This document shows, one piece after another, positions 1-64,000 of a stretch of DNA of 64,000 bases (positions within the stretch are counted from its first letter, which is position 1; each line of letters opens with the position of its first letter). The DNA comes from Rhodovulum sp. PH10 (GTDB lineage Bacteria; Pseudomonadota; Alphaproteobacteria; Rhizobiales; Xanthobacteraceae), in assembly GCF_000293785.1 (NCBI RefSeq), contig NZ_AKZI01000036.1:62001-126000 (forward strand), given 5' to 3'. Made by a program: the position numbers and the translations under genes. The notes beneath the pieces were generated by a model that saw nothing but the letters and a program-made list of their open reading frames with translations, was not told where the DNA came from and did not search any database.

Positions 1-2163
1 CCGATCGAGGTTTTTTTCGCGGGCGGGCACGATCGCCCACCCTGCCCCGGTTCGATAAAGCGCGAGCGCGCCGTAGCGGCGCAAGGTGTCGCGGCCGATC
101 ACCGTGGCGCGGCAGCCGGGCGGCGGCTCGCGGCGGGCGACGATCAGCGCGGCGCGGGCGCAGTCGTCGGCGAACGCTTCGACGGTTTTCGCGAGAGCGA
201 CCGCCGTCCCGTCGGCGAGCCGCGCGACGCAGCCGGCCGGATCGCACGAGACGCCGCGCAAAACCTCCGCCGAATCCGGCGCGCGCGCATCGGCATCGGC
301 GGAAAGCCATTCGCGCACGGCGAAGCTCGTCTTGGCCGCGCGCGCGACGGCGAGCCGGCCGTCCGCCCCGCGCACGGCGATCGCCCCGCCGTCGGCGGCG
401 ATCAGCGCGTCTGGCTTTTGCACCGCTGCCATCAGGCCGACGGCCAGCGCCAGGACCGCGGCCCCGCTCCAGCGCAGCGGCGAGCGCAGCAGCGCGAGAA
501 GCACGAGCCCGAGCGTGCCGACGAGCAGCGGCCCGGTGCCGAATGCCGCCACCCGTCCGACCGCCCCCGGCAGATCGGCGACCCATACCGCCGCGCCGGT
601 CATCCAGTCGATGCCGTATCCCATCGCCCGCCACAAGGGGCCGTCGAAGCCGAACGGCAGGGCGGCGAGTGCGGCGAGCCCCATCGGCATGACGAAGGCC
701 GAAACCACCGGCATCACCAAGAGATTGGCGACGACGCCGTAGGGCGCCAGCCGGTGAAAGTGATAGGCGGCAAACAGCGTGGTCGCGAAGCCGGCGACCA
801 GCGAGGCGACCAGCAGCCCAAAAATTTCGCGTGCCCCCCACAGCGCCAGCCGAGCGCCGAGCGCGGTTTTTCCGCCCGATGCCATCCAGGGCAAGCCGTG
901 CTCGTAGGCGGCGACCAGCGCCAGGGTCGCCGCGAACGACATCTGAAAGCTCGGATGCACCACCGCCTCCGGGGAGAGCAGCATCACCGCGAAGGCGGCG
1001 ATCGACAGCGTGCGCAGCGTCAGCGCCCGGCGGCCGGCGATCACGCCCACCAGCACGATCGCCGTCATCACGAAGGCGCGCCGGGTGGCGACCTCCGCGC
1101 CCGACAGGACGAGATAGAAGGCCGCCGCGAGAAGCGCCGCCGCGGCGGCGTAGCTCTTGATCGGCCGGCGCAGCGCGAGACCGGGCACCAGTGCCAAGAC
1201 CGCCCTGAGGCCGACGAACACCACCCCGACGACGACCGCCATGTGATAGCCCGAGATCGACAAAACGTGAGCGAGGCTCGACACATACATCGCGTCGTTC
1301 ACACGACGGGAGATGGCGTCGCGCTGCCCGGTGATCAGCGCCGAGGCGATCGCGCCGGAATCGCCCGGCACCGAGGCGCGGATGCGGGCGTCGATCGCGG
1401 AGCGCAGGCGATCGATCGCCGCGACCGCGCGCAGCGAAAAATCGGGCGTCACCGGCGGCGCGGACACGCTTATCCGGCCGAGGGCGAAGCCGACCGCGCC
1501 AATGCCTTGGAAATAGAGGTCGCGGGCAAAATCGTAGCCGCCCGGGCGCATCGGCGCGAGCGGCGGCGAAAGCCGCGCTTTCATGGCGACGAAGGCGCCG
1601 ACCGGCGGCGCGGTGCCCTTGCGCACCGCGACCCGGACGCGGGTCGGGTGCGGGGCGGCGAGGCCGCGCCCTTCCATCGTGTGGATGCGCACGACGATCC
1701 GGTCGCTTCGCTCGCGCTCCTCGCGGCGTTCGACGAACCCCGTGAGCGTCGCCCCCCACAGCGGCTTTCGCAACACCGGGGCGTCGACCTTTTGCGCCCG
1801 CACGCCGGCGGCGAGAAAGCCGGCGGCGAGCGCCGCAAAGCCGAGCGCGACCGCCACGCCGCCGTGCCGGCGGGTGGCGATCACCGCCGCCGCGGCCGCA
1901 GCGAAGGCGGCGCCGGCGGCCCACAGCGCAGGCTCCCGCTCGGCGGTGAAATAGAGGACGATGCCGAGACCGAAGGCGACCGGCAGCCAGGGGAACAGCC
2001 GGCCCGGCGCGACCTCCGTCGCGGCCCAGCCGGCCAGCCGCGCGCCGAGGAGCGCAGCGAAATCCGGCAGGCGGTGAGCCGGTGCGATCGCCCGGCCCGC
2101 CGATCCGGCGACCGGCAGGACGCCGGCACGGACGCGGCCCGGGTCCCGCTCGCGCGTCTCCAT
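1..2163 (-). CDS. comEC: ComEC/Rec2-family competence membrane protein (3' end outside window)
   Basis: The frame opens with ATG at 2163 and stays open to the window edge, giving 721 codons and no stop, so the C-terminus is missing. The translation has an N-terminal membrane region with a DUF4131-like soluble insert (roughly residues 40-230), then a polytopic Competence domain (about 230-500). The Competence domain carries the family hallmark HVLSISGYHMAVV, the counterpart of the usual H-x-x-(A/I)-I-S-G-x-H. The segment after about residue 540 resembles the divergent metallo-beta-lactamase-like tail of this family. ComEC forms the inner-membrane channel for single-stranded DNA uptake in competent bacteria. 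Its role in non-competent alphaproteobacteria is unclear. The family call is firm; the function here is inferred. Confidence 0.9.
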   Translation of the reverse strand, partial: METRERDPGRVRAGVLPVAGSAGRAIAPAHRLPDFAALLGARLAGWAATEVAPGRLFPWLPVAFGLGIVLYFTAEREPALWAAGAAFAAAAAAVIATRRHGGVAVALGFAALAAGFLAAGVRAQKVDAPVLRKPLWGATLTGFVERREERERSDRIVVRIHTMEGRGLAAPHPTRVRVAVRKGTAPPVGAFVAMKARLSPPLAPMRPGGYDFARDLYFQGIGAVGFALGRISVSAPPVTPDFSLRAVAAIDRLRSAIDARIRASVPGDSGAIASALITGQRDAISRRVNDAMYVSSLAHVLSISGYHMAVVVGVVFVGLRAVLALVPGLALRRPIKSYAAAAALLAAAFYLVLSGAEVATRRAFVMTAIVLVGVIAGRRALTLRTLSIAAFAVMLLSPEAVVHPSFQMSFAATLALVAAYEHGLPWMASGGKTALGARLALWGAREIFGLLVASLVAGFATTLFAAYHFHRLAPYGVVANLLVMPVVSAFVMPMGLAALAALPFGFDGPLWRAMGYGIDWMTGAAVWVADLPGAVGRVAAFGTGPLLVGTLGLVLLALLRSPLRWSGAAVLALAVGLMAAVQKPDALIAADGGAIAVRGADGRLAVARAAKTSFAVREWLSADADARAPDSAEVLRGVSCDPAGCVARLADGTAVALAKTVEAFADDCARAALIVARREPPPGCRATVIGRDTLRRYGALALYRTGAGWAIVPAREKNLDR

Positions 2164-2394
2164 CGAAAGCCCTCGGCGAGAGCTTCGACGCTATGCCATT
2201 ACCGCGCGTGGTTCACGATGAACACAACGGAAACGGGGCAGCGACATTCGTTTCGCTCGGTCCTTCAGGACGGCAGCAAAGAACGAGGTTCCGCGTTGTT
2301 CCTGGGTCCCCGCTTTCGCGGGGACGAGCGGACGCGGGCGTCTTTCCAGACGTATCGCAGGTGCGGAGCCTTTGCGTCGCCCTACGGCGTCGCC

Positions 2395-4074
2395 CTACTT
2401 CCCGCCCTGCATCTTTGCCCAGGTGTCGCGCAGGCCGATGGTGCGGTCGAACACCGGCGCGCCGGGCCGCGAGTCGGGATCCGGGCAAAAATAGCCCTGC
2501 CGCTCGAACTGCACCGCCGTGCCGACCGGGACGTCGAGCAGCGACGGCTCGAGCTTGCAGCCGCGCAACACCTCGAGCGAGTCGGGGTTGATGTCGGAGG
2601 CGAAGTCGCCGGCGTTCGGCGCCGGGCTCTTGAACAGCGGATTGTAGAGCCGCACCTCGGCGTCGACCGCGTCGGCGGCCGAGACCCAGTGAATGGTCGC
2701 CTTCACCTTGCGGCCGTCCGGGGCGTTGCCGCCGCGGGTTTCCGGGTCGTAGGTGCAGCGCAGCTCGATCACCTCGCCGGCCTCGTTCTTCACCACCTCG
2801 CGGCAGGTGACGAAATAGGCCCAGCGCAGCCGCACCTCACGGCCGACCGAGAGGCGGAAGAACTTCTTCGGCGGGTCTTCCATGAAGTCGTCGCGCTCGA
2901 CGAACAGCTCGCGGCCGAACCGGATCTTTCGGGTCTTTTCCGGGTGGTCGGGGTGATCGATCGCGTCGATCTCCTCGCTACTCCCTTCGGGATAATTCTC
3001 GATCACGATCTTCAGCGGCGCGAGCACCGCCATCCGCCGCTCGGCGACGCGGTTCAGGACCTCGCGCACCGAGAAGTCGAACATCGCCATGTCGACCACG
3101 CTGTTCGCCTTGGCGACGCCGATCCGCTTGGCGAACTCGCGCAAGGCCTCCGCCGGCACGCCGCGGCGGCGCAGGCCGGCGAGCGTCGGCATCCGCGGAT
3201 CGTCCCAGCCGTCGACGAATTTGTCGCGCACCAGCGTGGTGAGCACCCGCTTGGAGAGCACGGTGTAGGTGAGGTTCAGCCTTGCGAACTCGTACTGGTG
3301 CGGCCGCGACGGCACCGGCAAATTCTCGATGAACCAGTCGTACAGCGGCCGGTGATCCTCGAACTCGAGGGTGCAGATCGAGTGGGTGATGCCCTCGATC
3401 GCGTCCGACTGGCCGTGCGCGAAATCGTAGCTCGGATAGATGCACCAGGCGTTGCCGGTGCGCGGGTGCGTCGCGTGGAGAATCCGGTAGATCACCGGAT
3501 CGCGCAGATTGATGTTGCCCGACGCCATGTCGATCTTTGCCCGCAGCACGCGGGCGCCGTTCGGGAACTCGCCGGCGCGCATGCGGCGGAAGAGGTCGAG
3601 ATTCTCGTCGACCGAGCGGGTGCGGAACGGGCTGTCGGTGCCGGGCTCGGTCAGCGTGCCGCGGGTCGCCCGGATCTCGTCCTGCGACTGGTCGTCGACA
3701 TAGGCCTTGCCGGCCAGGATCAGATGCTCGGCCCAGGCGTAGATCTGCTCGAAATATTCCGACGCGTGATAGAGGTGGGTCCCCCAGTCGAAGCCGAGCC
3801 AGCGCACGTCGCGCTCGATCGCGTCGATGTACTCCTGCTCCTCCTTCACCGGGTTGGTGTCGTCGAAGCGCAGGTGGCAGCGCCCGCCGAACTCGCCGGC
3901 GACGCCGAAATTCAGGCAGATCGACTTGGCGTGGCCGATGTGCAGATAGCCGTTCGGCTCGGGCGGGAAGCGGGTGACCACGGTCGAGACGCGCTTCGCG
4001 TCGAGATCGGACTGGATGATGTCGCGAATGAAGTCACGGCCCACGTTGGTGGTGGCCGTTTCGACTGCGGTCAT
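2395..4074 (-). CDS. glnS: Glutaminyl-tRNA synthetase
   Basis: A 559-residue class I aminoacyl-tRNA synthetase that charges tRNA-Gln with glutamine. The catalytic Rossmann core begins near residue 30 and shows [14 protein letters not shown], with HIGH at residues 45-48. The KMSKS counterpart reads VLSKR around residue 275. The C-terminal half matches the two beta-barrel anticodon-binding domains, and the length is normal for bacterial GlnRS. PPEPNG-type spacing and strong N-terminal similarity separate it from GluRS, which is encoded separately at 6350. The ATG at 4074 is followed directly by family-like sequence. The neighbours are an ABC exporter upstream and comEC downstream, with no clear operon. 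Many alphaproteobacteria instead make Gln-tRNA by transamidation, so a direct enzyme is worth noting. Confidence 0.96.
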
Positions 4075-4239
4075 GTTCGCTTGCGTCCGTGTTCCGTTAC
4101 CGCGACGGGGCGGGTCGCTCGCCGTCGCCCGTGTCTATGTGCCAAATTCGTGTCGGTGCGCCAAGGGGCGAGGACCACCTTCGCCCTAGAAGCCGGGATT
4201 TTGGCCCGGCGGCCGGCGTTCCGATGGCGGCCGCCCCGC

Positions 4240-5064
4240 TCATCGCCTGAGATAGAGCCACAGCGTCAGCGGCGCCAGCAGCAGGGTCAGCACCGCCGGC
4301 GCGATCAGCGCGAGCGCGACCTCGCCGAGCGTCGCGCCGCCGCCCATCAGGCCGCGCAGCGCGGTGGTCGTCAGCGAGATCGGGTTGACCGCCACGAAGG
4401 CCTGCAGCCAGGCCGGCATCGTCGTCGGATAGACCATGATGTTGGAGGCGAAGACGAGCGGAAAGAGAACCGTGAAGCCCATCGTCATCACCGTGGTCGG
4501 GGTCCGGATGACGAGCCCCAGGACGATGAAGATCCAGCCGAACCCGAAGCCGATCGCGACCAGCAGCGCGAAGCCGGCGACGACGCCGGGAACGCCGTTC
4601 TCCGGCCGGTAGCCGAGCACGAGACCGATCGCCAGGATGAGGGTGCCGGCGATCAGGTGGCGCAGCACGTCGCCGACCATCAGCCCGGCGAACGGCGCGA
4701 GCGGCCAGATCGGCAGCGAGCGGAACCGGTCGAACAGCCCCTTGTCGAGGTCGGTCGACAGGCCCATGCCGGAATAAACCGAATTGAAGACGACCGTCTG
4801 CACCAGGATGCCGGGCAGCAGATACTGCAGATAGTCGCTCGCCGATCCCGCGACCGCGCCCCCGAACACGAAGGTGAACAGCAGCGTGAACATCACCGGC
4901 GACATGACGATGTCGAAAAACTGCTCCGGCACGTGCTTGAACTTCAGCACGGCACGCCACCCGAAGCCGAGCGCGTTCGACAGCGCCGACGGCCGCGGCG
5001 GACGCGCCACTCGCGCGATCGTCACCCACGCCGCCGACACGGGCTCGTTCGATCGCTCGCTCAT
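4240..5064 (-). CDS. ABC-2 type transporter permease (DrrB-like)
   Basis: A 274-residue polytopic membrane protein of the ABC-2 family with about six hydrophobic segments. It carries the typical NPIS/TTALRG region before the last transmembrane helix (VNPISLTTTALRGLMGG). ABC-2 permeases pair with a separate ATPase to export drugs, lipids or polysaccharides. Its ATG overlaps the stop codon of the ATPase gene by four bases (ATGA), which indicates translational coupling and a two-gene exporter operon. The closest architecture is daunorubicin-resistance DrrA/DrrB. The substrate cannot be inferred. Confidence 0.88.
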   Translation of the reverse strand: MSERSNEPVSAAWVTIARVARPPRPSALSNALGFGWRAVLKFKHVPEQFFDIVMSPVMFTLLFTFVFGGAVAGSASDYLQYLLPGILVQTVVFNSVYSGMGLSTDLDKGLFDRFRSLPIWPLAPFAGLMVGDVLRHLIAGTLILAIGLVLGYRPENGVPGVVAGFALLVAIGFGFGWIFIVLGLVIRTPTTVMTMGFTVLFPLVFASNIMVYPTTMPAWLQAFVAVNPISLTTTALRGLMGGGATLGEVALALIAPAVLTLLLAPLTLWLYLRR

Positions 5065-6071
5065 CGACCCCCCTCCTCTGGCGCGGCTTCGGCATTGCCG
5101 GTGAGCGCGAAAAAGACCTCCTCGAGGCTCGGGCTCCCCATCGAGAAGCCGGCGATCTCGATGCCCGCCGCCGTCAGCGCGCCGAGCACACGGTTCGCCT
5201 CCACCGCCGAGGCGACCGGCCCGGACAGCGCGCCCCCTTCGGGGCTGTGTTGCACCGGCGCGCCGAGCAGGCGGGCGAGCTGCCCCCTGGCCGCCTCGAG
5301 CTGCCCGGTATCGGCGAGCGTGACGTGCAGGAAGCCCGAGCCGGTCGCGGCCTTCAGCTCGCGGCTGGTGCCTTCGGCGATCTTGCGCCCGTGGTCGATC
5401 ACGGCGATCCGCGCGGCGAGCTGGTCGGCCTCCTCGAGATACTGCGTGGTCAGCAGGATGGTGACCCCCGACGATGCGAGGCCGCGGATCATCCGCCACA
5501 CCCCCTGTCGCGCTTTCGGGTCGAGCCCGGTGGTCGGCTCGTCGAGGAAGAGAAGCCCCGGCGTGACGACCAGCGAGGCGGCGATGTCGAGGCGCCGCCG
5601 CATGCCGCCGGAATAGGTCCGGACCTGCCGCCGCGCGGCGTCGGCGAGGTCGAACGCGGCGAGCAGATCGTCGGCCCGCGCCCATGCCGCCCGGCCGCGA
5701 AACCCCCACAGGCGCGCCAGCAGGACGAGGTTCTCGCGGCCGGTCAAATCCTCGTCGAGCGAGGCGAACTGCCCGGTCATGGCGATGCAGCCGCGAACCT
5801 CGCCGGGTGCCGTGAGGAGGTCGTGGCCCATGACGGTGGCCGCGCCGGCATCGGGCCGCGCGAGCGTCGCCAGCATGCGCATCAGCGTCGTCTTGCCGGC
5901 GCCGTTCGGCCCGAGGATCGCGAAGATCGTGCCGTGCGGGACCTCGAGATCGACCCTGTCGATCGCGGTCACCGCGCCGAAGCGCTTGGTCAGCCCGCGC
6001 GCGAAAACGGCCGGCGCTCCGGCCGACGCCACCCCCGCCGGCAGGCTCGTCACTGCAATCGTGTCGGTCAT
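5061..6071 (-). CDS. ABC transporter ATP-binding protein (DrrA-like)
   Basis: A 336-residue ABC ATPase that powers the permease encoded immediately downstream. Walker A is GPNGAGKTT at residues 54-62, the signature is YSGGMRRRL, and Walker B reads LLFLDEPTTGLD. The C-terminal extension after about residue 230 is the DrrA-type accessory domain, ending in the SLEEVFFALTG motif. The open frame extends further upstream, but ATG at 6071 is chosen because the upstream residues are low-complexity and the length then matches the family. The gene is divergent from gltX across about 280 bp. Resistance or lipid export is plausible by family only. Confidence 0.9.
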   Translation of the reverse strand: MTDTIAVTSLPAGVASAGAPAVFARGLTKRFGAVTAIDRVDLEVPHGTIFAILGPNGAGKTTLMRMLATLARPDAGAATVMGHDLLTAPGEVRGCIAMTGQFASLDEDLTGRENLVLLARLWGFRGRAAWARADDLLAAFDLADAARRQVRTYSGGMRRRLDIAASLVVTPGLLFLDEPTTGLDPKARQGVWRMIRGLASSGVTILLTTQYLEEADQLAARIAVIDHGRKIAEGTSRELKAATGSGFLHVTLADTGQLEAARGQLARLLGAPVQHSPEGGALSGPVASAVEANRVLGALTAAGIEIAGFSMGSPSLEEVFFALTGNAEAAPEEGGR

Positions 6072-6349
6072 GATGGCGGTGTCGTTCGCCCGGATCACAC
6101 GGCCCGTCAAGCCGCCCGGCGGCATCCGTTTGGTCGCACCGCGCGGTGGCCGGGCACCGCGTCGCCGAGCCGCCCGGCGTGTCCCGCTGCTCGGTCCCCG
6201 GTGTGGGCATTGTGGGGCGCCGTGGGAGCGCCGGCCGAACGCCGGATTGCTCTCCGCCGAGACTGTGATAGGAGGGGCCGCGCCTGCGCCCGCGCCAGAG
6301 GGGCCTTCCGTCGTCACCGGCCCGCCGCGGCCTCTCACCCGCCGAGATC

Positions 6350-7822
6350 ATGACCGACACCGTCGTTACCCGCTTCGCTCCCTCGCCCACCGGATTCCTG
6401 CACATCGGCGGGGCCCGCACCGCGCTGTTCAACTGGCTCTATGCGAAAGCGCGCGGCGGCAAGATGCTCCTGCGCATCGAGGACACCGACCGCGAGCGCT
6501 CCACCCAGGCCGCGATCGACGCCATCCTGGACGGGCTCGCCTGGCTCGGCCTCGATTGCGACGGCGACCCGATCTATCAGTTTTCCCGCGCCGACCGGCA
6601 CCGCGAGGTGGCCGAGAGCCTGGTCGCCGACGGCGGCGCCTATTACTGCTACGCCTCGCAGAGCGAGCTCGACGCCATGCGGGAAAAGGCACGCGCCGAG
6701 GGCCGCACCCGGCTCTACGACGGCACCTGGCGCGACCGCGACCCGTCCGAGGCGCCGGCCGGCGTGAAGCCGGTGATCCGCCTCAAGGCGCCGCTCGCAG
6801 GCGAGACGGTGATCGAGGACGCGGTGCAGGGCCGGGTCGTGTGGCAGAACGAGAATCTCGACGACCTCGTGCTGCTGCGCTCCGACGGCACGCCGACCTA
6901 CATGCTGGCGGTGGTGGTCGACGACTACGACATGGGCGTCACCCACGTGATCCGCGGCGACGACCACCTCACCAACGCCGCCCGCCAGAAGCAGATCTAC
7001 GACGCGCTCGGCTGGACCGCGCCGACCTTTGCCCACATCCCGCTGATCCACGGGCCGGACGGTGCCAAGCTCTCGAAGCGCCACGGCGCGCTCGGCGTCG
7101 ACGCCTACCGGGCGATGGGCTACTTGCCGGCGGCGATGCGCAATTATCTCGTGCGGCTCGGCTGGAGCCACGGCGACCAGGAGATCTTCTCCACCGAGGA
7201 GATGATCTCCGCGTTCGACCTGCCGCAGATCGGCCGCTCGGCGGCGCGCTTCGATTTCGCCAAGCTGGAAAACCTGAACGGCCATTACATCCGCGCCACC
7301 GCCGACGCCGACCTGCTCGCCGCGCTGGAGGGCGTGCTGCCCTACGTCCCCGAGGGCGCCGAGCTCGCCGGCAAGCTGACGCCGGAGCTTCGTTCGACGC
7401 TGATCGCGGCGATGCCCGGGCTGAAGGAGCGCGCCAAGACGCTGGTCGACCTGATCGACCTCGCGCGCTGGGTCTATGCCGACCGGCCGCTCGCGCTCGA
7501 CGACAAGGCGAAGAAGATTCTCACGCCGGAGGCGCAGGGCGTGCTGGCAGGGCTGGTCGAGGCACTGACGCCGGTCGAGCCGTGGACGGCGCAGGCGACC
7601 GAGGAGGCGGTGCGCCGCTTCGCCGAGGCGCACGCGCTCAAGCTCGGCGCGGTCGCCCAGCCGCTGCGCGCGGCGCTGACGGGACGCGCCACCTCGCCCG
7701 GAATCTTCGACGTGCTCGCCGTGCTCGGCAAGGCCGAGTGCCTCGCCCGCCTTCGCGATCGCGCCGCGCCGGCGGCGCCCCCCTCGCCGAACGCCGTCTC
7801 CGCTCCCATATCGGAGGCGTGA
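6350..7822 (+). CDS. gltX: Glutamyl-tRNA synthetase
   Basis: A 490-residue class I synthetase that attaches glutamate to tRNA-Glu. The N-terminus begins immediately with the nucleotide-binding signature [19 protein letters not shown] (residues 9-27). KLSKRHG, the KMSKS loop, lies near residue 240. The C-terminal helical domains correspond to the anticodon-binding region. The length is normal. Because GlnRS is also encoded (2395-4074), this enzyme would be expected to be discriminating, but GatCAB could still exist elsewhere. It is followed on the same strand by gltA after 173 bp. Confidence 0.96.
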
Positions 7823-7995
7823 TACCCCCTCGCCCCCGCCTGCCGGCCCTCCGTCACGACACCCCCGCCCATCGCGGCACCGGTTGCTGCACCGTGGCAG
7901 ATGCGCTACGCAATCGCGGTCGAGCGGCACGACTCCCAGTCCATCCCCGGCCACGCGAGCGCAAGCTCGGCTGACCCCCATCGATCGAGGATCCA

Positions 7996-9303
7996 ATGGA
8001 CGCCAAGACGAGCGCCTCTACCAAGAGCGGGACCCTGAGCCTCGGAAATACCCAGTACGATTTCCCCGTATACGAAGGGACCATCGGCCCCGACGTGCTG
8101 GACATCAGCAAGCTCTACGGCCGGACCGGCATTTTCACCTACGATCCGGGCTTCACCTCGACCGCGAGCTGCGAGTCGAAGATCACCTATATCGACGGCG
8201 ACGAAGGCATCCTGCTCTATCGCGGCTACCCGATCGAGCAGCTGGCCGAGAACGGCGACTTCCTCGAGACCTGCTACCTTCTGCTCTACGGCGAGCTGCC
8301 GACCGCGGCCGAGAAGAAGGACTTCGACTACCGGGTCACCCGCCACACCATGGTGCACGAGCAGATGGTGCGGTTCTATCAGGGGTTCCGGCGGGACGCT
8401 CACCCGATGGCGGTGATGGTCGGCTGTGTCGGTGCGCTGTCGGCGTTCTATCACGACTCGATCGACATCTCCGATCCGCACCAGCGGATGGTCGCCTCGA
8501 TCCGCATGATCGCCAAGATGCCGACGCTCGCGGCGATGGCCTACAAATACACGATCGGCCAGCCGTTCGTGTTCCCGAAGAACGAGCTGCCCTATTCGGC
8601 GAACTTCCTGCGCATGTGCTTCTCGATTCCCTGCGAGGAGTACAAGGTGAACCCGGTTCTCGCCCGTGCGATGGACCGCATCTTCATCCTGCACGCCGAC
8701 CACGAGCAGAACGCCTCCACCTCGACGGTGCGGCTGGCCGGCTCGTCGGGCGCCAACCCGTTCGCCTGCATCGCCGCCGGCATCGCCTGCCTGTGGGGCC
8801 CGGCGCACGGCGGCGCCAACGAGGCGGCGCTGAAGATGCTGGCCGAGATCGGCAAGCCCGAGCGCATCCCCGAGTTCATCAAGCGCGCCAAGGACCCGAA
8901 CGACTCGTTCCGCCTGATGGGCTTCGGTCACCGCGTCTACAAGAACTACGACCCGCGTGCGAAGATCATGCAGACCACCTGCCACAAGGTTCTGGCGGAG
9001 ACGGGCGTCAACGACGACCTGCTCGAGGTGGCGATGGAGCTCGAGCGCGTGGCGCTGCACGACGAGTACTTCATCGAGAAGAAGCTCTATCCCAACATCG
9101 ACTTCTATTCGGGCATCACCCTCAAGGCGATGGGCTTCCCGACCAGCATGTTCACCGTGCTGTTCGCGATCGCCCGCACCGTCGGCTGGATCGCCCAGTG
9201 GAAGGAGATGATCGAGGATCCGAGCCAGAAGATCGGCCGTCCGCGCCAGATCTACACCGGCTCGCCGCGCCGCGAGTACGTGCAGATCGACAAGCGCGAC
9301 TGA
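7996..9303 (+). CDS. gltA: Citrate synthase (type II)
   Basis: A 435-residue citrate synthase that condenses oxaloacetate with acetyl-CoA at the entry of the TCA cycle. Active-site regions are visible: [10 protein letters not shown] (about 231-240), [15 protein letters not shown] (about 308-322) with the second catalytic His, and the DFYSGI aspartate region near residue 360. The length and the N-terminal beta-rich extension indicate the hexameric, NADH-sensitive Gram-negative type. GAGGA lies nine bases before the ATG. An intrinsic terminator follows the stop codon by about 40 bp. The gltX-gltA order is common in Hyphomicrobiales. Confidence 0.97.
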
Positions 9304-9343
9304 GGGTTCGGCGGCCGGGCATCGGCCGTCGCTCGACAAGACG

Positions 9344-9378
9344 AAAAGACGGGGCACCGCCAGTGCTCCGTCTTTTTT
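9344..9378 (+). terminator. Intrinsic terminator after gltA
   Basis: The arms at 9348-9357 and 9363-9372 (GACGGGGCAC and GTGCTCCGTC, one G-T wobble) enclose a five-base loop and are followed by a run of six T residues. The position about 40 bp past the gltA stop fits factor-independent termination. Confidence 0.85.
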
Positions 9379-9642
9379 CGTCTGCTCTCTTCGACGTTCG
9401 GGGCGCCCTCGCCCGCGTCGGCATACCGCCGGCCGCCGCGCGCGCCATGCCGCCGCCACCACGGCGTACCGACACGCGAGGGACGAGGCTGCGGATTCAC
9501 CGCTTTTACGATCCCGTGAATTCCGGCCCGCGCGCAGCGTGATATCGTCGCGCGTGTTTTCGGTTTTCGTTCCGTCGCCGCCCGTCGGCGGCAGCGTCCC
9601 CTGTCAGCGTGGGAGCGTCCCTTTCATCGTGGGAGAACGACG
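9379..9642. other. Non-coding stretch between gltA and the HAMP gene, with a short direct repeat
   Basis: No credible gene is visible between the gltA terminator and the ATG at 9643. The end of the stretch holds two tandem copies of an about 20-bp unit (9593-9613 and 9614-9633; both begin AGCGTCCC and end CGTGGG). GGGAGA in the second copy acts as the ribosome-binding site of the next gene. The region just upstream (about 9540-9575) is comparatively T-rich and is the likeliest promoter location; I cannot assign a sigma factor. Confidence 0.5.
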
Positions 9643-10497
9643 ATGCCTCTGTTCGGAAATCAAAGTCTCGGTCAGAGACTCGCGATGCTGGTGCTCGGCG
9701 TCGCGGTGTTCGTGGCGGTCGCGGTCGGCGCGATCGGCGACATGATGCTGCAGCGGGTGGAGACCGACCTGACCCAGGCGCGGCTGCCGAGCGGCCTCGC
9801 CTCGCTCGACCGGCTGGTCGACCAGGGCGGCGCCACCGTCAGCCCGGTGATCGGCGCCGACGGACGGGTGGTCGGCATGGTGGTGATGCAGAAAGGCGCC
9901 GGGCCGGCGGTGATCCCCGCCTCGCTGGTGCCGCAGGGCTCGGTGCAGCGGGCGGCCGTTCCGGTCGAGCCCGCGACCGACGCCACCGCGATCGCCGAGA
10001 TGCGCAAGACGCTGATGGTCGCGAGCGCGCTGGTGCTCCTGGTGGTCGGCTTCGTCGGCATGCAGATGGCGCGCAATTTCGCCGAGCCGCTCGGCCGGCT
10101 GGCGACCCAGGTCGACAAGCTCGCCGCCGGCGACACCGGCATCAAAATCGCCGCGCCGCTGCGGACCCGCACCGACGAGGTCGGCCGGCTCGCCCGCGCG
10201 ACGATGAAGCTCGAGGACCGCATCGTCGAGCTGGAGCGGCTCGCCACCCGGCGCGGGACCACGGCGCCGACGGCGAGCGCCTCGGGCGGCGGCATGGTGA
10301 CCGCGATCTTCCGCGAGATGTGGTCGGGGCTCGCCGGCCTGTTCGGCATGGCCGGTGAAGGCCGGCCAGCGGCGAAGACATCCGGTGGAGGCCGGCCGGC
10401 AGCGAAGAAATCCGAAGCCGAAGCATCGCCGTATTGGGATTCGTTCAAGTCCTGGTTGACCGACGATCGCAAGCCGGTGCGGCCCCGCACGGCCTGA
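9643..10497 (+). CDS. HAMP-domain inner-membrane protein without an output domain
   Basis: A 284-residue protein with two transmembrane helices (about 12-32 and 124-143) flanking a roughly 90-residue periplasmic segment. A HAMP linker follows (about 143-197, containing NFAEPLGRLATQ and DEVGRLARATM). It resembles the front half of a chemoreceptor or sensor kinase, but no kinase, cyclase or methyl-accepting domain follows. The C-terminal tail is low in complexity. It includes a 10-residue unit (GEGRPAAKTS and GGGRPAAKKS) encoded by a 30-bp tandem duplication at 10354-10413, and it ends in an aromatic, acidic segment. The gene is monocistronic: a good SD lies upstream and an intrinsic terminator follows. 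It might sense or transmit a signal to a partner protein. Function unknown. Confidence 0.75.
   Translation: MPLFGNQSLGQRLAMLVLGVAVFVAVAVGAIGDMMLQRVETDLTQARLPSGLASLDRLVDQGGATVSPVIGADGRVVGMVVMQKGAGPAVIPASLVPQGSVQRAAVPVEPATDATAIAEMRKTLMVASALVLLVVGFVGMQMARNFAEPLGRLATQVDKLAAGDTGIKIAAPLRTRTDEVGRLARATMKLEDRIVELERLATRRGTTAPTASASGGGMVTAIFREMWSGLAGLFGMAGEGRPAAKTSGGGRPAAKKSEAEASPYWDSFKSWLTDDRKPVRPRTA
10354..10413 (+). repeat. In-frame 30-bp tandem duplication inside the HAMP gene
   Basis: Two adjacent 30-bp units (10354-10383 and 10384-10413) differ at only a few bases. They encode consecutive ten-residue segments rich in Gly, Ala, Arg and Lys in the C-terminal tail of the HAMP protein. Confidence 0.8.
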
Positions 10498-10520
10498 ACG
10501 TTCATCCACGACCAAATGCG

Positions 10521-10556
10521 GAGAGCGCGCGAGTTTTTCGCGCGCTCTCTTTTTTG
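10521..10556 (+). terminator. Intrinsic terminator after the HAMP gene
   Basis: A perfect 12-bp stem (10521-10532 GAGAGCGCGCGA, 10538-10549 its complement) with a five-base loop is followed by six T residues, 23 bp after the stop codon. It is the strongest terminator in the window. Confidence 0.93.
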
Positions 10557-10781
10557 CCGGCGCGATCGTCGACCGCGATGCAGGGACGTCCGGAGGCCGA
10601 ACCTTCGTTCGCGCCTTCCATTCATCGCTTCGCTCGACGGTGTCGAAAAACCTCTCGCACGATCGTGACTCCCGGCCGCTCGTCCCGGTCGCGCGGCCCA
10701 TGCATTGTCCCGGTTGCCGATGGTCGCACCCCGGCGCCCCGGTGCCGGCCGAAACCCACCACCGACCCGCGGGGAGTATTC

Positions 10782-11573
10782 ATGGCAACGCCGCACGTCT
10801 TTGCCGGAGCCACCGACGAGCCGGTCCGCCCGGCGATCCGCACGATAAACCTGTCCGACCTGCGCGACGCGCTCGCCCGTGGGGTCGACGATTTTCGCGC
10901 CATGCCGACCCACGTGATCTTTCTCGCTCTGCTCTATCCGGTGGTCGGGCTGCTGCTCGCCCGAGCGAGCTTCGGCTACGAGCTGATGCCGCTCCTGTTT
11001 CCGCTGGCGGCCGGGTTCGCCCTGCTCGGCCCGGTGGTGGCGCTCGGCCTCTACGAGCTCAGCCGCCGCCGCGAGCACGGCCAGTCGACCGCCTGGACCG
11101 ACGCCTTCCGGGTGCTGAACGCCCCCTCGATCGACGCCATCGTCGCGCTCGGCGCGGTGCTCATGGCGGTCTTCGTCGTGTGGATCGCGATCGCCCACGC
11201 GATCTACGTCTCGCTGTTCGGCTACGGCTCGCCGGCCTCGGTGTCCGCCTTCGTCGCCGACGTGTTCGGGACGCCGCACGGCCGCCGGCTGATCCTGATC
11301 GGCAACGGCGTCGGCTTCCTGTTCGCCCTTCTGGTGCTGACGATCAGCGTGGTGTCGTTCCCGATGCTGCTCGACCGCGAGGTCGGCGCGGTCACCGCGG
11401 TGCAGACGTCGGTGCGGGCGGTCGCCGCCAATCCGGGGCCGTTCGCGGTGTGGGGTCTGATCGTCGCCGGCTCGCTCGCGCTCGGCTCGCTGCCGTTCTT
11501 CGTCGGGCTCGCGGTGGTGCTGCCGGTGCTCGCGCACGCCACCTGGCACCTCTATCGCCGCGTCGTGGAGTGA
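10782..11573 (+). CDS. DUF2189 integral membrane protein
   Basis: A 263-residue membrane protein with about six transmembrane segments, matching the uncharacterised DUF2189 family of alpha- and betaproteobacteria. After a hydrophilic N-terminus it has a paired-helix region (FLALLYPVVGLLLA), a central amphipathic segment with DAFRVLNAPS, and further helices. The ATG at 10782 is chosen because GGGGAG lies six bases upstream and the preceding in-frame sequence is low-complexity. The stop codon is only 17 bp from the convergent Mth938-like gene. No function is known for the family. Neighbouring genes give no operon context. Confidence 0.82.
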   Translation: MATPHVFAGATDEPVRPAIRTINLSDLRDALARGVDDFRAMPTHVIFLALLYPVVGLLLARASFGYELMPLLFPLAAGFALLGPVVALGLYELSRRREHGQSTAWTDAFRVLNAPSIDAIVALGAVLMAVFVVWIAIAHAIYVSLFGYGSPASVSAFVADVFGTPHGRRLILIGNGVGFLFALLVLTISVVSFPMLLDREVGAVTAVQTSVRAVAANPGPFAVWGLIVAGSLALGSLPFFVGLAVVLPVLAHATWHLYRRVVE

Positions 11574-11590
11574 CCGAGCCGAGGTCTGCT

Positions 11591-11974
11591 TCAGGGAACG
11601 GCGATCAGGACGGCGCCGACCCGGCGGCGCTCGGCCAGAAGCATGTTCCAGGTGCGCACCGCCGCCCCGGTGGTCATCGCCTCGACGACGATGCCGTTTT
11701 CCCGCAGGCGTGTGCGCAGCGCCTCGGGGACGGTCCAGGGCGTGAGGCCGGTGCCGATCAGAAGGATCTCGACCGGCGGGTCGCTGCCGAGCACCAGCGC
11801 GACCACCTCCTCGCCGATCCCGTCGGGCGTGGCCGCGGGCACCGCCCACACACCGTCCGGCAGGCAGGCGATCGAGCCGCGGTGCGACAGGTCGCCGAGC
11901 CGGAAGCCGCCGTCGCCATAGGCGTCGATCAGCGCCGGCCGGGGCAGATGCGGGCTCGAGCGGTCGAGCGCCAT
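11591..11974 (-). CDS. Mth938-like domain protein (NDUFAF3/DUF498 family)
   Basis: A 127-residue small alpha/beta protein of the Mth938-like fold, shared with the mitochondrial complex I assembly factor NDUFAF3. Family features include LLIGTGLTPWTVPEALR and the terminal MTTGAAVRTWNMLLAERRRV. It lies 25 bp downstream of secF on the same strand, at the end of the yajC-secD-secF run, an arrangement recurrent in alphaproteobacteria. The mitochondrial homologue suggests a role in membrane-complex assembly, but the bacterial function is unproven. Confidence 0.85.
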   Translation of the reverse strand: MALDRSSPHLPRPALIDAYGDGGFRLGDLSHRGSIACLPDGVWAVPAATPDGIGEEVVALVLGSDPPVEILLIGTGLTPWTVPEALRTRLRENGIVVEAMTTGAAVRTWNMLLAERRRVGAVLIAVP

Positions 11975-11999
11975 CGGCAGTGTCCCGAACCGGTGCGGG

Positions 12000-12998
12000 T
12001 CAGGCGCCGGCCGGCGTCGTTCCCGGCTTGGCGGCGCCGCCCGCGGCCGCCTTGGCGGCCTTCTTGTTGCCGGTCGCGGCGTCCTCGGCGGCGTCGGTGC
12101 CGCGCTGGGTGCGCAGGCCGAAATAGATCAGCAGCGGCGCGGCGATGAAGGCCGACGAGTAGATGCCGACCACGGCGCCGAACAGCATCGCCTGGACGAA
12201 GCTCTGGATCGCCTCCGGACCGAAGAAGAACAGGCCGAGCAGCGACAGGATGACCGTCGTCGAGGTGATCACCGTGCGGGCCAGCGTGGTGTTCATCGCG
12301 AGATCGAGCAGCTCCTCGATCGGGATGCGCTTGTAGCGGCGCAGCATCTCGCGAATACGGTCGTAGATCACCACCGTGTCGTTGACCGAATAGCCCATGA
12401 TGGTCAGGACGGCGGCCACCGAGGAGAGGTCGAAGTCGAGCTGCAGCAGGCTGAAGAAGCCGATCGTCAGCACCACGTCGTGCAGCGTCGCGATGGTCGC
12501 GCCGACCGCGAACTCCCACTCGAAGCGGAACCACAGATAGATCAGGATGCCGATGATCGCCACCAGCATGCCGAGGATGCCGCTCTGCACCAGCTCCCCG
12601 GAGACGCGCGGCCCCACCACCTCGACGCGGCGGTAGTCGTAGGCGTCGCCGAGCGTGCCCTTCACCTTGGCGACGGCGGCCTGCTGGGCGGCATCGCCGC
12701 CCGGCTGCTGGGCGAGTCGGATCAGCACGTCGTTGTCGGCGCCGAAGCGCTGCAGTTGCACCTCGCCGAGATCGAGCGCCGTCAGGGTCGAGCGCAGCGT
12801 CGCGAGATCGGCCGGGCCGCTCTTCGACTGCACCTCCATCAGGGTGCCGCCGCGGAAGTCGATGCCGAAATTCAGCCCCACGGTGAAGAACAGCACCACG
12901 GCGAGGAGCGACAAGGCAGCCGACAGCGGGAACGTCACCCGCCGCCATTTCATGAACGGCAGGTTGGTGTTGTCGGGAACGAGGCGCAGCAGCTTCAC
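12000..12998 (-). CDS. secF: Protein translocase subunit SecF
   Basis: A 332-residue inner-membrane protein with six transmembrane helices, partner of SecD in the proton-driven completion of Sec-dependent export. Visible family motifs are NFGIDFRGGTLMEVQ after the first helix and the GYSVNDTVVIYDRIRE region in the C-terminal helices. A hydrophilic Ala/Lys-rich tail follows the last helix. It starts 16 bp after the secD stop, consistent with a yajC-secD-secF operon. Confidence 0.96.
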   Translation of the reverse strand: MKLLRLVPDNTNLPFMKWRRVTFPLSAALSLLAVVLFFTVGLNFGIDFRGGTLMEVQSKSGPADLATLRSTLTALDLGEVQLQRFGADNDVLIRLAQQPGGDAAQQAAVAKVKGTLGDAYDYRRVEVVGPRVSGELVQSGILGMLVAIIGILIYLWFRFEWEFAVGATIATLHDVVLTIGFFSLLQLDFDLSSVAAVLTIMGYSVNDTVVIYDRIREMLRRYKRIPIEELLDLAMNTTLARTVITSTTVILSLLGLFFFGPEAIQSFVQAMLFGAVVGIYSSAFIAAPLLIYFGLRTQRGTDAAEDAATGNKKAAKAAAGGAAKPGTTPAGA

Positions 12999-13014
12999 GG
13001 GCGAGCTCCGAGGA

Positions 13015-14622
13015 TCAGATCGGCACGGCGGCGGGCCGGGTCGCGCGCACCCACATGGCGACGATCAGGCGCGACAGGGTGAAGGCCGTGAACACGGTGG
13101 TGAACAGGCCGATCATCAGCGTGAGGGCGAAGCCGCGCACCGGGCCGGAGCCGAGGAAGAACAGCACCGCGGCCGCGATCAGGGTGGTGATGTTGGCGTC
13201 GAGAATGGTGGCGAGCGCGTGCTTGAAGCCGGCGTCGATCGCGTTGATGGCCGATCGCCCGGCATGCGCCTCCTCGCGGATGCGCTCGTAGATCAGCACG
13301 TTGGCGTCGACCGCCATGCCGACGGTGAGGACGATGCCGGCGATGCCGGGCAGCGTCAGCGTCGCGTTGAGGAGCGACAGCACGCCGAAGATCATGAACA
13401 CGTTGATCGCCACCGCCACGTTGGCGAACACGCCCATCAGCCCGTAGGTCACGAGGATGTAGGCGATCACCAGGCCGGAGCCGACATAGGCGGCGATCTT
13501 GCCCTTCTCGATCGAGTCCTGGCCGAGGCCGGCGCCGACGGTGCGCTCCTCGACGATCGTGAGCGGTGCCGGCAAGGCGCCCGCGCGCAACAGGATCGCG
13601 AGGTCGTTCGCCGATTCGACGGTGAAGCTGCCGGAGATCTGCCCCGATCCGCCGAGGATCGGCTCGCGGATCACGGGGGCCGAGATCACCTCGTTGTCGA
13701 GCACGATGGCGAACGGCCGGCCGACGTTCTCCTGGGTGGTGTTGGCGAATTTCCGCGCGCCGGAGGTGTTGAAGCGGAACGAGACGATCGGCTCGCCGGT
13801 GCGCTGGTCGAAGCCCGGCTGGGCGTCGACGAGGTCCTCGCCGGACACCATCGCCCGCTTCTCGACCACCATCGGCACGCGCTGACCGCGCTCGGTCTCG
13901 AACAGAAGCTCGGAGTCGGGCGGCACCAGGCCGGTCTGCGCCGCCTCCTGGGCGTTGGTGGTCATGTCGACCAGCCGGAAGGAGAGCTTGGCGGTCTTGC
14001 CGAGCAACGCCTTCAGGCGGCTCGGGTCCTGCAGGCCGGGCACCTGCACCAGGATGCGGTCGGCGCCCTGGCGCTGGATCGACGGCTCGACGGTGCCGAG
14101 CTCGTTGACGCGGCGCTCGATGATCTGGATCGACTGATCGACCGACTGGCGGATGCGCTCGGCCATCGCCGCCTCGGTGACGGTGAGGCGGATCAGGCCG
14201 TCGCCGGCGTTCGAGACGTCGACCGAGCGGTTGCCGGAGCTGCCCAAAATGCCGCCGAGCGGCTGCGACAGCGTGCGGAGCTTGGTCAGCGCCTCCTGCG
14301 GGTCGCTGCCCTCGCGGATGCGCACTTCGACGGTGTCGCCGCGGGCCGACAGGCCGGTGTAGCCGATGCGGGCGTCGCGCAGCACCCGGCGGACGTCGTC
14401 ACGGAGATTGTCGACCTTCTCGCGGCGCACCGCGCCCGAATCGACCTCGAGCAGGATGTGCGAGCCGCCCTGAAGGTCGAGACCCAGCACCACGTGGCGC
14501 TGGGCCCAGGCCGGCAGCTTTTGGAACACCGACTCGGGGAAGAAGTTCGGCACCGCGCATAGGCAGATGAACACCGTCAGCAGGACGATGCTCGCCGCCT
14601 TCCACCGCGAGAAGTAAAGCAT
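13015..14622 (-). CDS. secD: Protein translocase subunit SecD
   Basis: A 535-residue membrane protein that works with SecF and YajC at the SecYEG channel, using proton flow to pull substrates into the periplasm. It has one N-terminal helix, the periplasmic P1 region starting with VLGLDLQGGSHILLEVD, and a C-terminal five-helix bundle. That bundle has GMAVDANVLIYERIREE, the conserved D-N-E-R-E segment. The length is that of alphaproteobacterial SecD, shorter than the E. coli protein (615). The gene lies between yajC and secF on the same strand. Confidence 0.96.
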   Translation of the reverse strand: MLYFSRWKAASIVLLTVFICLCAVPNFFPESVFQKLPAWAQRHVVLGLDLQGGSHILLEVDSGAVRREKVDNLRDDVRRVLRDARIGYTGLSARGDTVEVRIREGSDPQEALTKLRTLSQPLGGILGSSGNRSVDVSNAGDGLIRLTVTEAAMAERIRQSVDQSIQIIERRVNELGTVEPSIQRQGADRILVQVPGLQDPSRLKALLGKTAKLSFRLVDMTTNAQEAAQTGLVPPDSELLFETERGQRVPMVVEKRAMVSGEDLVDAQPGFDQRTGEPIVSFRFNTSGARKFANTTQENVGRPFAIVLDNEVISAPVIREPILGGSGQISGSFTVESANDLAILLRAGALPAPLTIVEERTVGAGLGQDSIEKGKIAAYVGSGLVIAYILVTYGLMGVFANVAVAINVFMIFGVLSLLNATLTLPGIAGIVLTVGMAVDANVLIYERIREEAHAGRSAINAIDAGFKHALATILDANITTLIAAAVLFFLGSGPVRGFALTLMIGLFTTVFTAFTLSRLIVAMWVRATRPAAVPI

Positions 14623-14697
14623 CTAGTTCGTCGCTCCGATCGTCGCGCCGCCGTTGCGGCCCGCGCCGCCCCTGTCGTTTCGTTCCGCGCCTCGGCC

Positions 14698-15045
14698 CTA
14701 TTTGGCGGAGTCGTCCTTGTCCTTCACCGGCTCGCCGCGCGACCGCACCTCGGCCACCATGCCGCGAAGCTGGCGCGCCTTCATGCCGTCGCCGAGCTCG
14801 ATCTCGATCTCGTTGTCGTCGATCACCTTGGTCACCTTGGCGACCAGGCCGCCATTGGTGACGACGCTGTCGCCGCGGCGAATGTTCTTGATCATCTCCT
14901 GGTGCTGCTTCTGGCGCCGCTGCTGCGGCCGCAGGATCAGGAAGTACATGATGACGAAAATGAGGACGAACGGCAGCAGGGACATCAGCATGTCGGCGCT
15001 GCCCGCCGCTCCCGCGGCCTGGGCGTACGCAGGCGTGACGATCAT
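14698..15045 (-). CDS. yajC: Preprotein translocase accessory subunit YajC
   Basis: A 115-residue single-span inner-membrane protein. The hydrophobic segment LLPFVLIFVIMYFLILRPQ is followed by QQRRQKQHQEM and a small cytoplasmic beta-domain (GDSVVTNGGLVAKV). Two ATGs are possible. The one at 15045 is preferred because GGAG sits nine bases upstream, whereas the ATG at 15060 has none. YajC associates with SecDF and SecYEG. It is the first gene of the secretion run and is separated from secD by 75 bp. Confidence 0.93.
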   Translation of the reverse strand: MIVTPAYAQAAGAAGSADMLMSLLPFVLIFVIMYFLILRPQQRRQKQHQEMIKNIRRGDSVVTNGGLVAKVTKVIDDNEIEIELGDGMKARQLRGMVAEVRSRGEPVKDKDDSAK

Positions 15046-15273
15046 GGGTCGAATCTCCATCGGAAGGTCCGGCCGCCACGGCGCGGCCCGGGGGCGTTCG
15101 GAAAGCCCCCGCCGGAAAAACCGCCGGGACTATAACGGCCGTCGGGCCGATTGCAACGCCGCCCGCCGTGTGGACGTCGCCGCCTGCGATGCGCCGGCCG
15201 GACGGTCGCCCTGCGGCCGGACGCCTTGCGGGCCGCCGTCCGCCTCGCTATGGGAACCTCCGGAAACGGACCC

Positions 15274-16179
15274 ATGCATCAGCAATCAAACACCTCACTC
15301 CCCGCCCCCGACGTGCTCGAGCGCATCGCCGCCGCCCTCGAGCGGATCGCCCCGCCCGCGCCCGCCGCCCCCGACTTCTCCCTCGCCGACGCCTTCATCT
15401 GGCATCCCGAGGGGCATCGGCTGGCGCCGGTGCCGAAGGTCAATCGCGTCGACATGTCGCTCCTTTGCGGCATCGACGCCGTGCGCGACCTGCTGCTCGC
15501 CAACACCGAGCGGTTCGCCCGCGGCCTGCCGGCCAACAACGCGCTCCTGTGGGGCGCGCGCGGCATGGGCAAGTCGTCGCTCGTCAAGGCGGTGCATGCC
15601 GGCGTCAATGCCCGCCTCGGCGACAAGGCCGGCACGCTCAAGCTGATCGAGATCCATCGCGAGGACATCGAGAGCCTGCCCGAGCTGATGGGGCTTCTGC
15701 GCGGCACCTCGTGCCGGTTCGTGGTGTTCTGCGACGACCTGTCGTTCGACGCCGCCGACACCTCCTACAAGTCGCTCAAGGCGGTGCTGGAGGGCGGCAT
15801 CGAGGGCCGGCCCGAGAACGTGATTCTCTACGCCACCTCCAACCGCCGGCACCTGCTGCCGCGCGACATGATGGAGAACGAGCGCTCGACCGCGATCAAT
15901 CCCGGCGAGGCGATCGAGGAGAAGGTGTCGCTGTCCGACCGCTTCGGCCTGTGGCTCGGCTTCCACCGCTGCAGCCAGGACGAGTATCTGTCGATGGTGC
16001 AGGGCTACGTGGATCACCACGGGATCCCGGTCGCGGCCGACGTGCTGCGCCGCGAGGCGCTGGAATGGGCGACCACTCGCGGCTCGCGCTCCGGCCGCGT
16101 CGCCTGGCAGTTCATCCAGGATCTCGCCGGCCGGATGGGCGTGATGCTCGACGAGAGCAAGCCCGAGACTGCAGGCTGA
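15274..16179 (+). CDS. DUF815 AAA+-type ATP-binding protein
   Basis: A 301-residue P-loop ATPase of the DUF815 family. Walker A is WGARGMGKSS (about 94-103), and Walker B is FVVFCDDLSF (about 149-158). A sensor-like ATSNRRHL follows and the protein has a helical C-terminal lid. The start at 15274 follows GGAAACGGA; an upstream in-frame ATG at 15250 has no SD. It is divergent from yajC and convergent with the LysM/LytM lipoprotein gene, its usual neighbours in Hyphomicrobiales. The biochemical role is not established. AAA+ remodelling or loading activity is a family-level guess. Confidence 0.87.
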   Translation: MHQQSNTSLPAPDVLERIAAALERIAPPAPAAPDFSLADAFIWHPEGHRLAPVPKVNRVDMSLLCGIDAVRDLLLANTERFARGLPANNALLWGARGMGKSSLVKAVHAGVNARLGDKAGTLKLIEIHREDIESLPELMGLLRGTSCRFVVFCDDLSFDAADTSYKSLKAVLEGGIEGRPENVILYATSNRRHLLPRDMMENERSTAINPGEAIEEKVSLSDRFGLWLGFHRCSQDEYLSMVQGYVDHHGIPVAADVLRREALEWATTRGSRSGRVAWQFIQDLAGRMGVMLDESKPETAG

Positions 16180-16198
16180 TACCGAGGACGACCGAGCT

Positions 16199-16240
16199 CG
16201 ACCTCGTCCGATCGACCTCGTCCGATCGACCTCGTCCGGA
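16199..16240. repeat. Three tandem 14-bp units downstream of the DUF815 gene
   Basis: The unit CGACCTCGTCCGAT occurs at 16199-16212 and 16213-16226, with a variant ending in GGA at 16227-16240. It lies in the gap between the convergent DUF815 and LysM/LytM genes, just before one copy of the dispersed repeat. Confidence 0.85.
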
Positions 16241-16256
16241 GGGCCGCCGAAGCCGG

Positions 16257-16344
16257 CGTCTCGAGCCACGAGGCCCGACGCTCGCGCTCGTCCGTGCCCT
16301 CGTCCTTCGAGACGCGCTCCCGCGGCGTGCTCCTCCGGACGAGG
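16257..16344. repeat. Dispersed intergenic repeat, copy A
   Basis: This segment shares CGTCTCGAGCCACGAGGCC, TTCGAGACGCGCTCC and GTGCTCCTC with the segment at 35461-35528, in the same order. Copy A carries about 20 extra bases in the middle. CGTCTCGA and TCGAGACG inside each copy are complementary, so each copy can fold into a hairpin. It resembles short intergenic palindromic elements common in this order; the family identity is inferred. Confidence 0.75.
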
Positions 16345-16466
16345 CGAAACTCCGTCGCCGTCGGGTCGCGAGCTTTTCGGCTATCGTTTTCGACACCGGC
16401 CGGCCGCTCGGGCGGCCGGGTCGATCCGCGTTTCACGCGAAGGGCACGCGTGCCCACGCGTGCCCG

Positions 16467-18011
16467 TCACGCGCCCGGCAGATGCTGCATCGGGTCGATC
16501 GGCGCGGCGCCCTTGCGGATTTCGAAATGGAGCTGCGGCGAGGTCACGTTGCCGGTCTGGCCGGATTTCGCGATCACCTGCCCGCGGCGGACCTTGTCGT
16601 TGCGCTTGACCATCAGCTCGCTGTTGTTGGCGTACGCCGTGACGAAGCCGTCGGCGTGCCGGATCAGTACGAGATTGCCGTAGCCCTTCAGCTCGCTGCC
16701 GGCATAGGCGACGACGCCGTCCTCGGCGGCCCGCACCGCGGTTCCTTCCGGGACCGCGAGATTGATGCCGTCGTTCTGCTGCCCGTTGTTGCGGCCGAAC
16801 CGGGTGATCACCCGCCCGCGCACCGGCCAGCGGAAGGCGAGCGCGCCGTTGCGCTCGGCCCGATCCTCCTCGACCGCCTCCTCCACCGGCGTGATCTTCC
16901 GGGCGGTGGCGGCCGGCTCGAGCGAGGCGACCTGGGTGTTGCGCTGCGGCTCGGGCCGCGCGGCGGAAGCCGGCGGCGGAGCGGCCGGGGCCGGCGCGGG
17001 GCGCGCCTCGGCCTGACGAACGGGCGCAGGAGCCGGTGCCGGCGTGGGCGTCGGGGCGGCGACCGGAGCCGGCGCAGCGGCGGGTGCCGGCTCGGGCGGT
17101 CGCACCATCGCCTGGCGGCCGCCGCCGCGGCCCGGGATCACCAGCGTGTCGCCCATCTTCACCATGGTGTGGGGCGCGAGATTGTTGGCCCTGGCGAGGT
17201 CGCGCAGCGGCACCTTGTAGCGCCGCGCGATGCCGATCAGCGTCTCGCCGGGCGCCACGACGTGGCTGCCGGCGGCGCTCCGCGCGGTCGGAGCCGGCGC
17301 GGGTGCGGGCGGCGGGGCGGCGACGGTCGTCGGCGAGGCGGCCTGCGGCGCGGCGCGGCCGGAATAGCGCGGGATCACCAGCCGGCGGCCGGCGCGCAGC
17401 TGCGCCGAGGGCGACAGGCCGTTCGCCTCGGCGATCGCGTTCGGCGGCACGCCCCAGCGGCGCGCGAGCTTGTCGAGCGTGTCGCCCGGCGCGACGGTCA
17501 CCGGAGTGCCGCCCTCCCAGTCCCATTTCGCGGCGGTGGCGACCGCCGCCGGCTGCGGCGGCATGCTCGGCACCCCGCCGGTGTAGTCGGCCGATGCCAT
17601 CCGGATCGGCGGCGACGACGAGGCCGGCCGGTAGGCCGCGGTCGACGGCCCGCCGACCGCGCGGCTCGACACCGGCGTGTAGCTCGGCGCCCGCGTGGGC
17701 GCCGGAGGCGGTGCGTACTGCGCCTGCGGCTGCGGCGGCGGCGAATAGGCAGGCTGCGGGCTGTAGGAGGACGGCGCGTAGGACGGGGTGGGCAGCGGCT
17801 GCTGCTCGACTCGCGACACCGGCGCCGGGGTCGCACGCGGCACCGAGCCGGTGGTCTCCGGGCCACGCATCGAGGCGTAGGGATTCTGGAGCGGGCTGTC
17901 GGCGAGCCTCGTGACGTCGCCGCTGCAATTGGCGACCCCGAGGCCGAACATCAGCACCACGAGCACCCGCGTGACGGAGTACGGACTCGGCTTCTCGACG
18001 ATCGTACGCAT
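16467..18011 (-). CDS. LysM/LytM (M23) envelope protein, NlpD-like, catalytically degenerate
   Basis: A 514-residue exported protein. A hydrophobic N-terminus leads to Cys in GLGVANCSGD, a probable lipobox with an unusual Asn before Cys. A long Pro/Ala-rich linker carries two LysM domains (about 165-212 and 250-297, each with APG-T/E-TL and VIP). The protein ends in an M23/LytM domain (about 390-505). The zinc ligands of active M23 peptidases are replaced. The H-x-G-x-D position reads NDGIN, the YAH position reads YANN, and the HxH motif reads HFE. It is therefore likely an amidase activator like NlpD/EnvC rather than a peptidase. The location downstream of surE-pcm matches the nlpD position. 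ATG at 18011 is preferred over GTG at 18023. Confidence 0.88.
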   Translation of the reverse strand: MRTIVEKPSPYSVTRVLVVLMFGLGVANCSGDVTRLADSPLQNPYASMRGPETTGSVPRATPAPVSRVEQQPLPTPSYAPSSYSPQPAYSPPPQPQAQYAPPPAPTRAPSYTPVSSRAVGGPSTAAYRPASSSPPIRMASADYTGGVPSMPPQPAAVATAAKWDWEGGTPVTVAPGDTLDKLARRWGVPPNAIAEANGLSPSAQLRAGRRLVIPRYSGRAAPQAASPTTVAAPPPAPAPAPTARSAAGSHVVAPGETLIGIARRYKVPLRDLARANNLAPHTMVKMGDTLVIPGRGGGRQAMVRPPEPAPAAAPAPVAAPTPTPAPAPAPVRQAEARPAPAPAAPPPASAARPEPQRNTQVASLEPAATARKITPVEEAVEEDRAERNGALAFRWPVRGRVITRFGRNNGQQNDGINLAVPEGTAVRAAEDGVVAYAGSELKGYGNLVLIRHADGFVTAYANNSELMVKRNDKVRRGQVIAKSGQTGNVTSPQLHFEIRKGAAPIDPMQHLPGA

Positions 18012-18244
18012 CGACAGATCCACTCTACGCGACGGACGCTACAAGGACGACGAACACGCGAGGGACTTGAGCACGGATCGAGTAAAGATTGGTTTAAGGG
18101 GTATACCGTCGCTTAAGCACGACGACGCCCCGGCCGGACCCTGCCGGACCTCTCGAAAGCCTTCAAAAACAAGGCGTAAGCGCTTGAATCGAGGCACGAA
18201 AACAGGGTTTCCGCCGGCGCCACCCTCGGTTGAGGAGGCACTCC

Positions 18245-19012
18245 TCACGTCTTCAGACGGTAACCAGTCCGGAACATCCAGGCGATCACCGCGAGGCAGG
18301 CGGCGAGGAACGCGAGGGTCATGCCGAGGCTCACCCCGACATGCACGTCCGCGGTCTCGAAGAAGCTCCAGCGGAACCCGGAGATCAGGTAGACGACCGG
18401 GTTGATCAGCGCGACCGTCTGCCAGGGCGGCGGCAGAACGCCGATCGAGTAGAAGGTGCCGCCGAGGAAGGTCAGCGGGGTGATGACCAGAAGCGGCACC
18501 AGCTGCAGCTTCTCGAAGCCGTCGGCCCAGATGCCGATGATGAAGCCGAGCAGGCTGAAGGTGACGGCGGTGAGCACGAGGAACGTGAGCATCCACACCG
18601 GATGGGCGATGTGCAGCGGCACGAACAGCGCGGCGGTGGCCAGCACGATCAGCCCGAGCACGATCGACTTGGTGGCCGCCGCCCCGACATAGCCGAGCAC
18701 GATCTCGCCATACGACACCGGCGCCGACAGGACCTCGTAGATCGTCCCGGTGAAGCGCGGGAAATAGATGCCGAACGAGGCGTTGGCGACGCTCTGGGTC
18801 AGCAGCAGCAGCATGATCAGGCCGGGGACGATGAAGGCGCCGTAAGGAACCCCGTCGATCTCGTTGATTCGCTGGCCGATCGCCGCGCCGAACACGATGA
18901 AGTAGAGCGAGGTCGAGAGCACCGGCGAGACGATGCTCTGCAACAGCGTGCGGCCGGCGCGCGCCATCTCGAACACGTAGATGGCCCGGACGGCCCGGAA
19001 ATTGGTGATCAT
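18245..19012 (-). CDS. ABC-2 transporter permease (YadH-like)
   Basis: A 255-residue permease with about six transmembrane helices and the ABC-2 signature region ([16 protein letters not shown], then [15 protein letters not shown]). It couples with the ATPase whose stop codon overlaps its ATG by four bases (ATGA at 19009-19012). The pair most resembles the YadG/YadH type of exporter. No substrate is established from sequence. The pair sits between pcm and the LysM/LytM gene, probably as its own transcription unit because it is followed by a 230-bp gap. Confidence 0.88.
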
Positions 19013-19950
19013 GCGCGCTGCCCGACCAGATCGACGAAAATGTCCTCGAGCGAGCTCTGCACGGTGTCGAGGTCGTGAAAGCGGATGCCGGCCTCCGACA
19101 GATCGCCGAGCAGCCGGGTGATGCCGGTGCGCTCCTCGCGGGTGTCGTAGGTGTAGACGAGCGCCCTGCCCTCGTCGGACAGCGCCAGCCGATAGCCGGA
19201 CAAGCCCTCGGGCACCGTTTCGAGCGGCTCGTTGAGGCGGACCAAAAGCTGCTTCTTGCCGAGCTTGCGCATCAGCGTCGCCTTGTCCTCCACCAGCACC
19301 AGCTCGCCGTGATCGATGATGCCGATGCGGTCGGCCATCTCCTCCGCCTCCTCGATATAGTGGGTGGTGAGGATGATGGTGACGCCGCTGTCGCGCAGCT
19401 GCCGCACCACCGCCCACATGTCCTTGCGCAGCGCGACGTCGACGCCGGCGGTCGGCTCGTCGAGAAAGAGGATGCGCGGCTCGTGGGCGAGCGCTTTCGC
19501 GATCAGCACCCGGCGCTTCATCCCGCCGGACAGCGTCATGATCTTGCTGTCCTTCTTGTCCCACAGCGAGAGCGAGCGGAGGACCTTCTCGACATGGGCC
19601 GGGTCCTTGCGCTTGCCGAACAGGCCGCGGCTGAACGAGACGGTCGCCCACACGGTCTCGAAGGCGTCGGTGGTGAGCTCCTGCGGCACCAGCCCGATCA
19701 ACGCGCGGGCGGCGCGGTAGTCGGTGGCGATGTCGTGGCCGTCGACCGAGACGGTGCCGGCGCTCGGCCGCACCAGGCCGCACACGGTGCCGATCAGCGT
19801 GGTCTTGCCGGCGCCGTTCGGGCCGAGCAGCGCAAAAATCTCGCCGGAGCGGATGTCGAGGTCGATGCCCTTCAGCGCCCGAAACCCGGTCGCATAGGTT
19901 TTCGCGAGACCACGGATGGCGATGACGGGGGGACGATCGGGCGGCTTCAT
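19009..19950 (-). CDS. ABC transporter ATP-binding protein (YadG-like)
   Basis: A 313-residue ABC ATPase. It has Walker [10 protein letters not shown] (about 43-51), signature [16 protein letters not shown], Walker [13 protein letters not shown] and switch histidine [11 protein letters not shown]. The C-terminal region after residue 230 is the accessory domain ending [11 protein letters not shown]. The gene overlaps the permease by four bases. Its own start lies about 135 bp from the pcm stop, so co-transcription with pcm is possible but not shown. Confidence 0.9.
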
Positions 19951-20085
19951 GGGCGGGTGTTCCGAAACAGACGGCGGCCGACCCGCCCCGGCTGATATGG
20001 GCGGTATGGCCCGCAGGGCAAGGCCGGGAGGCTCGCCGGCGACGCCGAACCCGCGACCGGTATGCCGCGACGCCCCGCCCGCCCG

Positions 20086-20739
20086 TCACAGCTCCTGCGC
20101 TCTGCCGGGCAGCAGCGGCACGAAGCGCACCGGGATGAAATCCTCGCGAACCAGCTCGGTCGGCGCCCGGGTGAGGCGGACGATCGACTGCACCTTGTCG
20201 GGGGCGCCGAGCGGCAGCACCATCACGCCGCCCTGGGCGAGCTGGTCGACGAGCGCCGCCGGCACCGTCTCGGTCGCGGCGGTGACGAGAATCCGGTCGA
20301 ACGGCGCCTTCTCCGGCACCCCCTCCAGCCCGTCGCCGACCACCACCGTGATATTGGCGTAACCCAGCGTCTCGAACCGGATTTTTGCCGCGTCCGCGAG
20401 CGTGCGGTAGCGCTCGACGGTGGTGACCGCCCGGGCGATCCGCGACAGCACCGCCGCCTGATAGCCCGAGCCGGTGCCGATCTCGAGCACCCGATGGGTC
20501 GGCTCGACCGCGAGCCGCTCGGTCATGTAGGCGACGACATAGGGCTGGCTGATGGTCTGGCCGCACGGGATCGGCATCGCCTGGTCGGAATAGGCGGCGT
20601 CGACGTCCTCGGCCCGCACGAAATGCTCGCGCGGCACCTCGTCCATCGCCCGCAGCACCGCCGCGTTGGTGATGCCGCGGCGGCGGAGATTGAGCAGGAA
20701 CTCCATCCGCCCGATCCGTTGATCCGCGAGCGTCGTCAT
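20086..20739 (-). CDS. pcm: Protein-L-isoaspartate O-methyltransferase
   Basis: A 217-residue S-adenosylmethionine-dependent methyltransferase that repairs isoaspartyl residues in aged proteins. The SAM-binding motif [15 protein letters not shown] starts at residue 84, and the substrate-site motif GQTISQPY precedes it at 60-67. ATG at 20739 has GTGGAG six bases upstream and is preferred over the in-frame GTG at 20751. The usual surE-pcm pair is separated here by a response regulator on the opposite strand and by repeats. A second, more divergent Pcm-like gene is at 51215. Confidence 0.94.
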
Positions 20740-21127
20740 GGCAGGCTCCACCTCGTGTTTCCGGGCGCGAACCGTGGTGCGGCGCGATCGAGAATCCGCC
20801 CCAATCGGCCTCTAGCACTCGACCTCCGCGCTCGAACAGCGGATTCGCAGGCCCCGATGATTCCTCACCGCGCGGGAGGAACCAAGTCGGTCAGCGGGAA
20901 TTGTCTTGCGGGTCGGTGTAGGTCGCCTCGGCAGCCGGGGCGGACGGCCGACCGATGCGGGACAGCCGACCTCGCACCGCACGAAAGACAATGCGGACGG
21001 GACGCCCGAGGATCGGGCGTATCCGGACGAATCGCCCGCCTCGCGGCGAAAACCTCTCCAGCGTGCCCCCGGATGTCGGGAGCACGGCGCACCGGCTCCC
21101 GGAGCGCGAAGATCAGGACGGAGTATC
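20740..21127. other. Divergent intergenic region between pcm and the response regulator
   Basis: I find no gene with convincing codon use here. It should hold the promoters of pcm (minus) and of the response regulator (plus). A short perfect hairpin is present at 21002-21020 (ACGCCCGA, three-base loop, TCGGGCGT). A GGAAC at 20878-20882 lacks the matching CGTT box, so I do not call an EcfG-type promoter. Confidence 0.4.
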
Positions 21128-21517
21128 ATGGACATGCCCGCAAACGGGGCCGGAACGAAAAACATCCTCGTCGTCGAGGACGAGATCATGATCCGGATGC
21201 TGCTCGAGGACATGCTCGGGGACCTCGGCTACACGATCGCGGGCGCGGTCGGCCGTATCGACGACGCCATGAAGCTCGCCGAGACGGGCGAGTTCGACAT
21301 CGCCATCCTCGACGTCAACCTGAACGGCCAGACGGTCGGCCCGGTCGCCGAAATCATCGAGGGACGCGGCCTGCCCTTCGTGTTCGCCACCGGCTACGGC
21401 GAGCGCGGCCTGCCGGAAAAGTTCGCCGGTCGCCCGACGCTCCAAAAGCCGTTCCAGCAGGAAAATCTGAGCAAGATTCTCTCGCAGGCCTTTGCCGGTG
21501 CCGGCACGCCGGCCTGA
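21128..21517 (+). CDS. Single-domain CheY-like response regulator
   Basis: A 129-residue receiver domain with no output domain. The acidic pair is in VVEDE (residues 15-19), the phospho-acceptor is D62 in AILDVNL, and the switch residues are T88 and K107 (LQKPF). The ATG at 21128 follows GGAG by four bases; ATG at 21134 is an alternative. No kinase gene is adjacent, so it is an orphan here. It is clearly paralogous to the receiver encoded with a HWE kinase at 59224 (shared ILDVNL, VPFVF-TGYG and QKPF segments). It may act as a phosphate sink or protein-interaction switch. Confidence 0.88.
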   Translation: MDMPANGAGTKNILVVEDEIMIRMLLEDMLGDLGYTIAGAVGRIDDAMKLAETGEFDIAILDVNLNGQTVGPVAEIIEGRGLPFVFATGYGERGLPEKFAGRPTLQKPFQQENLSKILSQAFAGAGTPA

Positions 21518-21523
21518 CGAGCC

Positions 21524-21762
21524 CGCGAATGGCGAATGGCGAGTAGCCAATGGTCGAAGAAACGGCGGGTGGAAGCCCGCCGTTTTCGATTCGGTAGCGC
21601 CCATGCGGCATCCGCTATCGGCGCGAATGGCGAGTAGCGAATGGCGAGTGGCGAGTAGTTGTAGACACGGCGGGTGCTACTCCCCACTCGCTACTCCCTA
21701 CTCGCTACTCCCTACTCGCTACTCCCTACTCGCTATTCCCCGCTCGCTATTCCCTATTCGCC
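21524..21762. repeat. Degenerate heptamer repeats between the response regulator and surE
   Basis: Runs of the heptamer G(C/G)GA(A/G)T(A/G) occur on the plus strand at about 21524-21556 and 21621-21658 (GCGAATG, GCGAGTA, GCGAGTG). They occur as their complement at 21677-21762 (units GGGAGTA, GCGAGTA, GGGAATA on the minus strand). The opposite orientations allow a long fold-back. The inner edge of the last block supplies the TAG stop of surE (21754-21756). Confidence 0.9.
21560..21587 (+). terminator. Probable terminator after the response regulator
   Basis: A nine-bp perfect stem (AACGGCGGG at 21561-21569 with CCCGCCGTT at 21576-21584) and a six-base loop run into TTTT. It lies inside the repeat-rich gap between the response regulator and surE. 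Confidence 0.7.
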
Positions 21763-22536
21763 CCTCCCGAACACCGCCGCGAGTTTCGTCATGAACGGCT
21801 CGTCGGTCATGTCGAGGCGCAGCGGCGTGACGGTGATGCGCTGGTCGGCGAGCGCCGCGAGGTCGGTGCCGAGCGAGGGCTGCGCATCGTAAAGGCCGCG
21901 GCCGAAGGCGATCCAGTAATAGGGATTGCCGCGGCCGTCCTGGCGCGGATCGATGCGGATCCACTCCTGCGCCCGCTTGCCCTGGGCTGCGACCGCGACC
22001 CCCTTCACGCCGTCCGGCGCACAGTCCGGAAAATTGACGTTGACCACCACGTCGCGCGGGATGCCGGTGTCCAAGACCTTGCGGATCACGTCGGGGGCGA
22101 ATTTCGCCGCCGTGTCCCAGAACGGCTTCTTCTTGCTCTCCGGCCCGTAGGCCTGCGACAGAGCGATCGACGGAACGCCGAGAATGGTGCCTTCGATGGC
22201 GCCGGCGATGGTGCCGGAATAGGTCACGTCGTCGGCCGCGTTCGCCCCGCGATTGACCCCCGACAGTATGAGGTCCGGGCCGCCGCCCTTGCCGTTCAGG
22301 ATGTGGCGCACGCCCATGATCACGCAGTCGGTCGGCGTGCCCTTGACGGCGAAGCGCCGCTCGTCGATCGCGCGCAGCCGCAAGGGATCGTTGAGCGACA
22401 GCGAATGCGACACGCCGGACTGGTCGAACTCGGGGGCGACCACCCACACGTCGTCGGACAGCGCGCGGGCGATGGTTTCGCAGACATCGAGCCCCGGGGC
22501 ATGGATGCCGTCGTCGTTGGTGACGAGAATGCGCAC
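21754..22536 (-). CDS. surE: 5'/3'-nucleotidase SurE
   Basis: A 260-residue metal-dependent phosphatase that dephosphorylates nucleoside monophosphates and is linked to stationary-phase survival. The N-terminus [15 protein letters not shown] carries the metal-binding DD, and [19 protein letters not shown] carries the conserved N. The GTG at 22536 is the start, with AAGGA about 11 bases upstream. The last residues and the TAG stop fall at the border of a heptamer-repeat block, so the C-terminus may have been trimmed or extended by the repeat. The serS-surE order is conserved in the order. Confidence 0.95.
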
Positions 22537-22560
22537 GGTGGCGTCGGTCCTTTTTTCTTG

Positions 22561-22763
22561 GCGAGTGGTGGTGAGTGGCGAATGGCGAATGGCGAATGGC
22601 GAATGGTGCCGGCCTCGCGACCTCTTCCCTACTCGCTACTCCCCACTCGCTACTCGCTCTTTCCAGCGAGTGGCGAATGGCGAATGGCGAATGGTTCTCG
22701 ATCGAACCCCCTACTCCCCACTCGCTACTCACTACTCGCTACTCCCCACTCGCTACTCGCTCT
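22561..22763. repeat. Heptamer repeats in alternating orientation between surE and serS
   Basis: Four blocks alternate in strand: plus at 22561-22607 and 22666-22694 (GCGAATG units), minus at 22626-22660 and 22706-22763 (GGGAGTA/GCGAGTA units). The last block supplies the final Glu codon and the TAG stop of serS (22753-22755). CTACTCGCTCTTT occurs in both minus blocks. The gap is made almost entirely of this repeat. Confidence 0.9.
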
Positions 22764-24174
22764 TTATGACGTCCAGCCCGCCCATATAGGGCCGCAGAAC
22801 GTCGGGGACGACGATCGAGCCGTCCGCCTGCTGGTAGTTTTCCATCACCGCGATCATCGCCCGGCCGACCGCGACGCCCGAGCCGTTCAGCGTATGGACG
22901 GGGCGGATCGCCCGGCCTTCCTTGGTGCGGTAGCGGGCGCCCATCCGGCGCGCCTGGAACTCGCCGCACACCGAGCAGGACGAGATCTCGCGAAACAGCC
23001 CCTGCCCCGGCAGCCACACCTCGATGTCGTAGGTCTTTTGCGAAGCGAAGCCCATGTCGCCGGTGCACAAGGTGACGACCCGGTAGTGCAGGCCGAGCCG
23101 CTTCAGCACCTCCTCGGCGCAGGCGAGCAGGCGCTCGTGCTCGTCGCGGCTCGCCTCCGGCGTCGTCACCGACACCAGCTCGACCTTGTAGAACTGGTGC
23201 TGGCGGATCATGCCGCGGGTGTCGCGCCCGGCCGCGCCCGCCTCGGCGCGGAAGCAGTAGGTGCCGGCGGTGAGCCGCAGCGGCAAGACCTCCTCGTCGA
23301 GGATTTTTTCGCGCACCAGATTGGTCAGCGGCACCTCGGCGGTCGGGATCAGCCACATGCGCTGCTGGCGCGCCTCCTCGGTGGCCGTGGCATGCAGCCG
23401 GTCGAGCTTCTCGCCCACCCACTCCTTGGCGATGCCGCGCTCGGCCAGCTCGTTCAGCGTGCGCTCGACCGCGCGGTTCTCGCGATCCTCGATCGTCGTC
23501 TCGCGATAGACCGCGAACTGGTCCTCCTTGAACTTCGGAAGCTGCGCGGTGCCGAACATCGCGTCGTCGCGCACCATCAGGGGCGGCGACACCTCGGTGT
23601 AGCCGTGCTCGGTGGTGTGGAGGTCGAGCATGAACTGGGCGAGCGCCCGCTCGAGCCGCGCGAGCTTTGCGCGCAACACCACGAAGCGCGAGCCGGAGAG
23701 TTTTGCCGCCGCCTCGAAGTCCATCTGGCGGAGCGCCTCGCCGAGCTCGAAATGCTGCTTCGGCGTGAAATCGTAGTCGCGCTTGGCGCCGAACCGGTGG
23801 TGCTCGACATTGTCCTCCTCGTCCTTGCCGTCGGGGACGTCGTCGAGCGGCAGGTTCGGCACCTGGGCGAGCGCGGTCTCCAGCGCGGCGGAGGCGGCCT
23901 TCTCCTCCTCCTCCAGCGCCGGGATCTTTGCCTTCAGCCCGGCCACCTCGTCCATCAGGCTCTTGGCGGCCGCCTCGTCCTTCCTCTTCTTGGCCTCGCC
24001 GATCTCCTTGGAGGCGGCGTTGCGGCGCGCCTGCGCCGCCTCGAGCGCGGCGATCGCGCTACGGCGGCGCTCGTCGAGGGCGATCAGCTCGTCGGAGAAG
24101 ACCTCGATGCCGCGGCGGGCGAGCCCGTCGTCGAAGGCTTGGCGGTTCTCGCGGATCCAACGGATGTCGTACAT
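22753..24174 (-). CDS. serS: Seryl-tRNA synthetase
   Basis: A 473-residue class II synthetase that charges tRNA-Ser (and tRNA-Sec where present). The N-terminal long coiled coil (about 30-110; rich in Ala, Glu and Lys) binds the tRNA variable arm. The catalytic domain contains [21 protein letters not shown] (motif 2 region, about 295-315) and motif 3 ([18 protein letters not shown]). The length is somewhat above the usual 425-430 because of an insertion and N-terminal differences. The terminal residues KSE and the stop lie in a repeat block. It is followed by surE in the same direction. Confidence 0.96.
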
Positions 24175-24311
24175 GGGGAAAAAGCTCTCGGAAACGGCGG
24201 GCGGACGGGCATTTGCGGAATCGGAACGCCCTTATAGCACCCTCGCGGCGCGACGGACCGGCCGACGCCGCCCGTCGTCCGCGGGATGGAGACCGGAGGT
24301 CGGGACGCGGC

Positions 24312-25133
24312 TCATTCGGCGGGCGTCGAGGAGGAGCCCGACCCTCCGTCGGGGGTGGAGCCGGTTGCGGCCGCCTGCGCCGCCGCCCGCTTCTCGACCA
24401 GCCGCACCGCCCAGATCGAGCCCTCGTAGAGCACCAAAAGCGGCACTGCGAGCGAGAGCTGCGACAGCACGTCGGGGGGCGTCAGCACCGCGGCGATGAC
24501 GAAGGCGCCGACGATGAAGTAGCGCCGCTTGGTCTTCAGCGTGTCGGAGGTGAGCACGCCGATCCGGCCGAGCAGCGTCAGGATCACCGGAAGCTGGAAG
24601 GCGACGCCGAAGGCGAGCACCAGGCTCATCATCAGCGACAGATACTCGCCGACCTTGGGCAACAGCGCGATCTCGGCGTCGCCCGGCGCGGTCTGCTGCA
24701 TGCCGAGCGAGAAGCGCACGATCATCGGCATGACGATGAAATAGACCACCGCCGCGCCGAACACGAAGAAGACCGGCGTCGCGACGAGATACGGCAGGAA
24801 GGCCTGGCGCTCGTGGCGATAGAGCCCGGGCGCCACGAACATGTAGATCTGCGAGGCGATCACCGGAAAGGCGAGGAAGACCGCCCCGAACATCGCGAGC
24901 TTCAGCTGGGTGACGAAATACTCCAGCAGCGCGGTGTAGATGAACTTGGTGTGCTCGACGCCCGCGACCCACACGAACGGCCACACCAGCACGTTGTAGA
25001 TCTGCTTGGCGAAGACGAAGCACAGCACGAACATCAGCGCGAAAGCGATGACCGACTTGATGAGCCGCGCCCGCAGCTCGATCAGATGGTCCATCAGCGG
25101 CGCCTTGGTGGCCTCGATGTCCTCTTGGGTCAT
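24312..25133 (-). CDS. tatC: Sec-independent translocase subunit TatC
   Basis: A 273-residue inner-membrane protein with six predicted transmembrane helices. It is the signal-peptide receptor of the twin-arginine translocase. The N-terminal [13 protein letters not shown] is the conserved TatC cytoplasmic motif, and [11 protein letters not shown]-type helix sequence is present. The hydrophilic tail ends in a Gly/Ser/Thr-rich segment. Its ATG overlaps the tatB stop by four bases. The gene order tatA-tatB-tatC then serS is typical of this order. Confidence 0.96.
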
Positions 25134-25789
25134 GCCGGCCGCTCCGCGGATTCTTCTTTCGCCGCGGACTTGTCCGCGCCGTCGGCTCCCGAGACGGACG
25201 CCTCCGCTGCGGGCGTTTCCAGCGCGGGCGTTTCCAGCGGGAGCGCAGCGGACGCGGCAGTGTCGGCGGGTGTGGTCGGCGACACGGGGGCCGGCTCGCC
25301 GGAGGCCGGCGTCATCGGCGGAACCGGCGGCGTCTCGGGCGCGCCCGTCGCTGCGGGCGTGCCGGCGCCGATGCCTTCGGGCTCGTCCTTCGCGGCGTCG
25401 CCGATCGCCGTGAGCGCCTCGGTCTTGGCGGCGGCACCGGCCGTCGCCGCGGCTGCGGCGGCTGCGGCCGCCTCGCTGCCGGGCCCGGCGACCAGCTCGG
25501 GCGTCACCTTCACCGGTGTCGCGCGGGAGGAATTGGTCTCGGCCAACGGATCGTAGCGGCCGATCGAGCGGGCGGCGTCACTCAGCTCGTCGACCTGCTT
25601 CTTGAGGTCGGCCATCTCGGCCTCGCGCAAAGCCTCCTGGAACTGGCCCTGGAACTCCGCACCCATGCGGCGCAGCTTGCCGTACCACTGTCCGACCATG
25701 CGAAGCACGCCGGGCAGCTCCTTCGGCCCGATCGCGATCAGCGCGACCACGCCGACGACCAGGAGCTCGCTCCAGCCGATATCGAACAT
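25130..25789 (-). CDS. tatB: Sec-independent translocase subunit TatB
   Basis: A 219-residue protein with the TatB N-terminus [26 protein letters not shown] (a hydrophobic helix, then a GPKELP hinge) and an amphipathic helix. A long disordered Pro/Ala/Glu/Thr-rich tail follows from about residue 85. TatB binds twin-arginine precursors with TatC. The tail includes ETPALETPA, encoded by a 15-bp tandem repeat. It is translationally coupled to tatC (ATGA). It is separated from tatA by 192 bp, longer than usual. Confidence 0.95.
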
Positions 25790-25981
25790 TCAGCGCTCCG
25801 AACGACGGACGGCCCGTACGGGCTCGCCGCCCCGAATGAAGACGCCGGCCGGCCGCCGGCGCGATGCCAGCGGTGTGCCGCAGAACCCGTCGCCGTTCAA
25901 GCAGATCGCGTAGGGGATCGCAGGGCGGGACGATCGATCGAGAGCCGACCGGGAGGCCGGGCGACGACGCGGCGAAACCGC

Positions 25982-26233
25982 TCAGCCGACCTTGTGATCC
26001 TCGGTGCGCGGCTGCACCGGCTGCGGCGTCTGAACCTGGTGGTCGATCGACTTCACCGGCTCCGGCCGAACCGGCTCCTTGGTCTCGGCGGTGTCGTCGT
26101 CGGACATGCCCTTCTTGAAGGCTTTGATGCCCTGGGCGACGTCGCCCATCATGTCCGAGATCTTGCCGCGGCCGAACAGCAGAAAGACCACGCCGATGAC
26201 GATGATCCAGTGCCAGATGCTCATTGAACCCAT
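25982..26233 (-). CDS. tatA: Sec-independent translocase subunit TatA
   Basis: An 83-residue pore-forming subunit of the twin-arginine translocase. It has [20 protein letters not shown] followed by the amphipathic helix ([17 protein letters not shown]) and a charged tail. The ATG at 26233 has GGAGG eight bases upstream; the longer in-frame start at 26272 would add residues foreign to the family. First gene of tatABC. Confidence 0.94.
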
Positions 26234-26410
26234 CGGACTACCCTCCAACGGACGGGCCTCCAACCGGGCCACGCCTTCGGTTTTGTCCCGAAACTAGGGG
26301 GTGCGCAGACCAAAGACAAGCGCCCCGCTGCGCCAATTCCGCGCGCCCCCGCAGGCTTTTCGCCGCCGACGCGCAATCACGTGGACGCGCCTCGAGGACA
26401 CCGCGATACC

Positions 26411-27478
26411 TCAGTCGACCTCGCCGTTGCCTTCGGCTTTGCCCTCGCCTTCGTTCTCGTTTTCGGCCGGCGGCTCCTCCGGCCGCGGCGCGAGACCGAG
26501 ATCGAGATCGGGCGTGTCGTCGATCGCTTCCTCGTCGGCATGCAGCGCCGGATCGTCGGACGGCGACGGCACGGCAAAACCGGGAGGAAGCTGGCCGTCG
26601 AACAGGCCGGCGCCCTTCAGCTCGTCGAGCCCCGGCAGGTCGTTCAGGGCCTCGAGGCCGAAATGCGAGAGGAACTGGTCGGTGGTGCCGTAGGTCAGCG
26701 GCCGGCCCGGCGCCTTGCGGCGGCCGCGCGGACGGATCCAGCCGGTCTCGAGCAGCACGTCGAGCGTGCCCTTGGCGACCGCGACGCCGCGCACGTCCTC
26801 GATCTCGGCCCGGGTGACCGGCTGGTGATAGGCGATGATCGCCAGGGTCTCCACCGCTGCGCGCGACAGCTTCTTCGGCTCGGTCGCCTGGTGGGTGAGC
26901 AGCCAGGCGAGATCGTTGGCCGTGCGAAACGCCCAGCGGGTGCCGATCCGCACCAGATTGATGCCGCGCGGGGCGTATTCGAGCTGCAGCCGGCGCAGGC
27001 TCGCATGCACGTCGGTGCCGGACGGCAGCCGCTTACCGAGGACCTTTTCCTCGACCGGCTCAGTGGCGGCGAACAGCAGCGCCTCCAGAAGCCGCAGCGC
27101 CTCGGGCCGCGCGTTCGGATCCTCCGCGGACTCGTCCGTGGCGGACTCGTCCGGGACGGACTCGTCCGCGGCGGACTCGTCCCTTTCGAGCTGGGCTGCG
27201 GATTCTTCGGCCTCGGAGTCTTCCCCCTCGGGCTCTCGAGCCTCGGGCTGCTCCGCGGACTCCCCCGCGGGCTCCGCGCCCCCCTCCTCCGCGGCCTCTT
27301 CCTCGGCGACGGGTTCCGTCTCCCCCTGGGATTCCTCCTCCCGAGCGTCGGCGCCGGGCACGTCGTTTTGCGCCGGCGTCTCGTCGTGCGCGCGGGCGGT
27401 CCGGTCACCCTCGTCGGTCTCGGGGATCATGGTCGCCTCTTCGGACAGCCTGGCGATGCGCCAACCCTCGCGGCTCAT
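26411..27478 (-). CDS. scpB: Segregation and condensation protein B, with long acidic N-terminus
   Basis: A 355-residue ScpB, the winged-helix kleisin partner in the SMC-ScpAB condensin. The conserved core (about 125-285) includes LLEALLFAATEPV, AVETLAIIAYHQPVTRAEIE and VLLETGWIRPRGRRKAPGRP. About 120 residues precede the core, much longer than in most ScpB proteins, and are extremely rich in Glu, Asp, Ser and Ala. Part of this is a five-residue unit (DESAA/DESVP/DESAT) encoded by four 15-bp tandem units at 27127-27186. ATG at 27478 has GGGAGG six bases upstream. A GTG at 27493 overlapping the scpA stop is an alternative start. Confidence 0.92.
   Translation of the reverse strand: MSREGWRIARLSEEATMIPETDEGDRTARAHDETPAQNDVPGADAREEESQGETEPVAEEEAAEEGGAEPAGESAEQPEAREPEGEDSEAEESAAQLERDESAADESVPDESATDESAEDPNARPEALRLLEALLFAATEPVEEKVLGKRLPSGTDVHASLRRLQLEYAPRGINLVRIGTRWAFRTANDLAWLLTHQATEPKKLSRAAVETLAIIAYHQPVTRAEIEDVRGVAVAKGTLDVLLETGWIRPRGRRKAPGRPLTYGTTDQFLSHFGLEALNDLPGLDELKGAGLFDGQLPPGFAVPSPSDDPALHADEEAIDDTPDLDLGLAPRPEEPPAENENEGEGKAEGNGEVD
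27127..27186 (-). repeat. Four 15-bp in-frame units in scpB
   Basis: Units of the form (G/A)CGGACTCGTCC plus three variable bases repeat at 27127, 27142, 27157 and 27172 (plus-strand reading). They encode a pentapeptide with an invariant Asp-Glu-Ser. Two similar 15-bp units occur in scpA near 28372-28401. Confidence 0.85.
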
Positions 27479-27489
27479 GTCGGCCTCCC

Positions 27490-28491
27490 TCACACGGTCT
27501 CGTTCGCCGCGGGCGGCGCGGTGTCCGGCCCGAGCGCGTGCTTGCGCACATAGATCGGCGCGAATGCGGTCGGCTGATGGACGTCCATGATGCCCTCCCG
27601 CACCAGCTCGAGCAGCGCCGCCAGGCTCGAGGCGAGCACGGTCGGCCGCATCGACGGCTCGACCAGATAGGTCGTGAGATAGGCGTCGAGCGCGCTCCAG
27701 TCGTCGGCGACGTTGCCGACCAGCCGCTGCAGCACCGCGCGCGCCTCGGCGAGCGACCAGACGTTCCGTTTCTTCATCCGGACTCGGGCGAGGGCAAGGC
27801 GCTGGCGCTGCGAGGCATAGGCGGAGAGGAGGTCATAGAGCGTCGCCGACCATTCCGGCCGCTTGATCTCCTCGATCGGCTCCGGATCGCCGCGTCCAAA
27901 GACCTCGCGGCCGAGCTGCGGCCGCCCCATCAGCTTGGCGGCGACGTCGCGGATCGCCTCGAGCCGCTTCAGGCGCAGCGCCAGGGCGGCGGCCATGTCG
28001 CTCGCGCTCATGCCTTCTGGCTCGGAACCCGCCGGCAGCAGCAGCCGCGACTTCAGGAAGGCGAGCCATGCGGCCATGACGAGATAGTCGGCGGCGAGCT
28101 CCAGCCGCAGCTTTCGCGCCTCCTCGATGAAGGAGAGGTACTGCTCGGCGAGCGCCAGGATCGAGATGCGGTGCAGGTCGACCTTCTGCTGGCGGGCGAG
28201 CGCAAGCAGAAGGTCGAGCGGCCCTTCGAAGCCGTCGACGTCGACGATCAGCGCCGGCTCGGTGGTCGCCCGGTCGACGACTTCGGTCGGATACTGGCCG
28301 GTCTCGGCGACGATCGCCTCGGCCACCGCCTCGGTGGTGGCGCTCTCCGACAGCACGGGCTCGCCCGGCCTGGACTCGTCCGAGCGGGACTCGTCCGGTC
28401 CGGCGCCCTGCTCCGGTTCGGTGTGCTCGGGCTCCGAATGCTCGGGCTCGGTGCCGTCCGGCACGCGATCGTCGTCCTCGGCGCCGCTCAC
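27490..28491 (-). CDS. scpA: Segregation and condensation protein A
   Basis: A 333-residue kleisin subunit that bridges the SMC heads in the bacterial condensin. The ScpA core starts near residue 80 with DVDGFEGPLDLLLALARQQKVDL and includes YLVMAAWLAFLKSRLLLP. The first about 75 residues are acidic and low in complexity, including EPEHSEPEHTEPEQ and DESRSDESR. GTG at 28491 overlaps the nagZ stop (GTGA), so nagZ, scpA and scpB are translationally linked. Confidence 0.94.
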   Translation of the reverse strand: MSGAEDDDRVPDGTEPEHSEPEHTEPEQGAGPDESRSDESRPGEPVLSESATTEAVAEAIVAETGQYPTEVVDRATTEPALIVDVDGFEGPLDLLLALARQQKVDLHRISILALAEQYLSFIEEARKLRLELAADYLVMAAWLAFLKSRLLLPAGSEPEGMSASDMAAALALRLKRLEAIRDVAAKLMGRPQLGREVFGRGDPEPIEEIKRPEWSATLYDLLSAYASQRQRLALARVRMKKRNVWSLAEARAVLQRLVGNVADDWSALDAYLTTYLVEPSMRPTVLASSLAALLELVREGIMDVHQPTAFAPIYVRKHALGPDTAPPAANETV

Positions 28492-29516
28492 GACGACACC
28501 TCGGCAGGCAGACGCGCCAGCAGTGCCGCGAATTCTTCACGCAATGCAGCGAGGTCGGCCCCGTCCGGCGTCTTGCGCGCCGCGAGCGCCGCCGCGCAGC
28601 GCGCCGCCGCCTCCCCCGAAAGCTCGGGCGATTCGGCGGCCACCTGCTCCATCTCGCCGAGCCGGCCGTTGCAGTGCAGCGCGAGGTCACAGCCCGCCGC
28701 GAGCGCCGCCCGGGTGCGCCAGGCGAGGTCTCCCGAGAGGGCGCCCATCGAGAGGTCGTCGCTCATCAGGGCTCCCGAAAAGCCGATCGCCGTGCGAATC
28801 ACGTCGGAAATCATAGCCTGCGACAGCGTCGCCGGCCGATCCGGGTCGATGCTCGAGAACACCACGTGCGCGGTCATGCCGAGCGGCTGGCCGGCGAGCG
28901 GGCGAAAAGCGGCGAAATCGGTCGCCTCCAGCGTGTCGCGGTCGCAGCCGACCACCGGCAGCGCGAGGTGGCTGTCGCACGCCGCCCGCCCGTGCCCCGG
29001 CAAATGCTTGAGCACCGGCAGCACGCCGCCGGCGGCGAGCCCTTCTGCGGCAGCCGCCGCCAGCGCGGACACCTTGTCGGGGGTGACGCCGTAGGCCCGG
29101 TTGCCGATCACCGGGTCGCCCTCGGGCGCCGGCACGTCGGCGAGCGGCAGGCAGTCGACGGTGATGCCGAGCGCTTCGAGATCGGCGGCGATCAGCCGGG
29201 CGCCGATCCGCGCCGCGTCGAGCCCGGCCTGCCGGTCGAGCTCGTACAGCGCGCCGAACCGCGCCGCCGGCGGATATTTCGGCCAGTGCGGCGGCCCGAG
29301 CCGCTGCACCCGGCCGCCCTCCTGGTCGACCAGCACGGCCGCCTCGGCGCCGACCTCCGACCGAAATTCCGCGACCAGCGCAGCGACTTGCGCCGGCGTG
29401 TCGATATTTCGCTTGAACAGGATGAACCCCCACGGCCGAGCCGCGCGGAGAAAGCTCCGCTCGGCCTCGGACAGCGTGAGGCCGCTCACCCCGGTGATGA
29501 ACGCGCGAGCCGTCAT
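28488..29516 (-). CDS. nagZ: Beta-N-acetylhexosaminidase (glycoside hydrolase family 3)
   Basis: A 342-residue cytosolic enzyme of peptidoglycan recycling that removes N-acetylglucosamine from 1,6-anhydromuropeptides. The NagZ signature KHLPGHGRAACDSH (about 178-191) carries the catalytic Asp-His dyad loop, and SDDLSMGAL holds the nucleophile Asp. The N-terminal ILFKRNIDTPAQV and VDQEGGRVQRL are also family hallmarks. It sits between the SPOR protein and scpA in the conserved order and overlaps scpA by four bases. Confidence 0.95.
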   Translation of the reverse strand: MTARAFITGVSGLTLSEAERSFLRAARPWGFILFKRNIDTPAQVAALVAEFRSEVGAEAAVLVDQEGGRVQRLGPPHWPKYPPAARFGALYELDRQAGLDAARIGARLIAADLEALGITVDCLPLADVPAPEGDPVIGNRAYGVTPDKVSALAAAAAEGLAAGGVLPVLKHLPGHGRAACDSHLALPVVGCDRDTLEATDFAAFRPLAGQPLGMTAHVVFSSIDPDRPATLSQAMISDVIRTAIGFSGALMSDDLSMGALSGDLAWRTRAALAAGCDLALHCNGRLGEMEQVAAESPELSGEAAARCAAALAARKTPDGADLAALREEFAALLARLPAEVSS

Positions 29517-29709
29517 GGGGCCGTTTATCCCGGTCCGGACGACGAGGTCAAAGCGCGCGGGCCGTCCCGGCGCACTTATCCCCCGCAGGACGCGACGCCA
29601 CGAGACGCGAACACGAACGAAAGGTAGAGGACTGCGAAAACCGCACGTCCCGGCGCGAGGCCGGGACGACGGGCTTCGACAGGGCGGCGGCCGACCGGCG
29701 AAGACCCGG

Positions 29710-31650
29710 TCAGTTGCGCTGGACGATGCAGTTGCCGCCGATCGACTTCAAGTTCTCGCACAGCTGCACGGCGTCGCCGCGGCTCGCGAACGGGCCGACC
29801 TGGGTGCCGTAGAACACCCCGCGCGAGCCGAGATCCTTGCGCTTCACCAGGACGTCGCGCCCGCCGAGCACCGACGGATACTTGCGCTGGAGAATGCGGA
29901 ACGAGGCGCGGGCGTCGCTCTCCGATTTCTGAGCGGCGAGCTGCACCACGAAGCCGCCGCGGGTCACCGGCTCCGGCGTCACCATGGCGGTGCGCTGCTG
30001 CCGGCTCGGGGCGGCGGCGTCCCGGCCCGAAGGCGCCGGCTGCGGCACGATCGACAGCGGGGCATTGCCGTTGTTCGCGGGCTCGGCCGCCGGGGCGGAA
30101 TGGACGTTGCGGGCATTGCTCGACGACAGCGGCCGGGCCGCCGGCACCGAGGATTCCACCCGCTCGCCGTCCGGCCGGATGGTGACGGTGCGGATCGTCT
30201 TCGGTGCGGTCGCGCTGCCGGCGCTGCCGGTCGGCGGCGTAGCCGGGACGGTCGCCGGCGCGCTGACCGAAGGCGGCAGGTTCGCCGTGGTGTCGGGGAA
30301 CGAGGCGGAGCCGGTCGCCCCCGACTGGCTCTGCAGGCTGACGGGCTCCTCCTCGCGCGGCACGATGCGTTCGTCCTGGGCGGGCTGCACCCGCTCGTAG
30401 ATCTGCTTGTCGCCGTTCTGGCCGGCGGAGGCGATCTTCTTCGGCCCGGCATCGGCGTGGATCACCGGCGGCGCGCCGCTGTGGCCCTCGCCGCGCAGCA
30501 TCCGCACGCCATAGGCGCCGGCGGTGCCGACCACCGCGAGCGCGAGGATCGCGGCCGCGGCCATCAGCTTGCGCCGCCCGCCGGACGGGCGCTGCTCGGC
30601 ATGGGTGCCGTAGGGCGCGCCGGAGCCGTAGGCATAGGCCTGCTCGGGCTCGGCATACTCGCCGGCCTCGTAGGCGCCGTCCGCCGCCGGGGCGTAGCGC
30701 GGATCGTAACGCGCGTCGTAGCGCGGATCTCGGGCGGCCTCGGCCTGCGGATAGGCCGGCACCTGCGGGGTGGCGCCATAGGCCGCGGCCCCATAGGCGG
30801 CAGAACCGGGGGCGCCGTAGGAATCCGCTTCGGCATGGGGATCGGGGGCGGCGGTGTGGACCGGCGCCTGAAAAGCCTGCTCCTGATAGTCGGGAGCGTC
30901 GAGCCGCGGCTCCTGACGGCCGCCGGCCGCCGGCTGCTCGGCCGGGTAGGACTGCGGCCAGCCGTCGCTGCGGGCATAGGGATCGGCGGCGTACGGGTCG
31001 GCTGCGGCTGCGGCCGTGGCGGCCTGCGCGTCGGCCGCGAGCTGCGAGGCGGCGAGCCGGCCGAGGGCGGTGTCGGCGCGCGAAGAGGAGGCGGAGGGAC
31101 GCGGCGGCTCGGTGTAGCCGCTGTAGCGCGGCTCGGCGGCGCGGTCCTCGTCGTCGGCGGAGGTCCCCGGCCAGCCGGCGTCGCGGCGGTCGCTCGCGCC
31201 CGAGCCGCTGGTGCCGAACGCACGCGTGCCCGAGGCACCCGTACCCGAGGCACTGGTGCCGAAATCGGTGGCGCGGCTCCCGGTGGTCCGGAAGCCGGCG
31301 GTGTGGCGCGCGGTCATCGGCGGCTCGACCCGGCCGGCGGGATCGGCCGCGGGCGAGGCCACGGCGTCGCCCGCGAACGGATCAAACGGCTCGGCGCGCA
31401 GCTCCGGCACCCGCAGCTCGGGCACCCGCGGCTCAGCGGCGGAAGGCGCCGGCTCGCGCGCATCGAAGCGGGGCTCGGAGAGGCGCGGCTCGGGCGCCGC
31501 CCGGCGCGCCGGACGCACCGGCTCGTAGGGGCCGGGGTCGCTCTGCCCGATCAGGCGGGCCAGCTCGACCAGCGGGTCGTTCGCGGGCTCGGCCCGCGCC
31601 GCTGCCTGTGCCGCGCCGCCGTCCGTTCGCCGATACCGGTCGTCCGCCAT
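29710..31650 (-). CDS. SPOR-domain cell-division protein
   Basis: A 646-residue single-pass membrane protein. Residues 1 to about 355 are a disordered cytoplasmic region rich in Ala, Pro, Asp, Tyr and Arg, with many YDPRYD-like stretches. A transmembrane helix follows (about 358-378, KLMAAAAILALAVVGTAGAYG), then a Pro/Ala-rich periplasmic linker. The protein ends in a SPOR domain (about 565-645; GFVVQLAAQKSESDARASF, ending NCIVQRN). SPOR domains bind denuded glycan strands at division sites. ATG at 31650 is chosen; upstream in-frame codons look non-coding. Located between argS and nagZ as usual for the order. Confidence 0.9.
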   Translation of the reverse strand: MADDRYRRTDGGAAQAAARAEPANDPLVELARLIGQSDPGPYEPVRPARRAAPEPRLSEPRFDAREPAPSAAEPRVPELRVPELRAEPFDPFAGDAVASPAADPAGRVEPPMTARHTAGFRTTGSRATDFGTSASGTGASGTRAFGTSGSGASDRRDAGWPGTSADDEDRAAEPRYSGYTEPPRPSASSSRADTALGRLAASQLAADAQAATAAAAADPYAADPYARSDGWPQSYPAEQPAAGGRQEPRLDAPDYQEQAFQAPVHTAAPDPHAEADSYGAPGSAAYGAAAYGATPQVPAYPQAEAARDPRYDARYDPRYAPAADGAYEAGEYAEPEQAYAYGSGAPYGTHAEQRPSGGRRKLMAAAAILALAVVGTAGAYGVRMLRGEGHSGAPPVIHADAGPKKIASAGQNGDKQIYERVQPAQDERIVPREEEPVSLQSQSGATGSASFPDTTANLPPSVSAPATVPATPPTGSAGSATAPKTIRTVTIRPDGERVESSVPAARPLSSSNARNVHSAPAAEPANNGNAPLSIVPQPAPSGRDAAAPSRQQRTAMVTPEPVTRGGFVVQLAAQKSESDARASFRILQRKYPSVLGGRDVLVKRKDLGSRGVFYGTQVGPFASRGDAVQLCENLKSIGGNCIVQRN

Positions 31651-31740
31651 AAAACTCGTCCCGATCGCGGTGCCACGTTGGAAACCAGGCTGCGTTGCCG
31701 GCCCGACCAGGCCGCAACGCATACAACCGCGCCCGAGAGG

Positions 31741-33540
31741 TCACCGCATCTCGTCGGGCGCCTCGACTCCCAGAAGGCCGAGCCCCACGGAGAGCACCGT
31801 GATCACACCTTGCACCAGTGCGAGCCGGGCCAAGGTCAGTTGTGGATCATCCTGGATAATGAAACGTAAATATGGCGCGTCGTTTCCGCGATTCCAATGG
31901 GCGTGGAACGCGCTCGCCAAATCGTAGAGGTAGAAAGCGATGCGATGCGGCTCGTGGGCCGCCGCCGCCGCCTCGATCAACCGCGGGAACTGCGCGATCT
32001 GGCGCATGATGGCGATTTCGCCCGGATCATCCAGCCGCTCGAGCGGCCCGGCGACCAGCGCCTTCGCCTGCTCGCCCGGATTCTCCGGAAGCTCGCCCAC
32101 CACCTCGCGGGCATGGCGAAACACCGAGCGGCCGCGGGCATGGCCGTACTGGACGTAGAACACCGGGTTGTCGCGCGACTGCTCGATCACTTTCGCGAGG
32201 TCGAAGTCGAGCACCGCGTCGTTCTTGCGGTTGAGCATCATGAAGCGGACGGCATCCTTGCCGACCTCGTCCACCACGTCACGAAGCGTCACGAAGTCCC
32301 CGGCCCGCTTGGACATCTTTACCGGCTGCCCGGCGCGCAACAGCTTCACGAGCTGGACGATCTTGACGTCCAGCGCGGCGAGCCCGCCGGACACCGCGGC
32401 GACCGCCGCCTGCATCCGCTTGATGTAGCCGCCGTGGTCGGCGCCCCACACGTCGATCAGGTCGGAGAAGCCGCGCTCCACCTTGGAGCGGTGATAGGCG
32501 ATGTCGGAGGCGAAATAGGTGTAGCTGCCGTCGGATTTCAGCAGCGGCCGGTCGATGTCGTCGCCGAAATCGGTCGAGCGAAACAGCGTCTGCTCGCGGT
32601 CCTCCCAGTCCTCCGGCGGCGCGCCCTTGGGCGGCGGCAGCCGGCCCTCGTAGACTTTGCCCGCGTCGCGCAGCTCGACGATCGTGCGTGCGACCGCATC
32701 CGCGGTGCCCTCGACCAGCGAGCGCTCGGAGAAGAAGACGTCGTGGCGGACGTTCAAGGCCTCGAGGTCGGCGCGGATCATCGCCATCATCATGTCGATC
32801 GCGATCTTTCGCACGTCCGGCAGCCACTCGGCTTCCGGCTTGTCGCGCAACGTGTCGCCGTAGCGGGCGGCGAGCTCCTTTCCGACCGGCACCAGATAGT
32901 CGCCCGGATAGAGCCCCTCGGGGATCGGCCCGATGTTTTCACCCAGCGCCTCGCGGTAGCGCAGGAAGGCCGAGCGGGCGAGCACGTCGACCTGGGCGCC
33001 GGCGTCGTTGATGTAATATTCGCGGGTGACGGGCTTGCCGGCAAACGCCAGCAGGTTGGCGAGCGCGTCGCCGAAAACGGCGCCACGGCAGTGGCCGACA
33101 TGCATCGGCCCGGTCGGGTTCGCCGAGACGTACTCGACGTTCACGGGCTTGGCGGCCTCCGGCACCGGCATCCGGCCGTAATCGGCGCCGGCGAGAATCG
33201 CCGCCTTCAGCGCGTCGCGCCACACCGCGGGCTTCAGCGTCAGATTGATGAATCCCGGCCCGGCGATCGCCACCGCCTCGACCCAATCGTCCGCCCGCAG
33301 CGTTTCGGCGATCGCCTCGGCGATCTCGCGCGGCTTCTTGCCGGCGTCCTTGGCGAGCACCATCGCGGCGTTGGTCGCGAGATCGCCATGGGTCGGATCG
33401 CGCGGCGGCTCGACCAGCACGCGGCCGAGATCGAGGTTTTGCGGCAAGCGTTTGGCGGCGACCAGCGCCTCGATCGCGGCGGTGACGCGGGACAGCACGG
33501 CCGCGAAGACGTGGCTGGTGTCGGTGGTGATTTCGGCCAT
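31741..33540 (-). CDS. argS: Arginyl-tRNA synthetase
   Basis: A 599-residue class I synthetase. The N-terminal Add-1 domain begins near residue 8. The HIGH-like motif is [15 protein letters not shown] (about 130-144). KMSKRAGDF follows near residue 400, and the C-terminal DALR anticodon-binding domain ends in [12 protein letters not shown]. Start at ATG 33540; longer in-frame starts add low-complexity residues. It sits between dgt and the SPOR gene. Confidence 0.96.
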
Positions 33541-33635
33541 TTTTCGGTCTCGTGGCAGTTCGGCGGGCGCGCAAGGCGATTTCGGTGGTCGAGAGCGACC
33601 CCGCGGCCGGGCCGGACTCGACGCTCGAGGTTTTC

Positions 33636-34877
33636 CTAACGCAGTTGCGGGGTCGTGTCGAAGAGGCGGGCGTGCTCGTCGAGCGCGTAGCGGTCGGTCT
33701 GCCCGGCGATGAAGTCGACGATGCGCCGCGCCCGCGCCGTCTTGCCGGCCGGCAGGTCGCACCGCCACTCGGCGGGCAGCGTTTCGGGATCGTCGGTGTA
33801 GCGGGCGAACAGGTCCTCGACCACCCGCTCGGCGTCGCGCATCACCTGCATCACCCGCTCGTGGCGATACATCCGGCCGAACAGGAACTTTTTCACCGCC
33901 CGATCGGTCGCGGCCATTGCCGGCGAGAACGTCACCAGCGGCCGGCCGAGTTTTCGCACCGCGTCGGCGGACGCCGGACGGGCCTCGGCGAGCGCCCGCT
34001 CGGTCTCGGTGACGATGTCGACGATCATGGTGGTGATCAGCCGGCGCACCAGCTCGTGGACGACGCGGGCGTGGTCGAGCCCGGGGTGCTCGCGGTCGAT
34101 CCCGGCCAGCAGGTCGCGTAGGTGATCGAGGCCGGGATCGGGCGCCGCCTTCAGGTCGTCGAGCGAGAACAGGTGCGCGCGAAGCCCGTCGTCGAGGTCG
34201 TGGGCGTCGTAGGCGACGTCGTCGGAGATCGCGCCGACCTGCGCCTCGAGGCTCGGATGGCTGGCGAGATCGAGATGATGCAGCGCACTATAGTCGGCGA
34301 TCTCGTGGGGCAAGGAAATGCTGCATTGCACCAATGTCGATTCCGCATCGCACGCACGGCCGGTTTCGGTTGCGGCAACCAGCGGTCCATTGTGCTTGAC
34401 GAGACCTTCGAGGGTCTCCCAGCTCAGATTGAGGCCGTCGAAGTCCGGGTAGCGCCGCTCGAGCCGCGTCACAACCGCGAGCGTCTGTGCATTGTGGTCG
34501 AAGCCGCCATGGTCGGCGAGGCAGCGGTCGAGCGCCCGCTCGCCGGCATGGCCGAATGGCGGATGGCCGAGATCGTGGGCGAGCGCGCAGGCTTCGGACA
34601 AATCCTCGTCGAGGCCGAGGCGGCGGGCGATCGAGCGGGCGACCTGGGTGACCTCGAGCGTATGGGTGAGCCGGGTGCGAAAATGGTCGCCCTCGTGATA
34701 GACGAACACCTGCGTCTTGTAGGCGAGCCGGCGAAACGCGCTCGAATGGATCACCCGGTCGCAGTCGCGCCGAAACGCGCTGCGCCCCGGGCTCTCGGGC
34801 TCGTCGTGCAAGCGGCCGCGGCTCGCCGCGGCATCCGCCGCATAGGGCGCGCGGGGGCGCGCTTCCTGAACCGCCAT
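33636..34877 (-). CDS. dgt: Deoxyguanosinetriphosphate triphosphohydrolase-like protein
   Basis: A 413-residue HD-domain enzyme of the dGTPase family, which cleaves dNTPs to the nucleoside and tripolyphosphate. The metal-binding set H...HD...D is visible in [18 protein letters not shown] and [37 protein letters not shown] is the diagnostic N-terminal signature (about 41-62). ATG at 34877 is preferred by family alignment; GAGGAG lies close to it, and further in-frame ATGs exist up to 34970. It is divergent from erpA over about 150 bp. Confidence 0.92.
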
Positions 34878-35028
34878 CGCCTCCTCGTCGATCTCGATGA
34901 AATCCGCCTGCCGGGTTCGGGCGGGCGCGCCCGGCATTGCCGGCCGAACGTCGCCGACCCCGAGTCGCATTGACCCCGGCCCGGTCCCGACTTAACTATT
35001 CGAGACACGACAAGCAATTGCGACGGAC

Positions 35029-35403
35029 ATGAGCACACTCACCCCCGACGTGCCGACCGGCGACACCCCTCCCGCCCCTGCCGGCGTGACGCTGACCGCG
35101 CGGGCGGCAAGACGCATCGCGGAAATCCTGCAATCCGAGGCCGAAGGCACCATGCTGCGCGTCAGCGTGGCGGGCGGCGGCTGCTCGGGCTTCCAATACA
35201 AGTACGACATGGAAAAGACCCGCGCCGAGGACGACCTCGTGCTTGCCGGCGAGGGCGCGACCGTGCTGATCGACCCGGTGTCGGCCGAGTACATGGCGGG
35301 CGCCGAGATCGACTATGTCGAGGACTTGATCGGCGCGGCGTTCAAGATCAGGAACCCGGTCGCCACCGCCTCGTGCGGCTGCGGGACGAGCTTTTCGATC
35401 TGA
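35029..35403 (+). CDS. erpA: Iron-sulfur cluster insertion protein (A-type carrier)
   Basis: A 124-residue A-type carrier that delivers Fe-S clusters to apoproteins. The three conserved cysteines are in GGGCSGFQY and SCGCGTSF. The first about 20 residues are a disordered Pro/Thr-rich extension. ErpA, IscA and SufA are hard to separate by sequence. ErpA is favoured by the position divergent from dgt, as in many Hyphomicrobiales. Confidence 0.88.
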   Translation: MSTLTPDVPTGDTPPAPAGVTLTARAARRIAEILQSEAEGTMLRVSVAGGGCSGFQYKYDMEKTRAEDDLVLAGEGATVLIDPVSAEYMAGAEIDYVEDLIGAAFKIRNPVATASCGCGTSFSI

Positions 35404-35460
35404 CGGGCGGCGAGCGATTGCATTGATTCTCTCCTCACGCCGAGGAGCGGCGGCAGGTCG

Positions 35461-35528
35461 CGTCTCGAACCATGAGGCCGCCCTCGCCCTTCGAGACGCG
35501 CTCCTGCGGAGTGCTCCTCAGGGTGAGG
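35461..35528. repeat. Dispersed intergenic repeat, copy B
   Basis: It matches copy A at 16257-16344 in three blocks (CGTCTCGAACCATGAGGCC, TTCGAGACGCGCTCC, GTGCTCCTC). Imperfect inverted ends lie just outside it: GATTCTCTCCTCAC at about 35425 and GTGAGGACGGAGAGAGATTC at about 35524. It lies in the convergent gap between erpA and the RND pump gene. Confidence 0.75.
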
Positions 35529-35598
35529 ACGGAGAGAGATTCTCTCGAGTGCGCACCGGTCGGACGGGCGACCGTCCGGCGCGCCGAAAGAAAAAAGC

Positions 35599-38500
35599 CT
35601 ACTCCGCCGCGACCACCGGGCGGTCCGGCTTTTCCGGCACCTCGGCGAGCTGCGGCTCGAGGCGGCGCTTCAGGCGACGGTCCACCCGGTCGAGATAGAT
35701 GTAGATCACCGGCGTGATGTAGAGCGTCAGGAGCTGCGAGAAGACGAGGCCGCCGACCACCGCCACACCGAGCGGCTGGCGCAGCTCCGCCCCCGCCCCG
35801 GTGCCCAGCGCGATCGGCAGCGCGCCGAAGATCGCCGCGAAGGTGGTCATCATGATCGGGCGGAAGCGCAGCAGGCACGCCTCGCGCATCGCCGCCTCGG
35901 CGCCGAGCCCGACGCGCCGCCGCTCGACCGCGAAGTCGATCATCATGATGGCGTTCTTCTTGACGATGCCGACCAGCATGACGATGCCGATCATCGCGAT
36001 CACCGACAGCTCCATGCCGAACGCCATCAGCACCAGGAGCGCGCCGACGCCGGCCGACGGCAGGCCGGAGATGATGGTGATCGGATGGATGAAGCTCTCG
36101 TACAGGATGCCGAGCACCACATAGGCGGCGAACACGGCGGCGAGCACCAGCACCCCCTGCCCGCGCAAAGAGTCCTGGAACACCTGCGCCGAGCCCTGGA
36201 AGCCGGTCGAGATCGAGGCCGGCAGGTTGCTCTCGCGCTCGATCGCGGTGACCGCGTCGACCGCCTGGCCGAGCGAGAAGCCGGGCGCGAGGTTGAACGA
36301 GATGGTGACGGCCGGCTGCTGGCCCTGGTGGTTGACCTGCAGCGGCCCGACCGTCGGCACGATCTTCGTCACCGCCGACAGCGGGATCGCCGGGCCGTTG
36401 GCGGAGGAGTTGCCGGTGATGCCGCCGCCCACGGTGGTGACGCCGCCCGCCCCGCCGCCGCTGCCGGTCTTGACGAAGATGCGCGACAGCCCGGCCGGGT
36501 CCGCCTGCACCTCGGGCAGACTTTCGAGGATCACCTGATAGTCGTTCGAGGGCGTGTAGATGGTCGCGACCTGGCGGGTGCCGAAGGCGTTGAACAGCTC
36601 CTGGCGCACCTGATCGACCGAGATGCCGTAGAAGGCGGCGCGCTCGCGGTCGACCTCGACCGTCATCTGCGGATTGTCGATCGCGAGGTCGGTGGCGACG
36701 TCGCGCAGGCCGGGCAGCTTCTGGATCTTCTCCTGGAGGATCGGTGCGAAGCGGTACAGGGCGTCGGTGTCGCTCGACTGCAGCGTGTACTGGAACTCGC
36801 TCTTCGACATCCGCCCGGTGATGTTGATGTTCTGGACGTTCTGGAAATAGGTCCGCATGCCGATCACACCGGCGGTGTTGCGGCGTAGCCGCTGGATCAC
36901 CGCGCCGGCGTTCTCGCCGCGCTCGTCCTTGGGCTTCAGCGCGACGAACATGCGGCCGTAGTTCGGCGTCGGATTGGGGCCGCTCACCCCCACCGTCCAG
37001 TTGACGTATGCGACCGCCGGATCGGTGCGGACGATGTCGGCGACCTCGCGCTGGCGCTCGCGCATCGCCTTGAACGAGATGTCGGACGGCCCCTCGACGG
37101 TGACGCTGATGAAGCCGGTGTCCTCGATGGGGAAGAAGCCCTTGGGGATCACCAGATAGAGCCACACGGTGGCGACCATGGTGAGCGCGGTGACGATCAG
37201 GATCACCGGCTTGTGCCGCAGCACCGCGTCGAGGCTCGTCTCGTAGCCGCGCAGCATCATCTGAAAGCCGCGCTCGAACAGGCGCAGCAGCCGGCCCTGC
37301 TTCGCCTCGCCGTCGCCGTGCGGCCCGCGCAGCACGCGCGCGCACAGCATCGGCGTCAGCGTCAGCGAGACGAAGCCGGAGATCAGGATCGCCACCGCGA
37401 TGGTCACCGCGAACTCGCGGAAGACGCGGCCGACCAGCCCGCCCATCAAGAGCACCGGGATGAACACCGCGATCAGCGAGAAGGTGATCGAGACGATGGT
37501 GAAGCCGATCTCGCGCGCGCCCTTCAGCGCCGCCTCGAACGGCCGCATGCCGCCCTCGATGTGGCGGACGATGTTCTCCAGCATCACGATCGCGTCGTCG
37601 ACCACGAAGCCGACCGAGAGGGTCAGCGCCAGCATGGTCATGTTGTTGATCGAGAAGCCGAGCGCGTACATCGCCGCGAAGGTGCCGATGAGCGACACCG
37701 GCACCGCGAGGCCGGGAATGAAGGTCGCCGGCAGCGTGCGCAAAAAGAGGAAGATCACCAGCACGACGAGCGCGATGGCGATCGCCAAGGTCTCCTGCAC
37801 GTCGAACACGGCGTCGCGGATCGACACCGAGCGGTCCATCAGCACTTCCATGCGGATGGCGGCGGGAATTTGCGCGCGGTAGCTCGGCAGCCGCTCGCGG
37901 ATGGCGTCGACCACCGCCACCGTATTGGCCGAGGGCTGGCGCTGGATCGCCAGCACGATCGCCCGCTCGTCGTTGAAGTAGCTGGCGACCTGGTCGTTCT
38001 CGACCGAGTCGATGACGTTCGCGACGTCGGACAGCTTGATCGGCGCGCCGTTGCGATAGGCCACCACGACGTTGCGGTAGTCGGCCGCCCGCGGGATCGC
38101 CGCGGAGGCGGTCAGCGTGATGTTCTGCTCGTCGCCGGTGATGGTGCCGACCGGCGTGTTGGAGTTCGCCTTGGCGACGACGTTGCGGATGTCGTCGAGC
38201 GAGATGTTGCGCGCCGCCGCCGCCACCGGATCGACCTGCACCCGGACCGCGAAGCGCTGCGCGCCATAGACCAGCACCTGGGCGACGCCGTCGATCTGGG
38301 AGATCTGCTGGGCGAGCGTGGTCTCGCCGTAGTCGTTGATGGTCGACAGCGGCAGGGTCGGCGAGACGAGGCTGATATAGAGGATCGGGAAGTCGCCGGG
38401 ATTGACCTTGCGAAAGCTCGGCGGGGTCGTCATCTCGACCGGCAGCCGGCGTTGCGCGACCGACAGGGCGGTCTGCACGTCGAGCGCGGCGCCGTCGATG

Positions 38501-38799
38501 TTGCGGCCGAGCTCGAACTGGATGGTGATGCGGGTGGTGCCGAGCGACGACATCGAGGTCATCGACGAGATGCCGGCGATGGTCGAGAGCTGGCGCTCGA
38601 TCGGCGAGGCGACCGAGGCCGCCATCGTCTCGGGGCTGGCGCCCGGCAGGGTCGCGGTGATCGAGATGGTGGGATAGTCGACGGTCGGCAGCGCCGCCAC
38701 CGCCAGCAGGCGATAGGCGAAGATGCCGAACACGATCATCGACGCGGTGATCAGCGTCGTCAGCACCGGCCGGCGGATGCAGATTTCCGAGAGGGTCAT
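35599..38799 (-). CDS. RND efflux pump inner-membrane transporter (HAE1 type)
   Basis: A 1066-residue trimeric proton antiporter of the MdtB/MdtC/AcrB family. It begins MTLSEICIRRPVLTTLI, and the periplasmic porter domain follows the first helix. The proton-relay aspartate pair is in SVGFVVDDAIVMLENI (about 405-408). The C-terminal half has the second six-helix bundle. The ATG overlaps the adaptor stop by four bases. An outer-membrane channel is not adjacent; the tolC gene at 49636 could serve. Substrate unknown. Confidence 0.94.
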   Translation of the reverse strand: MTLSEICIRRPVLTTLITASMIVFGIFAYRLLAVAALPTVDYPTISITATLPGASPETMAASVASPIERQLSTIAGISSMTSMSSLGTTRITIQFELGRNIDGAALDVQTALSVAQRRLPVEMTTPPSFRKVNPGDFPILYISLVSPTLPLSTINDYGETTLAQQISQIDGVAQVLVYGAQRFAVRVQVDPVAAAARNISLDDIRNVVAKANSNTPVGTITGDEQNITLTASAAIPRAADYRNVVVAYRNGAPIKLSDVANVIDSVENDQVASYFNDERAIVLAIQRQPSANTVAVVDAIRERLPSYRAQIPAAIRMEVLMDRSVSIRDAVFDVQETLAIAIALVVLVIFLFLRTLPATFIPGLAVPVSLIGTFAAMYALGFSINNMTMLALTLSVGFVVDDAIVMLENIVRHIEGGMRPFEAALKGAREIGFTIVSITFSLIAVFIPVLLMGGLVGRVFREFAVTIAVAILISGFVSLTLTPMLCARVLRGPHGDGEAKQGRLLRLFERGFQMMLRGYETSLDAVLRHKPVILIVTALTMVATVWLYLVIPKGFFPIEDTGFISVTVEGPSDISFKAMRERQREVADIVRTDPAVAYVNWTVGVSGPNPTPNYGRMFVALKPKDERGENAGAVIQRLRRNTAGVIGMRTYFQNVQNINITGRMSKSEFQYTLQSSDTDALYRFAPILQEKIQKLPGLRDVATDLAIDNPQMTVEVDRERAAFYGISVDQVRQELFNAFGTRQVATIYTPSNDYQVILESLPEVQADPAGLSRIFVKTGSGGGAGGVTTVGGGITGNSSANGPAIPLSAVTKIVPTVGPLQVNHQGQQPAVTISFNLAPGFSLGQAVDAVTAIERESNLPASISTGFQGSAQVFQDSLRGQGVLVLAAVFAAYVVLGILYESFIHPITIISGLPSAGVGALLVLMAFGMELSVIAMIGIVMLVGIVKKNAIMMIDFAVERRRVGLGAEAAMREACLLRFRPIMMTTFAAIFGALPIALGTGAGAELRQPLGVAVVGGLVFSQLLTLYITPVIYIYLDRVDRRLKRRLEPQLAEVPEKPDRPVVAAE

Positions 38800-39947
38800 G
38801 CGCCCGCCCTGTCCGGCCGCTCGGCCACCGGCCGCACTTTGACCGCCGCGCCGTCGGTGAGCTGGAGTTGGCCGTCGGTGACGACCGTCTCGCCGCCGGC
38901 GAGCCCGGAGGCGATCACGCTGTCGCCGCCGGCGACCCGCTCGATCGTCACCCGCCGCACGCGGGCGACGCCGTCCTCGACCACATAGACGAAGCTGCCC
39001 TGCTGGCTCACCTCCACCGCGCTCGACGGCACCGTGACGGCGTTCTCCACCCGCAGCGTCAGGCGCGCCGTCACCAGCGTGCCGGGCCACAACAGCTCGT
39101 CGTCGTTCGGCATCAGCGCGCGCACCGTCGCCATGCCGGTCGTCGCATCGACCGTGTTCTCGATCATCGCGATCCTGCCGTGCGCGATCCGTTGGTCGCC
39201 CGGAATCACCGCCTCGACCGCCGAGTCGCCCGCCGCCAGGGCCGCACGCACCTGCGGCAAGACCTTTTGCGGCACCGTGAAGGAGACGTAGAGCGGCGCC
39301 ATCTGATTGATGGTGACGATCGGCGTGAGGTCGGCGGTGCGCACCACGTTGCCGACCTTGACGTTCGCCTGCCCCACCCGGCCGGAGATCGGCGCACGGA
39401 TGGTGCAGTAGCCGAGCTGGACCTTCAGATTGTCGATCGTCGCTTCGCTGGTGGCGATCGCCGCGCGATAGACGTCCACCTGGGTCTGCGCGTTGTCGAG
39501 ATTGATTTGCGGCGTGGCGGCGCGGGCGACCAGCTCGGTGAAGCGCTTGAGGTCGCGCTCGGCGCCGGCGAGCTGCGCCCGGTCGCGGGCGAGCTGGCCT
39601 TCGGCCTGGCGGATCTGCGCCTCGAGCGCCCGGCCGTCGAGCGTGACCAGGAGGTCGCCCTGCTTCACCGTGGCGCCGTCCTGGAAATGAATGCCGGTGA
39701 TCGCGCTGTCGATCCGGCTGCGTACCGCGACGCTGGCGAGCGGCGTCACCGAGCCGAGCGCCTCGATCGTCACCGGCACCGGCTTGCGGACGGCCGGCGC
39801 GGTCTCGACCGACACCACGCGGGCGGCGACCGCGCGCGGCGGCGGGATGGTGGCGCTGCCGCCCGGGCCCCAGCGATGAACGGCCAAGGCCGCACCGGCG
39901 AGTGCCACCAGCGCGGCGCAGCCCCACAGCACACGGCGTCGGGTCAT
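38796..39947 (-). CDS. RND efflux periplasmic adaptor (membrane fusion protein)
   Basis: A 383-residue adaptor anchored by an N-terminal hydrophobic segment (WGCAALVALAGAALAVH). It has a lipoyl/barrel-sandwich domain flanking an alpha-hairpin (about 105-165; AEGQLARDRAQLAGAERDL) and a beta-barrel region (IRAPISGRVGQANV, VTVPSSAVEVSQQG). It links the RND transporter to an outer-membrane channel. ATG at 39947 is chosen, since extra upstream codons are basic and low-complexity. It is coupled with the RND gene by ATGA overlap. Confidence 0.93.
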   Translation of the reverse strand: MTRRRVLWGCAALVALAGAALAVHRWGPGGSATIPPPRAVAARVVSVETAPAVRKPVPVTIEALGSVTPLASVAVRSRIDSAITGIHFQDGATVKQGDLLVTLDGRALEAQIRQAEGQLARDRAQLAGAERDLKRFTELVARAATPQINLDNAQTQVDVYRAAIATSEATIDNLKVQLGYCTIRAPISGRVGQANVKVGNVVRTADLTPIVTINQMAPLYVSFTVPQKVLPQVRAALAAGDSAVEAVIPGDQRIAHGRIAMIENTVDATTGMATVRALMPNDDELLWPGTLVTARLTLRVENAVTVPSSAVEVSQQGSFVYVVEDGVARVRRVTIERVAGGDSVIASGLAGGETVVTDGQLQLTDGAAVKVRPVAERPDRAGA

Positions 39948-40216
39948 CGCGAACGGTCTTTCGTGCCGGAGGGTAGCGGCTGCCGCGCCCGGCGTGTTCG
40001 GCCCGCCCGCCCGCTGCCGCCGGCATCGCGCGGCCACCGGAGCGAGAACCGCTCGGGCGCGCATCGGGGAAGCGAACGGCGTTCTATATCATGCCGCCCG
40101 GCCGAACGCAGCGGCGGGCTGCGGACATTGCCAAAATGTAATTGATTTACCGGAGCTTGTGACCAGAATGCCGGCACCGGGCGACTCCCGGCGGTGAAGC
40201 GGCGAAAAGGCAACCC

Positions 40217-41011
40217 ATGCGGATCGCGACCTGGAACGTCAACTCGGTCAAGCAGCGGCTCGACCACCTGCTCGGCTGGCTCGACGAGACCAAGCCCGAC
40301 ATCGTCTGCCTGCAGGAGATCAAGTGCGTCGACGACGCGTTTCCACGCGAGGCGATCGAGGCGGCCGGCTACAATGTCGCGGTGCACGGGCAGAAGACGT
40401 TCAACGGCGTCGCCCTGCTCTCCCGCCGGCCGTTCGACGAGGTGACGCCGGGGCTGCCCGGCGAGCCGGAGGACGATCACGCGCGCTTCCTGGAAGGCGT
40501 GGTCTCGAGCGCCGACGGGGTGTTGCGAGTAGCCTGCCTCTATCTGCCGAACGGCAATCCGGTGGAGACGCCCAAATATCCCTACAAGCTGCGCTGGATG
40601 GACCGGCTGATCCGTTATGCCGAGGACCGGCTGGCGCTCGAGGAGCCGCTGGTGCTGGCCGGCGACTACAACGTGCTGCCGACGCCGGACGATGTGGCCA
40701 ATCCCGAGGCCTGGAGCAACGACGCGCTGTTTCTGCCGCAGACCCGGGAGCGGTTCTTTGCGCTGCGGGCGCTCGGCTTCACCGATGCGGTGCGAGCCTC
40801 GTCCGACCGCGCCGACCTCTACACCTTCTGGGATTACCAGGCCGGCTGCTGGCAGAAGAACATGGGGCTTCGCATCGACCACCTGATGCTGTCGCCGCAG
40901 GCGGCCGACCGGCTGGTCCGCACCGGAATCGACAAGCCGATGCGCGGACGCGAGAAACCGTCCGACCACGTGCCGGCGTGGTGCGAGCTGGACATGCAGG
41001 GAAAGGCCTGA
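40217..41011 (+). CDS. xth: Exodeoxyribonuclease III
   Basis: A 264-residue AP endonuclease/3'-exonuclease of the EEP family that acts in base-excision repair. Motifs are WNVNSVKQRL (metal-site N), LQEIKC (catalytic E), LAGDYNVLP (D and N) and the C-terminal SDHVPAWCEL (catalytic DH pair). The length is normal. It is convergent with the DUF1640 cluster, with only 27 bp between the stops, and a G/C hairpin occupies that space. Confidence 0.95.
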   Translation: MRIATWNVNSVKQRLDHLLGWLDETKPDIVCLQEIKCVDDAFPREAIEAAGYNVAVHGQKTFNGVALLSRRPFDEVTPGLPGEPEDDHARFLEGVVSSADGVLRVACLYLPNGNPVETPKYPYKLRWMDRLIRYAEDRLALEEPLVLAGDYNVLPTPDDVANPEAWSNDALFLPQTRERFFALRALGFTDAVRASSDRADLYTFWDYQAGCWQKNMGLRIDHLMLSPQAADRLVRTGIDKPMRGREKPSDHVPAWCELDMQGKA

Positions 41012-41017
41012 GCGGCA

Positions 41018-41036
41018 GCGCCCCGCGCGGGGGCGC
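41018..41036. terminator. Hairpin between convergent xth and the first DUF1640 gene
   Basis: GCGCCCC (41018-41024) pairs perfectly with GGGGCGC (41030-41036) around a five-base loop. There is no clear T-run on either strand, so termination activity is inferred from position only. Confidence 0.5.
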
Positions 41037-41038
41037 GA

Positions 41039-41413
41039 TCAGTTCAGCCGCTGGATCAGCGCCAACGCGCCGATGCCGGCGACCATCAAGGCCCCGAGCC
41101 GCACGGTGAGCTGCAGGCTCAGCCGCTCGATTTTTGCCTCGAGGCCGTCGATCCGGCCGGCGAGCGCAGCGTCACCCTCGCGGATCTTTGCCTCGAGCCT
41201 CGTTTCCAGGTTTTCGATTCGACCGTCGAGGCGGCCCTCCAGCGCCGATAGCGCAGCGGCGAGGTCGGTCTTGGTGACGAGCTCGACCATGATGAAGTCT
41301 CGGGCCGCCTCGGCATGGGCCTCGGCCTGCTCGCCCGGAATCCCGGCTTCGCGCAGCCGCTTGGAAAATCCGAGCGTATCGAAAGCGAACACCATTGCAA
41401 TCTCGTGGGTCAT
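41039..41413 (-). CDS. DUF1640/CCDC90-like coiled-coil membrane protein, copy 1
   Basis: A 124-residue protein. Residues 7-45 form the DUF1640 head (FDTLGFSKRLREAGIPGEQA). A coiled coil follows (about 47-95), then a C-terminal membrane helix (RLGALMVAGIGALALIQRLN). Compared with copy 3, its coil is 18 residues longer (one hendecad plus one heptad; LDGRIENLETR and GDAALAGRIDG). The family includes the mitochondrial MCUR1/CCDC90 proteins, which are anchored by the C-terminal helix. Its bacterial function is unknown. A second start (ATG at 41395, MVFAFDT) is equally possible. The 92-bp upstream segment is duplicated with the gene. Confidence 0.82.
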   Translation of the reverse strand: MTHEIAMVFAFDTLGFSKRLREAGIPGEQAEAHAEAARDFIMVELVTKTDLAAALSALEGRLDGRIENLETRLEAKIREGDAALAGRIDGLEAKIERLSLQLTVRLGALMVAGIGALALIQRLN

Positions 41414-41505
41414 CGAAACGACGATGCGCCCGAGAGTAGCACGGCTCGTCTGCCATCCGCAGCGGTGGTCGGTGACGGCCGCCCCTCCGAGTGGTCGCCA
41501 AAAAA

Positions 41506-41892
41506 TCAGTTCAGCCGCTGGATCAGCGCCAGCGCGCCGATGCCGGCGACCATCAAGGCGCCGAGCCGCACGGTGAGCTGCAGGCTCAGCCGCTCGATTT
41601 TTGCCTCCAGCGCAGCGTCGCCCTCGCGGATCTTTGCCTCGAGCCTCGATTCCAAGCCGTCGATCCGTCCGGCGAGGGCAGCATCGCCTTCACGGATTTT
41701 TGCCTCGAGCCGGCCTTCCAGTGCGGAGAGCGCCGCGGCGAGGTCGGTCTTGGTGACGAGCTCGACCATGATGAAGTCTCGGGCCGCCTCGGCATGGGCC
41801 TCGGCCTGCTCGCCCGGAATCCCGGCTTCGCGCAGCCGCTTGGAGTATCCGAGCGTATCGAAAGCGAACACCATCTCAATCTCGCGGGTCAT
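41506..41892 (-). CDS. DUF1640/CCDC90-like coiled-coil membrane protein, copy 2
   Basis: A 128-residue paralogue, nearly identical to copies 1 and 3 in the head (MVFAFDTLGYSKRLREAGIP) and tail. Its coil is the longest. The 22-residue (two-hendecad) unit LEAKIREGDAALAGRIDGLESR is followed by a second LEAKIREGDAAL. The coil directly joins the C-terminal helix, which ends in ALIQRLN. Same topology as copy 1. A start at the internal ATG (41874) is also possible. The gap to copy 1 is 92 bp and conserved, so each copy may have its own promoter. Confidence 0.82.
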   Translation of the reverse strand: MTREIEMVFAFDTLGYSKRLREAGIPGEQAEAHAEAARDFIMVELVTKTDLAAALSALEGRLEAKIREGDAALAGRIDGLESRLEAKIREGDAALEAKIERLSLQLTVRLGALMVAGIGALALIQRLN

Positions 41893-41984
41893 CGAAACGG
41901 CGATGTGCCCGAGAGTAGCACGGCTCGCCCGGTGGCCGCAGCGGTGGTCGGTGCCGGCCGCCCGTCCGAGTGGTCGCCAAAAAA

Positions 41985-42305
41985 TCAGTGCAGCCGCTGG
42001 ATCAGCGCCAGCGCGCCGATGCCGGCGACCATCAAGGCGCCGAGCCGCACGGTGAGCTGCAGGCTCAGCCGCTCGATCTTTGCCTCCAGCGCAGCATCAC
42101 CCTCGCGGATCTTTGCCTCGAGCCGGCCCTCCAGCGCAGAGAGTGCGGCGGCGAGGTCGGTCTTGGTGACGAGCTCGACCATGATGAAGTCTCGGGCCGC
42201 CTCGGCATGGGCCTCGGCCTGCTCTCCCGGCATCCCGGCTTCGCGCAGCCGCTTGGAATATCCGAGCGTATCGAAAGCGAACACCATCTCAATCTCGCGG
42301 GTCAT
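41985..42305 (-). CDS. DUF1640/CCDC90-like coiled-coil membrane protein, copy 3
   Basis: A 106-residue paralogue with the shortest coil, one LEAKIREGDAAL unit only. Head and transmembrane tail match the others, except that the last residue is His rather than Asn. It lies upstream of copies 1 and 2 in transcription order and downstream of the ExoR-like gene after about 115 bp. The three genes probably arose by tandem duplication followed by gain or loss of coil units. An alternative start is ATG 42287. Confidence 0.82.
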   Translation of the reverse strand: MTREIEMVFAFDTLGYSKRLREAGMPGEQAEAHAEAARDFIMVELVTKTDLAAALSALEGRLEAKIREGDAALEAKIERLSLQLTVRLGALMVAGIGALALIQRLH

Positions 42306-42421
42306 CGAAACGACGATGCGCCCGAGAATAGCACGGCTGGCAGAACGGCTCGCGCGCCATCCGCAGCGACCGGCCGAAACCGCGAACGGTCACCGGGTCC
42401 GACCGCTCGACTGCCGCCCGA

Positions 42422-43912
42422 TCACTCCCGGCGGCCGCCGCGGATCCAGCGCTCGATGTAGGTCAGCGCGGTCGCCCGCTCGTCGTCGGTCGCCTGCTTG
42501 AAGGCGGCGGACTGCAGGTCGGTGATCCAGGTCTCCTGCGGGCTCGCCGCGTCGCGCGCGAGCGTCAGCCACATCAGGCCGCGGGCGCCCTGGCGGGGCA
42601 GCGATTCGCCCTTGAACAGCATCGCGCCGAGCACCGCCTGCGCCTGATACTGGCCCTTGTTGGCGGCGAGCTGCAGCCACCGCGCGGCGAGCCGCGAGTC
42701 CTTCACCCCGCCGGTGCCCTCGAGATACATCCGGCCGAGGTGATACTGCGCATCCGCGTCGCCGAAATAGGACGCGGCATAGGTGAACATCTCGCGGGCA
42801 CGGTCGGGGTCGGCCTTCACGCTCGACTTCGGGATGCCGTCGAGGAAATAGGTGCCGAGCTGGACGAAGGAATTGGAGACGAAGCGGGCGCGCGGCGTGC
42901 CCGGGGCCTCGTCCGCATGGGCGTCGGCGACCTCGCGGAAATACTCGAAGGCACGCAGCTCGTCGCGCTTCACGCCGTCGCCGTCGGCATACATGCGGCC
43001 GAGCTTCCACTGGGCGATCGGGTGACCGCTCGAGGCGGCGTATTCGAGCGCGCGCACGCCGCTCTTGGTGTCGCCGGCGAGCAGGGCCTGGGCGCCCGAG
43101 CGAAACGCCTCGACGGCGGTGAGCTGCGCGGTCGGCGGCTGCAGCACGTCCGGGCGGATCGTCGAGGAGTTTTGCAGAGGCGATACGCCGCGCGGAAACA
43201 GGTCGACGCTGACGGCCGGCGCGAGCTCCGCCGTCGTGGTCCGATTTCCATCGAACGCCCGCGCACCGCCGAGCCCGACACCGAGCCCCACCGCAATCAG
43301 CAGGGCCACACCACACACCGTCCGCATGACACGACTTCTCGAACGCGACTGCCGGCCCGCCGGCGGAACCACCGCACGCCGGACCAGATCCTGAGCACAA
43401 TTCCACAAATGAGCGGACACCGGAGCCGGCACCCGTCCTTGCCGCACGGCCTCCTGCGCGGAGGTTTCCCGCATCGGCGACTCGGCAGCGCGGCCCTCTG
43501 CGGCGCGGCCTTCGGCGGCGCTGCGGGCGGCGAGGCGGCGCGCCATACGTGCGGCGAGCCCGGAAGGATGACGCTCGAACACTGGATCCACCCGATCGAA
43601 ATCCCGATCGAAGCCCTCGATACCGGAAGCCGCCGCACCGTCCCGATGCAGCCCAGAATTGGTCCTCGCGGTCGCGGCCGCAATGTCCTGCGTCGTGATT
43701 CGACCGTCGTCGACGGTCACAAATTCGCGATCATCGATGTCGTAGGAGACGGCGGCGTGCGAAGGGCGCGCCGCGGCCCGGCCGCTCCCGGCCGCCGCGG
43801 GCGGAGCGGACGTGTCGCCGGCGACGAGCGCTTCGTGCACGCGACCGCTCTCGGTCGAATGCCGACGCAGCTCGATGTCGTCCGTCCTGGCGTCCATCGT
43901 CCTGCCGTCCAT
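42422..43912 (-). CDS. ExoR-like Sel1-repeat periplasmic regulator, with possible N-terminal extension
   Basis: The C-terminal about 270 residues match rhizobial ExoR, a periplasmic repressor of the ExoS/ChvI two-component system. They contain Sel1-like repeats (ALEYAASSGHPIAQWKLGRMYADG, DADAQYHLGRMYLEGTGG). A membrane or signal segment MRTVCGVALLIAVGLGVGLG begins at ATG 43327 and leads to GARAF, a plausible cleavage site. The classical start would be 43327 (301 residues). However, the frame stays open well upstream with coherent sequence (YDIDDREFVTVDDGRIT, AARMARRLAARS, AEGRAAEGRAAE), so I extend it to ATG 43912, with the start uncertain. The exact start decides whether the protein is secreted or membrane-anchored. 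Confidence 0.68.
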   Translation of the reverse strand: MDGRTMDARTDDIELRRHSTESGRVHEALVAGDTSAPPAAAGSGRAAARPSHAAVSYDIDDREFVTVDDGRITTQDIAAATARTNSGLHRDGAAASGIEGFDRDFDRVDPVFERHPSGLAARMARRLAARSAAEGRAAEGRAAESPMRETSAQEAVRQGRVPAPVSAHLWNCAQDLVRRAVVPPAGRQSRSRSRVMRTVCGVALLIAVGLGVGLGGARAFDGNRTTTAELAPAVSVDLFPRGVSPLQNSSTIRPDVLQPPTAQLTAVEAFRSGAQALLAGDTKSGVRALEYAASSGHPIAQWKLGRMYADGDGVKRDELRAFEYFREVADAHADEAPGTPRARFVSNSFVQLGTYFLDGIPKSSVKADPDRAREMFTYAASYFGDADAQYHLGRMYLEGTGGVKDSRLAARWLQLAANKGQYQAQAVLGAMLFKGESLPRQGARGLMWLTLARDAASPQETWITDLQSAAFKQATDDERATALTYIERWIRGGRRE

Positions 43913-44202
43913 GCGCGTCACGTCCCGATCCGGTGCTCCGTGCGACGAGAATTCCGTCGGCCCTTTCACGTTCCGGACATGCTCGAGATCGTGTTCGGGT
44001 GTGGCGGAATATGGGCGTTTCGCGTGATCGTACCCCCGCTCACGGAAATGTTGGCACGATGTTGCCGGTGTGACACACGTTGTGGCGGGGGATACACGTC
44101 GCTGACCCCGGTGAGAATGTTCGCCGAACCGCCTTCGGACTGCGAGCAGTCTCGCGCGAAATGCTCTCCGAACCCTCGAGCACACCGCGCGTAAACGACG
44201 AG

Positions 44203-44868
44203 ATGACGAAACCATCCATCAACCGAATCGCGCCGCCCGGCGCGGCCGCCCGAATCCCGGGCTCTCCGGTGCCGCTCTCCCGCGCCTTCTTCGATCGCAG
44301 CGTGCATCTCGTCGCGCCCGACCTGATCGGCACGACGCTGCTGGTCGACGGCGTCGGCGGGACGATCGTCGAGGTCGAGGCGTATCACCATACGGACCCG
44401 GCGGCGCACAGCTTTCGCGGAAAAACCCCGCGCAACGCGGTGATGTTCGGACCGCCGGGCCACGCCTATGTCTACCGCTCCTACGGCATGCACTGGTGCG
44501 TCAACGCGGTGTGCGAGGCGGAGGGCGAGGCGAGCGCGGTGCTGATCCGCGCGATCGCGCCGACCGTCGGGCTCGACCGCATGCGCGAGCGGCGGGGCTG
44601 CGAGGACGTGCGGCTGCTGTGTGCGGGTCCTGGGCGGATCTGCGAGGCGCTCGGCATCACGCGGGCGCTCGACGGCCATCCGCTCGACGCGCCGCCCTTC
44701 GTCGTCCTCGCCCGCGAAAAACCGGTCGAGATCGTGACGGGGCCGCGAATCGGCATCACCAAGGCGGCCGAGCTGCCGTGGCGCTACGGGCTGAAGGGCT
44801 CGAAGTTCTTTTCACGGCCGTTCGAGCCGGCTCGCCGATCGGCACCTGCCCCGCCGAACGAGCGGTGA
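44203..44868 (+). CDS. mpg: DNA-3-methyladenine glycosylase (AAG/MPG family)
   Basis: A 221-residue base-excision glycosylase that removes alkylated purines. Family motifs include [22 protein letters not shown] with the catalytic Glu, [20 protein letters not shown] and [15 protein letters not shown]. The ATG at 44203 fits the family; in-frame ATGs at 44080 and 44161 add unrelated sequence. It is divergent from the ExoR-like gene over about 290 bp and convergent with the PII gene. Confidence 0.92.
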
Positions 44869-44928
44869 CGAGCGACCGGCCGGTCTTTACGCAGGCGCGC
44901 CAACACGCACGCCCGGCCACCGAGGCGC

Positions 44929-44947
44929 CAGGGGCCCGACGCCCCTG
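44929..44947. terminator. Hairpin between convergent mpg and the PII gene
   Basis: CAGGGGC (44929-44935) and GCCCCTG (44941-44947) form a perfect seven-bp stem with a five-base loop. It lies about midway between the two stop codons. No T-run follows, so its function is inferred from position. Confidence 0.5.
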
Positions 44948-44990
44948 CCCTCGCTCGCCTCACCGCACGGCGCGCAAAAAAGCCGCCGGA

Positions 44991-45464
<474 letters not shown>

Positions 45465-45522
45465 CTAAGCGAAATGTGGCGCCCCTCCCCGCCTTTCGCG
45501 GGCCGGGAGGGAGCGGCCGGGG

Positions 45523-48291
45523 TCATTCCGCGTCCTTCAGCCGCTCCAGCGCCTCGACGAACTTGGCGCGGCGGGCGACCGCCTCCTCGCGCTTCTCGCG
45601 CTCGCCCTCGACCACCTCGTCGGGGGCACGGGCAACGAAGTCCGGGTTGCCGAGCTTGCCGTCGACGCGGCGGATGTCCGCCTCGGCCTTGGCCTGCTCC
45701 TTGACGAGGCGGGCGCGCTCGGCGGCGATGTCGATCACCCCGGCGAGCGGGATCGCCGCCACCTCGCCGCGCACCACGAGCTGCACCGAGCCGCGCGGGG
45801 TCGCCGCCGCCGAGCCGATCTCGGAGAGCCGCGCCAGCCGCCGGATGAACTCGCCCCAGCGCCCGGCCCGCTCCGCGGTGGCGGCGGAGCCGGTCAGCAC
45901 CAGCGGCAGCAGGGTCGCCGGCGGCACGTTCATCTCGGCACGCACCGAGCGAATCGCCGTGACGAGGTCGATCACCCAGCCGATCTCGGCCTCCGCCTCC
46001 GGATCGTCGAGCCCTTCCGGCGCCGGCCAGTCGGCGAGCGCCAGCATGCTCTGGCGGGCGGCGTTGCCTTCCGCCGTGACGGCCCACAGCTCCTCCGTCA
46101 CGAACGGCATGAACGGGTGCAGGAGCTTCAGGATCTCGTCGCGGACATGGGCGACCATCGCCCGCGTGCCGTCCTTCTCGGGCCCGTCCGGCCCGGTCAG
46201 CACGGGCTTGGCCAGCTCGAGATACCAGTCGCAATAGACGTTCCACACGAAGCGATAGACCGCTCCGGCCGCCTCGTTGAACTTGTAGGCCTCGAGCGCC
46301 TCGGTGGTCTCGCGCACCGCGCGCGACAGCTCGTGGCCGATCCAGCGGTCGAGCGTGCTCTCGGCCTTCGCCGGGTCGAAGCCCTTTACCGTGGCGCAGC
46401 CGTTCAGCTCGGCGAACCGGCAGGCGTTCCAGAGCTTGGTCGCAAAGTTGCGGTAGCCCTCGACGCGCGACTTCGCGAGCTTGATGTCGCGGCCCTGCGC
46501 CGCCATCGCGGCGAGCGTGAAGCGCAGCGCGTCGGCGCCGTAGGCGTCGATCAGCTCCAGCGGGTCGATCACGTTGCCCTTGGACTTCGACATCTTCTGG
46601 CCGCGCTCGTCGCGCACCAGCGCATGGATGTAGACGGTCTTGAACGGGACCTCGTCCATGAAGTGAAGACCCATCATCATCATCCTGGCGACCCAGAAGA
46701 AAATGATGTCGAACCCGGTCACGAGCACGCTCGTCGGGTAATAGCGCTTCACCTCCGGCACGTCGTCCGGCCAGCCGAGCGTGGAGAACGGCCACAGCGC
46801 CGAGGAGAACCAGGTGTCGAGCACGTCCTCGTCGCGCGTCAGGAAGGGCGCACGGCTCTCGGGATCGAGCGCCATGTCGTGGCCTTCCATCGGCGTGATC
46901 GCCTCGGTCTCGGCGTAATAGGCGAGCGCGCGGGCGACCGCCTCCTCCTCCGTCTCGGCGACGAACACCTTTCCGTCCGGCCCATACCAGGCCGGGATCT
47001 GATGGCCCCACCACAGCTGGCGCGAGATGCACCACGGCTGGATATTTTCCATCCACTCGAAATAGGTCTTTTCCCAGGTCTTCGGCACGAACACCGTGTC
47101 GCCGCTCTTCACCGCCTCGATGGCGCGCACCGCCAGCGCCTTGGCGTTGACGTACCACTGGTCGGTGAGGAACGGCTCGATCACCGCGCCGGAGCGGTCG
47201 CCGTGCGGCACCATGTGGGTGTGCGGCTCGATCTTCTCGAGCAGGCCGATCGCCTCCAGCCGCTCGACGATCTTCTTGCGCGCCTCGAAGCGGTCGAGCC
47301 CGTGCAGCGCGATCGTCTCGCGCAAAGCCTCGGAGACCGGCACGCCGTCGAGAAACGCCTCGTTCTCGGCGAGGTCGAGCCGCGCCTCGGTGTCGAGCAC
47401 GCTGATCAGCGGCAGGTGGTGCCGGCGGCCGACCTCGAAGTCGTTGAAGTCGTGCGCCGGGGTGATCTTCACCGCGCCGGTGCCCTTCTCGGGATCGGAA
47501 TAGCTGTCGGCAACGATCGGGATGCGGCGGCCGACCAGCGGCAGCACGACGTATTTACCGACCAGATGCTTGTAACGCTCGTCGTCCGGATGCACCGCCA
47601 CCGCGGTGTCGCCCAGCATGGTCTCCGGCCGGGTGGTGGCGACGGTGATGAAGGTGTCCTCCATCTCGTCTACCGGATACTGAATGTGCCACAGATGGCC
47701 CTTCACCTCGACCTGCTGCACCTCGAGATCGGAGATCGCGGTGAGCAGCTTCGGGTCCCAGTTGACCAGCCGCTTGTCCTTGTAGATCAGCCCCTCTTCG
47801 TAGAGCCGGACGAACACCTTCAGCACGGCGCGGGACAAGCCCTCGTCCATGGTGAAGCGCTCGCGCGACCAGTCGCAGGAGGCGCCGAGCCGGCGCAGCT
47901 GCTCGACGATGGTGCCGCCCGATTCCGCCTTCCAGGCCCACACCCGCTCGAGGAATTTTTCGCGCCCCATGTCGCGGCGGGACGGCTCCTGGCGGGCGGC
48001 GAGCTGGCGCTCGACCACCATCTGGGTGGCGATGCCGGCATGGTCCATGCCGGGCTGCCACAGCACGTCCTTGCCGCGCATGCGCTCGAACCGCACCAGC
48101 ACGTCCTGCAGCGTGTTGTTGAGCGCGTGGCCCATGTGCAGCGAGCCGGTGACGTTGGGCGGCGGAATGACCAGGCAATACGGCGCGGCCTTGCGGCGCT
48201 CGGGGCGGCCGGCGCGGAACGCCTCGGCGTCCTCCCAGGCGGCGGAGATGCGGTCCTCGATGGCGGCGGGCTGGTAGGTCTTCTCGATCAT
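45523..48291 (-). CDS. valS: Valyl-tRNA synthetase
   Basis: A 922-residue class I synthetase with HIGH in [15 protein letters not shown] (about 43-57), an editing CP1 domain and [12 protein letters not shown] (about 558-569). The protein ends in a tRNA-binding coiled coil rich in Glu, Lys and Arg. ATG at 48291 starts [14 protein letters not shown], as in related ValRS. It is preceded by popZ and tolC on the same strand, the usual order. Confidence 0.96.
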
Positions 48292-48437
48292 CTCGCGGGT
48301 TTCCGTGGCAGGAGCGGTACAAAGCGCCGCGGCCCCCGGCGTGTCAACGCCCGGTCCCGTGTCGCTCGCGTCGCGTCCATGGGTTCGGTGGGTTCGTGTC
48401 GGTGGCGGGCCGGCGGCCGCTCGAAGCCTCCGGCCGG

Positions 48438-49232
48438 TCAGCTGCGGCCGCGCGACACGCGCTCGATCTCGGCGCGCACCATCCGCTCGACCATCTGCGG
48501 CAGATTGTCGTCGAGCCACGCCTTCAGCATCGGCCGCAGCATCTCGCGGACCAAATCCTCGAGGGTGCGGGCGTTCTGCACCAGGACGGTCTGGGCGAGC
48601 GTGTTGAAGGCGGAATCGATCGCCGCCGAGCTCGCGGCCGACAACAGCGGGCCGTCGCTGCCCGAACGGCCGCTCGAATGGCTACCCGGATGCCCGCCCG
48701 AATGGCCGCCCTCCGCCGCGTGCGGGCGAGGCTCGGACGACTGCTCCGCCGGCCGCTCGGCGGCGCGCGGCGCGGGCTCCGGCTTGTCGTCCCAGCCGGG
48801 CTCGCTGAACATCACGTCCGGCTTGCCGTCGATCGTGCGGAACGCCGGACCGGGGGTGCGCATCGCCTCGGTCAGCTCCAGGATGTCCTCGGACGGCGGC
48901 GGGGGCTCCTCGGCCTTCGGCGGCTCGGGCTCCGGAGCGGGCGCGGGCTCCGGCTCCTCCGGCTCGGGCGCGGCGTCGAAGCTCGCGAACAGGGCGTCGA
49001 TGTCGTCCTGGCTGTTGGTGGCGGACGGGTCGGAGGCGGTCGGCGGCGGCGCCGGCTTGACGGCCGCCGGCTTGGACGCCGCGCCGGGTGCGGGACCGGG
49101 TGCGGGCGCCTCGGCCGCCGGCGCGGAGGGCTTCGCCGCGGCCTTGCCGGTATCGTCGTCGGCGATGATCCGCCGGATGGAGGCGAGGATCTCCTCCATC
49201 GACGGCTCTTGAGCCTTGGCCGGTTGGTTCAT
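48438..49232 (-). CDS. popZ: Polar organizing protein PopZ (DUF2497)
   Basis: A 264-residue PopZ, the polar scaffold that anchors the ParB-parS centromere. The N-terminal helix reads [19 protein letters not shown]. The C-terminal oligomerisation helices are [20 protein letters not shown] and [17 protein letters not shown]. The middle 150 residues are a Pro/Glu/Ala-rich disordered linker, longer than in Caulobacter PopZ (177 residues in total). Located between tolC and valS, as in most Hyphomicrobiales. Confidence 0.92.
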
Positions 49233-49635
49233 GCGCTTCGTTCCCGCTCCCGGGCGCTCCGGACGTACCGATGGCCGGACGATCGCCTCGACGTCGACCC
49301 CGCTCGGTCACTCGAACGGCGCCTGCGCCCGAAACGCTCCGGACCTCGACGCGAAGCGTATCTCACGCGACCCTTGACCCGGTTCGACGACGCTCGAGAA
49401 CGCTCCGAATCCGACGAATCATCGCCGCTCGGCTCTGCCGAGTATGGAGACGGGGCGAGGATACGCAAGCAAAGTAAAGGTTTTACGCCCACTTCATTGT
49501 GTCCGCGAAAAACTCGCGCGAGTTTCGTGGACCGCTTTTCTCCTGCGTCGTCCGAGCGGGCCCGTTCTCGGCCCCGCCCGAAGCTCGGTCCGCCCTCTGC
49601 CCGCCGGGCCCGGGCCGGACCGATCCGGCCCGCGT
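49233..49635. other. popZ-tolC intergenic region with palindrome and hairpin
   Basis: No gene is visible. A small palindrome GTAAAGGTTTTAC is at 49474-49486. A longer imperfect hairpin lies at 49501-49532 (GTCCGCGAAAAACTCG against CGAGTTTCGTGGAC). The hairpin is placed after tolC on the minus strand and could end tolC transcription; the AT-richer stretch holding the palindrome is a plausible popZ promoter. Confidence 0.45.
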
Positions 49636-51033
49636 TCAGCGCCCGTCCGGGGTGCGCACGCCGGCCCACGAGTCGCGCACCTGCTGATAGTGCGTCATCG
49701 GGTCGTAGAGCGAGGTCGGCAGCCCGAGCACCGGCGGCGACAGCCGGCCGACCGCCGCGAGCAGCGAATAGGAGGCCACCACCCGATCGCGCTGCGCCGT
49801 CACCAGCGCCACCCGCGCATTCACCAGTTCCTGCTGGGCGTTCAACACGTCGAGCGTGGTGCGCTGGCCGACCCGGGCCTCCTCGCGCACGCCGTTGAGG
49901 GCGATCTCGGCCGCCGACACCTGGGCCTGGGTCGCCTCGATCTGCGCCTTGGCCGCCTCGAGCTGGCCCCACGCCTGCACCACCGTCGCCTGCGCCTGGT
50001 CGCGCGCGGTCTCGAGGTCGAGCCGCCGCTGCGACAGCGTCTCCTTGGAGGCGCGGATCGCGGCGTGGGTCTGGCCGCCCTGATAGATCGGCACCGAGAG
50101 CTGGCCGATCACCGAGGCCGAATACTGCTCCGAAACGGTCGGGCTGACGTCCCAATTCTTCTGGATGTTGGCCTGCGCAGTGAGGGTCGGCAGCAGCGCG
50201 CCCTCGTTGATCTTCACCTGCAGCGCCTGCACGTCGATGCCGAACATCGCCGCGGTGACGTTCGGGTTCTGCGCGCGGCCGCTGCCGATCGCCCCCGGCA
50301 GGCTGCGCGGCGACAGCCGATCGACCGGCGAGGCGGCGGCGAGCTTGCCCGGCTCCACGCCGATCACCTGGCGATAGGCCGCCTTGGAGGAGACGTAGTT
50401 CGATTCGGCGGCCGACACCTGCGAGCGGCCGGCGGCCAGCCGCGACTCCGATTGGGCGACGTCGGTGCGGGTCACCTCGCCGACCGAGAAGCGGTCGCGG
50501 GTCTGGCGCAGCTGCTCCTGCAAGACCTCGACGTTGCGCCGCTGGAGATCGAGAATCGCGCTGTCGCGCAACAGGTTCATGTAGGCGGTGGCGCCGTTGA
50601 GCAGGACGTTCTGCTCGATCAGCCGCAGCGTCTCGCGGGCGGCCGACACCTGGCCCTCCGCCTGCCGCACGCGATTGCCGGTCTGGTAGCCGTTGAACAG
50701 CGTCTGGGTGCCGGTGATGCCGATCCCGCGCGGCGTGAAATTGTCGTCGATTTTATAGGACTGACCGCTGCTGACGCCCTTGTAGTCCGTGTACTGCTGG
50801 CCGAGGGTCGCCGTCGCGGTGATGTTGGGCCGGTAGCCCGACAGCGCCGACGGCACGTTCTCGTCCGTCGCACGCACGATCGCCCGCTGCGCGTTGAGCT
50901 GCGGATTGTTGCGATAGGCCTGAGCGAGCGCCCCCGGCAGCGTGTCGGCGCGGGCAGGGCCCACCATCCCGATCGCCGCCATCAGTGTGATTGCCGCGGC
51001 AAAACCTCGCCGCTGTGTCATCCCCCCCATCAT
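49636..51033 (-). CDS. tolC: TolC-family outer-membrane channel
   Basis: A 465-residue outer-membrane efflux protein with a signal peptide (FAAAITLMAAIGMVGPARA). Two OEP repeats follow, each with coiled-coil helices (AEGQVSAARETLRLIEQNV, RDQAQATVVQAWGQLEAAKA). It forms the trimeric exit duct for type I secretion and RND pumps. A choice of starts exists (ATG 51033, 51030 or 51021). GGGGA lies five to eight bases from the first two. Neighbours are popZ and a Pcm-like methyltransferase. It may serve the adaptor/RND pair at 35.6-40 kb. Confidence 0.92.
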   Translation of the reverse strand: MMGGMTQRRGFAAAITLMAAIGMVGPARADTLPGALAQAYRNNPQLNAQRAIVRATDENVPSALSGYRPNITATATLGQQYTDYKGVSSGQSYKIDDNFTPRGIGITGTQTLFNGYQTGNRVRQAEGQVSAARETLRLIEQNVLLNGATAYMNLLRDSAILDLQRRNVEVLQEQLRQTRDRFSVGEVTRTDVAQSESRLAAGRSQVSAAESNYVSSKAAYRQVIGVEPGKLAAASPVDRLSPRSLPGAIGSGRAQNPNVTAAMFGIDVQALQVKINEGALLPTLTAQANIQKNWDVSPTVSEQYSASVIGQLSVPIYQGGQTHAAIRASKETLSQRRLDLETARDQAQATVVQAWGQLEAAKAQIEATQAQVSAAEIALNGVREEARVGQRTTLDVLNAQQELVNARVALVTAQRDRVVASYSLLAAVGRLSPPVLGLPTSLYDPMTHYQQVRDSWAGVRTPDGR

Positions 51034-51214
51034 CACGGTCCCCAACGTCGAATACGCAAACACGCCCCTCGGTCCCGTGCCGCCGGCTTTACCAGCGAGC
51101 GACGCCACAGGGATGATGGCGGGACGATAAAAACTGCGGGAGGACTTTGGAACCCCACTCTCCAAAAAGATGCAGGGTGGCGCATTCGAGCCACAGCCGG
51201 GGCGGTAATATCCC

Positions 51215-51883
51215 CTAGAAAACAAAGGCCGGAGGCTTGGAGAAGGCGGGCAGCGGGGTGGCCACGGCATCGAACACCGGAACGCCCGCGACATCCTGCC
51301 CGACCCGCCGCCAAAGGGTCGCACGGCCGACCGGACCGATTCCCACGATGGCGATCAGCCGCCCCCCCTCGCGCAGCTGCGACAGCAACGCCGGCGGCAT
51401 CTCCTCGACCGCTCCCTCGACGACGATCACGTCGTAGGGCGCCTGCGCCGGCCAGCCGTCGGCGAGCGGCCCGCACACCACGGACGCGTTGGTGACGCCC
51501 GCTTCGCCGAGCAGCTTGGCTGCCGCGGCGGCCACCGATTCGCTCTCCTCGAGCCCCACCACCTTCGCCGTCGTGCGGGCGAGCAGCGCGGTGGTGTAGC
51601 CGGTGCCGCAGGCCACCTCGAGCACCTGGTCGGTCGGGGCGAGGTCGAGCGCCTGCAGCATGCGGGCGGTCACCATCGGCTTGAGGGCGCAGCGGTGGGC
51701 GCCGCCCGGGCCGAGGCTCGCCACCGGCAGGTCGCCGTCCATGTAGGCGAGCGCCGCCTTGGCCGGCGGCACGAAATGCTCGCGCGGCACGGCCAGCATC
51801 GCCTCGATCACCCGCAGGTCGGTGACGCCGTTCGGGCGCACCTGATTGTCGACCATTTTTCGACGCGCGGCTGCAAAGTCCAT
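51215..51883 (-). CDS. Pcm-family methyltransferase, divergent second copy
   Basis: A 222-residue SAM-dependent methyltransferase related to protein-L-isoaspartate O-methyltransferase. The SAM motif is VLEVACGTGYTTALL (about 87-101). The canonical substrate motif GQTISQP found in pcm at 20086 is replaced by GAHRCALKPM. Such tolC-linked copies are common in the order and have no proven substrate; a role in isoaspartate repair is only inferred from the family. ATG at 51883. Confidence 0.85.
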   Translation of the reverse strand: MDFAAARRKMVDNQVRPNGVTDLRVIEAMLAVPREHFVPPAKAALAYMDGDLPVASLGPGGAHRCALKPMVTARMLQALDLAPTDQVLEVACGTGYTTALLARTTAKVVGLEESESVAAAAAKLLGEAGVTNASVVCGPLADGWPAQAPYDVIVVEGAVEEMPPALLSQLREGGRLIAIVGIGPVGRATLWRRVGQDVAGVPVFDAVATPLPAFSKPPAFVF

Positions 51884-51980
51884 GATGTTTCGCTCCGGCC
51901 CGCCCAGTGCTCCGCGACGTCCGCCCGCCGGACGTGACGCCCGTGTTGTGGAGCACGCCCCCCCAAAAGGCAAGGCAGGC

Positions 51981-52020
51981 ACGAGTGCCGGGCACTCGTG
52001 GGCACTCGTGGGCACTCGTG
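51981..52020. repeat. Decamer repeats with fold-back
   Basis: GGGCACTCGT occurs three times in tandem (51990-52019). It is preceded by its complement ACGAGTGCC (51981-51989), so the unit can fold into a hairpin of variable register. It lies in the 221-bp gap between the MBL hydrolase and the Pcm-like gene. Confidence 0.85.
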
Positions 52021-52104
52021 CCCTCTCCCTCGGGTCCGGATGCCCTCGCCTGCCCCGAGGTCTGGGGACGCGGTCTCGGGACGAGGTCTCGGGCGACCAA
52101 AAAA

Positions 52105-52743
52105 TCAGCGCAGGAAGGGATTGGTCGCCCGCTCCTGCCCGATGGTCGAGGCCGGGCCGTGGCCGCAGATGAAGGTGACGTCGTCGCCGAGCGGCAAGAG
52201 CTTCTCGGTGATCGAGCGCATCAGCGTGTCGTAATCGCCGCCCGGCAGGTCGGTGCGGCCGATCGAGCCGTGGAACAGCACGTCGCCGGTGATGGCGAAT
52301 CGCTGGTCCGCGGCGACGAAGGCGACGCTGCCGGGCGAATGGCCGGGACAGAACAAGACGTCCATCGCCATGTCGCCGACCGTCACCTCGTCGCCCTCCC
52401 CCAGCCAGCGGTCGGGCGCGACGTTGCGCACGCCCTCCAGCCCGTAGGTCCGCCCCTGGTCGACGAGCCGCGCGAGCAGAAAATCGTCGGCCCGGTGCGG
52501 CCCCTCGATCGGCACGCCGAGCTTTTCCTTCAGCTCCGCCGCCCCGCCGGCATGGTCGATGTGGCCGTGGGTGAGGAGAATGCGTTCGACCACGATCTTG
52601 GTCTCGGCGATCGCCGCCTCGATCTGGTCGAGGTCGCCGCCCGGATCGATCACCACGCCGCGCATGGAGGGCTCGGTCCACAGGAGCGTGCAGTTCTGCT
52701 GAAACGGCGTGACCGGGACGATGGCGGCACGGAGCGTGGTCAT
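52105..52743 (-). CDS. MBL-fold metallohydrolase (glyoxalase II-like)
   Basis: A 212-residue metallo-beta-lactamase-fold hydrolase. The metal-binding motif is LLTHGHIDHAGG (H-x-H-x-D-H, about residues 57-68), followed by CPGHSPGSV and FHGSIGRTDLPGG. It resembles the YcbL/glyoxalase II group, which hydrolyses thioesters such as S-lactoylglutathione; the substrate is not proven here. Its ATG overlaps the pgl stop by four bases, so it is coupled to the pentose phosphate operon. Confidence 0.88.
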   Translation of the reverse strand: MTTLRAAIVPVTPFQQNCTLLWTEPSMRGVVIDPGGDLDQIEAAIAETKIVVERILLTHGHIDHAGGAAELKEKLGVPIEGPHRADDFLLARLVDQGRTYGLEGVRNVAPDRWLGEGDEVTVGDMAMDVLFCPGHSPGSVAFVAADQRFAITGDVLFHGSIGRTDLPGGDYDTLMRSITEKLLPLGDDVTFICGHGPASTIGQERATNPFLR

Positions 52744-53522
52744 GAAAGGTCCTTGCTTGCAGGCGGCGGGTCGGGCGCCGCGGCACGGTCGGCCAGAACG
52801 GTGAACGCGCCGTTCGCATGCGCCCGTCCGGCCGGAAGGTCTTCGCCGGCGAGGATGCGGGCGAGCGGGTCGCGCTTGTCGGCTCCCGATACCACGAACA
52901 GCATCGCTTTCGTCGAGGCGAGCGCCGGCAGCGTGAGGCTGACGCGCGGCACGAACGGGGCGAGCCCCGCCTCCGGCACGCCGACCACCAAACGGTCGGT
53001 GACCTCCACCGCGGGCTTGCCGGGAAACAGCGAGGCGGTGTGGCCGTCGCCGCCGAGCCCCATCAGCACGAGGTCGAACAACGGTTTTTGCGGATCGAGG
53101 GCGCGCGCGCAAGCGCCAGCGCTCCCGCCGTGTCTCGAGGCGTAGAAGCGAACGAGGTCGTCCTGGTAGGCCTTCGCCGCCGCCTCCAGGCTTTTCACGT
53201 CGGTGGGAACGGCGTGGATGCGCTCGGCCGGCACGCCGAGCGGCTCGAGCAGCGTTTCTCGCGCCTGCCGGGCGTTGCTGCGAGAATCGTCGGCCGGCAC
53301 GAACCGCTCGTCGCCGAAGAACCAGTGCAGTCGCGCGACCGGGATGCGCGCCCGGTACGGCGCCTCGGCGAGCCGCCGATAGACCGGCAAAATGGTCGAG
53401 CCGCCGGTGAGGCACACCGCGCCGCGCTCCCCCACGTTTTCGAGCGCCGCGGCGATCCGCTCCGCCGCAGCCTCCACGAGCGCCGTTTTGTCGTCGAGGA
53501 CGACGAGGTCTTCGGCCTTCAT
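52740..53522 (-). CDS. pgl: 6-phosphogluconolactonase
   Basis: A 260-residue enzyme that hydrolyses 6-phosphogluconolactone to 6-phosphogluconate, the second step of the oxidative pentose phosphate pathway. Family motifs are GGSTILPVYRRLA, HWFFGDERFVP and LMGLGGDGHTASLFP. It lies 13 bp after zwf and overlaps the MBL hydrolase by four bases. ATG at 53522 is chosen; a GTG at 53531 is possible. Confidence 0.93.
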   Translation of the reverse strand: MKAEDLVVLDDKTALVEAAAERIAAALENVGERGAVCLTGGSTILPVYRRLAEAPYRARIPVARLHWFFGDERFVPADDSRSNARQARETLLEPLGVPAERIHAVPTDVKSLEAAAKAYQDDLVRFYASRHGGSAGACARALDPQKPLFDLVLMGLGGDGHTASLFPGKPAVEVTDRLVVGVPEAGLAPFVPRVSLTLPALASTKAMLFVVSGADKRDPLARILAGEDLPAGRAHANGAFTVLADRAAAPDPPPASKDLS

Positions 53523-53535
53523 CGGAAACACCCGC

Positions 53536-55071
53536 TCACTCGATCGGCCGCCAGCGGCGGCCGTGGTCGCCGATCAGGCGGTGCGCCTCCTCCGGCCCGT
53601 CGCTGCCGACCCGGTAGCTCGCGAGCCCGTCCGCGCCGGCCTCCTTCCAGGCGTCCAGGAACGGCTGCACCGCCCGCCATGCCGCCTCGATGGCGTCGGC
53701 ACGCTGAAACAGGATCGCGTCGCCGATCATGCAGTCGTAGATCAGCGTCTCGTAGCCGGTGCTGGGCGCGATGTCGAAATAGTCGCGGTACTGGAACCGC
53801 ATGTGCACGCCGTCGAGGTTCACCGTGGGACCCGGGACCTTGGCGTTGAACTGCAGCGAGATACCCTCCTCCGGCGCGATTTTTACCGTGAGGAAGTTTT
53901 CCGCGAGGTGCTCCACCGGCGTCCGGCGGAACATCGCGAGCGGCGCCTGCTTGAACTTGATCGCCACCTCGCTCGAGCGGGCGCAGAGACCCTTGCCGGT
54001 ACGCAGGAAGAACGGCACGCCGGCCCAGCGCCAGTTGTCGATCGCGAGCCGCATCGCGACATAGGTCTCGGTGGTGGAATCGGGCTTCACGTTCGGCGTC
54101 GCCAGATAGTCGGGGACGTCCTCCTCGCCGATCCGGCCGCCGAGATACTGCGCGCGCACGGAATTTTTCAGCGCCTCCTCCGGGCCGATCGCCTGGATCT
54201 CGTCGAGCACGGCCGCCTTCTCGCCGCGCACCGACTTCGATTCGAACCGCGAGGGCGGCTCCATCGCGATCAGCGACAGGAGCTGAAACAGGTGGTTCGG
54301 CACCATGTCGCGCAGCGCGCCGGTGGCGTCGTAGAATTTTCCGCGGCGGCCGACCGGCAGGGTCTCGGCGACGGTGATCTGCACCTGGTCGACGTGGTCG
54401 CGGTTCCAGATCGGCTCGAACAGGCCGTTGGCGAACCGCATGACCATGATGTTCTGCACCGTCTCCTTGCCGAGATAGTGGTCGATGCGAAAGATCTGGT
54501 CCTCGTCGAACACCGCCAGAAGCTCGCGATTGAGCGCCTGCGCCGAGGCGAGGTCGGTGCCGAACGGCTTTTCCACGATCAGCCGGCGCCACGGCCCGTC
54601 GCCGCCGTTGGCCCGTTCCTCTTGCCGGGCGAGGCCGGCCTCGCCGAGCGCGCGGGCGATCGGCGCGAACGCGGTCGGCGGCGTCGCGAGATAAAAGAGC
54701 CGGTTGCCGCGGGTGCCGCGGCGCTCCTCGATCGCCTCGAGCTTGTCGCGCAAGCGGTCGAACGAGCCGGGCTCCTCCGGGCCGCCCTGCACGAAGCTGA
54801 CGCAGGCGAGCAGCCGGTCGATCACCTCGGGCTCGGTCTTGCGCGTCGCGAATGTCTCGAGGCCTTTGCGCAAGCCGTCGCGAAACGAGTCGGTCGTGTG
54901 CTCGCCCCGCCCCACCCCGACGATGGAAAACGCCTCCGGCAGCAGCTTTCCGGCGGCGAGATTGTAGAGCGCGGGCACCAGCAGGCGGTGGGTGAGATCG
55001 CCGGTGGCGCCGAACACGACGAAGCAGCAGGGGTCCGCCGGAACGATCCGGCCGTCGTTCTTCGCCGTCAT
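53536..55071 (-). CDS. zwf: Glucose-6-phosphate 1-dehydrogenase
   Basis: A 511-residue enzyme that oxidises glucose 6-phosphate to the lactone. The dinucleotide-binding fingerprint FVVFGATGDLTHR (about 17-29) and the substrate signature RIDHYLGKE (about 197-205, with the catalytic His) are present. Its length matches the family. It lies between gnd and pgl with short gaps, so the four genes probably form one operon. First committed step of oxidative pentose phosphate metabolism and the Entner-Doudoroff route. Confidence 0.96.
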   Translation of the reverse strand: MTAKNDGRIVPADPCCFVVFGATGDLTHRLLVPALYNLAAGKLLPEAFSIVGVGRGEHTTDSFRDGLRKGLETFATRKTEPEVIDRLLACVSFVQGGPEEPGSFDRLRDKLEAIEERRGTRGNRLFYLATPPTAFAPIARALGEAGLARQEERANGGDGPWRRLIVEKPFGTDLASAQALNRELLAVFDEDQIFRIDHYLGKETVQNIMVMRFANGLFEPIWNRDHVDQVQITVAETLPVGRRGKFYDATGALRDMVPNHLFQLLSLIAMEPPSRFESKSVRGEKAAVLDEIQAIGPEEALKNSVRAQYLGGRIGEEDVPDYLATPNVKPDSTTETYVAMRLAIDNWRWAGVPFFLRTGKGLCARSSEVAIKFKQAPLAMFRRTPVEHLAENFLTVKIAPEEGISLQFNAKVPGPTVNLDGVHMRFQYRDYFDIAPSTGYETLIYDCMIGDAILFQRADAIEAAWRAVQPFLDAWKEAGADGLASYRVGSDGPEEAHRLIGDHGRRWRPIE

Positions 55072-55095
55072 CCGTTCACCTTCATGCGGTCACCG

Positions 55096-56115
55096 TCATG
55101 CGTCGCCCTTCGGCTGGGGATCGGAGGCTTTGCGCTCGGCCGGCTTCTGCTCGACATGGCCGCCAAAGCCGTGCCGCATCGCCGACAGCACCTTCTCGCC
55201 GAAGGTGTGCTCGCGGCGCGAGCGGAAGCGGGCATAGAGCGCGGCCGAGAGCACGTCGGCCGGCACCGCCTCGTCGATCGCCGCATTGATGGTCCAGCGG
55301 CCCTCGCCGGAATCCTCGACATAGCCGGTGTAGCCGGCGAGATCGCGGTCGCTCGCGAGCGCGGTCGCGGTGAGGTCGAGCAGCCACGAGGTGATCACGC
55401 TGCCGCGCCGCCACACTTCCGCGATGTCCGGCAGATCGAGGTCGAACCGCTCCTCCTTCGGCAAGCCCTCGCTCGACGCGTTGCGGAGGATGTCGAAGCC
55501 CTCGGCATAGGCCTGCATCAGGCCGTACTCGATGCCGTTGTGGATCATCTTGACGAAGTGCCCGGCCCCGCTCGGGCCGGCGTGCAGATAGCCGCGCACC
55601 GGGCGGTCGTCGCGCCCCTCGCGGCCGGGCGTCTTCGGGATGTCGCCCTCGCCCGGCGCCAGCGCGGCGAAGATCGGGTCGAGCTTCGCCACGACCTCCT
55701 TCTCGCCGCCGATCATCATGCAGTAGCCGCGCTCGAGCCCCCAGATGCCGCCCGAGGTGCCGACGTCGACATAGTGCACGCCGCGCTGCTTCAGCCATTT
55801 CGCGCGGCGGATGTCGTCCTTCCAGAAGGTGTTGCCGCCGTCGATCACGACGTCGCCGGAGCCGAGCAGGCCCGACAGCGTCTCGATGGTGGTCTCGGTG
55901 ATCGGCCCGGCCGGCAGCATCACCCACACGATGCGCGGCGCGGGGAGCTTGCGGAGCAGGTCCTCGATGTCGCTCGCCCCGACCGCACCCTCGGCGGCGA
56001 GAGCCGCCACCGCCCGCTCGTCGCGGTCGTAGACCGCCGCCGTGTGGCCCGCCCGCAGGAGGCGGCGCACGATGTTGCCGCCCATGCGGCCGAGGCCGAT
56101 CATCCCGAGTTGCAT
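55096..56115 (-). CDS. gnd: 6-phosphogluconate dehydrogenase, short (GndA-type) form
   Basis: A 339-residue oxidative decarboxylase producing ribulose 5-phosphate. The nucleotide site reads [20 protein letters not shown]. The catalytic region holds [43 protein letters not shown] and a Lys-His pair. It is of the short type (about 330 residues, rather than about 470), often NAD-preferring. The acidic YDRDE after the second beta-strand fits NAD, but cofactor use is inferred. It is 10 bp after tal-pgi and 24 bp before zwf. Confidence 0.93.
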
Positions 56116-56125
56116 GTGTCCTCCG

Positions 56126-58975
56126 TCAGCCGAGCGAGCGATCGACCGCCGCGGCGAGCGCGGCGAGGCCTGCCGTCACGTCGGTCTTGAGATGGACCCG
56201 CAGAAGACGCCGGCCGCGCTCGGCGAGCACGCCGAGGTCGCCGCGTGCCTGCGCCGCCTTGATCACGCCGAAGGTCGCGGTCTGGCCGGGCACCGGCAGG
56301 TCGGGCCGGTCCTCGGCGGTGATCTGCAGGAAGACACCGGTGTTCGGGCCGCCTTTGTAGGCCTGGCCGGTCGAGTGCAGGAAGCGCGGGCCGAAGCCGA
56401 CGCAGGTGGCGACCTTGCGGTGCAGCCGCACGGCGATCCGCATCTGCTGCAGCGCCTCGATGTGCGCCGGGTTCCGGGCGATGTAGGCGAGCAGCGCCAC
56501 GTAGTCGCCGGGGCGGACCCGGTCGAAATGGGCGCCGAGCCAGGAGTCGACCGTCTCGCCCGCCCCCTCGGCACGCAGCGCGGCGGCGTTCTCGGGGTCG
56601 GTGTAGATGTCGAACGAGGGATCGGTCACCACCGGCGTCTCGGGCGGCAAGGTGCCGGTCTGCTCGAAGGCTGCGACCAGCTCGCGGGTCTTGATCTTCG
56701 AGGCCTCGACGTCCGGCTGGTCGAACGGATTGATGCCGAGCACGCTGCCGGCGACCGCGGTGGCGATCTCGAACCGGAAGAACTCCTGGGCGATCTCCTC
56801 CGGCGCCCGCAGCACGATGCGCACCACCGGGTGGCCGGCGTCCTCGATCGCCTTGATCGCCGCCTCGTAGGGGGCGGTGACGTCGGAGCCGAGGTGCAGG
56901 TCGACGAAAATGCGGTCGTTGCCGTAGAGCACCGGCGAGCCGACCGGCTCGCCGTCGACCGGGATGATCGCCTTGCCGTTCTTGCCGGTCGATTCGGCGA
57001 TCAGCTGCTCGGCCCAGGCACCGAAATCGGCGAGCGCGGCCGGCGCCAGCATGGTCACCTTGTCGCGGCCCGCTTTTGCGGCAGCGCCGAGCACCAGGCC
57101 GAGACGGACGCCGGGATTGGAAGCCGGCGGCACCTCGGGCCCGCAGGCGTTCACCATCAGCTCGGCGGCGGCGACGAAGCGGGCGACGTCGATGCCGGCG
57201 GCGGCCGCCGGCACCAGCCCGAACGGCGACAGGATCGAGTAGCGCCCGCCGATCGTCGGCTCGCCGAAGAAGATCTTTCGAAAGCCGTCGCGCTCGGCGA
57301 CCTTCTGCATCGACGAGCCCGGATCGGTGATCGCCACCACGTGCTTGCCGGCGGCGTCCCCCACCGTCTGGCGCAAGCGCTCGAGGAAGTGGGCGAGCAT
57401 CACGTTCGGCTCGGTGGTCGAGCCGGACTTCGAGGCCACGATCACCAGCGTCTTCTCGAGGTTCACCGCGGCTTCGGTGGCGCGGACCTGTTCGGGATCG
57501 GTCGAATCGAGAACGCGCAGTTTCGGAAAGCCCGGCTGCTGGCCGAACGTCTCGGCAAGGACCTCCGGGCCGAGGCTCGAGCCGCCCATGCCGAGCAGCA
57601 GCACGTCGGAAAACCCGCTCGCCTTCACGTCGGCGGCAAAGTCCTGGTACTCGGAGAGTTTTGCCCGCGCCGCCTCGGTGCAGTCGAGCCAGCCGAGCCA
57701 TTTCGCCTCGTCGGTGCCGGTCCACACCGTGGCGTCCTTCGCCCACAGGCGGCGGATCAGCCCGCCGGTGCGCCACGCCTCGATCTCGCGGGCCGTCGCC
57801 TCGGCGAGATCGGCCGGCATCGCGATGCTCTGCCGGTTGGCGCGCTCGCCGAGCACCAGCGCGCGCTTGTCGGCGACCGCGCCGAGCAGCTTGTCGAAGG
57901 CATCGGCGAACAGCGCGACGCCCTCCTCCACCAGCTTCTCGGTCACCGCGTCGAGCGAGATACCGGCGCGCGCCAGCTCGGCGAGCGCGGCTTCCGCCTC
58001 GTCGACGCCGCGGGTCAGCGTCTTCGCCGGATGGCCGTGGTCGCGGAACGCGTCGAGCGTCGCCGGCGGCACGGTGTTGACGGTGTGCGGGCCGATCAGC
58101 TCGTCGACATAGAGGACGTCGCTGTAGGCCTTGTTCTTGGTGCCGGTCGAAGCCCACAGGAGCCGCTGCGGCTTTGCCCCCTTGGCGTCGAGCGCCGCCC
58201 AGCGGGCACCCTCGACGATCGCCTGGTAGCTGCGATAGGCGAGCTTGGCGTTGGCGATGGCGATCTCGCCCTTCAGGGCCTCGAGCTTGGCCTTCTCCTC
58301 GGGGTCGTTGGCGGCGGCGATCTTCTCGTCGAGCAGCTTGTCGACCGCGCTGTCGATCCGGCTGACGAAGAAGCTCGCGACGCTCGCGACCTTCGACACG
58401 TCGCCGCCCTCGGCGGCATAGGCCTCGAGGCCCGCCATGTAGGCGTCGACCACCTGCTCGTAGACGGCGCGCGAGAACAAAAGCGTCACGTTGACGTTGA
58501 TGCCCTCGGCGATCAGCGAGCGGATCGCCGGCAGGCCGGCAGCGGTGCCGGGCACCTTGATCATCAGGTTCGGCCGGTCGACGTCGCGCCACAGGCGGCG
58601 CGCCTCGGCCACCGTGCCCTCGGTGTCCATCGCGAGATAGGGCGACACCTCGAGGCTGACGAAGCCGTCCTCGCCCTTCGTCGCGTCGTAGACCGGGCGC
58701 AGCACGTCGGCGGCGCGCTTGATGTCGGTGACGGCGACCTTCTCGTAGAGCGCGCCGACGCCCGCGTCGCCCTGCGCCAGCATCTGGCGGATGGCGCCGT
58801 CGTACTCGTCCGAGCCGCCGATCGCCTTCTCGAAGATCGACGGGTTGGAGGTGACGCCCCGCACCCCGTCCTCCTCGACCATCCGCTGCAAGCCCCCGCT
58901 CTCGACGAAGCCGCGGGCGAGAAAATCGAGCCACACGGCCTGTCCGTGGTCCTGCAGCGCTTTGAGTGGATTCAT
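56126..58975 (-). CDS. tal-pgi: Bifunctional transaldolase / phosphoglucose isomerase
   Basis: A 949-residue fusion. Residues 1 to about 365 are a transaldolase ([13 protein letters not shown] at the N-terminus; Schiff-base Lys in [10 protein letters not shown]). The rest is a glucose-6-phosphate isomerase ([38 protein letters not shown]). The fusion is known in alphaproteobacteria and actinobacteria and joins the non-oxidative pentose phosphate pathway to glycolysis. ATG at 58975 is used; the open frame extends upstream. First gene of the tal-pgi, gnd, zwf, pgl run. Confidence 0.95.
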
Positions 58976-59223
58976 GGTCGTCACCGGTTTCGGGTTGCTG
59001 GCCGCGGGCGGGGGCCGGGGGCGAACGCCGCGCCCTGCGGGATGTTCCGGGCGCCGGCGCGCGGGCCGGCGATGCGGTCCCGATCTTAACCCTTCGAGCG
59101 GCGGCGACAACGACGGCGGTACGACAGTCCACGATACCGGCGGTTTCGCGTCCGGTGGACGGGGGTGGCGGACGGAGGCGAGACGGCGAAGCCGGGGTCC
59201 GGAGCCTGGGGCCGGCCGGCCGG

Positions 59224-59613
59224 TCAGACGGTGGCGAGCACCGCCGACAGGGCGCGCGCCAGCATCTCCGCGCGAAACGGTTTTTGCACCACCGGACGGT
59301 GGGCCCAGGCGGGCGCCAGGCCGTCGACTCCGTAACCGGTGGTGAACACGAAGGGCACGCCCTCGGCCTTCAGCCGCTCGGCGACCGGATAGACTTCCTC
59401 GCCGTCGAGATTGACGTCGAGCACGGCGACGTCCGGCCGCTGCTCGGCGATCGCGGCGAGCGCCTCGGCGACACCGGCGACATTGGTCACGCCGGCACAG
59501 CCGAACTCGCGCAGCATGTCCTCGATCAGGAACGAGATGATCGCTTCGTCCTCGACGACGAGGACGTTGAGGCGGTCGAAACTCGGTAGCGGCTGGTCCC
59601 CGTTCTCGCTCAC
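59224..59613 (-). CDS. CheY-like response regulator of the HWE kinase operon
   Basis: A 129-residue receiver-only protein. It has the acidic pair in VVEDE, phospho-acceptor D66 in VAVLDVNL, and VPFVFTTGYG and VQKPF (switch residues Thr and Lys). GTG at 59613 starts just after the kinase stop at 59615, so the two genes are coupled. The likely phosphodonor is the kinase upstream. It is paralogous to the orphan receiver at 21128. Confidence 0.88.
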   Translation of the reverse strand: MSENGDQPLPSFDRLNVLVVEDEAIISFLIEDMLREFGCAGVTNVAGVAEALAAIAEQRPDVAVLDVNLDGEEVYPVAERLKAEGVPFVFTTGYGVDGLAPAWAHRPVVQKPFRAEMLARALSAVLATV

Positions 59614-59614
59614 G

Positions 59615-60658
59615 TCATCCCGGCGTCGACGACAATGGAATATCCATCGTACATCGCAGTCCGGACGGATCGTAGTCAAGCGTGGCCATCCCGCGCAGCT
59701 GGCGCGACACGCCCTGCTGGACCAGCCGGCTGCCGAAGCCGAGATGCGCGGGCTTGGCGACCGGCGGGCCGTCGCTCTCGGTCCAGTGCAGCACCAGGGT
59801 CGGCGGGCGGTAGCCGTTCGACACCGACCAGCTCACCGACAGCCGGCCGGCCTCGTTCGACAATGCGCCGTATTTCGCCGCGTTGCTGGCCAGCTCGTGA
59901 AAGATCATCGCCAGCGTCAGCGAGGATTGCGCGCCGAGCCGGATCGCGTCGCCGCGCAGCTCGATCCGGCCGTCCGCCGCCTTCAGGTAGGGCGCGACCG
60001 CGCTCTCGATCAGGCTCTTCAGGTCGATCGGCTCCCACCGGCCGCGGCTCAGCTGGTCGTGCGCCCGGCTCAGCGCGATCAGCCGACCCTCGAAGTCGTC
60101 CTGGGCGCCTTTCGGCAGGCCGCAGGTGCGGATCGTGTGGTCGGCGAACGACTGCACCGTCGCCAGCGTGTTCTTCACCCGGTGATTGAGCTCGTTGAGG
60201 AGCGTCCGCTGCTGGTGGTCGGCGCGCTTGCGGTCGGTGATGTCCTGAAAGCAGCCGACGGCGCCGATCAGGGCGCCGTCCTCGTCGGTGATCGGCTCGA
60301 TATTGGCGAGGGCGATGGCGCGGCCGCCGTCGAACCGCTCGATCACGATCTCGCAATCACGGACGGAGCCGGCGGCATTGCGCATGAAGTCGCCGACCGG
60401 GGTGTCGGTGAGCGACAGGCGGTGCCCTTCGCGGGAGGCGTAGGTGTGCCAAGGATCGAGCGCATCCTCGGCGACGATCGGCGATCGCCCCCACAGCTCG
60501 GCTGCCCGGCGATTGCAGTGCACGATCGCGCCGGCCTCGTCGCACAGGTAAGCCGGAACCGGAAGAACGTCGAGCATGTCCTTCCAGGATTTCAGCTTAC
60601 CGGGCATCTGGCAGGACGTCGCGGTGAGATCCGCGGGTCCATGGGCGAGACTATCCAT
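59615..60658 (-). CDS. PAS-containing HWE-family sensor histidine kinase
   Basis: A 347-residue soluble kinase. A PAS domain (about 28-140; VPAYLCDEAGAIVHCNRRAA, with a PAC segment ending GCFQDITDRKRA) is followed by a HWE/HisKA_2 dimerisation domain. The phospho-acceptor is His159 in LLNELNHRVKNTLATVQS. The ATPase domain carries MIFHELASNAAKYGAL and the W-x-E of LVLHWTESDGP. No transmembrane helix is seen, so it senses a cytosolic cue. A consensus EcfG-type promoter lies 50 bp upstream. ATG at 60658 has AAGG seven bases ahead. Confidence 0.92.
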   Translation of the reverse strand: MDSLAHGPADLTATSCQMPGKLKSWKDMLDVLPVPAYLCDEAGAIVHCNRRAAELWGRSPIVAEDALDPWHTYASREGHRLSLTDTPVGDFMRNAAGSVRDCEIVIERFDGGRAIALANIEPITDEDGALIGAVGCFQDITDRKRADHQQRTLLNELNHRVKNTLATVQSFADHTIRTCGLPKGAQDDFEGRLIALSRAHDQLSRGRWEPIDLKSLIESAVAPYLKAADGRIELRGDAIRLGAQSSLTLAMIFHELASNAAKYGALSNEAGRLSVSWSVSNGYRPPTLVLHWTESDGPPVAKPAHLGFGSRLVQQGVSRQLRGMATLDYDPSGLRCTMDIPLSSTPG

Positions 60659-60708
60659 CACCGAACCTTGGCGGGAGGGCAATCGACGACACCTTCAATT
60701 GGAACGAA

Positions 60709-60733
60709 AACGCGCGATGCGGGGTTTGGTTCC
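60709..60733 (-). promoter_or_regulatory. EcfG-type general stress promoter of the HWE kinase operon
   Basis: On the minus strand the -35 box GGAAC (60733-60729) is followed by 16 bases and the -10 box CGTT (60712-60709). This matches the alphaproteobacterial EcfG consensus GGAAC-N16/17-CGTT exactly. The expected transcript start is about 45 bases before the kinase ATG. Confidence 0.75.
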
Positions 60734-60776
60734 GGCGCGGTACCGCCATGGGGAATGGCGGATGGTCACGAGCGCG

Positions 60777-61190
60777 TCAACTCGGGTCGCGGCCGCGCCA
60801 GCGCTCGGATGCGGAGCGGCCCGGGACGAAGGCCCCGACCGAAAGCCCGGCGAGCAGCGTCGCCAGACGGCTTCGCAAGCGGGAGGAAGAAGCCCCGGGC
60901 GGAGGAACGTCGTTCGCCGGCTGCGGCGCGGGCGATGCGGCGCCGACGATCCGGACGCGGACCGGCGTGGCGGCCAGAGGCGGCGAGCCGGTGGTCGCCT
61001 CGCGGGTCTCCGCCCGCAGCCGGAGGCAACCGACCGCCAGGGTGATCCGGGACACCATCTCCGACGACCTCGACCCCGATGCACGCTGCGAACCGGCACG
61101 CGGATCGTGACTGCCCATCACGAATCTCCCCGCTTTTCGGCGACGCGGACCACGCCCGGTCGCCTTGTCGTTGTTCGGACGCCGCGGCAT
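60777..61190 (-). CDS. Small hypothetical protein upstream of the HWE kinase
   Basis: A possible 137-residue gene. From about residue 45 on, third codon positions are strongly G/C-biased, as in true genes of this window; the first 40 codons are less biased. The start is uncertain (ATG 61190, after GAGGAG, or ATG 61211). The translation begins with a basic Arg/Lys-rich segment, has MVSRITLAVGCLRL in the middle, and carries a C-terminal weakly hydrophobic stretch (LATLLAGLSVGAFVPG). I recognise no family. If it is not a gene, the gap from 60734 to 61375 has no gene that I can identify. Confidence 0.4.
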   Translation of the reverse strand: MPRRPNNDKATGRGPRRRKAGRFVMGSHDPRAGSQRASGSRSSEMVSRITLAVGCLRLRAETREATTGSPPLAATPVRVRIVGAASPAPQPANDVPPPGASSSRLRSRLATLLAGLSVGAFVPGRSASERWRGRDPS

Positions 61191-61375
61191 TCGCTCCTCG
61201 AGGCGAGCCATCGAAAAGCGAATCTTTCACCGCATCGGCGTCATCGAGGTTAATGAAAGGTTCCATCACGAACAGTTCGGGCAAGCCCCGTTCGTAAATG
61301 TCCGGGTTTCCGGACTCCGCCACCGCAAAGCCCGAATACCTTTCGGCACCATTGTCCGCCGACCGTGCGGGGCTC

Positions 61376-63289
61376 TCAGTCCTCGTCCGGCGCGTCGGTG
61401 ATCGGGTCGTAGCGGGCGGCGTCGAAGCCGAGCAGATTGAACGACTGCACCATGTGCGGCGGCAGCGGCGCCGTCACGTCGATCGTGCCGCCGCGCGGAT
61501 GCGGGATCACCAGGCGGCGCGCCATCAGGTGAAGCCTGTTCTGAATTCCCCCCGGCAACTGCCAGTTCTCGATGGAGAAATATTTCGGGTCGCCGACGAT
61601 CGGATGGCCGATATGGGCGAGGTGCGCACGCAGCTGGTGGGTGCGCCCGGTGACCGGCTTGAGCGACAGCCATGCGAGGCGCTGCGCCGCGGTCTCCACC
61701 ACGGCGTAATAGGTGACGGCGTGAATCGCCCCCTCCTCGCCGTGCTTGGCGATCCGCATGAAGCTCTCCTCCTCGCGCTCCTCCTTGGCGAGAAAGGTCG
61801 AGATCCGGCCCTGCTTGGGCTTCGGAACGCCGGCGGCGAGCGCCCAGTAGATTTTTCGCGTTTCGCGCGCGCGAAAACTCTTTGCCAGCGTCGAGGCGGC
61901 GAACCGGGTTTTCGCCACCAGCAGGCAGCCGGACGTGTCCTTGTCGAGCCGGTGCACCAGCCGCGGTTTTTGCCCGCGCGCGTCGCGCAGAACCTCCAGC
62001 ATGCCGTCGACGTGCTTCTTGGTGCCCGAGCCGCCCTGCACCGCGAGGCCCATCGGCTTGTTCAGCACCAAAATGTCGTCGTCCTCGAGCAGCGTGATCG
62101 ACTTCAGGAAGGCGCGGGTTTCCGCGTCGCGCTCCGGGTTCTCGCGGGCCGCCGGCGCCGCGAGCCGCAGCGGCGGGACGCGGACGCTCTGGCCTTCCTC
62201 GAGCCGGTCCTTGGTGTCGACCCGCTTGCCGTTCACCCGCACCTCGCCCTTGCGGACGATTCGCTGGATGTGGCTGAACGACAGGCTCGGGAAATGCGCC
62301 TCGAAGAAGCGATCGACCCGCATGCCGGCCTCGTCGGCCGACACCACGATGGTCTGCACGGCGGTCGCGGGGGTGTCGTCCTGCGCCGGCTCGGGCTCGG
62401 CCCGGCGGCAACGAGCCGGGCGGTCGTCACGCGATCGCGCGCCGGAGCGCGGCTCGTCGGAGCGCGGCTCGTCGGACCGATGCTCCTCGCTCGAATCGCC
62501 GGCCGGCGCGTCGTCGAAAAGGTCGTCGTCGGTCAGCCGGTCGTCGGCAAAGCGGTCGCCCGAAAAATTCTCGTCGGCGAAGGGATCGTCGTAGAAACGG
62601 TCCTGCAGCCGGTCGTCGGCGAAACGGTCCCGCGGCGGCCGCTCGTCGGACACGCCGTCGTCGCGCCGCTTGCCGCGAAACGATGCCGGCCGCTCCGGGC
62701 GCCCTGCCCGCGCTTGCGGCCGCCGGTCGGCGCTATCCTCGAAACGTCCCTCGGACCGCCCGCGGTCCTCGAAGCGCCCGCGCGCCTCGCCCCTGCCGGC
62801 GCCTTCACCGAACCGCTTGCCGCCCCCCTTGCCACCCCCCGTGCCGCCACCGGCGGCTCTCTTGCCGAATCCGCCGTCCGGCTTGCCGAAGCGCCGGCCC
62901 TCGCCGCGCTCGGCGGAGGCTCCAAAACTCTTGCCGAAACTCTTGCCGAAGCCGCGGCCTTCGCTGCGGCCCTCGCCCCGGCTCTCGCCGCGACCGCTCG
63001 CCCCGCCGACCTCGTCGAAGCGCTTGCCGAACGGCTTTCCGAACCGCTTGCCGCCGCGCTCGGCGGCGCCGCCTTCCGATGCAAAACGCGGCCCGGCCTT
63101 CGGCCCCCTGTCCGACCCGGCCTTCGGCCCCCTGTCCGGCCCGCGGCTGCCAGGCTTTCCGAATCCCTTGGGCCCCTTGCCGGCGCCGCGCGGCGGCCCG
63201 CCGGAAAAACCGCTGCGATCGTGATCGCGCGGCCCGGCGATCCGCCGTCCGCCGCCCGGCTGTCTCGGGCCGCTGCCGCCTCGTGCCAT
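61376..63289 (-). CDS. RluA-family pseudouridine synthase with very long disordered N-terminus
   Basis: A 637-residue protein. The catalytic part begins near residue 320 with an S4 RNA-binding domain (MRVDRFFEAHFPSLSFSHIQ). The synthase domain follows, with KPRLVHRLDKDTSGCLLVAK holding the catalytic Asp (about 449) and GRTHQLRAHLAHIGHPIVGD. It most resembles RluC, which modifies 23S rRNA. Residues 1-310 are unlike any domain. The first about 180 are Gly/Arg/Lys/Phe-rich, with repeated RFGKPFGK and FGKSFGK motifs. The next about 100 are Asp/Glu/Arg-rich (DRFADDRL, DDDLFDD, SDEPRSDEPRS). ATG at 63289. Confidence 0.9.
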   Translation of the reverse strand: MARGGSGPRQPGGGRRIAGPRDHDRSGFSGGPPRGAGKGPKGFGKPGSRGPDRGPKAGSDRGPKAGPRFASEGGAAERGGKRFGKPFGKRFDEVGGASGRGESRGEGRSEGRGFGKSFGKSFGASAERGEGRRFGKPDGGFGKRAAGGGTGGGKGGGKRFGEGAGRGEARGRFEDRGRSEGRFEDSADRRPQARAGRPERPASFRGKRRDDGVSDERPPRDRFADDRLQDRFYDDPFADENFSGDRFADDRLTDDDLFDDAPAGDSSEEHRSDEPRSDEPRSGARSRDDRPARCRRAEPEPAQDDTPATAVQTIVVSADEAGMRVDRFFEAHFPSLSFSHIQRIVRKGEVRVNGKRVDTKDRLEEGQSVRVPPLRLAAPAARENPERDAETRAFLKSITLLEDDDILVLNKPMGLAVQGGSGTKKHVDGMLEVLRDARGQKPRLVHRLDKDTSGCLLVAKTRFAASTLAKSFRARETRKIYWALAAGVPKPKQGRISTFLAKEEREEESFMRIAKHGEEGAIHAVTYYAVVETAAQRLAWLSLKPVTGRTHQLRAHLAHIGHPIVGDPKYFSIENWQLPGGIQNRLHLMARRLVIPHPRGGTIDVTAPLPPHMVQSFNLLGFDAARYDPITDAPDED

Positions 63290-63297
63290 GTCTCACC

Positions 63298-63573
63298 TCA
63301 CATCCGGCGGTTCCGGGCCGTGTGGAAGACGGCCACGATCTCCACGCCGTCCTCGCCGACCCGATAGATCGCCACATAAGGGAGACCGGGTACGACCAGG
63401 ATGCGTGTCCCCGAAGCGCCCGGCCGACCGGACCACGGCAGTGTGCGAAGGCGATCGATGGATTGTTCTATTCGTTGGACGACCGAACGCGCTGCCGCCG
63501 GATCGTCGTGCGCGATGTAGTCGCGGATTTTTTGCAAGTCCGCAACCGCTTCCGCGCGATATCGCAGCATCAT
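63298..63573 (-). CDS. ParE/RelE-family toxin
   Basis: A 91-residue toxin-fold protein with the family pattern RYRAEAVADLQKIRDYIAHDD at the start, SGRPGASGTRILVV in the middle and YVAIYRVGEDGVEIVAVFH at the end. ParE toxins act on gyrase and RelE toxins on ribosomal mRNA, and sequence alone does not decide which. Its ATG overlaps the antitoxin stop by four bases. It lies eight bases upstream of the RluA-family gene on the same strand. Confidence 0.87.
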   Translation of the reverse strand: MMLRYRAEAVADLQKIRDYIAHDDPAAARSVVQRIEQSIDRLRTLPWSGRPGASGTRILVVPGLPYVAIYRVGEDGVEIVAVFHTARNRRM

Positions 63574-63788
63574 TCGGCCGGCCCGTCGAACACGGACCGA
63601 ACCTCCTCGTCGCTCGCGAATATCGGCTCCGCCGCGAGCCGGCGTTTCACCTCCGCCACCTGCTCGGGCGTGAGCAGCGGCTCCTGGTCGGCCTCGAGGA
63701 AATCGAGAAGCAGGAAGGCGGCCTGCTGCTGCCGGTCGTCCGGCAAGGCTTCGAGCCGCGCGATAACGTCACGGAGTGCCTCGTTCAT
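63570..63788 (-). CDS. Antitoxin of the ParE/RelE-type pair
   Basis: A 72-residue acidic helical protein with an amphipathic N-terminus (VIARLEALPDDRQQQAAFLLLDFLEADQ). A C-terminal segment (EEVRSVFDG) probably wraps the toxin. No ribbon-helix-helix is clear, so it resembles the short addiction-module antitoxins without an obvious DNA-binding domain. It precedes and overlaps the toxin gene by four bases. ATG at 63788. Confidence 0.75.
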   Translation of the reverse strand: MNEALRDVIARLEALPDDRQQQAAFLLLDFLEADQEPLLTPEQVAEVKRRLAAEPIFASDEEVRSVFDGPAE

Positions 63789-63885
63789 CGACCCGTCCTC
63801 GGCGCGCTTGTGGTCGCATCCGCAGTCTAGCGCGGGCCGGACGGGCGGGCGAGCCTCCCCTCCCGACCCCCCGCGCCTGCGCGAC

Positions 63886-64000
63886 TCAGGCCCCGTTGCG
63901 CTCGCGGCGCAGCTTCTCCCAGTAGTCGAGACGTTTCCTGATCTCGCGCTCGAAGCCGCGCTCGACCGGGTGATAAAAGCTCTGGCGGCCCAGCTCCTCG
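63886..64000 (-). CDS. rarA: Replication-associated recombination protein A, C-terminus
   Basis: Only the last 37 residues are inside the window. They end RFEREIRKRLDYW-like: the sequence FYHPVERGFEREIRKRLDYW is the conserved C-terminus of RarA/MgsA, an AAA+ protein acting at stalled replication forks. The TGA is at 63886-63888, and the frame runs off the window edge. The rarA next to rluC layout is common in the order, often with crcB between, which is absent here. Confidence 0.82.
   Translation of the reverse strand, partial: EELGRQSFYHPVERGFEREIRKRLDYWEKLRRERNGA

Follow-up and report, generated by a model that had tools for sequence, protein, structure and literature searches.

A tandem array of CCDC90-related coiled-coil genes with graded stalk lengths, and phase-keeping stalks in the wider family

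The 64,000-nucleotide stretch of Rhodovulum sp. PH10 DNA analysed here (the window; contig NZ_AKZI01000036.1, positions 62,001 to 126,000) contains three head-to-tail genes, called P3, P2 and P1 in order of transcription, which lie between an exonuclease III-like gene (xth) and a gene for a Sel1-repeat protein. Throughout, stalk length is the number of residues from a lysine in the neck motif to a threonine at the membrane anchor.

40217 to 41011, forward strand: exonuclease III-like gene (PF03372), convergent with the array and flanking its insertion site
41039 to 41413, reverse strand: copy P1, 124 residues, stalk of 54
41414 to 41505, reverse strand: P2-P1 spacer, 92 nt, with the same tentative TGnTAnnnT box as the next spacer
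41506 to 41892, reverse strand: copy P2, 128 residues, longest stalk (58)
41893 to 41984, reverse strand: P3-P2 spacer, 92 nt, with a tentative TGnTAnnnT (extended -10-like) box just before the first ATG
41985 to 42305, reverse strand: copy P3, first in transcription order, 106 residues, shortest stalk (36)
42306 to 42421, reverse strand: gap between the Sel1 gene and P3, 116 nt, spacer-like in its last ~30 nt only
42422 to 44215, reverse strand: Sel1-repeat protein gene (PF08238), directly upstream of the array

All three genes run from ATG to stop without frameshift (0 of 3, by reading of the open reading frames), and a repeat finder also recovered the P3-P2-P1 array. Outside the coil the copies are nearly identical: the DNA for head and membrane tail is 94-98% identical, with 8-11 of 186 nucleotides differing between any two heads and 2-5 of 102 between any two tails, and most of these substitutions are synonymous (between the heads of P1 and P2, 8 synonymous changes over 47 sites and 3 non-synonymous changes over 139). 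The differences in length, of 18, 22 and 4 residues, all fall in the coil. An earlier, sequence-only reading of this DNA had described three adjacent paralogues with a common head and membrane tail, and the DNA alignment of the copies and their intact frames bear this out. It had also raised the possibility that the three-copy array was an artefact of assembly. Short tandem repeats do assemble badly in principle, but the copies differ at scattered sites (2-6% outside the coil), have distinct coils and spacers and lie inside a 166-kb contig, so an artefact is very improbable.

Translation may start at the second methionine, which would give proteins of 100, 122 and 118 residues for P3, P2 and P1, respectively. 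The conserved part begins at the methionine of M[VA].AFDT in six of seven family genes from other Rhodoplanes genomes, in a comparison where a script took the methionine nearest FDT; L014 and L016 have no further methionine within the open frame, and the seventh gene (L019) is frame-broken in the start region.

The two intergenic spacers differ at 10 of 92 positions. The claim that a 92-bp spacer precedes all three genes thus holds for the two intergenic gaps but not before P3, where only the last ~30 nucleotides are alike (1-3 differences from the spacers in 30 nt, 13 in 50 nt). A TGnTAnnnT box was seen in an alignment of nine upstream regions; since it is absent from some of the nine and a sigma-70 scan found no promoter, it stays tentative. 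No Rfam family matched positions 40900-42600 at gathering score, and the folds of the spacer RNAs are no more stable than those of shuffled sequences (z -0.61 and 0.55). The Sel1-repeat gene is a neighbour of the array, and a partnership between them is putative at most.

The gap between xth and the Sel1 gene is a variable site in Rhodoplanes, the genus to which we assign the window's genome. In the window it spans 41012-42421 and holds the array; the array is absent from this site in five other Rhodoplanes genomes, one of them only 58% complete. There the gap measures 103 and 51 nt in two genomes (L132, L134), contains a repeated stretch in another (L133), and holds a pair of genes for a FitA-like (RHH) antitoxin and a PIN toxin in the remaining two (L130, 2378-3021; L131, 2353-3044). 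Four of the five genomes have a family gene elsewhere, and none was found in the 58%-complete one. The sequence-only reading had asked whether related strains carry the same array, fixed and with decaying copies: xth and Sel1 adjoin without the array in these five relatives, and some copies in the wider family do decay, such as a frame-broken one in Rhodoplanes elegans (L085) and a truncated third copy in a Nitrospirales array (L097, 6704-6883).

The three proteins score 25.3, 18.8 and 17.9 bits against the CCDC90-like family DUF1640 (Pfam PF07798) when searched singly; as each falls under the curated cut-off of 33.5, we file them as relatives and not as formal members. Contig C67 of this genome carries a paralogue that is barely at the cut-off, with 33.5 bits when its in-frame neighbours are included and 32.3 for the match alone, and 18 of 55 aligned family members match PF07798 at E <= 0.001. 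Among solved chains, the best match of three family profiles was a CCDC90B construct (6h9m; E 0.0021, 0.0083 and 0.0073), and a Nitrospirales relative found 6h9l first (E 0.0015); P2 as a single sequence had no match in the PDB up to E 10. The kinship to DUF1640/CCDC90 that had been claimed is therefore supported at the profile level, and the similarities, weak but consistent, suggest that the window proteins are relatives of CCDC90B and MCUR1. A regulator of a bacterial calcium uniporter, by analogy with MCUR1 in mitochondria, would be suggested by the likeness of the head to CCDC90B, the paralogue of MCUR1. We give this reading hardly any weight: none of 12 family-carrying genomes matched the MCU family, a result tempered by control genomes that were equally without a match, which leaves absence unproven. 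Separately, a Pfam Apolipoprotein match of a window protein was set aside as coil similarity, its score lying far under that family's cut-off, and a PHROGs search with P2 returned a single family without assigned function and, over the coil, a weak match to a tail fibre. A 'DUF1640' tail fibre of phage AKFV33, as annotated in the accessible part of PMC3326045, may likewise reflect coil similarity, and we set it aside.

The AlphaFold model of P2 (mean pLDDT 91) has helices at residues 13-22 and 27-43, then a break at the ELVT of residues 44-47, which overlaps the neck motif, and finally a single helix at 48-127, whose C-terminal end is hydrophobic as read from the sequence. In the model of a short phage-type protein the helix is unbroken at the neck. 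Foldseek found no match to either model in the PDB at E <= 0.001, which is uninformative because the models are a long single helix. Each protein would thus be built from a short helical head, the neck motif LVTKTD, a stalk of 11-residue repeats and a hydrophobic C-terminal helix. Proteins of this kind are said, in passages citing Adlakha 2019, to form a head-neck-stalk-anchor class. Human MCUR1 has been described as a head, a beta-layer neck, a matrix stalk and a membrane segment (available text of PMC6801532). LVTKTD, present in all three window proteins, fits the beta-layer motif [aliphatic]-A-T-K-[polar]-[DE] given for DUF1640 in the accessible passages of PMC4786415, except that V replaces the consensus A.

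Within the array, alignment by eye resolves the length differences into coil units. Going from P2 to P1, an 11-residue unit is lost and a 7-residue unit gained, and going from P3 to P2, 22 residues are gained. The earlier proposal that the coils differ by one hendecad plus one heptad (18 residues) and by two hendecads (22), thereby preserving register, is therefore visible in the alignment itself and goes beyond arithmetic. Hydrophobic spacing in all three stalks is strongest at 3.667 residues (11/3) among nine periods tried. The coil is also internally repetitive at the DNA level: P2 has two 39-nt units that agree at 32 of 39 positions and differ at 7, and units of different copies differ at 2-7. 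Such repeats could allow units to be gained or lost by recombination.

Stalk length is quantised across the wider family. Our first set comprised 86 unique members with both the neck and the anchor motif, the window's three included, and 72 after removal of equal-length near-duplicates; the other 64 of 150 unique members, which lacked a motif, were left out. The stalk lengths are 10, 14, 17, 21, 25, 28, 32, 36, 37, 39, 43, 46, 47, 50, 54, 57, 58, 60 and 64, and so on up to 119. The best period for the 72 is 3.62 residues, about one helical turn (R 0.83), and none of 2000 random sets matched this at any of the periods tried between 3.2 and 4.0. The periodicity persists without the window copies (R 0.84), with the commonest length dropped, and when only distinct lengths are counted (R 0.68); the tests on distinct lengths deserve more trust, because the random sets assume independent lengths, which does not hold for related sequences. 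A second set of 82 unique members, of which 34 were usable (48 lacked one motif) and 32 remained after near-duplicate removal, was scored at the fixed period and phase and gave 0.72 against a null of 0.01 +/- 0.13, with 0 of 20000 random sets as high. The six lengths new in this set fit the phase weakly (0.30, p 0.15); the set contributes lengths of 24 and 26, and the protein with a stalk of 26 has a second neck motif within it. Among members with both motifs, then, stalks vary in length yet keep the phase between neck and anchor. Where the sequence-only reading had suggested selection on coil length, these data support a constraint on stalk phase (period 3.62) in the wider family. The stalks of P1-P3 themselves lie 36-73 degrees away from the family's mean phase.

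How widely the family occurs depends on the search. A family-level search (query P0002) of 391 genomes, which scored no more than 11 candidates in any one of them, matched 30 at E <= 0.001, the window's genome included; among the matches listed, 19 of the 30 genomes had a single match, and a tandem array was found in 1 of 391, the window's own. At 1e-5, and again counting the window's genome, matches occurred in 26 of 385 genomes of alphaproteobacteria, 23 of 397 of the order and 55 of 398 of the phylum. For ten genomes, most of them picked as rich, full scoring returned 1, 5, 10, 11, 22, 22, 23, 32, 42 and 44 matches, which are not gene counts because a long protein can give two. Four phylum-mates (G1248, G1168, G1165, G1179), genome G734 and the Nitrospirales genome of L097 have 22-44 matches each, some in tandem and with very different stalks. 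The genus g506 (G1174, G1179, G1264) probably belongs to the Magnetococcales, because the genome of L090 (Magnetococcales DH2_bin6) has its matches at precisely the positions found in G1174.

We then surveyed tandem pairs over 334 hits in 292 fetched loci, some genes being counted more than once where loci overlap; the regions were centred on hits, and some had been chosen for hits lying close together and none for length. Thirty distinct same-strand pairs lie within 1 kb, and 12 of these are close in both head (>= 60%) and tail (>= 50%): three are the window's, and the others come from G1165, G1248, G1168 and the Nitrospirales genome G1468. Their members differ in length by 4, 4, 7, 9, 10, 11, 11, 11, 18, 22, 22 and 73 residues, with no difference of zero. 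These values favour whole helical turns (mean cosine 0.65 against 0 +/- 0.20), apart from 9 and 10, which fit poorly, and the preference remains when one hand-picked difference per duplication is used and the window is excluded (mean cosine 0.53, p 0.015). The clearest parallel to the window is a triplet in G1165 with the same head and tail, encoding 131, 142 and 120 residues in order, with 22 nt from each stop to the next start and stalks of 65, 76 and 54, that is, differences of 11 and 22; a tandem pair in G1248 has stalks of 21 and 28. A second count, made by genome with stricter identity and with each identical protein counted once, found 16 close pairs outside the window, of which six also belong to the 12, and none of the 16 was of equal length (0 of 8 dispersed pairs and 0 of 8 same-locus pairs).

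The array is thus genuine; it has relatives in a known class and counterparts in other genomes. The suggestion that it was an undescribed system peculiar to this DNA did not survive, the family being known and close tandem copies with different stalks being present in at least four other genomes (G1165, G1248, G1168 and G1468 among them). Since similar sets occur in other bacteria, tandem duplication of this kind seems to be a route by which sets of membrane spacers arise again and again.

Our proposed explanation, which we consider probable, is that the array genes code for head-neck-stalk-anchor spacers related to CCDC90B/MCUR1, fixed in the membrane at the C-terminus and probably trimeric, and that they were produced by tandem duplication and by gain and loss of coil units. 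A gene and its upstream spacer would have been duplicated in tandem at the variable site, coil units would later have been lost or gained, perhaps through recombination between the internal coil repeats, and the changes that persisted would be those keeping the helical phase from neck to anchor. As a spacer, the stalk would place the neck lysine ~54, 81 or 87 Å from the anchor threonine (at 1.5 Å per residue). We infer that the proteins insert into the membrane as homotrimers with a cytoplasmic head, which could act as a scaffold or tether. The copies are best read as accessory spacers that present one head at several heights.

We give close to an even chance to the view that no selection for a set of lengths was involved: a recently duplicated gene contains a changeable repeat, purifying selection removes the copies whose coil is broken, and the graded lengths are a by-product. 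The internal repeats of the coil, with the 39-nt units of P2 differing at 7 positions, favour this view, as does the single array among the matches listed for 391 genomes. So do the dispersed paralogues, whose stalks differ just as those of same-locus pairs do (0 of 8 of equal length in either class), as they would if the stalk merely changes faster than the rest of the protein. Set against this, the copies have stayed intact with few amino-acid changes, and other arrays show like differences. This view and the spacer explanation are not mutually exclusive, because the latter concerns the nature of the protein and the former the purpose of the set.

A different use of the set, in which common heads and anchors let different copies assemble together and the mixture of stalks tunes the complex, is improbable in our judgement. 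Heads and tails are nearly identical, and the yeast MCUR1 homologues Put6 and Put7 form a hetero-oligomeric complex (PMC7519068, as excerpted), but parallel chains of 36, 54 and 58 residues with fixed ends would have to loop out up to 18-22 residues. Equal ends with stalks 18-22 residues apart therefore mildly favour homotrimers.

The genomic contexts of relatives bear on whether the gene came from mobile elements. It might be a gene for exclusion, anti-restriction or membrane docking that a chromosome captured and multiplied, which we regard as doubtful. Relatives are carried on 23 viral contigs, some at most ~4 kb from terminase or portal genes, where neighbours include ParB-like nucleases, DUF932, terminases or a rolling-circle initiator. 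Eight to nine Methylobacterium loci place relatives near genes for ArdC and DUF736, and an ArdC-type neighbour is common to eight of them, with one member scanned per recurrent neighbour cluster here as elsewhere; the window's insertion site, as noted above, carries a FitA-like/PIN pair in two other Rhodoplanes. Weighing against a mobile origin, PADLOC run on six proteins returned one match (E 0.014) and nothing further, and in Rhodopseudomonas, Tardiphaga and related records the family gene sits between tatC and serS at 10-11 loci. Neighbouring families did not converge: among the families down to rank 25, none matched more than 4 of 104 viral-locus proteins (of 153 selected) or more than 2 of 87 from multi-copy genomes (of 119 selected), and no partner gene common to the viral, ArdC, tatC and multi-copy contexts was found.

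tatC adjoins the family gene in L052, L054, L056, L061, L067, L068, L072, L073, L079, L080 and L087, and serS does so in 10 of these 11. The neighbours shared by the Methylobacterium loci L063, L070, L074, L076, L078 and L081-L083 were typed, from one member each, as ArdC-type antirestriction and DUF736 proteins, as on conjugative elements. Four virus contigs of 8-17 kb (L123, L124, L126, L128) combine a rolling-circle initiator (phrog_3419 in L123) with a family member and possibly belong to filamentous-type phages. At eight mobile-type loci (L057, L058, L069, L110, L111, L112, L117, L118) a phrog_1448-type protein of unknown function, typed in L112, lies just upstream of the family gene.

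Returning to the spacer explanation, the window proteins share with MCUR1/CCDC90B of human mitochondria and with yeast Put6/Put7, so far as the accessible descriptions go, a head profile, a neck position, a helical stalk and a hydrophobic C-terminal helix; they differ in being bacterial, shorter and each below the Pfam cut-off, and from one another they differ mainly by stalk units. A functional analogue is WbdD, a molecular ruler whose trimeric coiled coil sets the distance of its enzymes from the membrane (PMC5082667, available text). The likeness lies in a parallel three-stranded membrane spacer that sets a distance, the window trimer being our inference; WbdD carries enzymes, whereas the window proteins have a small head and coexist as paralogues of several lengths. 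Discrete, periodic classes of coil length, as in the window family, are also described in the accessible parts of PMC6798134 for histidine-kinase linkers and of PMC5344682 for SMC arms, so the principle is not new; those systems serve signalling and an ATPase, with heptad or longer-range periods, whereas the window family steps by about one turn (3.62). The literature, as far as its text was available, held no report of a period-3.62 stalk rule for the CCDC90-like family and no description of tandem graded copies or large expansions of its genes.

A series of paralogues differing almost solely in stalk length constitutes a set of natural experiments that separate the effects of head, phase and membrane distance. 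Quantisation supplies a simple, falsifiable rule, namely that in-phase lengths are tolerated and others are not, and genomes with tens of family matches mark the lineages in which the role should be easiest to find. The phase rule, together with the recurrent tandem series and expansions, is what we consider most worth pursuing. We put forward as a conjecture, unlikely in its entirety, that bacteria repeatedly build membrane-ruler sets in which one head and anchor are combined with phase-kept shifts of the stalk to give discrete heights, that a short founder travelled on phages and conjugative elements, and that a Magnetococcales genus with its phylum-mates and a Nitrospirales lineage expanded it to tens of matches per genome.

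The beta-layer proteins of PMC4786415, which include DUF1640, resemble the family in having a T-K-x-D neck at the start of the stalk, and the accessible passages describe no tandem paralogues or stalk-length series. The nonads treated there have a counterpart in a neck motif repeated inside the stalks of L097 and L283, and in a tandem difference of nine residues bearing ATKED. In L283, the copies at 3022-3405 and 4257-4556 differ by these nine residues, which bear a second ATKED motif and may represent the gain of a nonad beta-layer.
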